From Pedobacter schmidteae (lineage in GTDB: Bacteria > Bacteroidota > Bacteroidia > Sphingobacteriales > Sphingobacteriaceae): a stretch of DNA of 40,021 nucleotides. Below, in pieces: positions 1 through 40,021 of the stretch. The translations under genes and the position numbers were made by a program. The stretch covers positions 1-40,021 of the forward strand of contig CAMDKO010000017.1 of assembly GCA_945901155.1 (NCBI GenBank), in the 5' to 3' direction. The notes beneath the pieces were generated by a model, which was given only the letters and a program-made list of their open reading frames with translations, did not search any database and had not been told where the DNA came from. Each line of letters begins with the position of its first letter. The stretch's first letter is position 1.

Positions 1-1
1 A

Positions 2-640
2 AAATATGTTTATAGTGATTTGAGCATGTATTTCATGAAAGAAATGGTTGAAAGACAATCAGGTGAGCGTATGGAAAATTATGTCATGGATCAGTTTTAT
101 AAGCCTCTTGGGATGACCAGAGCTGGGTTTAATCCACGTCTTCGCTATTTAAAGGAAGAGATTATTCCAACTGAAGATGATCGTACCTTTAGAAAAACAT
201 TATTGGAAGGTTATGTGCATGATCAGGGAGCTGCAATGGTTGGAGGAGTATCAGGGCATGCGGGATTATTTTCAAGCACGAATGACCTCGCTATTTTATA
301 CCAAATGTTATTGAACAGAGGCTCTTATGGTGGCACTGAATACTTTAAACCTGCAACGGTTGATATGTTTACTGCCAAACAGTCGGATGTGAGCCGACGC
401 GGGCTTGGCTTCGATCGCTGGGATCCTGAAAGTACCAAAGGATATCCTTCTAGACTAGCCTCTCCTCAAACATTTGGTCATACCGGATATACAGGAACCT
501 GCGTTTGGGTTGATCCAAAGTATAACCTGGTCTATATTTTTCTGTCGAACAGGGTAAACCCCGGAGTTAGTGCCAAACTGATTGAGTTGAATATCCGCGG
601 AAGAATTCAAGATGTGATTTATGAAGCCATAGGAAACTAA
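2..640 (+). CDS. Serine hydrolase (beta-lactamase family) C-terminal part, 5' truncated by window edge
   Basis: The frame is open from base 2, so the gene starts before the window; the TTG at 20 is not a believable start. The visible ~212 residues are the C-terminal half of a penicillin-binding/beta-lactamase-like serine hydrolase. A YSD triplet (bases 11-19) fits the second active-site motif (Y-x-N/D), and FGHTGYTG near codon 157 of the visible part fits the third motif (H/K-T-G). The S-x-x-K motif must lie upstream. In Bacteroidota, very similar C-termini with a glycine-rich VGGVSGHAGLFSS stretch are found in long proteins that fuse a GH3 beta-N-acetylglucosaminidase to this domain, often next to bshA. 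The GH3 part is therefore inferred, not seen. Expected location is the cell envelope. Confidence 0.8.
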   Translation, partial: KYVYSDLSMYFMKEMVERQSGERMENYVMDQFYKPLGMTRAGFNPRLRYLKEEIIPTEDDRTFRKTLLEGYVHDQGAAMVGGVSGHAGLFSSTNDLAILYQMLLNRGSYGGTEYFKPATVDMFTAKQSDVSRRGLGFDRWDPESTKGYPSRLASPQTFGHTGYTGTCVWVDPKYNLVYIFLSNRVNPGVSAKLIELNIRGRIQDVIYEAIGN

Positions 641-771
641 TGAGTGTCTGCGGATTTCAGGATAGTTTTTTTAGCATATTAAACATTACGCTTTCTTTTG
701 ATCTATTTATTGGTGTTAATGCCTCGTTGTCAAGTTTATCTGTTAAAAGAGACTGTTAGCTTCATTTTTAT

Positions 772-779
772 TAAATTTG
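772..779 (+). promoter_or_regulatory. Candidate -7 element upstream of bshA
   Basis: TAAATTTG matches the Bacteroidota TAnnTTTG -7 box and would give a leader of about 15 nt before the bshA ATG at 800. I see no convincing TTTG/TTG at the right distance upstream, so this is a half-site only. Confidence 0.4.
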
Positions 780-799
780 CCTGTAGGTAAGAAACCATT

Positions 800-1936
800 A
801 TGAAAATTGGAATTGTATGTTATCCTACCTTTGGGGGTAGTGGGGTGGTAGCCACCGAATTAGGTAAGGCCCTGGCTGATAATGGGCATCAAGTGCATTT
901 TATAACGTACAGGCAGCCGGCGCGTCTCGATTTTTTTTCTGAAAACCTATTCTATCATGAAGTTTCAGTTTCTAACTATCCATTGTTTGATTATCCACCT
1001 TATGAACTTGCACTAGCAAGCAAGCTGGTAGATGTTGTCAGGTTTGAGAAACTTGATCTTTTGCATGTTCATTATGCTATTCCGCATGCATCGGCAGCAT
1101 TTATGGCTAAACAAATTCTGGCAACCTTCGGTATTCATATTCCGGTTGTGACTACGCTTCACGGAACAGATATTACCCTTGTTGGGAAAGATCCTACGTA
1201 TAATCCAGTTGTAACTTTTTCTATTAACCAATCTGATGGTGTTACTGCAGTTTCAGAAAACCTTAAGGCAGATACCTATAAACACTTTGATATCAATAAA
1301 GATATCAAAGTGATACCTAATTTTATTGATCTGGAGCGTTTTAGCTTAAAGGTTAAAGATCAATTTAAGCTTGCTATAGCACCCAATAATGAACGTATAG
1401 TAGTACATACCTCAAATTTCAGAAAGGTTAAAAGGACTCAGGATGTAGTCCATATTTTTGAAAAAATTCAAAAGGAAATACCGTCCAAGCTATTAATGGT
1501 TGGCGACGGTCCTGAGCGTGTGTATTGCGAACAGCTTTGTCGTGATCTTGATATTTGTGAAAATGTCCGTTTTTTAGGAAAGCAGGATGCCGTAGAAGAA
1601 ATACTTTCAGTTTCTGACCTGTTCATTATGCCATCTGAATCAGAAAGTTTCGGATTGGCAGCTCTTGAGGCTATGGCCTGTAAAGTTCCTGTCATCACCT
1701 CAAATGCGGGTGGTTTGCCAGAGTTAGTTATTAATGGTGTTACCGGCTTTATGGATAATGTTGGTGATATTGAAGCTATGGCCGCTCATGCAATTTATAT
1801 TTTACAGGATGATCAGCAATTGGAAGCATTTAAAGAGGGTGCTCTTAGTCGCGCAAAAGAATTTGAATTGAGCCTTATTCTGCCAGTTTACGAACAGTAT
1901 TACATGGATGTAATGGCTAGTGCATCAAGGATCTGA
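800..1936 (+). CDS. bshA: N-acetyl-alpha-D-glucosaminyl L-malate synthase BshA
   Basis: GT4 glycosyltransferase that makes GlcNAc-malate from UDP-GlcNAc and L-malate, the first step of bacillithiol synthesis in the cytoplasm. The 378 residues match the length of characterised BshA, and the sequence is close to the Bacillus protein along its whole length: CYPTFGGSGVVATELG at residues 7-22 (nucleotide-sugar loop), YPPYELALASK at 65-75, TTLHGTDIT at 118-126, SNFRKVKR at 205-212, and the GT4 E-x7-E pair E282/E290 within SESFGLAALE. It is monocistronic, with a candidate -7 box upstream and a strong bidirectional terminator at 1981-2015. A YtxJ gene at 8148 supports a working bacillithiol system; bshB and bshC are not in the window. 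Confidence 0.95.
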   Translation: MKIGIVCYPTFGGSGVVATELGKALADNGHQVHFITYRQPARLDFFSENLFYHEVSVSNYPLFDYPPYELALASKLVDVVRFEKLDLLHVHYAIPHASAAFMAKQILATFGIHIPVVTTLHGTDITLVGKDPTYNPVVTFSINQSDGVTAVSENLKADTYKHFDINKDIKVIPNFIDLERFSLKVKDQFKLAIAPNNERIVVHTSNFRKVKRTQDVVHIFEKIQKEIPSKLLMVGDGPERVYCEQLCRDLDICENVRFLGKQDAVEEILSVSDLFIMPSESESFGLAALEAMACKVPVITSNAGGLPELVINGVTGFMDNVGDIEAMAAHAIYILQDDQQLEAFKEGALSRAKEFELSLILPVYEQYYMDVMASASRI

Positions 1937-1980
1937 TGCCTTGAATTTAAAGGAAAACAAAATAGCTAGTTGAAATAAAA

Positions 1981-2015
1981 AAAGGCTTTCCAGATATCTG
2001 GGAAGCCTTTTTTTA
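1981..2015. terminator. Bidirectional terminator between bshA and the FKBP gene
   Basis: A nearly perfect palindrome (1981-2010, AAAGGCTT... AAGCCTTT, one T-G pair) is preceded by an A-run and followed by a T-run (2008-2015), so it can end transcription of both convergent genes. Confidence 0.85.
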
Positions 2016-2032
2016 TAGAGTTTTAATTCTGA

Positions 2033-2983
2033 TTACTTTAAAGCAGGTGCTGCAGGAGCTAGTGCAGATCCAGCTTTTGCAGGAATGATATTTACTACAT
2101 CTACCTCAAAAATAAGAGGGGTAAATGGAGGAATTCCCTGATTTCCCTGCTCACCGTAAGCTAGGCTTGAAGGTAAGATCAAGGTTGCTTTAGCACCTTT
2201 AGGTAATAACATTAATCCTTCTTCGAATCCTGCAATAGAACCATTCATTCCAACAGGAAGTTTAAGTGGCTCATAAGGGCGCTGTGGATTGAATGTTCCG
2301 TTCTTTTTAGCTACTTCAGCCAAACTGCTGTCGAATACTTTACCGCTCAAGAACATTCCAGTATAGTTAACTAATACAGTGTCACCCGGATTTGCTTTTG
2401 GACCGCTACCTTGAGTGGTAACCACATAATTCAAGCCTGTAGCGGTAACTGTTGGTTTTAAACTTTTTGCCGAAACATAAGCCTTTACCTTATTTGCTTC
2501 ACCAGTTTTTGCTTGATCCATTTCAGTTTTTAGAAATGCATCAATTTTTCCACGGAAAAGACTGTCGGTTAATTTACCTTTAGGTATTACCTTGTCAATT
2601 TTGATCGTGTAAACTAGGTATTTCTTGGTGGTATCAGATGGTTGAGGACGACCCATCTTTTGAACCATTGAGTCGATATTAATTTTGAATGTTGCACTAT
2701 CACCTTCACTTAACAGACCAAGGGCAGCAAAAAGATCTCCTTTAAATACAGATTTTTCTTTAACCAATAATGACGGACGGTCATAATCGTATGAACTGTA
2801 CAATACTGAATCTCCTTCAGTTTTCTCAATAGCTTTGAACGCTACAAAATCACCTTCTTTAATTGTTTCGCCTGATTTGTCGGTGTGGATCTTGTACAAC
2901 ATATCTCCCTCACCTTTTTCAAAATTTTTGCAACCGGCTAATCCCGTAACTGCAAGCCCTAATACGATTACTAATTTTTTCAT
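2033..2983 (-). CDS. FKBP-type peptidyl-prolyl isomerase lipoprotein
   Basis: A 316-residue protein with a lipoprotein signal peptide (lipobox LAGC, Cys18), so anchored in the cell envelope. The C-terminal ~110 residues are a clear FKBP domain: VLVNYTGMFLSGKVFDSS, LPVGMNGSIAGFEEGLMLLPKG, LAYGEQG and a closing FEVDVVNI. The N-terminal half (about residues 30-135) has a second, weaker FKBP-like pattern (GDFVAFKAIE, GLLSEGDSATFKI) that may be a degenerate or chaperone-like copy. The gene order FKBP lipoprotein, DHH phosphoesterase, ndk resembles the surroundings of gldI in flavobacteria; I recall this from family knowledge, and GldI function is not shown here. The protein probably assists folding of exported proteins. 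Confidence 0.88.
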   Translation of the reverse strand: MKKLVIVLGLAVTGLAGCKNFEKGEGDMLYKIHTDKSGETIKEGDFVAFKAIEKTEGDSVLYSSYDYDRPSLLVKEKSVFKGDLFAALGLLSEGDSATFKINIDSMVQKMGRPQPSDTTKKYLVYTIKIDKVIPKGKLTDSLFRGKIDAFLKTEMDQAKTGEANKVKAYVSAKSLKPTVTATGLNYVVTTQGSGPKANPGDTVLVNYTGMFLSGKVFDSSLAEVAKKNGTFNPQRPYEPLKLPVGMNGSIAGFEEGLMLLPKGAKATLILPSSLAYGEQGNQGIPPFTPLIFEVDVVNIIPAKAGSALAPAAPALK

Positions 2984-3114
2984 CTTGAAATATACATTTG
3001 TTTTTTAATGATTCTACCCTGAGATTGTAATTTTTACTCCTGATATCTTCTTTTTGGGTTTATTCGTTTATTATTTATTTGCTATTTGTGTTGATTGCTA
3101 TTCTATTTAAGGTA

Positions 3115-4125
3115 CTATATTAACAAAAGTGATTTATATTCTGGTAAAATTACATTAAACTTTTCCCTTACCACATCTATTTTATCTTCTGAAAACCCAC
3201 CAGATGCATTTTTATGCCCTCCGCCACTGAAATATTTTTTACAAATTTCATTTGCCGGAAAATCTCCTACCGAACGTAAGGATAATTTTACAACATCCGG
3301 GCGTTCAATGATCAATACTGCCAGGCGAATTCCACTAATTGAAAGTGCATAATTGACAATACCTTCGGTATCTCCTGTTGAGATCTTGAATTGCTCAAGC
3401 TCCTGAGCAGTGATCACAATTATTGCAGTATTATATTCTGTCAAGACCTCCAGTTTATTCAAAAGGCAATTTCCCAGAAAACGAAGTCTGTTTAATGAGA
3501 AATCATCGTATACTAATTGATGGATCAGTGTATTATCAGCTCCGCAATCAATCAGGTTAGCTACAATATGGTGCACATTTGAGGTAGTTGAGCGGAAACG
3601 GAACGATCCAGTATCTGTCATGATTCCGGTATATAAGCAGCTGGCAACATCTTTAGTTAAAAGATGTTTGTCGCCCATAATGTTTACAATGAATTCATAA
3701 ACTAATTGTGCGGTTGCACAGGCACTAGTAGTCCAAAGACGATAATCTTCGAATCCCTCAGGTTCCAAATGATGGTCGATCAAAACTTTTTTTGCCTTAG
3801 ATTCACGGACATAAATACCTAATTCATTAATCCGTACAAGCGCATTAAAATCAAGGCAGAAAATTAAGTCTGCATCGGCAACATATTGTTTTGATTCTTC
3901 CTGCTTCTCAGTGAAAATGATCACCTCAGCATTGTTTGGCATCCACTGTAAAAAACTTGGATAATCGGTAGGGGTAATCACTTGTACCTGATGACCTTTC
4001 TGAACCAAATAAGTATATAAACCCAATGAAGATCCCATTGCATCACCATCCGGTTTGGGATGAGTGGTGATTACAATGCGCTTAGGTTCAATTAAAAACT
4101 CTTTTAAATGGGTTATTTCAAACAT
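3115..4125 (-). CDS. DHH/DHHA1 phosphoesterase, NrnA-type oligoribonuclease/pAp phosphatase
   Basis: 336 residues, the usual size of the NrnA family, which degrades nano-RNAs and dephosphorylates 3'-phosphoadenosine 5'-phosphate. The N-terminal DHH domain shows THPKPDGDAMGSS (residues 21-33, metal-binding H22, D26, D28), FCLDF near 89-93, and the namesake D117-H118-H119. GIMTDTGSFRF supplies a further metal-binding Asp. The C-terminal DHHA1 domain ends with GGGHKNASGG, the substrate-phosphate loop. The stop lies about 130 bp upstream of the FKBP gene's start on the same strand. On the other side it is divergent from ndk, with CAAATCTA (4144-4151) as a candidate minus-strand -7 box (TAGATTTG). 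Confidence 0.92.
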   Translation of the reverse strand: MFEITHLKEFLIEPKRIVITTHPKPDGDAMGSSLGLYTYLVQKGHQVQVITPTDYPSFLQWMPNNAEVIIFTEKQEESKQYVADADLIFCLDFNALVRINELGIYVRESKAKKVLIDHHLEPEGFEDYRLWTTSACATAQLVYEFIVNIMGDKHLLTKDVASCLYTGIMTDTGSFRFRSTTSNVHHIVANLIDCGADNTLIHQLVYDDFSLNRLRFLGNCLLNKLEVLTEYNTAIIVITAQELEQFKISTGDTEGIVNYALSISGIRLAVLIIERPDVVKLSLRSVGDFPANEICKKYFSGGGHKNASGGFSEDKIDVVREKFNVILPEYKSLLLI

Positions 4126-4143
4126 GTTTGGTCAAAAGGAATG

Positions 4144-4151
4144 CAAATCTA
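4144..4151 (-). promoter_or_regulatory. Candidate -7 element for the DHH phosphoesterase gene
   Basis: Minus-strand TAGATTTG fits TAnnTTTG and lies 19-26 bp ahead of the ATG at 4125. No good -33 partner is visible. Confidence 0.35.
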
Positions 4152-4214
4152 TTAAAAATACTGATTTACTTAGGCTGATTTTTTAAAATCCTTTAAGCTT
4201 TGATTTATTAGCTG

Positions 4215-4222
4215 TATTTTTG
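4215..4222 (+). promoter_or_regulatory. Candidate -7 element for ndk
   Basis: TATTTTTG fits TAnnTTTG, giving a leader of roughly 17 nt to the ATG at 4244. The nearest TTTG (4199-4202) is only 12 bp upstream, which is too close for a standard -33 box. Confidence 0.4.
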
Positions 4223-4243
4223 CACCAATTTTCAAATAATAAG

Positions 4244-4663
4244 ATGGCAACGAACAGAACTTTTACAATGATTAAGCCCGATGCTGTAGCCAATGGCCAC
4301 ACAGGAGCTATTTTAGATGATATTATTAAGGGCGGATTTAAACTTATAGCCTTAAAATACACTCGTTTGAGCAAGGATATTGCAGGGCAGTTTTATGCTG
4401 TACACAGTGAGCGTCCTTTTTACAATGCGCTAGTCGACTTCATGTCTTCAGGCCCGATTGTAGCTGCTATTCTTGAAAAAGACAATGCAGTTGAAGATTT
4501 TCGTAAACTGATTGGAGCTACTGATCCTACAAAGGCAGAAGCTGGAACCATTCGTAATAAATATGCAAAATCAATTGATGCGAATGCAATACACGGATCT
4601 GATTCGGATGAAAATGCGCAGATAGAAGGAAGCTTTTTCTTCACTGCATTTGAGCGTTTCTAA
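4244..4663 (+). CDS. ndk: Nucleoside diphosphate kinase
   Basis: 139 residues, the normal length for Ndk, which moves the gamma-phosphate from ATP to NDPs through a phospho-histidine. Visible are the N-terminal [10 protein letters not shown] with Lys11, the RPFY motif at 57-60, and the active site AIHGSDS with catalytic His117. The ATG at 4244 is chosen over an in-frame upstream start because family members begin at [14 protein letters not shown] 10-bp hairpin plus T-run directly downstream suggests a monocistronic transcript. Confidence 0.96.
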
Positions 4664-4676
4664 AAGGATCTTACAA

Positions 4677-4722
4677 TCGCCTTGAAATGAGCTTTTTACG
4701 CTTGTTCAGGGCGATCTTTTTT
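4677..4722 (+). terminator. Rho-independent terminator after ndk
   Basis: Stem TCGCCTTGAA (4677-4686) pairs with TTCAGGGCGA (4705-4714) over 10 bp with one T-G pair, followed by TCTTTTTT. Confidence 0.8.
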
Positions 4723-4730
4723 ACTAATAA

Positions 4731-4922
4731 ATGAAGATATTACAAACCCGTTACCTGATCTTTTTTCTGGTAATGCTCATCGTTCCTGGTTCGCTTTCCT
4801 ATTTTGGAGGCTGGGATCGTACTATTGATTATTTATTTGTACTTAAGGCATTTTCCATTGCCTTCTTTATTACCGTTCTATACTATCTCCTGGTAAAGAA
4901 CTATAGCGAACGGGGGAAATAG
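4731..4922 (+). CDS. Small two-TM membrane protein, unknown
   Basis: 63 residues beginning at an ATG just past the ndk terminator. Two hydrophobic stretches (about residues 8-26 and 37-56) with a polar connector holding GGWDRTIDY and a charged tail (NYSERGK) suggest a helical hairpin in the inner membrane. I do not recognise a family. Its stop codon lies one base from the stop of the convergent DUF721 gene, so the space is fully used, which favours it being real. No clear RBS is visible, as is usual in Bacteroidota. Confidence 0.6.
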   Translation: MKILQTRYLIFFLVMLIVPGSLSYFGGWDRTIDYLFVLKAFSIAFFITVLYYLLVKNYSERGK

Positions 4923-4923
4923 T

Positions 4924-5214
4924 TTACAGGAATATTATCTCATCGATAATACTGGTTCCTGCATGTTCATTCATTTTTTCAATGATGTTTGAGCGCATCA
5001 TCATCAATTCATTTTTAATTACCGCAGACTCCATTCTGATAAATAATTTACGGTCGCGGATAAAAATATCTTTGGTTCGGTTTGCAACAGCTTTGCCCAT
5101 CATTTCTGGCCAGGCTACGATCAATGAGGTTTCATCGAACTTCCGTCTCAGCTTATAAACCTGAAGCATCTGCTCTATTGCATCTTTTAATGATCTATCG
5201 TTTGTGCGCCCCAT
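4924..5214 (-). CDS. DUF721 (DciA-like) protein
   Basis: A 96-residue DUF721 protein: an N-terminal helical part (SLKDAIEQMLQVYKLRRKFDE), the W-P motif in LIVAWPEMMGKAVANRT, then the KH-like half with LFIRMESAVIKNELMMMR and a C-terminal DEIIFL. DUF721 proteins related to DciA load or regulate the replicative helicase and commonly sit next to recF or gyrB, as here (23-34 bp after recF on the same strand). I choose the ATG at 5214; an in-frame GTG at 5226 is the alternative. The role in DnaB loading is inferred from the family. Confidence 0.85.
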   Translation of the reverse strand: MGRTNDRSLKDAIEQMLQVYKLRRKFDETSLIVAWPEMMGKAVANRTKDIFIRDRKLFIRMESAVIKNELMMMRSNIIEKMNEHAGTSIIDEIIFL

Positions 5215-5247
5215 GTTTTTTATCACTTATTTTGATTTTCAACGATG

Positions 5248-6354
5248 TTAAACAACAATATTACCCTTTTCAATATCAAAAATACTAACCGGAACATCCA
5301 GTTCACTGAAAATGGCTTCAATTCTTTTTCTGCTGGTGTCTGTAATAAAAATTTGTCCAAAGTCTTTATCGGATACCATTTTCATCAACTTGGTTGTTCG
5401 GGCATCATCTAGCTTGTCGAATATATCATCTAGTAACAACAAAGGTTCGAAGCCTTTCTGTTTGAATAGAAATGTATATTGTGCAAGTTTTAGGGCAATC
5501 AAGAAAGATTTTTGCTGTCCCTGTGATCCGAATTTTTTCAATACCATTCCATGGATGGTGAAATTCAGTTCATCTTTATGTATTCCACTTGAAGTACGCT
5601 CCAGAATACGATCGCGCTCCAAATTCTTTTTCAAGATTTCAGAAAAATTATTCAAAAGTAAAGGTGAATCGTATACCAATTCCACTTGCTCAGCATCCTC
5701 ACTCAGGTATTGATAGTGTTTGTTGAAGATTTCAGTAAATTCAATCATAAAGGCCTTTCGCTTTTCGAAGATCTTATTTCCTGAAAGTATGAGTTGATCA
5801 TCATAGATATCCATTAATGCGGGATCATATTTTCCTGAAACGCCGATCTGCCTTAAGAGGGCATTTCTGTTCATCAGGCTTTTATTATAGCTGATCAATT
5901 CATCCAGATATTGGCTATCAGTTTGGGAAATTACATTGTCAATAAATTTTCTTCTTTCTTCGCTACCCTCTATAATCAGACTGATATCATTTGGAGAGAT
6001 CATGACCAATGGAAAAATACCGATATGATCGGCCAGGCGTAGATACTCCTTTTTATTGCGCTTGAATTTTTTCTTTTGTGTACGCTTTAATCCGCAAAAA
6101 ATCACTTCGTCATTCTGGTCTTTTTCAAATGTTCCTTGAATCATAAAAAGATCTTCGCCCTGACGAATTTGTTGGCTGTCAATTGGATTGAAATAACTTT
6201 TACAAAGAGACAGGTAATGGATAGCATCAAGGATATTGGTTTTTCCTGCACCATTGTTCCCTGTAAAGGCATTGACCGTATCCGAGAACACTAATTCAGC
6301 ATCAGAATAATTTTTGAAATTTATTACGGATAATTTTTGGAGCCACATATTCAT
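5248..6354 (-). CDS. recF: DNA replication/repair protein RecF
   Basis: 368 residues, normal for RecF, an SMC-like ATPase that helps RecOR load RecA at ssDNA gaps. The N-terminus has LSVINFKNYSDAEL followed by Walker A GNNGAGKTN (residues 32-40). C-terminal motifs are SGIHKDEL, the ABC signature-like GSQGQQKSFLIALKLA, and Walker B LLLLDDIFDKLD. It forms an operon with the DUF721 gene. CAAATTTA at 6377-6384 (minus-strand TAAATTTG) is a likely -7 box about 25 bp before the ATG. Confidence 0.95.
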   Translation of the reverse strand: MNMWLQKLSVINFKNYSDAELVFSDTVNAFTGNNGAGKTNILDAIHYLSLCKSYFNPIDSQQIRQGEDLFMIQGTFEKDQNDEVIFCGLKRTQKKKFKRNKKEYLRLADHIGIFPLVMISPNDISLIIEGSEERRKFIDNVISQTDSQYLDELISYNKSLMNRNALLRQIGVSGKYDPALMDIYDDQLILSGNKIFEKRKAFMIEFTEIFNKHYQYLSEDAEQVELVYDSPLLLNNFSEILKKNLERDRILERTSSGIHKDELNFTIHGMVLKKFGSQGQQKSFLIALKLAQYTFLFKQKGFEPLLLLDDIFDKLDDARTTKLMKMVSDKDFGQIFITDTSRKRIEAIFSELDVPVSIFDIEKGNIVV

Positions 6355-6376
6355 GCCTATACTGAACGCTAATCAG

Positions 6377-6384
6377 CAAATTTA
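6377..6384 (-). promoter_or_regulatory. Candidate -7 element for recF
   Basis: Minus-strand TAAATTTG fits TAnnTTTG. The leader would be about 17-20 nt. No -33 partner is obvious. The rest of 6385-6577 is AT-rich, gene-free spacer with nothing I recognise. Confidence 0.45.
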
Positions 6385-6577
6385 CTCTTTTCGTTTCTTT
6401 AAGTTCGTAAAACCGAATGTTTTTTAGTTAAACAAAATAGAAATGTTTTTTGAATAATAAACGCCCCTCACAAACGTATGTAAACAAAAATCAATGCATT
6501 TTAAAAGATCTCAAAATTATCATAGCCAGATTTAGCGCTATCTTTATTAAAAAAAATTAATCTCTCTGATTTAAAAG

Positions 6578-6607
6578 TTGATACTTAGTCTGAAAAATGT
6601 ATTTTTG
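6578..6607 (+). promoter_or_regulatory. Bacteroidota-type promoter for the TPR gene
   Basis: TTG (6578-6580), 19-bp spacer, TATTTTTG (6600-6607): both halves of the TTTG/TTG...TAnnTTTG promoter at standard spacing. The start of transcription is predicted near 6613, giving a leader of about 38 nt to the ATG at 6651. Confidence 0.7.
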
Positions 6608-6650
6608 CGGGATTGTTTAGGTGAGAAGGTTTACAATTTTTAAAATACCA

Positions 6651-7331
6651 ATGTCAAAAGATCAAAAAGATATCGTAACAGAAACAGGCAATGAGCTTGG
6701 AAATACAGGCAAATTTGTACAGGAAAATGCAAAGAGCTTAGCCGTAATTGGGGGTGCCATCATAGCTTTAGTGCTTTTATACTTTGGTTACCAGAATTTC
6801 TATCTTGCTCCTCGCGCAGAGAAAGCTGCTAATGAAATGTTTAAAGCAGAAGAGTATTTAGCTACCGACTCGCTAAAAGACAGAGCAATATCAGGCGATG
6901 GCTCCTATCCTGGCTTTGAAAAGATTGTAGAGGAGTATTCAAATACAAAATCTGCTAATCTTGCAAATGCGTATTTGGGTGGCTTATACTTACAGAAAGG
7001 TGAGTTTCAAAAAGCAACTGATGCATTGGGTAAATACAGTAGTACTGGAAGTCCAATCATTGATCCATTAGTTCTTGGAATGCTAGGTGATGCGTACAGT
7101 GAACTAAAAGATTATTCAAAAGCAATAACTTTTTACAAGAAAGCTGCCGATAAGAGTAAAAATTCTTTTACAAGCCCCCTATTCCTTAAAAAATTAGGTT
7201 TAGTTTACGAGGAGCAGAAAGATTTTAAATCTGCTGCTGATGCTTACAATAAGATCAGGACTGATTTTCCTGAAAGCGTTGAAGCATCTTCAATTGATAC
7301 CTATATTGCACGTGCAGAAGCACAACAATAA
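6651..7331 (+). CDS. Membrane-anchored tetratricopeptide repeat protein
   Basis: 226 residues: a polar N-terminal segment, one transmembrane helix (about residues 30-50, LAVIGGAIIALVLLYFGY), then a helical domain facing out of the cytoplasm with TPR-like repeats (ANAYLGGLYLQKGEFQKATDAL near 104-125, LGDAYSELKDYSKAITFYKKA, LGLVYEEQKDFKSAADAYNKI). The layout resembles YfgM-like TPR proteins that assist envelope protein traffic, but the exact role is not known from sequence. The ATG at 6651 is preferred to the GTG at 6621 because it is closer to family N-termini and leaves room for the promoter at 6578-6607. A perfect hairpin separates it from ribH. Confidence 0.85.
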   Translation: MSKDQKDIVTETGNELGNTGKFVQENAKSLAVIGGAIIALVLLYFGYQNFYLAPRAEKAANEMFKAEEYLATDSLKDRAISGDGSYPGFEKIVEEYSNTKSANLANAYLGGLYLQKGEFQKATDALGKYSSTGSPIIDPLVLGMLGDAYSELKDYSKAITFYKKAADKSKNSFTSPLFLKKLGLVYEEQKDFKSAADAYNKIRTDFPESVEASSIDTYIARAEAQQ

Positions 7332-7343
7332 AAATGTTTCCTC

Positions 7344-7383
7344 AAATGGCTGTTACCAGATAATCAGGTAACAGCCATTTATT
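7344..7383 (+). terminator. Terminator-like hairpin between TPR gene and ribH
   Basis: AAATGGCTGTTACC (7344-7357) pairs perfectly with GGTAACAGCCATTT (7367-7380), a 14-bp stem with a 9-nt loop, ending in ATTTATTATT. The T-run is weak, so read-through into ribH is possible. Confidence 0.65.
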
Positions 7384-7393
7384 ATTATCAGTA

Positions 7394-7888
7394 ATGGCTA
7401 CAATCCTAAAGAGTTTATCAGATTTCTCTCATATTGATGTTCCATCAGCAGAGTCATACAAATTTGGGATTATTGTTTCTCAATGGAATGCTAAAGTAAC
7501 AGGAGCATTATATGAAGGTGCTTATATATCACTCTTGAAGCACGGTGCTCTGAAACAAAACATTATGACCATAAAGGTTCCCGGAAGTTTTGAGCTGACT
7601 TCGGGTGCTGATATTTTACTTGGCTCTAAAAATCTGGATGCTGTTATTTGTCTTGGATGTGTGATACAGGGAGAAACCCCTCATTTTGGCTTTATTTGCA
7701 ATGCTGTTGCCAATGGAGTGGTAAAAGTTTCGATCAAACACAATAAACCGGTAATCTTTGGCGTATTAACAACTGATAATTTACAGCAGGCTCTTGATAG
7801 AGCAGGAGGTAAGCATGGCAATAAGGGTGAAGAAGCTGCAGTCACTGCAATAATGATGGCAGGAATTAAGCCTTCACTGAATCTTTAA
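7394..7888 (+). CDS. ribH: 6,7-dimethyl-8-ribityllumazine synthase
   Basis: 164 residues, typical of RibH, which condenses 5-amino-6-ribitylaminouracil with dihydroxybutanone phosphate in riboflavin synthesis. Motifs: FGIIVSQWN (residues 24-32, pyrimidine-binding W), KVPGSFELT (61-69), CLGCVIQGETPHFGFIC with the conserved His97, and PVIFGVLTTDN. No FMN riboswitch is visible upstream. Other rib genes are not in the window, so the pathway is scattered, as in many Bacteroidota. Confidence 0.95.
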   Translation: MATILKSLSDFSHIDVPSAESYKFGIIVSQWNAKVTGALYEGAYISLLKHGALKQNIMTIKVPGSFELTSGADILLGSKNLDAVICLGCVIQGETPHFGFICNAVANGVVKVSIKHNKPVIFGVLTTDNLQQALDRAGGKHGNKGEEAAVTAIMMAGIKPSLNL

Positions 7889-7937
7889 AATATTTTGATT
7901 AGTGGACTTATTTCAATAATTTTAAAAAAAAGTAAAA

Positions 7938-8051
7938 ATGAAAAAAGTAGTTATCGGCATGATAGCCTTATTTATAGCCACAACAGTATTACAGGCATGT
8001 TCCTCAAAACTATGCCCTGCTTATGGAACTTATCCAAAGTCAAGACGTTAA
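7938..8051 (+). CDS. 37-residue lipoprotein, unknown
   Basis: A very short gene starting ATG AAA AAA at 7938 and ending TAA at 8049-8051. The product begins MKKVVIGMIALFIATTVLQA and continues with the lipidation Cys21 (lipobox LQAC), then a 16-residue mature tail SSKLCPAYGTYPKSRR. It therefore has a complete signal peptide and a tiny mature peptide with a CPAYG motif and a basic end. I recall similarly small Cys-Pro-containing lipoproteins in Sphingobacteria, but cannot name a family. It follows ribH by 49 bp on the same strand, with an A-rich stretch just ahead of the start. Confidence 0.65.
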   Translation: MKKVVIGMIALFIATTVLQACSSKLCPAYGTYPKSRR

Positions 8052-8086
8052 TCCTGCATTTTTTCCTAAATTCAATTTGACTGGAA

Positions 8087-8121
8087 TTTGACCAGCCAGT
8101 CATCCTCTTTTGATACTTTTG
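8087..8121 (+). promoter_or_regulatory. Promoter for the ytxJ-like gene
   Basis: TTTG (8087-8090), 23-bp spacer, TACTTTTG (8114-8121). The leader would be about 20 nt. A short hairpin (GACTGG 8079-8084 with CCAGTC 8096-8101) overlaps the -33 half. Confidence 0.55.
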
Positions 8122-8147
8122 TTCTTTCTTAAAAAAGGTGTTTGATC

Positions 8148-8477
8148 ATGAACTGGATTCCATTAACTAATCTCGAGCAATTAGAAAACATAGGTGAAGC
8201 TGAAGGCTTTAGCGTAATTTTCAAGCATAGTACTCGTTGCTCTGTCAGTTTGATGGCAAAAAAGAGGTTTGAGCATGACTGGGATGCTATTCCTGCCGAA
8301 ACTTCAGTATATTTTCTTGACCTTATCAGTAACAGGGAAGTGTCTAATACTATTGCACAGAAATTCAATGTGCATCATGAATCTCCTCAGCTTCTTTTGA
8401 TAAAAAATGGCGAATGTATTTACGAAACTTCGCATGGAGAGATCTCTGCAGAAGAACTTGCAGAACAGTTGGCCTGA
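8148..8477 (+). CDS. ytxJ: Bacillithiol-system monothiol protein YtxJ (DUF2847)
   Basis: 109 residues with a thioredoxin-like fold of the YtxJ/DUF2847 family, thought to act on bacillithiol-mixed disulfides. The single active-site thiol is Cys31 in KHSTRCSVSL, in place of a dithiol CxxC. A conserved cis-Pro region is SPQLLLIKNG (residues about 84-93), and the C-terminus closes with SAEELAEQL. The ATG at 8148 is chosen over a TTG two codons upstream. It is convergent with the OsmC gene (30 bp apart). Presence of bshA at 800 supports the bacillithiol assignment, although substrates are not known. Confidence 0.88.
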   Translation: MNWIPLTNLEQLENIGEAEGFSVIFKHSTRCSVSLMAKKRFEHDWDAIPAETSVYFLDLISNREVSNTIAQKFNVHHESPQLLLIKNGECIYETSHGEISAEELAEQLA

Positions 8478-8506
8478 TCAGGTGTAAAAAAACAATACCC
8501 TTTGTG

Positions 8507-8920
8507 CTATTTAATCCTGAATTTAAAGCTGATGTTTTGAATAAGGTCAGGATGGAGGCTTTTTGCAACCGGACAATTTCTTGCTGCTCTTTCTAAAATT
8601 AATTGTTGCTTTTCGGTATATCTGATCTCAGGAAAGTTAAAGCTGATTTGTATTTCACTGACTCTTCTTGGTTCAGCTGCCATAATTTTTGTTATTGAGC
8701 AGGTGCTGCCATCAATTTCAATTCCATGTTCCCTGGCTGCTATTCCCATAATCGTAAACATACAGCTCCCTAATGAAGCCGACATGAGGTCGGTTGGTGA
8801 AAATGCAGCTCCCTTACCCTGATTATCAAGTGGTGCATCAGTAATTAGTTCATTGCCTGATAAAACATGCTTTGCTTCAGTTCTAAGGTCGCCCAGGTAG
8901 GTAGTTTCAATTGTTGCCAT
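8507..8920 (-). CDS. OsmC/Ohr family peroxiredoxin-like protein
   Basis: 137 residues with the two cysteines of the OsmC family: Cys53 in SLGSCMFTIMGI and Cys116 in RNCPVAKSLHPD. These proteins reduce organic or fatty-acid hydroperoxides. The start at 8920 (MATIETTYLGD) is used because the upstream in-frame part is hydrophobic, rare in the family and rich in unusual residues. It belongs to the OsmC/YhfA branch rather than Ohr proper, judged only by general appearance. Neighbourhood with YtxJ suggests a thiol or oxidative-stress theme. Confidence 0.87.
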   Translation of the reverse strand: MATIETTYLGDLRTEAKHVLSGNELITDAPLDNQGKGAAFSPTDLMSASLGSCMFTIMGIAAREHGIEIDGSTCSITKIMAAEPRRVSEIQISFNFPEIRYTEKQQLILERAARNCPVAKSLHPDLIQNISFKFRIK

Positions 8921-9064
8921 TTTGCAGATTGTAAATGAATTTATGGTAAAAATAAAAAATTTTGAGTGTATAGCAATCATTTTCAAGATTCCCCGGCATA
9001 ATAACACTCCAATGTCAAAATATTAGAACGGTGTATTTGACACTCAAATCTTCTCAAAATTCTT

Positions 9065-9072
9065 TACTTTTG
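9065..9072 (+). promoter_or_regulatory. -7 element abutting the lipA start
   Basis: TACTTTTG is followed by CTTC and then the lipA ATG at 9077. TTTG at 9036-9039 is a possible -33 with a somewhat long 25-bp spacer. If used, transcription would begin at or next to the start codon, implying a leaderless mRNA. Confidence 0.45.
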
Positions 9073-9076
9073 CTTC

Positions 9077-9955
9077 ATGATCGAATTACCGGTTATTCCA
9101 GTTAATCAAATGCAGCGCAAGCCAAATTGGCTTCGTGTTAAACTGCCAGTTGGAAAAGAGTACGCTCATGTTCGCAGCCTAGTAGATACCCATAAACTTC
9201 ATACCATTTGCGAGAGCGGCAATTGCCCTAATATGGGGGAGTGTTGGGGGGCCGGAACTGCTACATTTATGATACTTGGAAATATCTGTACCCGGTCATG
9301 TTCTTTTTGTGCAGTTGCAACTGGCAGACCCTTAGCTGTGGATACGGATGAGCCTAACCGTGTTGCCAATTCGGTAAAGTTAATGCAGGTGAAACATTGC
9401 GTGATCACCTCCGTTGACCGTGATGATCTGAAAGATGGTGGCTCTACTATCTGGGCTGAGACCATCAATATGATCAGAAGGGAAAGCCCCGATACTACTT
9501 TAGAGACTCTTATTCCTGATTTTAGGGGCGTTTGGGATAATCTTGATCGTCTATTGGCTACCCGTCCTGAGGTGGTTTCGCATAATTTGGAGACTGTTCG
9601 CCGTTTAACAAAAGAAGTGCGTATTCAGGCAAAATATGACCGTAGTTTGGAATGTCTTCGTAGAATCAATGAAGCTGGATTAAGAACAAAATCAGGTATT
9701 ATGCTTGGATTGGGAGAAACGGAAGAAGATGTTCTTGAAGCAATGGCAGATCTGCTTGCAGTTGGTGTTCATATCTTAACCTTAGGGCAATATCTGCAGC
9801 CATCAAGGAGTCACCATCCTGTTATTGATTGGATTACTCCAGAGCAGTTTGAGAAGTATAAGCGTATCGGATTGGAGATGGGTTTCAAATATGTTGAAAG
9901 CGGACCATTGGTGCGTTCTTCTTATCATGCAGAAAAGCACCTGTTCGAGTTTTAA
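9077..9955 (+). CDS. lipA: Lipoyl synthase
   Basis: 292 residues, a radical SAM enzyme that inserts two sulfurs into protein-bound octanoyl groups. Both iron-sulfur clusters are complete: auxiliary cluster Cys45, Cys50, Cys56 ([12 protein letters not shown]) and SAM cluster Cys71, Cys75, Cys78 (CTRSCSFC). The C-terminal RSSYHAE carries the serine that ligates the auxiliary cluster. LipB is not in the window. A -7 box lies only 4 bp before the ATG (see separate entry). Confidence 0.97.
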
Positions 9956-10164
9956 TTTCTAATTGCGGTTCAAAAATACCGGTATATTCATTTTTTAGGA
10001 GGATGAAAAGCTTAAATTTTCTTGCTTTTTTTAGAGCCAGATTTACCTGATCCTACCAGAATTTGGATTGGCCAAAAAGACAATCAAATTCTTTAAGATG
10101 CGGAGAAATGATAATCTTTAGTGGGCTTAGAAAATCTCTTGCATTATTGCATGACCTGAACACA

Positions 10165-12615
10165 TTAAAACTCAACAATAAATCCGATGGTAGGTGTAAA
10201 CTGGGCTTCATCATTTTTTAATAAAGTTGGTATTGCATTACTACCATCTGCTTTAATCAATGAACCATCAGTTGTAGCAAATGCATTATTGTCTGCAGTT
10301 CTTTTAAACGTGTATGTTGGTACTGCAACGCTTTTTGCAGCATACCAATTGTTTACATCTAAAAACAAATCAATGGTGGTTTTCTTGAAATTCCATTTCT
10401 TGTCTATACGAATATCACTGCCATTATAGCCACCTAATCGAAGTGTGTTCAATTTTGTGAAATCAAATATTCCTTGTCCTTGAGATAAATAATTTATTCT
10501 TGATTCCGATTCATTATATGGTGTGTAAGGGGCCCCGCCCTGGTAACGGAATTTTAAACCCAATTCCCAATTGCGTTTGAATTTATAGCCAAGAGTAACA
10601 CTCAATAATTGTTCATTATCCCAACTGCTGGGTATCAATACATTGTTTGCTCCGCTGTATTTACTTCTGTAAAAGGTGTAGGATAATAGACCAAAAAATT
10701 GGTCTGTTAGTTTCTTCTGTGCAAATACTTCAAAGCCATAAGTATTACCTTTCCCATTTGTAATTACAGCTTCGTTACCCAATACATTAAAATCACTACC
10801 AAGATTGGCTAATGAAATCCCATTGCGTACAGAAACAGGGACATTATTGTATTTTTTATAAAAGCCTTCTAAGGTGAACCGAAGTCCATCATTCGGTAAA
10901 TACTCAATTCCTGTTACATAATGGTCGCTCTTTAGGTACTTGCTGTTTTTATTCAACAGATTATTATTATTATCTGCAAAACCTAAAATAGTGTAAGGTG
11001 CTATTTTATAATAGCTACCTATTGAGGCATTTGCCGTCCATTCGTTTGCCAATACATAGCTCAATGAAATTCGTGGCGAAAGTGTTTTCAAGGGATTATT
11101 TCCGTCGGTCGTAAAGCTGTTCATATCGGCACGCAAACCTCCACTTACGCCTAATCGGTTATCAAATAGGCGCTTTCCTACTTGTAAAAATGCGCCATAT
11201 TTTAAAAAATTATTCAACGGGCTTTGGAAATTGATGGAAACATTAGGTTGTATTATTGCCCCCTTGCTGTCTTTAATCTCTTTTCTTAAAACTGTATAGG
11301 TATTGTTGTCGTATTCTGCTAATTGCAACATTCCACCGTAGGCAATCTTCCAGCCATTATAAGTTTTGTTTACATCGACGCGTAGTTTATTTTCAGCTTC
11401 GGTTGAGTTTACAGATAATATTCGTTGAGACGGTAATTGTAGTTTGTTATCCTCATATTGTTTAATATCATTATTAAACCAATTCCGGCTTACAGCTACG
11501 TTGAGAAAACCATTATTGAGTAACCTCTTTAAAGTGAATCCTGAAGTATAAGTATTTTGAAATATAAATGGATTAGAATTTATTATGTACAATTTTTCAG
11601 GACTTGCGCTCTTTATTTCTGCAAATTCAAATTCATCAATCGCTCCAATGCCAATAAACGAGAGGGTCGTTTTTTTATCAATTTGATGTGTAATTTTTGT
11701 TTGAAAATCCCAATAATTAGGACGTATTGGTAAATCAATTAGAGAGAAAAGTAATTGTAAATACGAACGCCTTGCCGAAGCCAAGAATGTTGTTTTTTTG
11801 TTTTTAGAAAGTGGTCCTTCAAAAGTTGTAGCTAATTCGCTGGCACTTAGCCTTATGTTTCCTTGAAAATTATTTGGATTTCCATTTTTTTGCTTGAACT
11901 GAAATACCGAACTCAATGCATTATCATATCTGGCATCAAAAGCACTTGAATTTAATTTTACATCTTCAATAAATGATACATTTAATATTCCCTGCGGACC
12001 ACCTGAACTTCCCTGAGTTTGAAAATGATTAATTACAGGAACTTCAATTCCATCTAAATAAAAAACATTTTCACTGGGGCCACCGCCTCGAATAATTATA
12101 TCATTTCTATAACCACCACCGCCAACTCCGCCACCCACACCGGGCAAAGACTGAATTACTTTGCTAATATCAAAGTTGCCCCCTGGATTGGCTTTTATCT
12201 CTTCAGTTGTTAATCGCTGCACACTTAAAGGTGTTTCTAAAGTTGCAGCTACAACGGTGCGTTTATTTGATTTAAATACCACCTCTGTTAATGCACTCGT
12301 TGTGGGTTCTAATTCTATGGTTACGTAATTTTCGTTTCCTGCATTTATAGCAATATTGTAAAGTGTTTCAGTTTTATACCCAATAGAAGTAAAAATTATA
12401 TTATATGTTCTTAATGTGATACCTGATATCTTGAATATTCCGTTTGTATCAGCCATTGTTGCCTTGTTTGTACCTTCCAAGGCTATATTTACATTAAATA
12501 AAGGTTTTTGGGTTGATTTATCAATTACTTTACCCGCAATGCTGCCATTAGTTTGAGAAAATGCACTTTGCGAGAAAATTATAATGGATAGTGCTAAAAG
12601 AAAAAAAAATTTCAT
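10165..12615 (-). CDS. TonB-dependent outer membrane receptor (no SusD partner)
   Basis: 816 residues from the ATG at 12615, which opens a clean signal peptide (MKFFFLLALSIIIFSQSAFSQ). Order: carboxypeptidase-regulatory-like beta-sandwich (about 22-105, GSIAGKVIDKSTQKPL, SIGYKTE), plug domain (about 130-230, IRGGGPSENVFYLDGIEVPVI), then a beta-barrel ending in F (TPTIGFIVEF), as outer membrane barrels do. The glycine-rich VGGGVGGGGYRND at the plug is typical of a Bacteroidota receptor subgroup. No SusD, siderophore or metal gene is adjacent, so the cargo is unknown. It stands alone between lipA and uvrA with its own promoter, which overlaps a repeated operator-like motif. Confidence 0.9.
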   Translation of the reverse strand: MKFFFLLALSIIIFSQSAFSQTNGSIAGKVIDKSTQKPLFNVNIALEGTNKATMADTNGIFKISGITLRTYNIIFTSIGYKTETLYNIAINAGNENYVTIELEPTTSALTEVVFKSNKRTVVAATLETPLSVQRLTTEEIKANPGGNFDISKVIQSLPGVGGGVGGGGYRNDIIIRGGGPSENVFYLDGIEVPVINHFQTQGSSGGPQGILNVSFIEDVKLNSSAFDARYDNALSSVFQFKQKNGNPNNFQGNIRLSASELATTFEGPLSKNKKTTFLASARRSYLQLLFSLIDLPIRPNYWDFQTKITHQIDKKTTLSFIGIGAIDEFEFAEIKSASPEKLYIINSNPFIFQNTYTSGFTLKRLLNNGFLNVAVSRNWFNNDIKQYEDNKLQLPSQRILSVNSTEAENKLRVDVNKTYNGWKIAYGGMLQLAEYDNNTYTVLRKEIKDSKGAIIQPNVSINFQSPLNNFLKYGAFLQVGKRLFDNRLGVSGGLRADMNSFTTDGNNPLKTLSPRISLSYVLANEWTANASIGSYYKIAPYTILGFADNNNNLLNKNSKYLKSDHYVTGIEYLPNDGLRFTLEGFYKKYNNVPVSVRNGISLANLGSDFNVLGNEAVITNGKGNTYGFEVFAQKKLTDQFFGLLSYTFYRSKYSGANNVLIPSSWDNEQLLSVTLGYKFKRNWELGLKFRYQGGAPYTPYNESESRINYLSQGQGIFDFTKLNTLRLGGYNGSDIRIDKKWNFKKTTIDLFLDVNNWYAAKSVAVPTYTFKRTADNNAFATTDGSLIKADGSNAIPTLLKNDEAQFTPTIGFIVEF

Positions 12616-12623
12616 ATTAGAAT

Positions 12624-12669
12624 AATATAGTCCTATTTTTAAGTATTTAGACAAATATAGTCCTATTTT
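12624..12669 (-). promoter_or_regulatory. Two 16-bp operator-like direct repeats at the TonB-receptor promoter
   Basis: AATATAGTCCTATTTT occurs at 12624-12639 and again at 12654-12669, exactly 30 bp apart (about three helical turns). Each unit contains the dyad ATAG-TC-CTAT. On the minus strand the upstream copy runs into TATATTTG (12652-12659), a -7 box, and the second copy lies between this box and the ATG at 12615. The arrangement is what a repressor acting on initiation or clearance would use. The regulator is not identified. Confidence 0.6.
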
Positions 12670-12756
12670 ATATAAATTAATCTAAGGCTAAATAATATCA
12701 GTGTTGGCGCAGGCGTATGACTTAAATCTATTGGTCATTCTGGTCTTGATCTAAGG

Positions 12757-15615
12757 TCATGGTATACTTGATCTAGAACGAAACTCCATTTCCAAAAACC
12801 GTCCAGTATGGCTATCCTTAACTTTAATAAGCTCTTCAGGTGTGCCTTCAAATAAGATTTGCCCACCACCTGAACCGCCTTCGGGGCCAAGATCAATCAC
12901 CCAATCAGAAACTTTGACCACATCCAAGTTATGCTCGATTACCAGAATAGTATTTCCGTGGTCAACTAACCTATTCAGTACGCCTAAGAGTACATTGATA
13001 TCTTCAAAGTGGAGTCCAGTGGTTGGTTCATCTAATATGTAGAAAGTGTTGCCGGTATCTTTTTTAGAAAGTTCTGTGGCTAGTTTAACCCGCTGCGCCT
13101 CACCTCCTGATAAAGTAGTGGATGATTGTCCGAGGCGAATATAACCCAGCCCGACTTCCTGTAAGGTTTTGATTTTACGGTAAATCGCAGGAATAGGTTC
13201 AAAGAATGCCACGGCCTCTTCAATACTCATGTCTAATACATCGCTGATCGATTTTCCGCGATAGCGAACTTCGAGCGTCTCACGGTTATATCGCTTACCA
13301 CTACATTCTTCGCATGGAACTTGTACATCTGGAAGAAAATTCATTTCGATAAGCTTCATGCCTGCACCCTGGCATGTTTCGCATCGCCCGCCTTTTACAT
13401 TGAATGAAAATCTACCTGGCTTGTAACCTCTGATCTTTGCCTCCGGAAGCATAACATAGAGGTTTCGGATATCTGAAAAAACACCGGTATAAGTTGATGG
13501 ATTAGATCTGGGAGTACGTCCGATGGGGGTTTGGTCAATTTCTATGACCTTATCGATATGCTCAAGCCCTTCAATTTTTTTAAAGGGCATTGGCTTTTTC
13601 TTAGCTCTAAAAAAGTGATGGTTAAGAATAGGGTAGAGTGTTTCGGCAATCAGGGTAGATTTACCACTTCCTGAAACTCCGCTCACGCAGATCAGTTTTC
13701 CCAATGGAAATTCAACAGAAACATCACGAAGGTTATTTCCGCTTGCATTTTTCAGGATGAGCGATTTTCCATTTCCTTTTCTCCTTTCAGTAGGTATAGC
13801 AATCTCTTTTCTTCCGCTGATATAGTCGTTGGTTAAGGTTTGAGCTTTTGAAAATTCTTCAGGAGTTCCTTGCCCAACAACTTCGCCACCATGCTCACCC
13901 GCTGCCGGGCCCATATCAATCACATGATCAGCGTTCATGATCATATCTTTATCATGCTCCACAACCAGTACCGTATTTCCAATATCGCGCAGATTTTTCA
14001 ATGCAGCTATCAATCGGGCATTATCCCGTTGATGCAATCCGATACTTGGTTCATCTAGAATATAAAGGACATTTACTAATTGTGATCCGATCTGTGTTGC
14101 CAAACGAATTCGCTGCGCTTCACCGCCAGATAATGTTTTGGCGGTGCGCTCTAGGGTCAGGTAATTCAGTCCAACATCTAGTAGGAAGCCAATTCTGGAG
14201 CGTATCTCTTTTAATATTTCTCTGGCTATGGTATTTTGTCGTTCTGTTAATCGGCTTTCTAGCCCTTCAAACCAATTACTCAAGCTGGAAATATCCATGC
14301 AAGCAAGCTCGTAAATATTTTTCTCGTCAACCTTAATGTGCAGTGATTCCTTTTTTAGGCGGGCACCAAAACATTCCGGACAGGTTTTCAGAACTCTAAA
14401 ATTCTCTAGATCTTCACCAACCTCATCGCCACGACGCTCGGTTTGTTCTTCGAGCATCTTAATGATGCCGTCAAAAGAAATCTGATAGTTCTGCACATTC
14501 CATTTATTGTACTCCACAGGAACGCTAATGATATCTTCTGATCCATTTAAAATTACCTCAATAAGTTCTTCAGGAATTTTTTCTAGTGGGGTGGAGAGTA
14601 AAAAGTTATATTTTTTAGCAATTGCCTTCAGGATCTGGAAAACCCAGGTTTCACGGTATTCACCCAGAGGTGCCAGACCTCCCTGCATGATGCTGAGCTT
14701 TGGGTTTGGGATAACTGAATGACGATCTACCTCAAAAATATATCCTAGCCCACTGCATCGTTCACATGCACCATAAGGCGAATTAAAAGAGAATGTATTG
14801 GGCTGTGGCTCATCATAGGATATCCCTGAAACAGGATCCATCAGATATTTACTGTAGAAAAATTCCTTGTTTTCTTTATCGCTAATCTTGATGATCCCTT
14901 TAGAGACCTTTAATGCCGATTGGATGGAATCGTAGAGCCGCTTTTTATCTTCGGTGCTGACCAGTAATCTGTCAATAACCATCTCAATATCATGGATTTT
15001 ATAGCGGTCGAGCTGCATTTTAGGTGATAGGTCTAAAATTTCGCCATCAACTCTTACTTTAAGATAACCCTGTTTTCGAATCTGTTCAAATAGCTCGCGG
15101 TAATGTCCTTTTCGTCCTTTTACTACCGGAGCAAGAATGTTTACTGCTTGACCTTCAAATTTTTCGAGAATACTTTTCAGAATCTGATCCTCGGTCATGC
15201 GTTCCATTTTAAGCCCATTGACATAGGAATAGGCTTCGCCAGTACGCGCATAAAGTAGGCGCATGAAATCATAGATTTCTGTAATGGTGCCTACCGTTGA
15301 GCGAGGGTTTTTGCTGGTTGTTTTTTGTTCAATTGCGATTACCGGACTTAATCCAGATATTTTATCTACATCCGGACGTTCCATTCCACCCAGAAACTGA
15401 CGAGAATAAGCGCTGAAAGTTTCCATATACCGGCGCTGTCCCTCGGCGTATATCGTGTCGAATGCCAATGATGATTTTCCGCTCCCGCTTAATCCGGTTA
15501 TAACAACCAGTTTATTACGTGGGAAGGAAACGTCGATATTTTTTAAATTATGAACCCTGGCACCAAATACTTCTACTTCACTTTGCTCGCCAAGATCGGG
15601 GTTAGATTTATTCAT
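12757..15615 (-). CDS. uvrA: Excinuclease ABC subunit UvrA
   Basis: 952 residues, full-length. UvrA is the damage-recognising ABC ATPase of nucleotide excision repair. First Walker [10 protein letters not shown] at residues 41-49; second GVSGSGKST in the C-terminal half; two signature motifs LSGGEAQR; two Walker B LDEP boxes ([14 protein letters not shown] and [14 protein letters not shown]). The first zinc module has CERC and CPEC; the second has CETC and CEEC in [17 protein letters not shown]...[10 protein letters not shown]. It appears monocistronic and no SOS-like box was recognised upstream. Confidence 0.97.
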
Positions 15616-15770
15616 TGATTATTAACGCTCTGAATTTTTGCAAATATGCGATTTTTTCAGGTAGGGATTATTTTTTCAGAGTCACAAATGATTGTAATTC
15701 GCATTAAAATTCAGATACGAAAAATAGGTTTTTACCTGATGAATGATTTTGGAGTGCAATTGGTTTTAAA

Positions 15771-15806
15771 ACAGAAAAGGGCTGAATCAATTTAGCCCTT
15801 TTCTGT
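15771..15806 (-). terminator. Terminator of the lytic transglycosylase gene
   Basis: ACAGAAAAGGGCT (15771-15783) pairs perfectly with AGCCCTTTTCTGT (15794-15806), 13 bp with a 10-nt loop. In minus orientation the right arm leads into CTGTTTT, consistent with termination just after the stop at 15821. The remaining spacer up to uvrA holds nothing recognised. Confidence 0.75.
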
Positions 15807-15820
15807 CCAGTTTATAATAG

Positions 15821-16642
15821 TTAGTTTTTAAAAATTTTTGGCGACTTATAACTATTCTGAGTTTCAAACGGGAAATTCTCTTCGGCAGGGGTCATATTTT
15901 TTGCCAGTACTCTGCTTGCCCTGCTGGTATAACCATGACGCGTAGGGTTTTCAATGATCTCTTTCATTGAAATCAGTTTGTAAACATAAGATGCTGTTTC
16001 TCTGTTCAGCCTCATTTTAAAATAGTTGCCCTGATTTTGTCTGCTTATCTGTTTCCTTAAACCTCCCTCGCCAATGTTATAGGCAGCAGCAGCTAAGGTC
16101 CAGCTTCCAAATTCTTTGTACAATGATTTTAAATATTTCGCAGCTGCGATGGTTGATCTTTGCATATTATGACGCTCATCCATCTCAGAATTAACACGTA
16201 ATCCAAAATCGCGGGCAGTTTCAGGCATAAATTGCCAGTAACCAGAGGCCCCCTTCGCTGAAGTGCCAGACTTTAGCCCGCTTTCAACCAATGGCATATA
16301 TTTAAAATCTGCAGGAACTCCATATTTTTTCAATATAGGTTCAATGATAGGGAACCATTTTTCTGCTTGATTATGAAGTTTCGAAGTTTGTAATTTTTGG
16401 TATGAATGAGCTCGAAGTGAGGCATTCATTCTGGTCTTAATTCTTTGGTCTCCCAGGGGTAGATTCTCGTCTGCGAAGCTTAAGGTATTAAAATAAGGTT
16501 CGACAGTATTTATGCTTTTTTGGGGTTCTAAACTGATATTTAAGAACGTATCAAAATCAGCAGGTGTACTAAAAATAAACAACCTAGCGGTCAATAATAA
16601 GGCCAGCATTCCTGAACACATCGTGATGTGTTTCCTTATCAT
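15821..16642 (-). CDS. Lytic transglycosylase (GH23, SLT domain)
   Basis: 273 residues with an N-terminal signal or anchor (about 8-25), a poorly conserved stretch, and a GH23 domain from about 95 to 225. Visible motifs: YMPLVESGL with catalytic Glu120, GASGYWQFMP (131-140), AAAKYLKSLYKEFG, and LAAAAYNIGEGGLRK. The enzyme cleaves peptidoglycan glycan strands to anhydromuropeptides in the periplasm. No LysM repeats are seen. The ATG at 16642 follows a good AGAGAGG ribosome-binding stretch and a matching promoter, so the longer in-frame start at 16789 is rejected. Confidence 0.9.
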   Translation of the reverse strand: MIRKHITMCSGMLALLLTARLFIFSTPADFDTFLNISLEPQKSINTVEPYFNTLSFADENLPLGDQRIKTRMNASLRAHSYQKLQTSKLHNQAEKWFPIIEPILKKYGVPADFKYMPLVESGLKSGTSAKGASGYWQFMPETARDFGLRVNSEMDERHNMQRSTIAAAKYLKSLYKEFGSWTLAAAAYNIGEGGLRKQISRQNQGNYFKMRLNRETASYVYKLISMKEIIENPTRHGYTSRASRVLAKNMTPAEENFPFETQNSYKSPKIFKN

Positions 16643-16681
16643 TTTAACCTCTCTTTTTAAATTCAAATGGTAAAATTTTAT

Positions 16682-16712
16682 CAAAGATAAAAATATATAT
16701 CTAATTATCAAA
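16682..16712 (-). promoter_or_regulatory. Promoter of the lytic transglycosylase gene
   Basis: On the minus strand: TTTG (16712-16709), 19-bp spacer, TATCTTTG (16689-16682). This is one of the cleanest matches to the Bacteroidota consensus in the window; leader about 34 nt. Confidence 0.72.
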
Positions 16713-16808
16713 TGGTTATGAAATAGTCCTCGTAAACTGTCCATGGTAACTATAAATTTTCGGGCTGTATTTTCCGCTGTATTTCTCAATTTTCCAGCTC
16801 TATTTCGG

Positions 16809-16826
16809 TATTTTTGATTAGATTTG
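16809..16826 (+). promoter_or_regulatory. Two overlapping-type -7 boxes before the pseudouridine synthase gene
   Basis: TATTTTTG (16809-16816) and TAGATTTG (16819-16826) both fit TAnnTTTG and lie 33-50 bp ahead of the ATG at 16859. No good -33 is seen for either. Confidence 0.4.
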
Positions 16827-16858
16827 TGGTCCTCTTTTAAAGAGATAAAAAGTTTATC

Positions 16859-18304
16859 ATGCCATTCAAAAACAACAGGAACAGTCGGGACGACAAATCC
16901 GAAAAATCAAAACGTACTTCTGGTTCGTCTGCAAAAAGTAATTCTTTTAAATCTGACAGAACTGAAAGTACAAATAACACAAAGAAAAAATTGTTTTCGG
17001 ATGATTCAAAAAAGTCGTTTAAAGGCGGTTTTAAAAAGACAGATGATAAACCAGGATCAAATTTCTCTTCCGAGAAAAGAAGTCCGAAAAGCTTTGGCCG
17101 TTCAGGTGGAACTGAAGAAAGACCATCAGGAGAGCGTTCATATAACAGAAAGCCTTTGGGCGAAAAATCATACGGCGAAAAGCCACAAAGTGACAAGTCA
17201 CGAAGTGACAAGCCATACGATACCAGATCATCAAGAGAGAAAAGGCCATTCGCCGACAGACCGCAGGGCGACAAGCCACAAAGTGACAGGCCATATGGTA
17301 ACAGACCTTCTGGTGAGAAAAGACCATTCGGCGAAAAATCTCAAAGTGACAAACCGCAGGGCGATAAGCAACAAGGTGGCAAGCCATTCGCGGCCCGCGA
17401 AAATAAATATTCAGATAAAAAGGCTTCAACAAAAAGATTTAACGATAAGCCATTCAAATCAAGGGTTAAAGAAGAATATTCTTCATCCGATCGTTCTAAA
17501 TCAAGATCGGATGATCAAAAATGGAGCTCCGAAGAACGGTTTGTAAATAAACGCAGTAAAAAACCGACACCTCTTAAGGAAGATGACGGCCTCATTCGCT
17601 TAAACCGTTTCATTGCAAATGCAGGTATCTGCTCCAGGCGTAAAGCCGATGAATTGATTGCAGCAGGAGTGGTTTCTGTAAATGGCGAGCCCGTAACTGA
17701 ACTCGGTTTTAAGGTAGATCCTGCTAAAGATTCTGTTCGCTATAACGGGGAGTCGTTGAAGCGGGAAAGAAATGTTTATGTATTATTAAACAAGCCTAAA
17801 GATTATATTACGACTACAGACGATCCGCAGGAGCGTAAGACAGTGATGAGTCTGGTTGAAAAAGCATCACGTGAACGAATCTATCCTGTAGGGCGACTAG
17901 ACCGCAACACAACCGGTTTGCTATTGATGACCAATGATGGTGACCTTGCCGAGAAATTATCTCATCCCCGAAATAACATCACTAAACTTTATCAGGTTGA
18001 ACTGAATAAGAGTTTATCCCAGGGCGATATGAATAAGATCGCATTTGGTGTTGAACTAGAAGACGGCTTGATTAAGCCTGATCAGGTAAGTTATGTAGTT
18101 GGAGGAAGTAAGAAAGAGGTTGGGATTCAGATTCATAGCGGAAAAAATAGAGTGGTACGCAGGATCTTCGAAAGCCTTGGTTATGAAGTTGTGAAACTTG
18201 ACCGCGTGGTGTATTCACACCTGACTAAAAAGGATCTCCCAAGAGGAAGATGGAGATACCTGGAGGAAAAAGAAATTATTCAGCTTAAACACCTGATCAA
18301 ATAA
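16859..18304 (+). CDS. RluB/RsuA-type pseudouridine synthase with long disordered N-terminal arm
   Basis: 481 residues in two very different parts. Residues 1-243 are low in hydrophobics and rich in S, K, D, R, G, P; residues about 88-178 are loose repeats of Q-S/G-D-K/R-P and SGEKRPFGEK type. Residues 244-305 are an S4 RNA-binding domain (RLNRFIANAGICSRRKADELI), and 306-470 a RsuA/RluB catalytic domain with GRLDRNTTGLLL (catalytic Asp348) and KNRVVRRIFESLGY. The enzyme should modify a uridine of 23S rRNA (RluB-like position), inferred from the family. The arm could aid RNA or ribosome binding. A hairpin terminator follows directly. Confidence 0.9.
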   Translation: MPFKNNRNSRDDKSEKSKRTSGSSAKSNSFKSDRTESTNNTKKKLFSDDSKKSFKGGFKKTDDKPGSNFSSEKRSPKSFGRSGGTEERPSGERSYNRKPLGEKSYGEKPQSDKSRSDKPYDTRSSREKRPFADRPQGDKPQSDRPYGNRPSGEKRPFGEKSQSDKPQGDKQQGGKPFAARENKYSDKKASTKRFNDKPFKSRVKEEYSSSDRSKSRSDDQKWSSEERFVNKRSKKPTPLKEDDGLIRLNRFIANAGICSRRKADELIAAGVVSVNGEPVTELGFKVDPAKDSVRYNGESLKRERNVYVLLNKPKDYITTTDDPQERKTVMSLVEKASRERIYPVGRLDRNTTGLLLMTNDGDLAEKLSHPRNNITKLYQVELNKSLSQGDMNKIAFGVELEDGLIKPDQVSYVVGGSKKEVGIQIHSGKNRVVRRIFESLGYEVVKLDRVVYSHLTKKDLPRGRWRYLEEKEIIQLKHLIK

Positions 18305-18310
18305 GATTGC

Positions 18311-18340
18311 ATGCCTTCAGCGAAACCTGAAGGCATTTTT
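18311..18340 (+). terminator. Terminator after the pseudouridine synthase gene
   Basis: ATGCCTTCAG (18311-18320) pairs with CTGAAGGCAT (18327-18336), loop of 6, followed by TTTT. Confidence 0.82.
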
Positions 18341-18342
18341 GT

Positions 18343-18350
18343 TAATTTTG
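18343..18350 (+). promoter_or_regulatory. -7 element abutting the tatD start
   Basis: TAATTTTG is followed by TACC and then the ATG at 18355, the same 4-bp spacing as at lipA. It lies just after the preceding terminator. No -33 partner is clear. Confidence 0.4.
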
Positions 18351-18354
18351 TACC

Positions 18355-19122
18355 ATGATCTTAACCGACACGCATACTCATTTATATTACGAAACAGATC
18401 CAGAAAAATTGTCCGATCTGATTCAAAGAAGCCTTGAAAATAAGGTTTACAGGCTGTTTCTTCCTAACGTAGATTCTGAATCTATTCCTTTAGTTTTTGG
18501 TTTATCAGAACGGTATCCCGACCATTGTTTCCCGATGCTCGGACTCCATCCCTGCGATGTGAAGGCGAATTATAAAGAAGAGCTTGATAGTATTAGTAAG
18601 GAAATTGCTCAACGAAAGGTTTATGCAATAGGTGAGATAGGAATTGACCTTCATTGGGATAAATCAACATTAAGTATACAGCAGGAAGCTTTCCGGACCC
18701 AAATCGATTGGGCAAAGAATTCAGATCTGCCCATTGTGATACATTGCCGTGAAGCTTTTGATGAGATCTTTGAGATCTTGAACGAATTGAAGGATGATAA
18801 GCTCAGGGGGATTTTTCATTGCTTTTCTGGCACTTTAGAACAAGCACATAAAGTAATCGGACTTGGATTTTACTTGGGCATTGGCGGAGTGCTCACCTAT
18901 AAGAACTCCGGTTTGGATAAAGTGATACAGGATGTTTCATTGGAGCATCTCGTTCTTGAAACTGATTCTCCATACCTAACGCCTGTTCCTTTTCGGGGCA
19001 AGCCGAATGAAAGTAGTTATCTGGTTTATATAGCGCAGAAATTGGCCGATATAAAGCAGGTTAGTTTGGAGGAGATTGCTGAAGTGACAACGCGGAATTC
19101 CAGATTGGTGTTTGGGGTTTAG
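18355..19122 (+). CDS. TatD family metal-dependent hydrolase
   Basis: 255 residues, TIM-barrel TatD family. Metal ligands visible: DTHTH (residues 5-9), GEIGID with its Glu, IVIHCREAF, FHCFSGT and ETDSPYL with the final Asp. TatD-type enzymes act as 3'-5' DNA exonucleases or deacylases; the substrate here cannot be fixed from sequence. It is called TatD-family rather than tatD because paralogues (YcfH, YjjV) look alike. It sits alone after the pseudouridine synthase, separated by a terminator and with a -7 box 4 bp before the ATG. Confidence 0.9.
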   Translation: MILTDTHTHLYYETDPEKLSDLIQRSLENKVYRLFLPNVDSESIPLVFGLSERYPDHCFPMLGLHPCDVKANYKEELDSISKEIAQRKVYAIGEIGIDLHWDKSTLSIQQEAFRTQIDWAKNSDLPIVIHCREAFDEIFEILNELKDDKLRGIFHCFSGTLEQAHKVIGLGFYLGIGGVLTYKNSGLDKVIQDVSLEHLVLETDSPYLTPVPFRGKPNESSYLVYIAQKLADIKQVSLEEIAEVTTRNSRLVFGV

Positions 19123-19601
19123 GGTTTATTTGGTTTAAGTTTGCTTGGTGGTTCCCACCAAGCATGTATAATTTCATTCCGCTCATAGCCGCGGGGGCCT
19201 TACCTTTTTCTGTAGCCCGCCCGGATGAAATCCGTTCGGACGGGCAAAAAAGTACCAATGCCGAGGCGGCACGACGAGACCATGAGTGCCTTTAAAAAAC
19301 AATAAACTACACCGAATAATCCCACCGCTGCGCCTGCTGCTATGAAAGATTCTGCGAGGGCTAGGACAGTAATTGCCGCACACTCCCGATAGCTATCGGG
19401 ACAAGGCGGAAAAGCGGTTATTAAAGGTCTGTGTCCGTAGGACTCCTTTGGAGCTAGCGTGTCGGATAAAAAATAATTGTGCTTCACCATCTTGCGCGGC
19501 ATTGGACAGGGCTTAAGCTCTAATTTCACCTCAAAATAATTATTCCGCGCTAGCTGAGATTTTATTAATTTGGCATTAAATTATATCCATAAAAGAGTAA
19601 A
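19123..19601. repeat. Gene-free, GC-richer, hairpin-dense intergenic segment (probable dispersed repeat composite)
   Basis: Nearly 480 bp without a believable gene; the short minus-strand frames here show no protein-like pattern. It is visibly richer in G and C than flanking genes. It contains a 10-bp hairpin TGCTTGGTGG/CCACCAAGCA (19142-19164), an imperfect GCCCG... CGGGC hairpin (19215-19245), the 18-bp perfect palindrome TCCCGATAGCTATCGGGA (19384-19401), and two GCTAGC-containing fragments (19452-19465 and 19546-19558) that resemble the REP family at 21841-26612. I think such segments recur in Sphingobacteria, but cannot verify this here. Confidence 0.5.
19384..19401. repeat. Perfect 18-bp palindrome TCCCGATAGCTATCGGGA
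   Basis: An exact palindrome inside the gene-free segment. I recall CCCGATAGCTATCGGG as an over-represented word in some Bacteroidota genomes; this needs a genome count to confirm. Confidence 0.55.
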
Positions 19602-20480
19602 ATGAAAAGTAGAATACTTTGTTTTGGCGAAATGTTATGGGATATTTTTCCCGACGGAGCAATTCCCGGCGGTGCGCCAATGAATGTCGCTATTAGCCTC
19701 AATAAATTAGGGTCTGATGTATTCATGTTAAGCAGTTGCGGAAAAGATAAGCATGGAGAAAACCTGCTTGAATACCTCCGTGAAAACGGCCTTTCTACCC
19801 AGTTTATTCAGCAGAACAAGTACCCAACAGGACTTGTGAATGTGCATCTCTCAGATCAAAAGGACGCCAGTTATGAAATTGTTTTTCCGTCAGCATGGGA
19901 TTATATAGAGCAAGTGGAAGCTCTTCCAGAATTTGATGTTCTGGTTTATGGAAGCCTTTCTTGCCGAAATAAAGTTTCTTTTGAAACATTAATAGGTTTA
20001 TTAGATACCGGGGCACTTAAGGTTTTCGACGTGAATTTCCGTCCTCCTTTTGTAGATCAGGATAGTGTTGAACAACTGCTTAAGAAATCAGATGTGGTAA
20101 AAATGAACCATGAGGAACTTTTACAATTATCAGCATGGAACGGATTTGATTCCACCGATTTGGAATTAGCGGCAGACTTTGTTTTTAAAAACTATTCACT
20201 CAAGATACTCTGTGTGACGCTTGGTGCCGAGGGTGCATTTTTGAAAACACCGAATGAAAAATTATATCAGAATGGATTTGTTGTAGATACCAAAGATACT
20301 GTTGGAGCTGGAGATGCTTTCCTTGCGGGATTTATCCACCAGTATATGGACGATAAACCGCTGGATGATGCCCTTAAATTTGCTTGCCAGCTTGGGGCTT
20401 GGGTTGCATCCCAAAAAGGGGCAAATCCTCCTTTTATTAATGAGAATATGGAGAAACTTTCAGAAAGAAAAATAAATTAA
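19602..20480 (+). CDS. PfkB-family carbohydrate kinase (probable fructokinase)
   Basis: 292 residues of the ribokinase/PfkB fold. N-terminal LCFGEMLWDIFPDG and PGGAPMNVAISLNKLG (residues 22-37) bind the sugar; C-terminal DTVGAGDAFLAGF (232-244) holds the anion hole and catalytic Asp238. The FGE(M/L)LWD opening is typical of fructokinases. It ends 7 bp before a sugar porter gene, so the pair likely imports and phosphorylates a hexose, probably fructose. That substrate is an inference; mannose or another ketose is possible. No regulator gene adjoins the pair. Confidence 0.87.
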   Translation: MKSRILCFGEMLWDIFPDGAIPGGAPMNVAISLNKLGSDVFMLSSCGKDKHGENLLEYLRENGLSTQFIQQNKYPTGLVNVHLSDQKDASYEIVFPSAWDYIEQVEALPEFDVLVYGSLSCRNKVSFETLIGLLDTGALKVFDVNFRPPFVDQDSVEQLLKKSDVVKMNHEELLQLSAWNGFDSTDLELAADFVFKNYSLKILCVTLGAEGAFLKTPNEKLYQNGFVVDTKDTVGAGDAFLAGFIHQYMDDKPLDDALKFACQLGAWVASQKGANPPFINENMEKLSERKIN

Positions 20481-20487
20481 TATCAAA

Positions 20488-21816
20488 ATGGGCAAACAAT
20501 ATTTTTTGTACAAAAGCGCGGTTGTGGCCTCACTTGCAGGCTTCCTTTTCGGCTTTGATACAGTGGTAATTTCAGGTGTGGAACAGACCATTCAAAAACT
20601 TTGGGGACTAAATAGTATGTTACATGGGCTGGTTATTAGTATGGCTCTTTGGGGCACTGTTATTGGTTCCCTGATCGGCGGATGGCCTACTGAATATTTT
20701 GGCAGGAAAAAAACCTTGCTTTGGGTAGGCCTGCTATACCTGGTGTCGGCCCTCGGCTCTGCTTTGACTACTGAGGTTTATTCGTTTATGATTTTCAGAT
20801 TCATAGGAGGGCTCGGTGTGGGTATATCGACAGTTGCAGCGCCAATGTTTATTTCTGAGATAGCTCCGCCAAAATATCGGGGACGGCTTACGGGTATGTT
20901 TCAGTTTAATATCGTATTTGGAATCCTTATTGCTTTTCTGTCCAATTCCTTGCTGGGAGATATCGGCGAAAATTCCTGGCGCTGGATGTTAGGTGTACAG
21001 GCATTTCCGGCCTTTATTTTTACCCTTTTGTGTATCGGTTTGCCCGAAAGCCCACGCTGGCTGATCGTTCGTAAAAATAATTTGAATGCTGGCCTGGCGG
21101 TGCTTAAAAAGACAAGCCCTAGTTCTTCTGAAGAAGAGGTCAAGCTTTTATATAATCAAATTATAGCCTCTGCAAATGAAAAAAAACAGCCTCGTGCGCT
21201 GTTTACCCGTCGCTTGCTCAAGCCCATTCTCCTGGCCTTTTTCATTGCCTTTTTTAATCAGCTTTCGGGGATCAATGCCATCCTTTATTTTGCACCGCGA
21301 ATTTTTCAAATGGCCGGACTTGAATCACAAGCCGCTCTTTTGCAATCTGTAGGTTTAGGCATCACTAATTTGATATTTACATTTGTTGGATTATGGCTCA
21401 TTGACCTTCTGGGACGCAGAAAATTGCTTTACATTGGTTCCTTTGGTTATATCTTCTCCTTGGGGCTGACAACCTGGGCTTTCGCTTCAGGAAATGTAGG
21501 AATGGTGCCTTTATACATTTTTGCCTTCATCTCTTCCCATGCCATCGGTCAGGGCGCTGTTATTTGGGTGTTCATCAGTGAGATCTTCCCTAACAGGCAA
21601 CGCGCATTTGGTCAGTCGCTTGGCAGTTTCACTCATTGGCTTTTTGCAGCTCTGATAACCCTGGTTTTTCCCCTGATGACAGAAGTGTTCAAACCAGAGG
21701 TCATATTTGGGTTGTTTTTAGGAATGATGGTGCTGCAGTTACTCTGGGTTTTCCTTTTTGTCCCGGAAACTAAAGGTGTTCCTCTGGAAGAAATGGAAGA
21801 TCGTATGAAAAATTAA
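20488..21816 (+). CDS. MFS sugar porter (SP family)
   Basis: 442 residues with about 12 membrane helices and the sugar porter signatures: GFLFGFDTVVISG (residues 18-30, TM1), the R/K-rich loop after TM2 (GRKKTLLW), PESPRWL at the end of TM6, the mid-protein QLSGINAILYFAP in TM7, GRRKLL after TM8, and PETKG near the C-terminus. It is a proton or facilitated transporter for a monosaccharide in the inner membrane. It is translationally close (7 bp) to the kinase upstream. Downstream lies a REP pair that may protect the 3' end of the transcript. Confidence 0.92.
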   Translation: MGKQYFLYKSAVVASLAGFLFGFDTVVISGVEQTIQKLWGLNSMLHGLVISMALWGTVIGSLIGGWPTEYFGRKKTLLWVGLLYLVSALGSALTTEVYSFMIFRFIGGLGVGISTVAAPMFISEIAPPKYRGRLTGMFQFNIVFGILIAFLSNSLLGDIGENSWRWMLGVQAFPAFIFTLLCIGLPESPRWLIVRKNNLNAGLAVLKKTSPSSSEEEVKLLYNQIIASANEKKQPRALFTRRLLKPILLAFFIAFFNQLSGINAILYFAPRIFQMAGLESQAALLQSVGLGITNLIFTFVGLWLIDLLGRRKLLYIGSFGYIFSLGLTTWAFASGNVGMVPLYIFAFISSHAIGQGAVIWVFISEIFPNRQRAFGQSLGSFTHWLFAALITLVFPLMTEVFKPEVIFGLFLGMMVLQLLWVFLFVPETKGVPLEEMEDRMKN

Positions 21817-21840
21817 TTCTTTTAGGAGGACTCTTTCCAA

Positions 21841-21867
21841 TGCTGGCGCATGCGTGCCGCGTGTGCC
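21841..21867 (+). repeat. REP-like element, copy a
   Basis: Divergent copy: GCTGG followed by a 9-bp stem GCGCATGCG/CGCGTGTGC with two G-T pairs and loop TGC. It forms an inverted pair with the copy at 21913-21938, about 45 bp away. Confidence 0.7.
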
Positions 21868-21912
21868 AAACAAGAAAAAGTATACTTAAATCTAGTAGTT
21901 AGATTGAATATA

Positions 21913-21938
21913 GCAAGCGCGGCACGCGCGTGCTAGCT
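21913..21938 (-). repeat. REP-like element, copy b (inverted)
   Basis: On the minus strand: AGCTA, then the stem GCACGCGCG/CGCGCTTGC with loop TGC. Compared with other copies one A-T pair is replaced by G-C, which keeps the stem; one C-T mismatch occurs. Confidence 0.65.
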
Positions 21939-21976
21939 GAGAAAAATTCCTTAAATTAGCTCCATATACATTTACA

Positions 21977-23011
21977 GTGGCAAAACCTATACTCGTACTA
22001 AAATTTGGAACTGCATCAATCACCACCACAGATGGTGAGCTTGATGAGTTAGTGATTGAAGAAATAGCTCGGCAGGTGGCATTGATCCATAAGGAATATG
22101 ACCTGGTGATTGTTTCATCGGGAGCCGTTGCCGCCGGAAAGAAGTTTCTAAAGAATTATGGAGGCACGCTGAATGAGAAGAAAGCTGCTGCATCTGTTGG
22201 AAATCCACTTTTATTAAATACATACGCCAAATATTTTACACCACATGGCATTGCCATTGCGCAAAGTCTGTGTGAACGCCATCATTTTTCGAATCGTGAT
22301 CAGTTCCTGCAGCTTAAGCGAACCTATGAGGAACTTTGGGCAAGTAATATTATCCCGATTGCTAATGAGAATGATGTAGTGAGCAACCTAGAATTGAAAT
22401 TTTCTGATAATGATGAGTTAGCCACACTAATCGCTGTTGGGTTTGGTGCTTCGCAGGTCTTGTTCAGCACTTCGGTTCCTGGTGTTTTGGATGGGCATGG
22501 CAAAGTGATTACGGAGCTCGATACCAGCGATAAAAAAATTCTCTTATTAGCGAATAAGGAAAAATCTGCTTCTGGTTTAGGGGGCATGACCTCTAAATTG
22601 AATTTTGCCCGCTTGGCTAATCAAATGGGAATCCGCGTGGTTATATTCGGTATCCGAACTGATAATGGGATCATTAAAGCATTAGAAGGTTCAACAGGTA
22701 CTTTATGCCTGCCCCAGAAAAGTGATCTTTCAGCACGTAAAAAGTGGCTAGCCAGTGGAAGTCTTGTTCGTGGCCGGATTCAAATTGATGCGGGGGCATG
22801 TAAAGCGTTGAAAGACAGGCATAGTCTGCTTGCTGTTGGAATTAAGAAAGTACTGACCGGTTTTGAGAATGGTGAGATCATTGAGATTCTTGATGAAGAC
22901 AATAATGCGGTAGCGGTTGCTATTGCAAAGATTGATTCAACAACTTTGACCAAGGATACTAAAGTAAAAAACCTGGAAGTGGCGCATGCCGATAATATTG
23001 TTTTACTGTAA
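21977..23011 (+). CDS. proB: Glutamate 5-kinase ProB
   Basis: 344 residues starting at GTG (21977). It phosphorylates L-glutamate in the first step of proline synthesis. Amino acid kinase domain: LVLKFGTASIT (residues 6-16), VIVSSGAVAAG, ENDVVS, FSDNDELATLIA, and SASGLGGMTSKL. The last ~90 residues form a PUA domain (GSLVRGRIQIDAGACKAL to the end), as in long ProB proteins. proA follows after 9 bp. Feedback inhibition by proline is usual for the family. The upstream region carries a REP pair rather than a recognisable promoter. Confidence 0.95.
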   Translation: MAKPILVLKFGTASITTTDGELDELVIEEIARQVALIHKEYDLVIVSSGAVAAGKKFLKNYGGTLNEKKAAASVGNPLLLNTYAKYFTPHGIAIAQSLCERHHFSNRDQFLQLKRTYEELWASNIIPIANENDVVSNLELKFSDNDELATLIAVGFGASQVLFSTSVPGVLDGHGKVITELDTSDKKILLLANKEKSASGLGGMTSKLNFARLANQMGIRVVIFGIRTDNGIIKALEGSTGTLCLPQKSDLSARKKWLASGSLVRGRIQIDAGACKALKDRHSLLAVGIKKVLTGFENGEIIEILDEDNNAVAVAIAKIDSTTLTKDTKVKNLEVAHADNIVLL

Positions 23012-23020
23012 ACTTTGACC

Positions 23021-24268
23021 ATGGAATCGATCCAATCTCTACTTGAACATGCCTCGCAGGCAACCATCGCAGCCAAGCTTTTAAGTGATGATAAAAAAGC
23101 AGATATACTGAGATCTCTGGCAGCAAAGATCAGGGAAAACACGGCTACTATTAGTGCTCAAAATAAATTGGATCTGAACCAAATGTCTGATTCTGATCCT
23201 AAGAAAGACCGTTTATTACTATCTCCAGCTAGGATTGAAGATCTTGCAAAGAGTGTGGAAGATATTGCTGCATTGCCTGATCCAAGTAATCGTTTGCTTT
23301 CTGAGCGGATTATGGATAATGGACTTCTTGTTCAGAAAATAACGGTCCCGCTGGGCGTAGTAGGCGTAATTTATGAATCGAGGCCCAACGTGACCATTGA
23401 TGTTGCCGCTTTATGCATTCAATCGGGTAATGTTTGTGTTTTGAGAGGTGGCACCGATGCTTTTTATACCAATACATTTTTGGTTAAATTGATTCAAGAG
23501 GTTCTGGCAAGTTTTAATCTAGATGTGAATATTGTTCAGTTGCTGCCTACCGACAGAAAATTCATGCCCGAACTGCTCACGGCCACTAAATATGTAGATA
23601 TTTTAATTCCTCGTGGCTCACAGCAATTGATTGATTATGTACGCGAGCATGCTTCAGTACCTGTAATTGAGACTGGGGCTGGCGTTTGCCATACGTATGT
23701 GGAAACTTCTGCTGATCTTGAAAGTGCAGCTACAATCGTAACCAATGCCAAGGTATCCCGTCCATCAGTTTGTAATTCACTGGATACGGTCATCGCAGAT
23801 AGAGAAATTTTAGCACCCTTGCTGAGTCTTTTGGCTCCCAAACTGCAGGCCTATCAGGTAGAGATCTTTGCTGATCCGGAGTCATACACTATTTTGAAGC
23901 AGCTGAATTATCCATTTCTAAAAGAAGCGGTAGAAGTAGACTTTGGTCGCGAATTTCTTGATTTTAAATGTTCTGTAAAAACGGTTGCCGGATTTGATGA
24001 GGCAGCAAAACATATCCATAAATTCTCTTCTAAACATTCGGAAGCAATCATTTCCAAAAATATGGAGTACTGTGAACGCTTTCTGAATGAGGTAGATGCC
24101 GCGGCAGTTTTTACTAATGCTTCAACACGATTTACGGATGGCGGAGTATTTGGACTTGGAGCTGAGATTGGAATCTCTACCCAAAAATTGCATGCCCGTG
24201 GTCCTTTTGCACTTGAAAAACTGGTGACTGAAAAATGGATCATACGTGGCCAAGGTCAGGTTAGATAA
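23021..24268 (+). CDS. proA: Glutamate-5-semialdehyde dehydrogenase ProA
   Basis: 415 residues from the ATG at 23021 (a TTG two codons earlier is the alternative). It reduces glutamyl-5-phosphate with NADPH. Motifs: GVIYESRPNVTIDVA (residues 115-129), VLRGGTDA (140-147), IETGAGVCHTYV (216-227), and the catalytic Cys251 in RPSVCNSLDTV. The C-terminal GGVFGLGAEIGISTQKLHARGP is the family's signature end. It forms an operon with proB; proC is not in the window. Two REP elements follow the stop codon. Confidence 0.95.
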   Translation: MESIQSLLEHASQATIAAKLLSDDKKADILRSLAAKIRENTATISAQNKLDLNQMSDSDPKKDRLLLSPARIEDLAKSVEDIAALPDPSNRLLSERIMDNGLLVQKITVPLGVVGVIYESRPNVTIDVAALCIQSGNVCVLRGGTDAFYTNTFLVKLIQEVLASFNLDVNIVQLLPTDRKFMPELLTATKYVDILIPRGSQQLIDYVREHASVPVIETGAGVCHTYVETSADLESAATIVTNAKVSRPSVCNSLDTVIADREILAPLLSLLAPKLQAYQVEIFADPESYTILKQLNYPFLKEAVEVDFGREFLDFKCSVKTVAGFDEAAKHIHKFSSKHSEAIISKNMEYCERFLNEVDAAAVFTNASTRFTDGGVFGLGAEIGISTQKLHARGPFALEKLVTEKWIIRGQGQVR

Positions 24269-24273
24269 GATAC

Positions 24274-24299
24274 GCTAGCGCACGCGTGTCGCGTGTGCT
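24274..24299 (+). repeat. REP-like element, copy c
   Basis: GCTA followed by a 9-bp stem GCGCACGCG/CGCGTGTGC (one G-T pair) with loop TGT, then T. It is identical over 26 bp to the copy at 25879-25904 and to the reverse complement of 26587-26612. It lies 6 bp after the proA stop. Confidence 0.85.
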
Positions 24300-24320
24300 T
24301 TATTAATTAAATAATACCTT

Positions 24321-24348
24321 GCTAGCGTACACGCGGTACGCGTGTGCT
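24321..24348 (+). repeat. REP-like element, copy d
   Basis: Same orientation as copy c and 47 bp further on. The left arm differs (GTACACGCG) and the loop is GTA, but a 9-bp stem is kept with the wobble pair moved by one position, which points to selection on the hairpin. Confidence 0.75.
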
Positions 24349-24362
24349 CATAAAAAACCAAT

Positions 24363-25859
24363 TTGAATAATCTGCTCATTTCCTTTAAGGATGTAAGTAT
24401 CCGACATTTCAATACCCTCGTTTTTGAGGATTTGAATTTCAGTCTTGAAAAAGGTCAGCACTGGGCTTTGATTGGAAAAAGCGGCTCCGGAAAAAGTACT
24501 TTTCTTGATTTTATCATGGGTAAAGCGTCCATGGCTAGAGGTGAGGCATACTATCCTTATTTTGATCAACATATTCAGGAGCATCATCAGGATGACCCCT
24601 TGTTTAACAGGTATAAACTGATTACTCAGGTGTCTGCAAGGCATGAATTTCGAAATCTTTCCAATACCGCCGACTTCTATTATCAGCAGCGTTTTAATTC
24701 ATGCGATTCTGAAGATGCGGATACTGTAGCCACATATCTTTCGAGTATAAGGGTTGTAAATCCTTTGGGCCTATGGACCACTCAAAAGTCTACAGAACGT
24801 TTGAGATTAACGCATTTACTTGATAAAGAGCTTATCAAATTATCCAATGGTGAAACCAAAAGGTTAATGCTTGCCGCAGCATTGATCAAAAATCCATTAT
24901 TACTCTTGCTCGATAACCCTCTGAATGGACTAGATGTATCTGCGCGTCAAGATTTTAATGAACTAATTCGTGAAATATCTGAATCAGGGATCAGCATCAT
25001 CATGGCCACTCCATCAACAGAAATTCCAGATTCGATTACCCATGTGGCGGTATTGGAAAATGGCAAAATGATTGCCCAATGCACTAAAAAAGAGTTTAAA
25101 CCGATTAGCTTTCATACAATGACCCAAAAACAATTGGATCAGGAAGAATTGAAGCAACTGCTTTCAGCTACTCCTTCTGTTGTTTATGATGCCATTATTG
25201 GAATGGAAAATGTTTCGATCAAATACGGTGAGAAGCAGATTCTTGATGGGCTGAATTGGCAGGTGAGACAAGGCGAGAGATGGGCATTAACAGGGCATAA
25301 CGGAGCTGGTAAATCTACTTTACTAAGTCTGATAAACGGGGATAACCCACAAGCTTTTGCCAATAAGATTATCCTCTTTGACCAGCAAAAAGGTAGCGGA
25401 GAGAGTATTTGGGATATAAAAAAGAAAATCGGCTATGTCTCGCCTGAATTTTTTCAGTATTTCCCAATGGGGAGTACTTGTTTGCAGGTTATAGAATCCG
25501 GGTTTGATGATACACTGGGTTTGTTCCGTGTATCAGGTAAATCAAGGGCTGAAACCTCATTAAGCTGGATGAAATTGCTGCATATCAGTGAATTTGAAGG
25601 CGCATTGATCCGGAATGTTCCGGTTAGTATTCAGCGTATCTGTATGCTGGCCAGAGCCATGGTTAAGAATCCATCCCTATTAATACTAGATGAACCCTGC
25701 CTTGGGCTTGATGTTGAGCAGCAAGAACAATTTAAAAACCTGATTGATACGATCTGCAGAATGTCTGACTTGACCCTAATTTATGTTAGTCATTATCAGG
25801 AGGAAATGCCTCTGAGTATCACACATTCGTTGAAATTGGATCAGGGAAGGGTGGTTTGA
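24363..25859 (+). CDS. ModF-like cytoplasmic protein with two ABC ATPase domains
   Basis: 498 residues, close in length and layout to ModF (PhrA): two ABC domains and no membrane part. TTG at 24363 is the apparent start. Domain 1: Walker A GKSGSGKST (38-46), signature LSNGE (160-164), Walker B LLLLDNP with Asn185 where Glu is expected, and no His in the H-loop (MATPSTEIP, about 214-222). Domain 2: Walker A GHNGAGKST (311-319), ModF-type GSGESIWDIKKKIGYVS (344-360), no recognisable signature (NVPVSIQR at 418-425), Walker B ILDEP (441-445), H-loop His477. ModF's own function is unclear; no molybdate transport genes are nearby. Confidence 0.85.
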   Translation: MNNLLISFKDVSIRHFNTLVFEDLNFSLEKGQHWALIGKSGSGKSTFLDFIMGKASMARGEAYYPYFDQHIQEHHQDDPLFNRYKLITQVSARHEFRNLSNTADFYYQQRFNSCDSEDADTVATYLSSIRVVNPLGLWTTQKSTERLRLTHLLDKELIKLSNGETKRLMLAAALIKNPLLLLLDNPLNGLDVSARQDFNELIREISESGISIIMATPSTEIPDSITHVAVLENGKMIAQCTKKEFKPISFHTMTQKQLDQEELKQLLSATPSVVYDAIIGMENVSIKYGEKQILDGLNWQVRQGERWALTGHNGAGKSTLLSLINGDNPQAFANKIILFDQQKGSGESIWDIKKKIGYVSPEFFQYFPMGSTCLQVIESGFDDTLGLFRVSGKSRAETSLSWMKLLHISEFEGALIRNVPVSIQRICMLARAMVKNPSLLILDEPCLGLDVEQQEQFKNLIDTICRMSDLTLIYVSHYQEEMPLSITHSLKLDQGRVV

Positions 25860-25878
25860 TGTATTAATATAGAAATAT

Positions 25879-25904
25879 GCTAGCGCACGCGTGTCGCGTG
25901 TGCT
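25879..25904 (+). repeat. REP-like element, copy e
   Basis: Identical to copy c. It lies 19 bp after the ABC protein stop and about 90 bp ahead of the RAYT start, on the RAYT-coding strand; the copies beyond the RAYT are inverted. Confidence 0.85.
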
Positions 25905-25995
25905 TCAATAATTATTAATACCGTTCCCTAATTTATACCGTCCGTTTTCTACTTACAATAACTCTTCAATCGAGATTGAATTAACTTCATTTCTT

Positions 25996-26539
25996 ATGAG
26001 TAGAAAGTACAAATTTCTGAATAATGAAGGTTTATATTTTGTGAGTTTTGCAACTGTTAATTGGGTCGATGTATTTATTAGGCCTGTTTACTGCGACCTA
26101 ATTGTTGAGAGTCTTATTTACTGCAAGCAAAAACTGGGCTTAGAGTTATATTGTTGGTGTATCATGACCAGTCATCTTCATTTAATCATCAGAGCGAAAA
26201 ACAATGATCCAGCAACGCTATTAGGCAGATTTAAGGAATATACATCTAAAAAATTTAGTGAAGTCAATATATGAAAATTCGCAGGAGTCACGTAAAGAAT
26301 GGATGCTTGATATGTTTAGAAAAGAAGGGAAAAAAAGAAGTAATGTGACAACAAATCAATTTTGGCAGCATGATAACAGGCCAATAGAATTGTGGAGTCA
26401 AGATGTACTTGAACAAAAGGTGGATTATACACATAATAATCCAGTGATGGCCGGACTTGTATTAGAGCCTTGGCATTGGAAGTATTCGAGTGCAATAGAT
26501 TATTCGGGTGGAAAGGGTTTAATAGATTTGGATTTATGA
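25996..26539 (+). pseudogene. REP-associated tyrosine transposase (RAYT), frameshifted
   Basis: Two overlapping frames together match one RAYT (IS200-like Y1 transposase domain). The first part (from ATG 25996) has YFVSFATVNWVDVF, the HUH motif in MTSHLHLII (His60, His62) and RFKEYTSKK with Tyr82 as likely nucleophile, then soon stops at TGA (26272-26274). The second part (from about 26258, +1 frame) continues with NSQESRKEWMLDMFRKEG, NQFWQHDNRPIELWS, DYTHNNPVMAGLV and HWKYSSA, ending at TGA 26537-26539. Removing one base between TTT and GTG near 26256-26258 would restore about 180 residues. REP hairpins lie on both sides, as expected for a RAYT. It may be inactive, or the base may be an assembly error. 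Confidence 0.88.
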
Positions 26540-26540
26540 G

Positions 26541-26566
26541 AGCACACGCGACACGCGTGCGCCAGC
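26541..26566 (-). repeat. REP-like element, copy f (inverted)
   Basis: Minus-strand GCTGG followed by the same hairpin as copies c and e; it differs from them only by G for A in the GCTAG head. Confidence 0.82.
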
Positions 26567-26586
26567 AATAGATTTGGATTTATGAG

Positions 26587-26612
26587 AGCACACGCGACAC
26601 GCGTGCGCTAGC
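26587..26612 (-). repeat. REP-like element, copy g (inverted)
   Basis: Exact reverse complement of copies c and e. With copy e it brackets the RAYT gene in inverted orientation. Confidence 0.85.
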
Positions 26613-26704
26613 GGGTAGCAGATAAATTACTCGCCGATTCAGTATTCTATCCAAAAAATTTCTAATTTGAATCCAAATTCATACTTACTATTAAAAGTGT
26701 ATAC

Positions 26705-28096
26705 ATGGCCTCTGTTTCTACCCCTCCTGATTTAGCTAATGAAGCTGTTATTAGCCCAGAAAAAAAGAATAATCTTCGATTAGTAATTGTAGCGTCGTCG
26801 GTTGGGACGCTAATTGAATGGTATGATCTTTTATTGGCTGTAATTATGGCTAATATTTTATCCATGCAGTTATTTCCAGCCGGTGGCAATAATTTTATTG
26901 AAACACTGGGTATCGTAGCAACTACGTATCTGATCAGGCCCTTTGGGTCGCTTTTGTTTGGAAATTTCGGAGATAAAATAGGAAGAAAGCATACTTTCCT
27001 GGTTTCCTTGCTCTTGATGGGCGGAGCCACCTTTTTAATTGGTTGTATACCAACATACGAACAGGCAGGATGGATTTCTCCAATTCTGTTTCTAATACTT
27101 AGGCTCATGCAAGGATTGGCTATCAGTGGAGAATATTCAGGTGCTGTGATCTATGTCGCAGAACATGCCCCTCAAAATAAAAGAGGTTTTTATACCGGAT
27201 TTATACAAACAACCTCCTCTATTGCTATGATTTTGGGTCTTGTAGTAGTTTTTTCTACGAAAAGTATCATGTCTGCAGAATCTTTTAACTCTTTTGGATG
27301 GAGAATTCCATTCCTTTTTAGTGCTATTCTTGTTATTGCCAGCTATTTTATTCGTCGCAGACTTCATGAAAGTCCGGTTTTTGCCCAGCTAAAAAGTGAA
27401 GGCAAAACAAGTAAGTCGCCGGTTAAGGAAACCTTTAAAACAAAAAAGAATATCGGTCTGATTTTGGGTGCAATTTTTGGCGGCAATGCTGCGCAAAGCG
27501 CCATTATGCAAACCAATCAGTTTATAACCTTGTTTTTTCTTCAGCGAACGGTGAAATTGCCTGATACCACAGCTCTCTTAATTATGGCTACTGGGATTCT
27601 TCTGGCAGGCCCTTTTTTCCAGATATTCGGAGCATTAAGTGATAAAATAGGTAGGAAAAAGGTTATTCTACCTGGCATGATACTGGGCTTGATTGTGATT
27701 CCAATTATGTTTTATCTGTTTTTGGAACTTGGAAACCCACAACGCCTAGATACCATCCAGCATATCGATACGCAAACCACCCTAATATTCATCGGTTTGG
27801 TATTTATGCTCACACTTTCAGGGACTATGGTATATGGCCCTATGGGTGCCTTCCTGATGGAAATGTTCCCTACCCATATCCGCTATACCAGTATGGGATT
27901 CGTTTATAACGTGGGCAACGGAGCCATCGGAGGTTCAACTCCGGTTATTACAGAACTAATCAAATCATCAGTAGTGATCGGGTTTGCTTTATCGCCATTC
28001 ATTGGCCTGGTTTATCCGCTTGCATTGATCGTTATTGGAATAATTGTCAATATCTTTTTTGTGCCTGAAACCTATAAAAATGATCTTTCAGACTAA
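26705..28096 (+). CDS. MFS transporter of the metabolite:H+ symporter (MHS) type
   Basis: 463 residues with about 12 helices. MHS hallmarks: SSVGTLIEWYDLLLAVIMANIL in TM1, YLIRPFGSLLFGNFGDKIGRKHTF around TM2-3, RLMQGLAISGEYSGAVIYVAEHAP in TM4 (GEYSGA), KRGFYTGF, and SDKIGRKK in the central loop. Relatives move small carboxylates or zwitterions (alpha-ketoglutarate, shikimate, proline/betaine, citrate) with protons; the substrate here is not decidable. The stop is 23 bp ahead of the beta-helix gene, so the two may be co-transcribed. Confidence 0.9.
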   Translation: MASVSTPPDLANEAVISPEKKNNLRLVIVASSVGTLIEWYDLLLAVIMANILSMQLFPAGGNNFIETLGIVATTYLIRPFGSLLFGNFGDKIGRKHTFLVSLLLMGGATFLIGCIPTYEQAGWISPILFLILRLMQGLAISGEYSGAVIYVAEHAPQNKRGFYTGFIQTTSSIAMILGLVVVFSTKSIMSAESFNSFGWRIPFLFSAILVIASYFIRRRLHESPVFAQLKSEGKTSKSPVKETFKTKKNIGLILGAIFGGNAAQSAIMQTNQFITLFFLQRTVKLPDTTALLIMATGILLAGPFFQIFGALSDKIGRKKVILPGMILGLIVIPIMFYLFLELGNPQRLDTIQHIDTQTTLIFIGLVFMLTLSGTMVYGPMGAFLMEMFPTHIRYTSMGFVYNVGNGAIGGSTPVITELIKSSVVIGFALSPFIGLVYPLALIVIGIIVNIFFVPETYKNDLSD

Positions 28097-28119
28097 GTGA
28101 ACAAGTTTAATAATTTTTT

Positions 28120-30480
28120 ATGGCAAATAAATTAAGTAGGCGCAAGGTACTCAGTACTTTTGGCTTGACAGGCTTGGGTATACTCGCCTCCACTGCAAAT
28201 GCTTCGGTCAATAGTCTTGTCCCGGTGATGAAAGAAGGGGAGGTCTTACTTGTTTTTTCAACTATTGCGGCATTAAAAGAAAGTACATCCATCAAATCAG
28301 GGAACTTTGTACAAACTGCCGGATATTATCAGGTTGGCGATAGCGGACATGGAACCTACCTGATCAAGGAAGCTCAGCCTAATCAGGCTGTGGATAATGG
28401 AAGCATCATTCCTTTGAAAAAGAATTTGGTCGCTGAACTGATCAACATTAGCGCCGTGAATTATAAATTATTTGGTGCTGTTGGTGATAAGATCAATGAT
28501 GATGGGATACAGATCAAAGCCGCACATAATTATGCCAATTCGCAACTTCTTCCGGTGATTAACCCTAATGGTGAATACTGGTTTAGTGAATCAAATGCCA
28601 TTGAAATACGGACCAATACAGACTGGGGCCAAAGTATTTTCCATTTTAATGAAAAGTTTAACAGCAAAGAGCCACGGTTTAAGATTCTTGCGGATCAGCT
28701 TCCTGTTAACATAAAATTTAGTGAAGAAAGTAAAAAGTCATTGCTTAATCAGTTGAAGCCGGGTGTGCAGGTTATACCGGAACTTGCCGCATATAAAAAT
28801 TGTCTGATCATTATTGCTGATGCAAATGACATGATCGGACTGCGCAATCAAAGTACTGGAGTAAGTAAGGGCTGGGCTCGCGAAGAGTTATTTTATGTGG
28901 AAGAACATGGCAGAATTGTTGGAGATATTGCGTGGTCTTTTAAAGATTATACCAGCTTGATTGCCTACCCTGCGAGCGACAGTTATTTAAATATTACTGG
29001 CGGAACGTTCTATTTATCAGGAGATAATGAGGGTGCTTATTTTGAGAATGGTATTCGTGTGGAGCGTAGCCGCACCTTGCTTTCAAATCAGTGGGTTGGA
29101 CTTGAACCCGGAAATCAAGATGTAGCCAAAATTCAGAGAAGTGGTTTTTATTCTTTGAGGTATGTTTTTGATGTAACTGTTGAGAATATCCGGCTTTTGC
29201 CATGGGAAAAAGATAGAGTGGGTGTGCCGATGGTTCCGCAGGGCACGTATGGGATATCAGGAAATCGCTGGATGAACGTGACTTTTCGGAATATTACTGC
29301 CGAAGGCAGTCCTGTTCATTGGGGTGTTTTTGGGACTAACCTAACTAAGAATTTCCGCATCGAAAGTTGTGTCCTGAATCGTGTTGACGTACATTTCCAT
29401 TGCTGGAACTTATACATTAAAGACAGTAAGGTTGGTCAGAGAGGGCTTACTCTGACTGGCGGAGGTGATCTTTTTGTTGAAAATACCAATGTCAATACCA
29501 ATGCGTTTATTTCCTTTCGAGCCGATTATGGAGCTAAATGGGATGGAGATATACGCATCCGTAATTGTCGTTTAATACCACGTACCAACGCTACACAAGT
29601 GTCTGTACTTCAGTTTACTGTGGCTGATTTTGATTTCAAGTACCCAATCGGTTATGGTCGTACATTAAGCGTTCAGGATATGGTTATCGATTTTACCGGC
29701 GACCCTTCCAATAAAGCAACATGTTGGCTGATGAAAACCTCGGAATGGACTAATAATGCCGACAAAGTAGCTTTGTTCTTTCCTGATAAGCTCGAATTTA
29801 GCAATATAAGTGTGCGCGGCCGTAAACAGGGAGTCCGCTTGCTGCAAATATATGACTGCTCTAAATTTCACATGTCAAAAGAAGGTTCCTATGATGGTGT
29901 CCGTCTGCTATCTAATTCAAGGATGTTATTCCGCAATATTGACCTTGAAAATTTAAGTGGAAACATCGGAAACAAGCTCTCCGACAGGAATCATTTATAT
30001 TTAAATGATATCCAGGAGGGTAAACGTGCAGATGCACTTTATCCCGATATTCGAATTCAGGATTGTAATAACTTGCGTGCTTATCTGGGTAGGGGTTCCG
30101 GAAATTTAAAATTTGAGAACTGTACCATTCAAACAATTGAAAAAGATAATCCAGAGTTTAGCGGCCGCCTTTCATTTAGCGACTGCGAATTTGAACCCTC
30201 AATTGATGATCAGTCAAAAATATCCTATAACCTAGATTCTGAATTGGGTGTTAGTTTTACAGATTGTATCGTTTATTTTCCAAAATTCAAGGGTCAGACC
30301 CCGCTTGAGCAGCTGGATAAAATTGGTTTTCTGAAACTGAATAAGCAGGTTCGATTTAATCATTCAAACACGCGTTTGGGGAATGATATACTTCTGTATT
30401 GCTTAAGTAAGGGTATAAAACTGGAGCCTAAATTCATTGGGATGCTCCGGAGCCATCATGAATTGGACCCTGAAATTTAA
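28120..30480 (+). CDS. Tat-exported right-handed beta-helix (pectate-lyase-like/tailspike-like) protein
   Basis: 786 residues. The N-terminus is a twin-arginine signal (SRRKVLSTFGLTGLGILAS, Arg7-Arg8) ending near ANA at 26-28. A segment TIAALKESTSIKSGNFVQTAGYYQVGDSGHGTYLI (split here for reading: 48-66 and 67-82) and then YKLFGAVGDKINDDGIQIKAA (115-135) match the start of Pectate_lyase_3-type beta-helices, also common in phage tailspikes. The rest is rich in short strands with N/D turns (FRNITAEG, VENIRLL, IRNCRLI), as expected for a beta-helix. No catalytic triad could be assigned, so lyase, hydrolase or binding roles are open. It probably acts in the periplasm or beyond. Confidence 0.75.
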   Translation: MANKLSRRKVLSTFGLTGLGILASTANASVNSLVPVMKEGEVLLVFSTIAALKESTSIKSGNFVQTAGYYQVGDSGHGTYLIKEAQPNQAVDNGSIIPLKKNLVAELINISAVNYKLFGAVGDKINDDGIQIKAAHNYANSQLLPVINPNGEYWFSESNAIEIRTNTDWGQSIFHFNEKFNSKEPRFKILADQLPVNIKFSEESKKSLLNQLKPGVQVIPELAAYKNCLIIIADANDMIGLRNQSTGVSKGWAREELFYVEEHGRIVGDIAWSFKDYTSLIAYPASDSYLNITGGTFYLSGDNEGAYFENGIRVERSRTLLSNQWVGLEPGNQDVAKIQRSGFYSLRYVFDVTVENIRLLPWEKDRVGVPMVPQGTYGISGNRWMNVTFRNITAEGSPVHWGVFGTNLTKNFRIESCVLNRVDVHFHCWNLYIKDSKVGQRGLTLTGGGDLFVENTNVNTNAFISFRADYGAKWDGDIRIRNCRLIPRTNATQVSVLQFTVADFDFKYPIGYGRTLSVQDMVIDFTGDPSNKATCWLMKTSEWTNNADKVALFFPDKLEFSNISVRGRKQGVRLLQIYDCSKFHMSKEGSYDGVRLLSNSRMLFRNIDLENLSGNIGNKLSDRNHLYLNDIQEGKRADALYPDIRIQDCNNLRAYLGRGSGNLKFENCTIQTIEKDNPEFSGRLSFSDCEFEPSIDDQSKISYNLDSELGVSFTDCIVYFPKFKGQTPLEQLDKIGFLKLNKQVRFNHSNTRLGNDILLYCLSKGIKLEPKFIGMLRSHHELDPEI

Positions 30481-30556
30481 AAAATTCAGGAGCATCAATT
30501 CTTATTGAATTAGGATAATTTAAAACTGAACTGAATATTTTCTCTACCCCATTTAA

Positions 30557-31663
30557 TTAATCCGGAAATTGGGTTCGGTCAATTCCTGGTATCAGGCGGA
30601 TCGCATTTTTATAATACACCTTTTTTAACACTTCATCACTTAACCCAATGCCATACATTTTCCAGTAAGCATGATATTTTTTATGGTATGGAAAGTACTC
30701 GTCTTCGGTTTCAAGAACTCTGAAATACGTGCTGTATTCTGAAGGCACCCAGCTGTCTTTTCCAAATAGGATTCGGTTCTGGTAGCGCTCAAAAAACTTT
30801 TTGGCCATGCGTGGTTGACGGCCAAGTTCTGCAATGATAGCTCCAAATTCAATATTCATGTTGGGATAGGTATCGAGTAGCTTACCCAGATAGTCTAAAT
30901 TATTTGCAAACCATCCAAAATGGGCAATGATAAAATTAGTGCTTGGATGTTTTTTGATTAGATTATGCTGTTGTTTGATCAAATCTTCCCAGGAATAACC
31001 ATCCGATGCACTTCTGTTTCTGCCCGGTTGGGTTATAAGTTCAAGCCAGCGTTCATTTTGAGCATTGGGCTCATCCCAAAATTGTTTGGGATCTGCGGTA
31101 TGGATCAGCACAGGTATCCCAAGCTGCCCACATTTTTCCCAGATGGCCTCTATCCTTGGATCATCAACAGCTACTTGGTTACCTTTGTTGTCTTTAACAG
31201 AAAGTCCTAGACTTTTGAATATTTTCAGTCCCTGTGCACCTGCTTTTACATCGTCTTCGAGCTGCTTAACGGCAGTTTCTGTCCAGGAGGCTTCTCCAAT
31301 TCCTGAAAAAGAGATATTAGCAAATACAATCAGGCGTTTTGCATTGGTTTGCTTCACATTCTTTACTGCAGATGCCAGGTAGTCGCCGCTGCGTCCGCTC
31401 AGATTGACCATGACTTTCATGTTTAACTTATCCATTTCTGACAATAAATTACTAAGATTCTGCGAAGGCATGTTATTTTGATGGTTATGAACATCAATAA
31501 AAGGGAATTTAGCTCTGCCTATTACATGCTCAGGAACCACAAGTGATGAGGGTGGATTATAGGTTTCAAAATCTATTTTTCCCTTATCATTTTGTGCAAG
31601 GCTGCACTGACTAAATAATAGAAATGCGGCAAGATAAAAGGATTTCATTTTAAGGATATTCAT
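30557..31663 (-). CDS. Secreted amidohydrolase (amidohydrolase_2 type, TIM barrel)
   Basis: 368 residues with an N-terminal signal peptide ending near SLAQ (residues 21-24). Catalytic-site features: FIDVHNHQ (His59, His61), GLKIFKSLG with its Lys, VLIHTADP, FIIAHFGWFANN and LFGKDSW with the final Asp. This pattern belongs to the family of lactonases and decarboxylases (COG2159-like), here exported, which is less common. The physiological substrate is unknown. It is convergent with the beta-helix gene and separated from the SusCD unit by about 550 bp and a strong terminator, so it is likely its own transcript. MKSF at 31648 is an alternative start. Confidence 0.85.
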   Translation of the reverse strand: MNILKMKSFYLAAFLLFSQCSLAQNDKGKIDFETYNPPSSLVVPEHVIGRAKFPFIDVHNHQNNMPSQNLSNLLSEMDKLNMKVMVNLSGRSGDYLASAVKNVKQTNAKRLIVFANISFSGIGEASWTETAVKQLEDDVKAGAQGLKIFKSLGLSVKDNKGNQVAVDDPRIEAIWEKCGQLGIPVLIHTADPKQFWDEPNAQNERWLELITQPGRNRSASDGYSWEDLIKQQHNLIKKHPSTNFIIAHFGWFANNLDYLGKLLDTYPNMNIEFGAIIAELGRQPRMAKKFFERYQNRILFGKDSWVPSEYSTYFRVLETEDEYFPYHKKYHAYWKMYGIGLSDEVLKKVYYKNAIRLIPGIDRTQFPD

Positions 31664-31751
31664 GCGTGTTGTTTAATTGAATGATGAATTTAGCATAAAG
31701 CTGCATTAATCGGAAATTCATTATCAAATAGGGCAGAAATTATTTTTAGAC

Positions 31752-31780
31752 TTTGAGGATAAAATTGCCTTATACTTTTG
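31752..31780 (+). promoter_or_regulatory. Orphan promoter-like sequence in gene-free spacer
   Basis: TTTG (31752-31755), 17-bp spacer, TACTTTTG (31773-31780). No plus-strand gene follows until 38496. Confidence 0.35.
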
Positions 31781-32154
31781 TTGATTTCCTAACTACTGCC
31801 CATTAATAGTAACCAGTGTATGATAATTGCCCTTTGATTTGTAAATTAGGGTACTAATAATTGTCGCCATCTTGATTGTATTTGCAAGAAACTCATTGAT
31901 CTTATGTTATCTTACCTTCAACGTATTTTTTAGAACATTACCTTTATGCATGAGCCTGTTAAACCATAAAACCTGAAATATAGCTAAGTGTTTTTTTACT
32001 GCTATAAATCTTATTTATCTTTTTTTTCTTATGTCCATTTTTTGCAGGCTTGTTTATTAATTATTAAAATATCAGGTATCTGGATAACATGCTAAACGAC
32101 CTTTTCTTTAATTTTTATTTCATGAAATTGAAAATCCAATTTTCAATTTACATG

Positions 32155-32195
32155 TAAAAAGAAAGCCCGGTATTTATTTCAAATACCGGGCTTTC
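32155..32195 (-). terminator. Terminator of the fecR-susC-susD side
   Basis: GAAAGCCCGGTATTT (32161-32175) pairs perfectly with AAATACCGGGCTTTC (32181-32195), 15 bp with a 5-nt loop. On the minus strand the stem runs into CTTTCTTTTT. Confidence 0.87.
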
Positions 32196-32211
32196 TATAG
32201 TTCAATCTTAA

Positions 32212-33534
32212 TTAATAACCAGGATTCTGTGGTTGCAATTTAGGATTACGGGCAATTTCTACAGATGGTACAGGCCAGATTGCCTTGTTATTATCGGTGA
32301 TACCTAATACTGCCTGAAGGCGTCCGGTTCTCACAATATCAAACCATTCATGGCCTTCAAAACAAAGCTCAAGTCTTCTTTCCTTATACAATGCTGTTCT
32401 GAAATTTGCGATAGTTGTAGGGTTTATAGCTGCTAAGCCTGCTCTTTTGCGAACTTCATTAAGTAATTTAAGGGCATCAGCGCTTGGATAACTAGTTTCT
32501 GCTAAAGCTTCGGCCTTGGATAAAAGTACTTCTGCAAGTCGGAAAACGATGATGTTATCATCCTTTGTTCCACCTCTTGAATACTTTTTCATATAGTTTG
32601 CAGCATTCGCAAAGCCATAAGTTGCATCCTTTCTAAGGTCACCAGTTTCGTACGCATTGAAGATGTCATTGTTAACTTCAATTGTCCTGGTGCCACCAAG
32701 AGATCCAGGAAGGAATGTGGTTGCAAGTGAATTTTGCAATTGAGTATCGTAGTTAACTTCAAGAATAGCCTCTGCCGAATTTTTTGTCAGAAATAAGTTA
32801 GCATAGGCTACAGTTAGAGCTTCACCTCTTCTGCTAATTACCTGATTGGCATCGGCAATGGCCAGAGCATAGTTTTTTCTGGTCAAATGAATTCTTGCCC
32901 CTAAGGCATAGGCAGCAGCTTTAGTTGCACGTCCTGTTTTACCTAATCCTGCATGAGTTTCAGGTAAATTCAATTTTGCAAAATCAAGATCTGCAAGGAT
33001 TTGAGTATATACTTCGGCAACGGGAGTACGTGATACTTGTAGTAACTTTACGTCTGGGCTTTCAGTTGGTGTAGTAATCAAAGGAACAGCTCCGAAATAT
33101 CTAACCAAATTAAAGTAGATGAAAGCTCTAAGAAAGCGTGCTTCAGCAATAACTGAATTTTTTGCTGCATCGGCCATTCCAGGAATCCCAGGAACTTTGG
33201 CAATAACTACGTTAGCTGAATTGATCAATACAAATTGCTGATCCCATAAACCTGTGAATTGGGAGTTATCTGCAACAATGATCAGATTGTTTAATTGCTC
33301 AAACTGTCGGTTAAGTGCATTACCCTTACTATTTTTAGTGGGTAATTCTGCAAAATAGATGTAATTAGGACCTACATTGGCCAGGTAACGATAGGTTCCA
33401 ATTATCGCAGCATCTGCATCCGAAGGAAGCTTGAAGAGCGACTGTGTTGAAACAGAATCTATAGGTTCCTGATCGATGACATCACAAGAGGATACCGTCA
33501 GGTATAGGAAGAATATTAAAAATATCTTTTTCAT
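32212..33534 (-). CDS. SusD/RagB family outer membrane nutrient-binding lipoprotein
   Basis: 440 residues with a lipoprotein signal from the ATG at 33534 (lipobox SSC, Cys17, followed by DVIDQEP, a typical SusD start). TPR-like helical core: ARFLRAFIYFNLVRYFGAVPLIT (split: 136-150 region), AAAYALGARIHLTRKNYALAIADANQVI, and the conserved C-terminal RLAEVLLSKAEALAE plus RKERRLELCFEGHEWFDIVRTG-like block (here LYKERRLELCFEGHEWFD). It caps the SusC channel and binds the incoming glycan or peptide at the cell surface. It is co-transcribed with the upstream susC (about 93 bp gap) and followed by a strong terminator. Confidence 0.93.
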   Translation of the reverse strand: MKKIFLIFFLYLTVSSCDVIDQEPIDSVSTQSLFKLPSDADAAIIGTYRYLANVGPNYIYFAELPTKNSKGNALNRQFEQLNNLIIVADNSQFTGLWDQQFVLINSANVVIAKVPGIPGMADAAKNSVIAEARFLRAFIYFNLVRYFGAVPLITTPTESPDVKLLQVSRTPVAEVYTQILADLDFAKLNLPETHAGLGKTGRATKAAAYALGARIHLTRKNYALAIADANQVISRRGEALTVAYANLFLTKNSAEAILEVNYDTQLQNSLATTFLPGSLGGTRTIEVNNDIFNAYETGDLRKDATYGFANAANYMKKYSRGGTKDDNIIVFRLAEVLLSKAEALAETSYPSADALKLLNEVRKRAGLAAINPTTIANFRTALYKERRLELCFEGHEWFDIVRTGRLQAVLGITDNNKAIWPVPSVEIARNPKLQPQNPGY

Positions 33535-33627
33535 CTTTATATTTTTTAATGGTGATGAAGCGATCATGATTTGATAATTATTGCCCTGTGGGTTTTAGCA
33601 AAATCATGATTTTTTCATTAATTTATA

Positions 33628-36600
33628 TTAAAATGTAGCGTTTAAACCTAATGAGAATGATCTAGCCTGTGGGTATGAACTCATGTCAAAACCCAAAGTT
33701 GTATCATTTCCATTTGCATTTACCTCTGGATCATATCCGCGATAATCGGTAAAGGTCAAAATATTCTGACCTGCAGCATAAACTCTTAAATTCTGAATTC
33801 CGGCTTTCTTCATGCCAGCAGTCTTTATGTTATATCCAAGTGCAATATTTTTCACTCTTAAGAATGAGCCATCCTGCAATACACGGTTAGAAACCGATCC
33901 ATTTCTTGTTGGATCTCCCCATGCGGCACGGTGCAAGGTTGCAACATCACCAGGTTTTCTCCATCTGTTTCTTGCTAAAGTTGAAGAGTTGAACCAGGTA
34001 TGAAGTCTTCCATAAGAATATTCAGCCTGATTGAAAATCATGTTGCCGTAAACAAAATGCAAGAATACAGAAGCATCGAAATTTTTGTAGGAAACAGAGT
34101 TTGTAAAACCTCCAGTAAATTTCGGTTGTGCACTGCCCAATACTACGTTATCAAGTGTAGTTGAAGCTAAAGGAATGTTTCCATCACCATTTATATCCTG
34201 TACAATATAATTTCCTGTTGCAGGATTAACACCTAGAAGATTCCATCCAAAGAAAGTACCTATTGGATAACCTTTTCTTATTACAGCGGCATATCCATTA
34301 AATCCTAATGGAATATCTCCACCAGGTAAGTTTGTTACCTCATTTCTATTGAAGGAAATATTGAAATCAGTTGACCATTTAAAGTTTGTTTTGTCGATGT
34401 TAACCGTGTTCAAAGCAAGTTCAATTCCTTTGTTCTCCACATTACCTACGTTCTGCAATGAACTTACAAATCCTGAACTAGTAGGTAATGGAACGGCTAA
34501 TAACAATCCAGAAGTATTTTTCTTGTAAGCATCAATAGTGAAATTGACTCTTCCCTTTAAAAAGCTAAGGTCTAAACCTATGTTAGTTTGCTCAGTACTT
34601 TCCCAGCTTAAGTCAGGATTAGCTAACTGTGTTTGAGCCAGACCACTTGAACCGATGTAGTTAAAACCACCAGCAAATAATCCTCTGGAAGTAAAATTAC
34701 CGATCTCTTGGTTACCTGTGCGGCCCCAGCTTGCTCTCACTTTAACATCTTCAACCCAAGTAAGGTCTTTTAAGAAATCTTCCTGCCCAATGCGGTATGC
34801 AGCTGAAATAGAAGGGAAGCGACCATACTTATTGTTTTCACTGAACCTTGAAGATCCGTCGATACGATAACTGGCTGCAACGTTGAATTTATCTTTAAAG
34901 GAATAGTTTAATCTGCTGAAGTAAGAAGTTAAGCCCCAGCTACTACCGGTAGAGGTAGAATTCTTGATAGATGCCGAACCTAGGGTCTGAATAGCTTCAA
35001 GCGCAAAATTTGAAGCTGATGCTACAGTTCTGCTAAATACAGATTCTTGGTTTGAATAACCTAAAAGGACATTGAATCTGTGATTTTCCTTGAATGTTTT
35101 GTTGTAGTTTAAGGTGTTTTCATTGATCCAGCCTTTATCCTGAGTCATACTGTTTGTGCCGGTACCGTTTGTAGTTCGTCCTACTACGGTCAGTTTATTT
35201 GGCGGAACAAAATAAACCTCTTCCAGGCTTAAATAATCTACACCAATACTGCTTCTGAAATTAAGTCCATCAAGAATTTTGAATTCAAGAAATGCATTGC
35301 CTAATGCTCTGTTACTGAACGCATCGTTTCTAACCTGATCAGCAATGATCAAAGGATTGTCAATATTACTGATGTATGGATCATTAGGATTTAAAGAACC
35401 ATCGGCATTACGGGCAGGAACAGCAGGTGATTTTACAATGGCAACAGCCACAATCCCGTCACGGTCGCCAGCACTAACACGGTCTGTTTTTGTGCGGTTC
35501 ATGCTCATGTTGATGCCTACTTTTAATCGGTCATTGATAGTCTGGTCAAAATTAAACCTCACGTTACCACGGTTAAATCCGCTACCAATTACAACACCGG
35601 TCTGGCCTAAATAACTGCCTGATAAAAAGTATTGCGTTTTCTTGGTACCACCAGAAAGCGAAAGTTCATTATTATGGATTGGAGCCCTTCTAAAAATTTC
35701 ATCCTGCCAATCTGTAGTTGTTAATGCACTAGGGTTCGCTATTGGCGGAGCATTTCCTACGTTCACGTTCGCCTCATTGATCAACTCTCCCCATTCAGGG
35801 CCTCCTAAAAGAGGAATTCTTTTAGCAACTTCTTGGTATCCGAAATAAGTATTGTAAGCGATCTTTGTCTGATCTTCTTTCCCTCTCTTAGTGGTAATTA
35901 CGATTACCCCATTTGAAGCTCTTGATCCGTAAATAGCAGCCGCTGATGCATCTTTTAGAATGTCAATAGACTCGATATCATTCGGACTGATATTTGAAAG
36001 TGGGTTTTGAGCAACAGCACCTCCGGCAGCGCCGTTGTAATTTCCTGTATTAACAGGAACTCCATCTACTACATATAATGGATCATTACCGCCATTAATT
36101 GAACTTGCCCCCCTGATTCTAACAGTGGAACGACCACCTGGAGTTCCTGTGTCTTGAGTAATGTTAACACCACCCACACGGCCTTGTAATAGTTGCTCCG
36201 GACTTGTAATTGGCAGGTCAGCTAATTTTTTGCTTCCTACAGAAAGCGATCCTATAGCACTGGAAACATCTTTTTTACTTTGTGTTCCGTAACCAACAAC
36301 AACAATCTCACCTAAGGCTTGCTCGTCTTCTTGTAACACAACATTCATTGCAACTCTGGCATTTGACGGAAGTTCTACAGCGGTAAATCCAATATAACTG
36401 AATACTAAAATTCCTGCATCTGGAATGTTTAGGGTAAAATTACCATTGATGTCTGTTGTTGTACCAATGGTGGATTTTTTAAGTTTGATACTCACGCCAG
36501 GGAGCCCTACTCCTTTAGAGTCTTTTACGGTACCCTTGATTTCTTGTGGCGGTGCTATTTCTTCTATAACCTGAACCTGATTTTCTGATTTCTGGATTGG

Positions 36601-36954
36601 TTTTTTAGAAATGATAATGGTTTCATCAACAATTGAATAAGTCAATGGCTGATTGTTGAAACAAAGCCTTAGAACTTCCTCAAGTGTAGAGTTTGTGACA
36701 CTAAAGTTTACTGGCTTCGACGAATCAAGCATTTGGGTATTGTAAAGGAAACTATAATTAACCTGTTTTTTAATTTCCTTTAATGCTTTCTCCATTGAAG
36801 CGTTTTTCACAGAAAGGCTAATCTTCTGTGCATAACCCGTTGCATTGACCTGCAATAAGGTAGTAAGGCATAAAATGATTGCGAGTTTCATAACCCTGAT
36901 AAATTTTAATGATGTGCAAGGTTCCTTGCACTTAAATAACATGTAAAGTTTCAT
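33628..36954 (-). CDS. SusC/RagA TonB-linked outer membrane protein with STN domain
   Basis: 1108 residues. After an N-terminal signal (MKLAIILCLTTLLQV at about 22-36) comes an STN domain (about 45-118), the part that contacts the FecR protein to sense ligand; then a carboxypeptidase-regulatory-like domain (about 137-215, GTVKDSKGVGLPGVSIKLK), a plug with IRGASSINGGNDPLYVVDGVPV and DILKDASAAAIYGSRASNGVI, and a long barrel ending in SLGLNATF. It imports an unidentified oligomer with its SusD partner. The ATG at 36954 gives a 21-residue pre-signal extension, common in Sphingobacteria; 36891 is the alternative. Two genes upstream is the matching FecR. Confidence 0.94.
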   Translation of the reverse strand: MKLYMLFKCKEPCTSLKFIRVMKLAIILCLTTLLQVNATGYAQKISLSVKNASMEKALKEIKKQVNYSFLYNTQMLDSSKPVNFSVTNSTLEEVLRLCFNNQPLTYSIVDETIIISKKPIQKSENQVQVIEEIAPPQEIKGTVKDSKGVGLPGVSIKLKKSTIGTTTDINGNFTLNIPDAGILVFSYIGFTAVELPSNARVAMNVVLQEDEQALGEIVVVGYGTQSKKDVSSAIGSLSVGSKKLADLPITSPEQLLQGRVGGVNITQDTGTPGGRSTVRIRGASSINGGNDPLYVVDGVPVNTGNYNGAAGGAVAQNPLSNISPNDIESIDILKDASAAAIYGSRASNGVIVITTKRGKEDQTKIAYNTYFGYQEVAKRIPLLGGPEWGELINEANVNVGNAPPIANPSALTTTDWQDEIFRRAPIHNNELSLSGGTKKTQYFLSGSYLGQTGVVIGSGFNRGNVRFNFDQTINDRLKVGINMSMNRTKTDRVSAGDRDGIVAVAIVKSPAVPARNADGSLNPNDPYISNIDNPLIIADQVRNDAFSNRALGNAFLEFKILDGLNFRSSIGVDYLSLEEVYFVPPNKLTVVGRTTNGTGTNSMTQDKGWINENTLNYNKTFKENHRFNVLLGYSNQESVFSRTVASASNFALEAIQTLGSASIKNSTSTGSSWGLTSYFSRLNYSFKDKFNVAASYRIDGSSRFSENNKYGRFPSISAAYRIGQEDFLKDLTWVEDVKVRASWGRTGNQEIGNFTSRGLFAGGFNYIGSSGLAQTQLANPDLSWESTEQTNIGLDLSFLKGRVNFTIDAYKKNTSGLLLAVPLPTSSGFVSSLQNVGNVENKGIELALNTVNIDKTNFKWSTDFNISFNRNEVTNLPGGDIPLGFNGYAAVIRKGYPIGTFFGWNLLGVNPATGNYIVQDINGDGNIPLASTTLDNVVLGSAQPKFTGGFTNSVSYKNFDASVFLHFVYGNMIFNQAEYSYGRLHTWFNSSTLARNRWRKPGDVATLHRAAWGDPTRNGSVSNRVLQDGSFLRVKNIALGYNIKTAGMKKAGIQNLRVYAAGQNILTFTDYRGYDPEVNANGNDTTLGFDMSSYPQARSFSLGLNATF
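36914..36931. promoter_or_regulatory. 18-bp palindrome at the susC 5' end
   Basis: GTGCAAGGTTCCTTGCAC, 8-bp arms around TT, lies between the two possible susC starts. In the mRNA it would be a hairpin just ahead of the signal peptide codons. Confidence 0.4.
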
Positions 36955-37023
36955 ACATTTGTTAGTTTGGTTTGATTTAATTGATTGTGTTAACGGTTGA
37001 TTTTTTTAACGCCAGATTTATAT

Positions 37024-37054
37024 CCGGGAGCGTTCGCAGCGCTTCCGGTTTTTT
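37024..37054 (+). terminator. Hairpin plus T-run between fecR and susC, oriented rightward
   Basis: CCGGGAGCG (37024-37032) pairs with CGCTTCCGG (37040-37048) with one G-T pair and loop TTCGCAG, followed on the plus strand by TTTTTTG. In the minus direction (that of fecR-susC) the T-run is missing, so it would not end fecR transcription. Confidence 0.5.
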
Positions 37055-37075
37055 GCCGTTAAATAGGAGTAGTTA

Positions 37076-38224
37076 TTACGGCATAACTGTTATCCTCCTT
37101 CCATCTATGCTAAAGTGGATAGCACCTGTCAGTTCTAGCATTTTTAATAATTCTGATACATTCTTATTTCGTGATATCGTTCCAACAAAATCTTTATTAT
37201 TTAAGTTGCCCTGATAGACGATATCTACATTATACCAGCGTGAAACTTTACGCATGATACTTTCTATGTTTTCATTGTAAAAAATAAAGTAGCCATTTTT
37301 CCATGCTATAGCCTGTTCAAGATCTGCCGATGCAACTTTGATATTTCCTGATCTTTTATTTAGAATTGCTTCCTGACCTGGCTTCAGGGTGGTTTTTCCT
37401 GATTCTTTTAAAACTTCTACAGATCCCTCGATCAGCGTAGTGTTAATATTTTTCTCATCATCATAGGCCATTACGTTGAATTGAGTACCTAATACCTTGA
37501 TGTCCATTGCATTATTCGTACGCACCAAAAAGGGCATTTTGGGATTTTTAGCTATATCAAAATAGGCCTCACCCTTGAGCTCAACTATCCGTTCTGAACC
37601 AATAAATGCAGTCGGAAACCTAAGTGTTGATCCTGAATTAAGCCAAACTTTACTACCGTCTGGTAATACAAGCTGGTACTCTCCTCCCAAGGGGGTGCTC
37701 AGGATATTGTACTTAACTGTTTTCACAGTTTGAGTGCCTGCAGTATATTCTAACTGACCTACACCTGTTTTTTTAATATCAATATTGCTTTCGCTTGCAA
37801 GAATGCCAGTTTTTGCATCATCAAGATCTATTTTTGAACCATCGTCTAATGTCAATATTGCCTTATTATTTCCGGGTGCCACGTCGTTTTTGAACCGTGG
37901 AATTTTAGTTTTTACAATAATAGGCTTTGACGAAGTTTGATAATAGTAAATACCAGCTGTTAAAAGAATCAAAATTGCAGCGGCAGTTGATTGCCATGCC
38001 CTAATTTTGAATATTCGGTTTTTAGAATGTTCCTGAATACTATAATTTAAATCTTCCTGAATAGATTGTTTTATTTCTTCAGAATTCCCCATAGTTCTAC
38101 TATCCCATTGCTGCTCCTTGAGCTTGAAACTATCCTGATAGTTTTCAAGTTCAACTTGTTCATTTACGCTGCATTTGCCTGCAAGGTATTTTTCGTAAAG
38201 GCTGTTATATTCTTCTCTGTTCAT
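37076..38224 (-). CDS. FecR-type anti-sigma factor (DUF4974 C-terminus)
   Basis: 382 residues from the ATG at 38224. N-terminal cytoplasmic part (1-70) that binds the sigma factor, one membrane helix (about 77-95, WQSTAAAILILLTAGIYYY), then the periplasmic FecR domain with PLGGEYQLVLPDGSKVWLNSGS and GEAYFDIAKNPKMPFLV, and a C-terminal DUF4974 domain that receives the signal from the STN domain of SusC. It lies about 120 bp ahead of susC on the same strand and is divergent from the sigma gene. Together they form a ligand-induced cell-surface signalling unit; the ligand is unknown. Confidence 0.93.
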   Translation of the reverse strand: MNREEYNSLYEKYLAGKCSVNEQVELENYQDSFKLKEQQWDSRTMGNSEEIKQSIQEDLNYSIQEHSKNRIFKIRAWQSTAAAILILLTAGIYYYQTSSKPIIVKTKIPRFKNDVAPGNNKAILTLDDGSKIDLDDAKTGILASESNIDIKKTGVGQLEYTAGTQTVKTVKYNILSTPLGGEYQLVLPDGSKVWLNSGSTLRFPTAFIGSERIVELKGEAYFDIAKNPKMPFLVRTNNAMDIKVLGTQFNVMAYDDEKNINTTLIEGSVEVLKESGKTTLKPGQEAILNKRSGNIKVASADLEQAIAWKNGYFIFYNENIESIMRKVSRWYNVDIVYQGNLNNKDFVGTISRNKNVSELLKMLELTGAIHFSIDGRRITVMP

Positions 38225-38495
38225 TCTTATATCTTTAGAGTCTTTTTTTGATTGGTACACACATGAAAAGTATAAAAAAATCAAGAATATTATCCTGTGA
38301 TGTCTTAAATTAACCGTTGATAAACATCAAGCTATTCAATCTGGCTTTTTTGAAAAGATTTTCGGCGAATATTCTTTTTTTGAAATCAATGATTAGTCAG
38401 ATTCTTTTGTTTATTTAATAATAGTAAATTTAAATACCCTTAATATGTAGAATGTATGTTTGGAATTCAAGGATATATCAAATTTTTTAGTTTAA
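38225..38495. promoter_or_regulatory. Divergent control region between fecR and the sigma factor gene
   Basis: About 270 bp, very AT-rich, with no gene. TATGTTTG at 38455-38462 fits the plus-strand -7 box and would give a leader of about 28 nt for the sigma gene. A sigma-specific promoter for fecR-susCD should lie on the minus strand here or before susC, but I cannot recognise it. Confidence 0.45.
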
Positions 38496-39071
38496 ATGTC
38501 GGATAAAATGCTTTCTGATACTATTTTACTGAACCGGATGAGGGAAGGAGATTCAGCATCCTTTAATACCCTTTTTGACAGGTATTGGGAAATGTTATAT
38601 GCCACTGTATTTTCTGTTTGTTCTGATCGTGAAGTGTGTTCTGAAATTGTACATGATATATTTCTTAATATTTGGTTGAAGCGTGAAAAATTACAAATAG
38701 AATCATTTAAGGCTTATATTCTTGCATCTGCCCGATATCATGTATATCGTCATGTAAAAAATGCGAGGAAAAACTCTCTTGAATACCGGGAAGAGCTTGA
38801 GTATTCGAGTCGTGTAAGCATGAATGATGGAGAACTGAATATTCGTTATCAGGACCTTGAAAAAAGTGTGGAAAGAGAATTAGCAGAACTCCCAAGACGC
38901 TGTAAAGAGATATTCACTTTAAGCCGCAGAGAGCAGCTTTCTAATGATGAAATTGCTACGCGCCTGGATATATCAAAGCGGACTGTTGAAAACCAGCTTA
39001 CTCATGCTTTACGACACTTGAGGCTATCAATGAAACATTTTCTGGTCTTATTTCTGTTTGCAGTCAATTAA
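38496..39071 (+). CDS. ECF RNA polymerase sigma factor (Bacteroidota FecI-like)
   Basis: 191 residues with region 2 (FNTLFDRYWEMLYATVF, EIVHDIFLNIWLKREKL) and region 4 (LAELPRRCKEIFTLSRREQLSNDEIATRL, split: about 126-145 and 146-155; then SKRTVENQLTHALRHLR as the recognition helix). It ends with a hydrophobic tail (MKHFLVLFLFAVN), common in this group. It is held by the divergent FecR and, upon SusC ligand binding, should direct transcription of the fecR-susC-susD unit. The gap to the next gene (39072-39259) holds nothing recognised. Confidence 0.93.
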   Translation: MSDKMLSDTILLNRMREGDSASFNTLFDRYWEMLYATVFSVCSDREVCSEIVHDIFLNIWLKREKLQIESFKAYILASARYHVYRHVKNARKNSLEYREELEYSSRVSMNDGELNIRYQDLEKSVERELAELPRRCKEIFTLSRREQLSNDEIATRLDISKRTVENQLTHALRHLRLSMKHFLVLFLFAVN

Positions 39072-39259
39072 TAAATACACCTTTTCAGCTTATTCTTAAT
39101 ATAAACCTACTATTTGATTCTAAATACCGGGTTTGTAATTTTAAAAAGACCTTTATTAATACGCTAATTCATGAACTAGTAGCCTGTGTATTCCAGCTAT
39201 ACATGCCTGAAAATTGGTCGTATTCAAACTAAATATATCCCGAAAAGGCAAATTATATT

Positions 39260-40021
39260 CTAAACCCTCAGAAATACCTTCTTTTTATACAAAAAGTATA
39301 AGAACCCCCATTGTACAAAAACATAAAATAATGCCTTTACTACAGCATCATACGGTTCGCCGCTAAGTTGAAATAGCCAGGTAAAGAGGCCATTATTGGC
39401 ATACTCCCAATCAATGACGCGTCCTGAAACATAAATTAAAATGGAGTTCATGCCAATCAATTTGAAAAAGAACGCCCATTTATTATACCCCAGAACATCA
39501 ATGATATAGTAGAATAGAGATAGTAGAATCAGGCTAAGTCCACCAACAAGCATTACAAATGAGCTCGTCCACAGATTTTTGTTTATTGGAAAATCCAGAT
39601 TCCATATCAGCGCTATTAAAATAAATAGTATACCCGTTATAGCCATATAAACCACCTTTTCTTTTTTTGTTTTTGGACTGTTTTTGAGTAGACTACCGGT
39701 CATGATACCCAGAAGGGCAGTACTGATGGATGGGATAAGTGACATAAGCCCCTCAGGATCATGTATCTTGAGGTACAGCCTACCGGGAAGGATTGAACGA
39801 TCAATATAGGATGCAAAATTACCTTCCATGCTAAGATCGCCGGGAGCAAATCCGGGCGCGGAGTTGAATTTTAAAAGCAGCCAGTAAGCTACCAGAAGAA
39901 CTGCAAACCAGATTGCCTGTGCTGTTTGTTTGCTATATAAGTAAATGATATTTGCAAACATGTAGGCAAGCCCGATACGGGCGAGTACGCTGCAAAGCCT
40001 GTAATCATCAATACTGCCTCT
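39260..40021 (-). CDS. Heparan-alpha-glucosaminide N-acetyltransferase-like membrane acyltransferase (DUF5009), 5' truncated
   Basis: The frame stays open to the window edge: codons upstream of the ATG at 39961 read RIGLAYM before FANIIYLYSK, so the start lies outside. About 254 residues are visible with six or more membrane helices. GFAPGDLSMEGNFASYIDR and LPGRLYLKIHDPEGLMSLIPSIS followed by LGIMTGSLL are typical of the COG4299/HGSNAT-like family, which uses acetyl-CoA to acetylate amino sugars across the membrane. In Bacteroidota such genes often sit in glycan-use loci, in keeping with the SusCD unit beside it, but there is no proof they act together. Confidence 0.82.
   Translation of the reverse strand, partial: RGSIDDYRLCSVLARIGLAYMFANIIYLYSKQTAQAIWFAVLLVAYWLLLKFNSAPGFAPGDLSMEGNFASYIDRSILPGRLYLKIHDPEGLMSLIPSISTALLGIMTGSLLKNSPKTKKEKVVYMAITGILFILIALIWNLDFPINKNLWTSSFVMLVGGLSLILLSLFYYIIDVLGYNKWAFFFKLIGMNSILIYVSGRVIDWEYANNGLFTWLFQLSGEPYDAVVKALFYVFVQWGFLYFLYKKKVFLRV

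Follow-up and report, generated by a model that had tools for sequence, protein, structure and literature searches.

Insertion sequences of the IS200/IS605 superfamily encode transposases of the Y1 HuH fold, bear subterminal hairpins and move by a single-strand mechanism. Among the systems with this type of transposase, REP elements and their 'domesticated' transposases, the REP-associated tyrosine transposases (RAYTs), are best understood in Proteobacteria. Canonical REPs and REPINs carry a short GT[AG]G foot 5' of a hairpin, form inverted pairs, lie between genes, flank RAYT genes and are strand-specific (PMC3733652, PMC8266576); the stem has a bulge in group 2, and in group 3 the palindrome is perfect and key bases lie in the loop. 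E. coli strains are described in which the RAYT gene has been lost and REPs survive (PMC3733652). The Bacteroidota branch, RAYT group 5 or TnpAREP subclass 2.6, is found mostly in Bacteroidetes and is reported to have hairpin flanks without GT[AG]G, further genomic copies, and the motifs YIH[QN]NP and WQ (Table 1 of PMC6006769); its structures are termed 'atypical' there, with weaker secondary structure, and the main text of that paper gives no consensus.

The window analysed here, a 40,021-nucleotide stretch of Pedobacter schmidteae DNA, contains a RAYT gene amid hairpins with a GCT foot (Table 1). These hairpins flank a clade of RAYT genes in inverted orientation, co-vary with the RAYT, are intergenic, and are dispersed in several genomes. 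They are probably REP elements, mobile DNA that is not autonomous and depends for its movement on a RAYT of the group 5 / subclass 2.6 kind. The assignment to this class rests on motifs (YIH[QN]NP, W-Q); occurrence in Bacteroidetes and absence of a GTRG foot agree with it. Bacterial phylum, non-GTRG hairpin flanks and YIH[QN]NP/WQ motifs resemble those of subclass 2.6; unlike that subclass as described, the present clade has a strong stem, the foot GCT and a fixed wobble. The layout of canonical REPs recurs, but with GCT(R) in place of GT[AG]G and with a single fixed wobble as the stem irregularity. CGTC-tagged REPs (PMC3733652) are also palindromic repeats with a fixed tetranucleotide, some of them in Bacteroidetes, but they differ in their foot, their loops of 4-5 and their location away from transposase genes. 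As a REP/RAYT system the locus is of a known kind, whereas the GCT foot and the fixed wobble look new.

Hairpin copies in the window and across the genome

Table 1. Positions of the hairpins, the RAYT gene pieces and the tandem duplication in the window
Feature	Copy	Position	Strand	Remarks
GCT-foot hairpin	21842+	21842..21867	+	left half of inverted pair, feet outward; 43.2 bits
GCT-foot hairpin	21937-	21912..21937	-	right half of same inverted pair; stem degraded; 39.7 bits
GCT-foot hairpin	24274+	24274..24299	+	starts 5 bases past proA stop; 48.2 bits
Longer variant hairpin	24321+	24321..24348	+	direct orientation relative to 24274+; 21.7 bits
GCT-foot hairpin	25879+	25879..25904	+	5' of RAYT gene; 48.2 bits
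RAYT, N-terminal piece		25996..26274	+	SHLH motif; NF047646 REP_Tyr_transpos 51.8 bits, PF01797 23.8 bits; frame broken after piece
RAYT, C-terminal piece		26258..26539	+	FWQ, NRPIELWS and YTHNNP motifs; NF047646 33.7 bits
46-bp tandem duplication		26521..26612		RAYT gene end plus hairpin; copies 26521-26566 and 26567-26612, 98% identical
GCT-foot hairpin	26566-	26541..26566	-	3' of RAYT gene; 45.9 bits
GCT-foot hairpin	26612-	26587..26612	-	outer end of RAYT unit; 48.2 bits

The seven copies of the original prediction were all recovered to within one base, none of them inside a protein gene, and copies 24274+, 25879+ and 26612- are the same over 26 nt, as had been proposed. They do form a dense cluster within 5 kb (7 of 36 genome copies; p about 5e-13 under even scatter, a crude value, two of the seven belonging to one tandem duplication), but they are not the whole family. 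An exact pattern matched 14 sites in the genome (reversed control pattern, 0), and a covariance model found 36 copies at E <= 1 and 33 at E <= 0.01, E-values being rough; at most 150 candidates were scored per genome, and high copy counts are lower bounds. The element is thus not confined to this locus, nor does it occur freely inside genes, 27 of 30 copies examined touching no open reading frame (ORF) of at least 120 aa. Like a REP, it is a short intergenic palindrome in many copies; most have no RAYT-type gene beside them, whereas an IS200/IS605 unit would be expected always to travel with its transposase gene. The search model could be used to annotate such repeats in Bacteroidota genomes.

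Comparison with relatives indicated that the inverted pair 21842+/21937- is retained in a sister species (G002), where copy 24274+ is shortened; the latter is missing from G004, G010 and G011. The position and orientation of copy 25879+ are matched in related RAYT loci.

Foot, stem and fixed wobble

The element is a 26-nt hairpin with the foot GCT, usually a purine, a stem of about 10 bp and a 3-nt loop that mostly starts with T. The loop length agrees with the original prediction; the predicted 9-bp stem is counted as 10 bp because the purine of GCTRG pairs as A-T or G-C in most own-genome copies. A head sequence peculiar to this family was also rightly foreseen, but GCTRG itself was abandoned: GCT followed by a partly paired purine describes the head better, position 4 being paired in 51 and a purine in 75 of 83 elements.

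In 81 of these 83 distinct elements, a few of which (e.g., that of locus L230) look like chance matches, the fourth stem pair (pair 7 in the scan) is a wobble, 75 times G-T and six times T-G; the other two are Watson-Crick, and neither A-C nor C-A occurs. The flank scan required 8 or more of the 10 pairs to be Watson-Crick, pair 5 among them, and high pairing at other positions is therefore partly built in, whereas the site of the exception and its identity as G-T rather than A-C are not. Since the wobble is G-T or T-G and never A-C, the foot-bearing strand is the folding strand, which fits a RAYT that recognises single-stranded DNA; this strand also gives the more stable fold in 79 of the 83 elements. 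The wobble probably persisted while the whole stem was rewritten, and changed to T-G on at least several occasions. The covariation score was 0.657, compared with 0.192 for shuffled and at most 0.136 for slid alignments. At the level of the alignments, this strong compensatory change together with the fixed wobble shows that it is the fold of one particular strand that is maintained. Copy 21937-, originally put forward as implying selection on the folded form, is weak evidence alone, with one mismatched pair and A-T where most copies show G-T, but the wider alignment strongly supports the claim.

The foot strand, when single-stranded (e.g., as lagging-strand template), would be bound at its hairpin by the RAYT, which may read foot, wobble and loop; its tyrosine would then cut near the foot and paste the element elsewhere. 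The fixed G-T would serve as a strand mark because the opposite strand has an A-C mismatch there. On the 3' side of the hairpin, no strong motif emerged that could mark a cleavage dinucleotide. Intrinsic terminators were rejected, no strong T-run coming after the 3' arm (T at most 43% at the first positions, against a 30% background).

The RAYT gene and its clade

The RAYT gene predicted among the copies does lie between inverted hairpins, but its frame is split in two and is not intact in this genome, which could be an assembly error. Its C-terminal piece is 70-71% identical to the intact RAYTs of relatives G031 and G007, and intact relatives score 95.8 (L160) and 82.4 bits (L159) with NF047646 (cut-off 80). 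The nearest solved structure is 4er8, a TnpAREP with its REP hairpin, both by sequence (E 9.3e-7) and by fold (E 2.0e-5, from a predicted model of pLDDT 81.6). The gene is thus of the Y1 HuH transposase type, with HuH and Y motifs and a REP_Tyr_transpos match. With the frame broken as assembled, the hairpins of this genome may have become fossils, like those of relatives that have no RAYT.

Related RAYTs from four Bacteroidota orders share the inverted-hairpin layout. A correctly oriented GCT hairpin lay within 400 bp of the RAYT in 61 of 78 loci, and the flank scan found no GCT element in the other 17; L186 and L206, with flanks of 13-14 bases on one side, were excluded. Correctly oriented GCT elements numbered 112 against 26 wrongly oriented, and GCT ranked first of 64 possible feet (runner-up CGC, with 26); the canonical GT[AG]G foot is not that of this clade, GTRG being absent from the leading feet. 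On a RAYT tree built without six loci with in-frame stops (L174, L175, L188, L198, L230, L233), stem class changed 11 times, compared with a shuffled mean of 29.2, and none of 200 shuffles was as low. As REPs do, these elements flank their own RAYT and co-vary with it. The prediction of a REP-like Bacteroidota family with its own head and a RAYT partner is thus borne out by the genome-wide copies, the RAYT flanks, the tree and the NF047646 score.

The balance tips slightly towards this clade using a third mode of REP recognition, in which the GCT foot and the fixed fourth-pair G-T wobble would mark the foldable strand, and a conserved W-Q-x-x-N-x-P-I-E-L-W-S would replace the GTAG-reading region and read the new foot. 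Since its foot is defined, its wobble fixed and its stem type predictable from the RAYT tree, the clade can serve to test how transposases that act on single strands choose strand and hairpin. The GCT foot does not extend to all subclass 2.6 RAYTs: 18 loci of greater divergence yielded six GCT elements in the right and five in the wrong orientation, with AAA ahead at 10.

Dispersal, genomes without a detected RAYT and competing explanations

Elements were present in 22 of 100 relatives searched. Equal abundance without any RAYT gene would have spoken against the original prediction, and the data go partly that way: RAYTs were commoner among element-bearing genomes (15 of 22 versus 29 of 78 others; Fisher p 0.014), but this genome-level association is modest, and in seven of the 22 no cognate RAYT was detected by RAYT query or profile, including the richest genome (G025, at least 95 copies) and G002 (31 copies). 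Neither PF01797 nor the RAYT profile found a RAYT in the element-rich G002, G016, G017, G025, G038 and G053; in G008 the profile found none, and PF01797 gave three Y1 matches. Element-rich genomes of this kind make host benefit versus slow decay testable. Conversely, in 11 named genomes that carry this type of RAYT the R1 model found only 2-17 copies each, and the R2 model found none in the RAYT-bearing Marivirga arenosa; several genomes may hold hardly any copies beyond those that form the ends of the RAYT itself.

Such low counts would also be consistent with a conventional, autonomous IS200/IS605-superfamily insertion sequence (or a TIR-flanked 'TIRtron') made up of the RAYT and its two inverted hairpins, with the scattered hairpins as remnants. 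The RAYT unit is indeed present or absent as a block, being missing from the equivalent site in four relatives (G002, G017, G009, G007), and similarity to these empty sites resumes at the foot edge of copy 26612-. Copies beside a RAYT also have a C-rich tract immediately beyond the foot (58% C at -5 and -4, versus 17%), which points the same way. Nevertheless, this explanation is unlikely, given 33-36 copies in the Pedobacter genome for one RAYT of this kind, and at least 96 dispersed matches in Botryobacter ruber, mostly in feet-outward pairs with no transposase gene between the members. The Y1 HuH fold (seen in the match to 4er8), subterminal hairpins and single-strand mechanism would be common to both systems, but the inverted flanks of one kind, low-copy gene and dispersed non-coding pairs set the present one apart. 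Close pairs have their feet outward in 29 of 32 cases in B. ruber (among the 86 matches listed) and in 5 of 7 in the Pedobacter genome. Such pairing would suit a REPIN, in which two inverted REPs disperse as one unit, but the spacers within 20 Botryobacter dimers mostly show little resemblance (mean identity 0.47 versus 0.44 shuffled; 9 of 190 comparisons at >= 0.7), which speaks against a conserved dimer. By eye, the C-rich tract at -5/-4 was not seen in the own-genome copies inspected.

Slightly more doubtful is a role mainly in RNA, in which the host would keep the elements as 3' hairpins for transcript stability or termination, the RAYT accounting only for their origin. A sense G-U against an antisense A-C would account just as well for the asymmetry between strands, RAYT-less genomes retain many copies, and of 18 own-genome copies no more than 100 bp from an ORF end (hand tally), 12 directly follow the gene and have the foot strand as sense, three have the opposite sense and three are at a 5' end. 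However, copies flanking the RAYT are found 5' of the gene or, downstream, antisense to it, the symmetric layout of a mobile element, the constant GCT foot outside the stem is needless for an RNA hairpin, and two copies near proA have decayed in G002 despite flanks 93-96% identical.

That some other enzyme moves the hairpins, with the RAYT as a passenger, is very improbable, as stem type tracks the RAYT tree, inverted flanks recur at most RAYT loci, and REP survival after RAYT loss has the E. coli precedent cited above, even though G025 and G002 have no Y1 transposase by PF01797 or the RAYT profile and all 11 pairs of G025 have their feet inward, unlike those of other genomes.

The hairpin family in the source genome and the neighbouring transposase gene

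The GCT-foot hairpin, whose consensus in the source genome (a 2.74-Mb draft of 191 contigs, of which C17 is the window) reads GCT, purine, GCGCACGCG, TGT or TGC, CGCGTGTGC, pyrimidine, is present at all seven places named by the original prediction, among proB, proA, an ABC ATPase gene, the REP-associated tyrosine transposase (RAYT) gene, an MFS transporter gene and a gene called sugar transporter-like from sequence alone.

Copies of the GCT-foot hairpin and the RAYT frames in the window
Feature	Length	Position	Strand
GCT-foot hairpin	26 nt	21842	+
GCT-foot hairpin	26 nt	21937	-
GCT-foot hairpin	26 nt	24274	+
GCT-foot hairpin	28 nt	24321	+
GCT-foot hairpin	26 nt	25879	+
GCT-foot hairpin	26 nt	26566	-
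GCT-foot hairpin	26 nt	26612	-
RAYT, first frame		25996-26274	
RAYT, second frame		26258-26539	

A genome-wide search carried the family beyond this locus: a covariance model (R1) built on 16 own-genome copies gave 36 matches at E ≤ 1, 33 of which also pass E ≤ 0.01, with scores that are not independent for the best copies because sixteen of them built the model. An exact pattern independent of R1 matched 14 times, against 0 for its reversed control. The expected placement between genes was borne out, as 27 of 30 copies with loci touch no open reading frame (ORF) of at least 120 aa, 2 overlap one partly and 1 lies inside, with ORFs covering 72% of the same loci (p about 2e-15 for at most one copy inside). 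The fourth stem pair of the 29 full-length copies is G-T in 23, A-T in 3 and T-T in 3. Some 350 bp around an inverted pair occurs twice (contig C16, about 3085-3440, and C35, about 12011-12360; L030, L031), mostly 80-100% alike per 50-base step, and the DNA outside is unrelated.

Flanked by the hairpins at 25879 and 26541, two overlapping frames each match half of REP_Tyr_transpos NF047646 (51.8 and 33.7 bits). Relatives in G007, a genome of the source's own genus, and in genome G031 are intact (182 and 181 aa; 71% and 70% identity to the C-terminal piece), and the window's gene is therefore broken as assembled. The nearest solved structure, by sequence search and by the fold of a relative (L160), is TnpAREP with a REP hairpin (4er8). 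In alignments, the segment after W-Q in this RAYT clade is N-x-P-I-E-L-W-S; the GTAG-reading region is described as not conserved in subclass 2.6 (PMC6006769), and our guess would be that this segment reads the GCT foot.

Association with RAYT genes, orientation, covariation and strand asymmetry

The RAYTs of G007 and G031 likewise lie between an upstream plus copy and a downstream minus copy. Scanning genome contigs with five RAYTs yielded 484 confirmed relatives, the best 80 of which were taken as named loci; the 78 with usable flanks were searched over 400 bp on each side for any trinucleotide foot with ten pairs, at least 8 of them Watson-Crick. GCT ranked first among feet: 112 elements are oriented as expected and 26 the other way round (next foot, 26), and 61 of these 78 loci held at least one correctly oriented GCT element. 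Tree rows with such elements cover Flavobacteriales, Sphingobacteriales, Cytophagales and one Bacteroidales. Outside the foot of 109 RAYT-side elements runs a C-rich tract (58% C at -5 and -4 vs 17% background), possibly part of a cutting site. RAYTs that are more distant but broadly of this type (L094, L095, L101; L077, L079, L090) have inverted flanking hairpins of another make, starting for example with CTGTCCGTAGAG or GCTGCCGCGAG, and further foot types therefore probably exist.

Across the 83 distinct elements, stem pair 4 (position 7 with 23, numbered along the 26 nt) is G-T 75 times, T-G 6 times and Watson-Crick twice, with no A-C or C-A; neither the place nor the kind of this wobble was built in, since the scan scored all non-Watson-Crick pairs alike, and the high overall pairing partly was. 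In 69 distinct 26-mers, 94.5% of cells pair, covariation scores 0.657 (shuffles 0.192; slid partners no higher than 0.136), and both-sided changes occur at 9 of 10 stem pairs, those other than the fourth varying freely in step. The folded foot strand is more stable than its complement in 79 of 83 elements (mean -8.4 vs -6.7 kcal/mol, DNA parameters), and the loop starts with T in at least 76 of 83.

On a 72-RAYT tree with 56 labelled rows, stem class, defined as the dinucleotide at stem pairs 9-10, requires 11 changes, where the minimum is 6 (shuffled mean 29.2; 0 of 200 as low); this demonstrates association rather than cause, because common ancestry alone clusters labels. The window's class falls in one RAYT clade spanning Sphingobacteriaceae and several Cytophagales, and the GA class of Pelobium and Pseudopedobacter, other Sphingobacteriaceae, groups with their RAYTs. 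Change from G-T to T-G is needed 5 times on the tree (T-G in 5 of 56 rows).

What the data show is association with RAYTs, orientation, covariation, strand asymmetry, dispersal and presence or absence as a block. By analogy with TnpAREP (PMC8266576), the enzyme would work on one folded strand and read the foot, stem irregularities or loop bases. The irregularity read here would be the single wobble, in contrast to the bulge and strict GTAG of group 2 and the loop bases of group 3 described there. No description of a GCT foot or fixed wobble was found in the open-licence literature, and we therefore take this family as a new form of REP/RAYT, itself known. The words wobble and GCT are absent from the accessible text of PMC6006769, whose supplementary table may list such sequences, and the accessible part of PMC3733652 names Bacteroidetes only for CGTC repeats.

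Dispersal across genomes and presence or absence of the block

R1 matched 22 of 100 relatives; these comprise 10 of the 20 genomes from the genus, 10 of the 41 from the rest of the family and, with weak matches, 2 of the 39 from other families. R1 counts are 2-17 in eleven named genomes with RAYTs of its type, and 2 in Pontibacter anaerobius. With a broader model (R2), Botryobacter ruber has 96 copies, two Pontibacter have 21 and 24, a Paludibacter MAG has 15 and the source genome 17; six further RAYT-bearing genomes have 0-13 (Marivirga arenosa 0), and four Daejeonella genomes gave none with either model. Close pairs have their feet outward in 29 of 32 cases among the 86 matches listed for Botryobacter ruber and in 5 of 7 in the source genome, opposite to G025, where all 11 of 11 point inward. 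The outer flank GCACCCGTTT recurs on one side of several Botryobacter ruber pairs (L288, L289, L291, L292, L295, L298), and in two reversed pairs it seems to lie on the other; it may represent a favoured target or some larger repeat.

The interval between the ABC and MFS genes, some 750 bp with RAYT and three hairpins in the source genome, measures 171 bp in G002 (flanks 93% identical), 31 in G017, 126 in G009 and 99 in G007, with no RAYT or R1 match in any of the four. Likeness to these empty sites starts again exactly at the outer foot edge of the copy at 26612 (minus). G008 has two weak copies there, and the presence and absence of the RAYT unit fits gain or loss alike. The two copies near proA have decayed in G002, and G004, G010 and G011 lack them. 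Another repeat of the genus, an imperfect palindrome of roughly 110-150 bp starting near TTACGAATTTACCTAGGCGTCATGC, occupies the site that holds RAYT in the window at L272, L274, L275 and L276 (three tandem-like copies), and also lies beside a copy in L014.

Co-occurrence held in part: the RAYT query matched 15 of 22 R1-positive versus 29 of 78 R1-negative genomes (Fisher p 0.014; some of the 15 weak and of another RAYT subgroup, as in G009 and G010), but seven of the 22 (G002, G008, G016, G017, G025, G038, G053) had no RAYT by query or profile. Completeness is 82% for G016, 87% for G017 and 99-100% for G025 and G002, which hold 95 (the richest relative) and 31 copies, respectively. We read this as loss of RAYT with repeats surviving, as in print for E. 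coli (PMC3733652). These hairpins could also be read as reflecting a host role or another enzyme; the search of G025 found no Y1 transposase.

The source genome encodes a second, IS200-type Y1 transposase (contig C20, 5594-8947, L001, gene 1489-1941; 58.4 bits to NF033573). Its tyrosine motif, YIKKQEIHH, is like that of subclass 1.2, for which the accessible part of PMC6006769 gives no REP, and the gene has small palindromes on both sides, for example GGGCTTCAGCCC, GGTGCTTCAGCGCC and GGGCTGAAGCCC.
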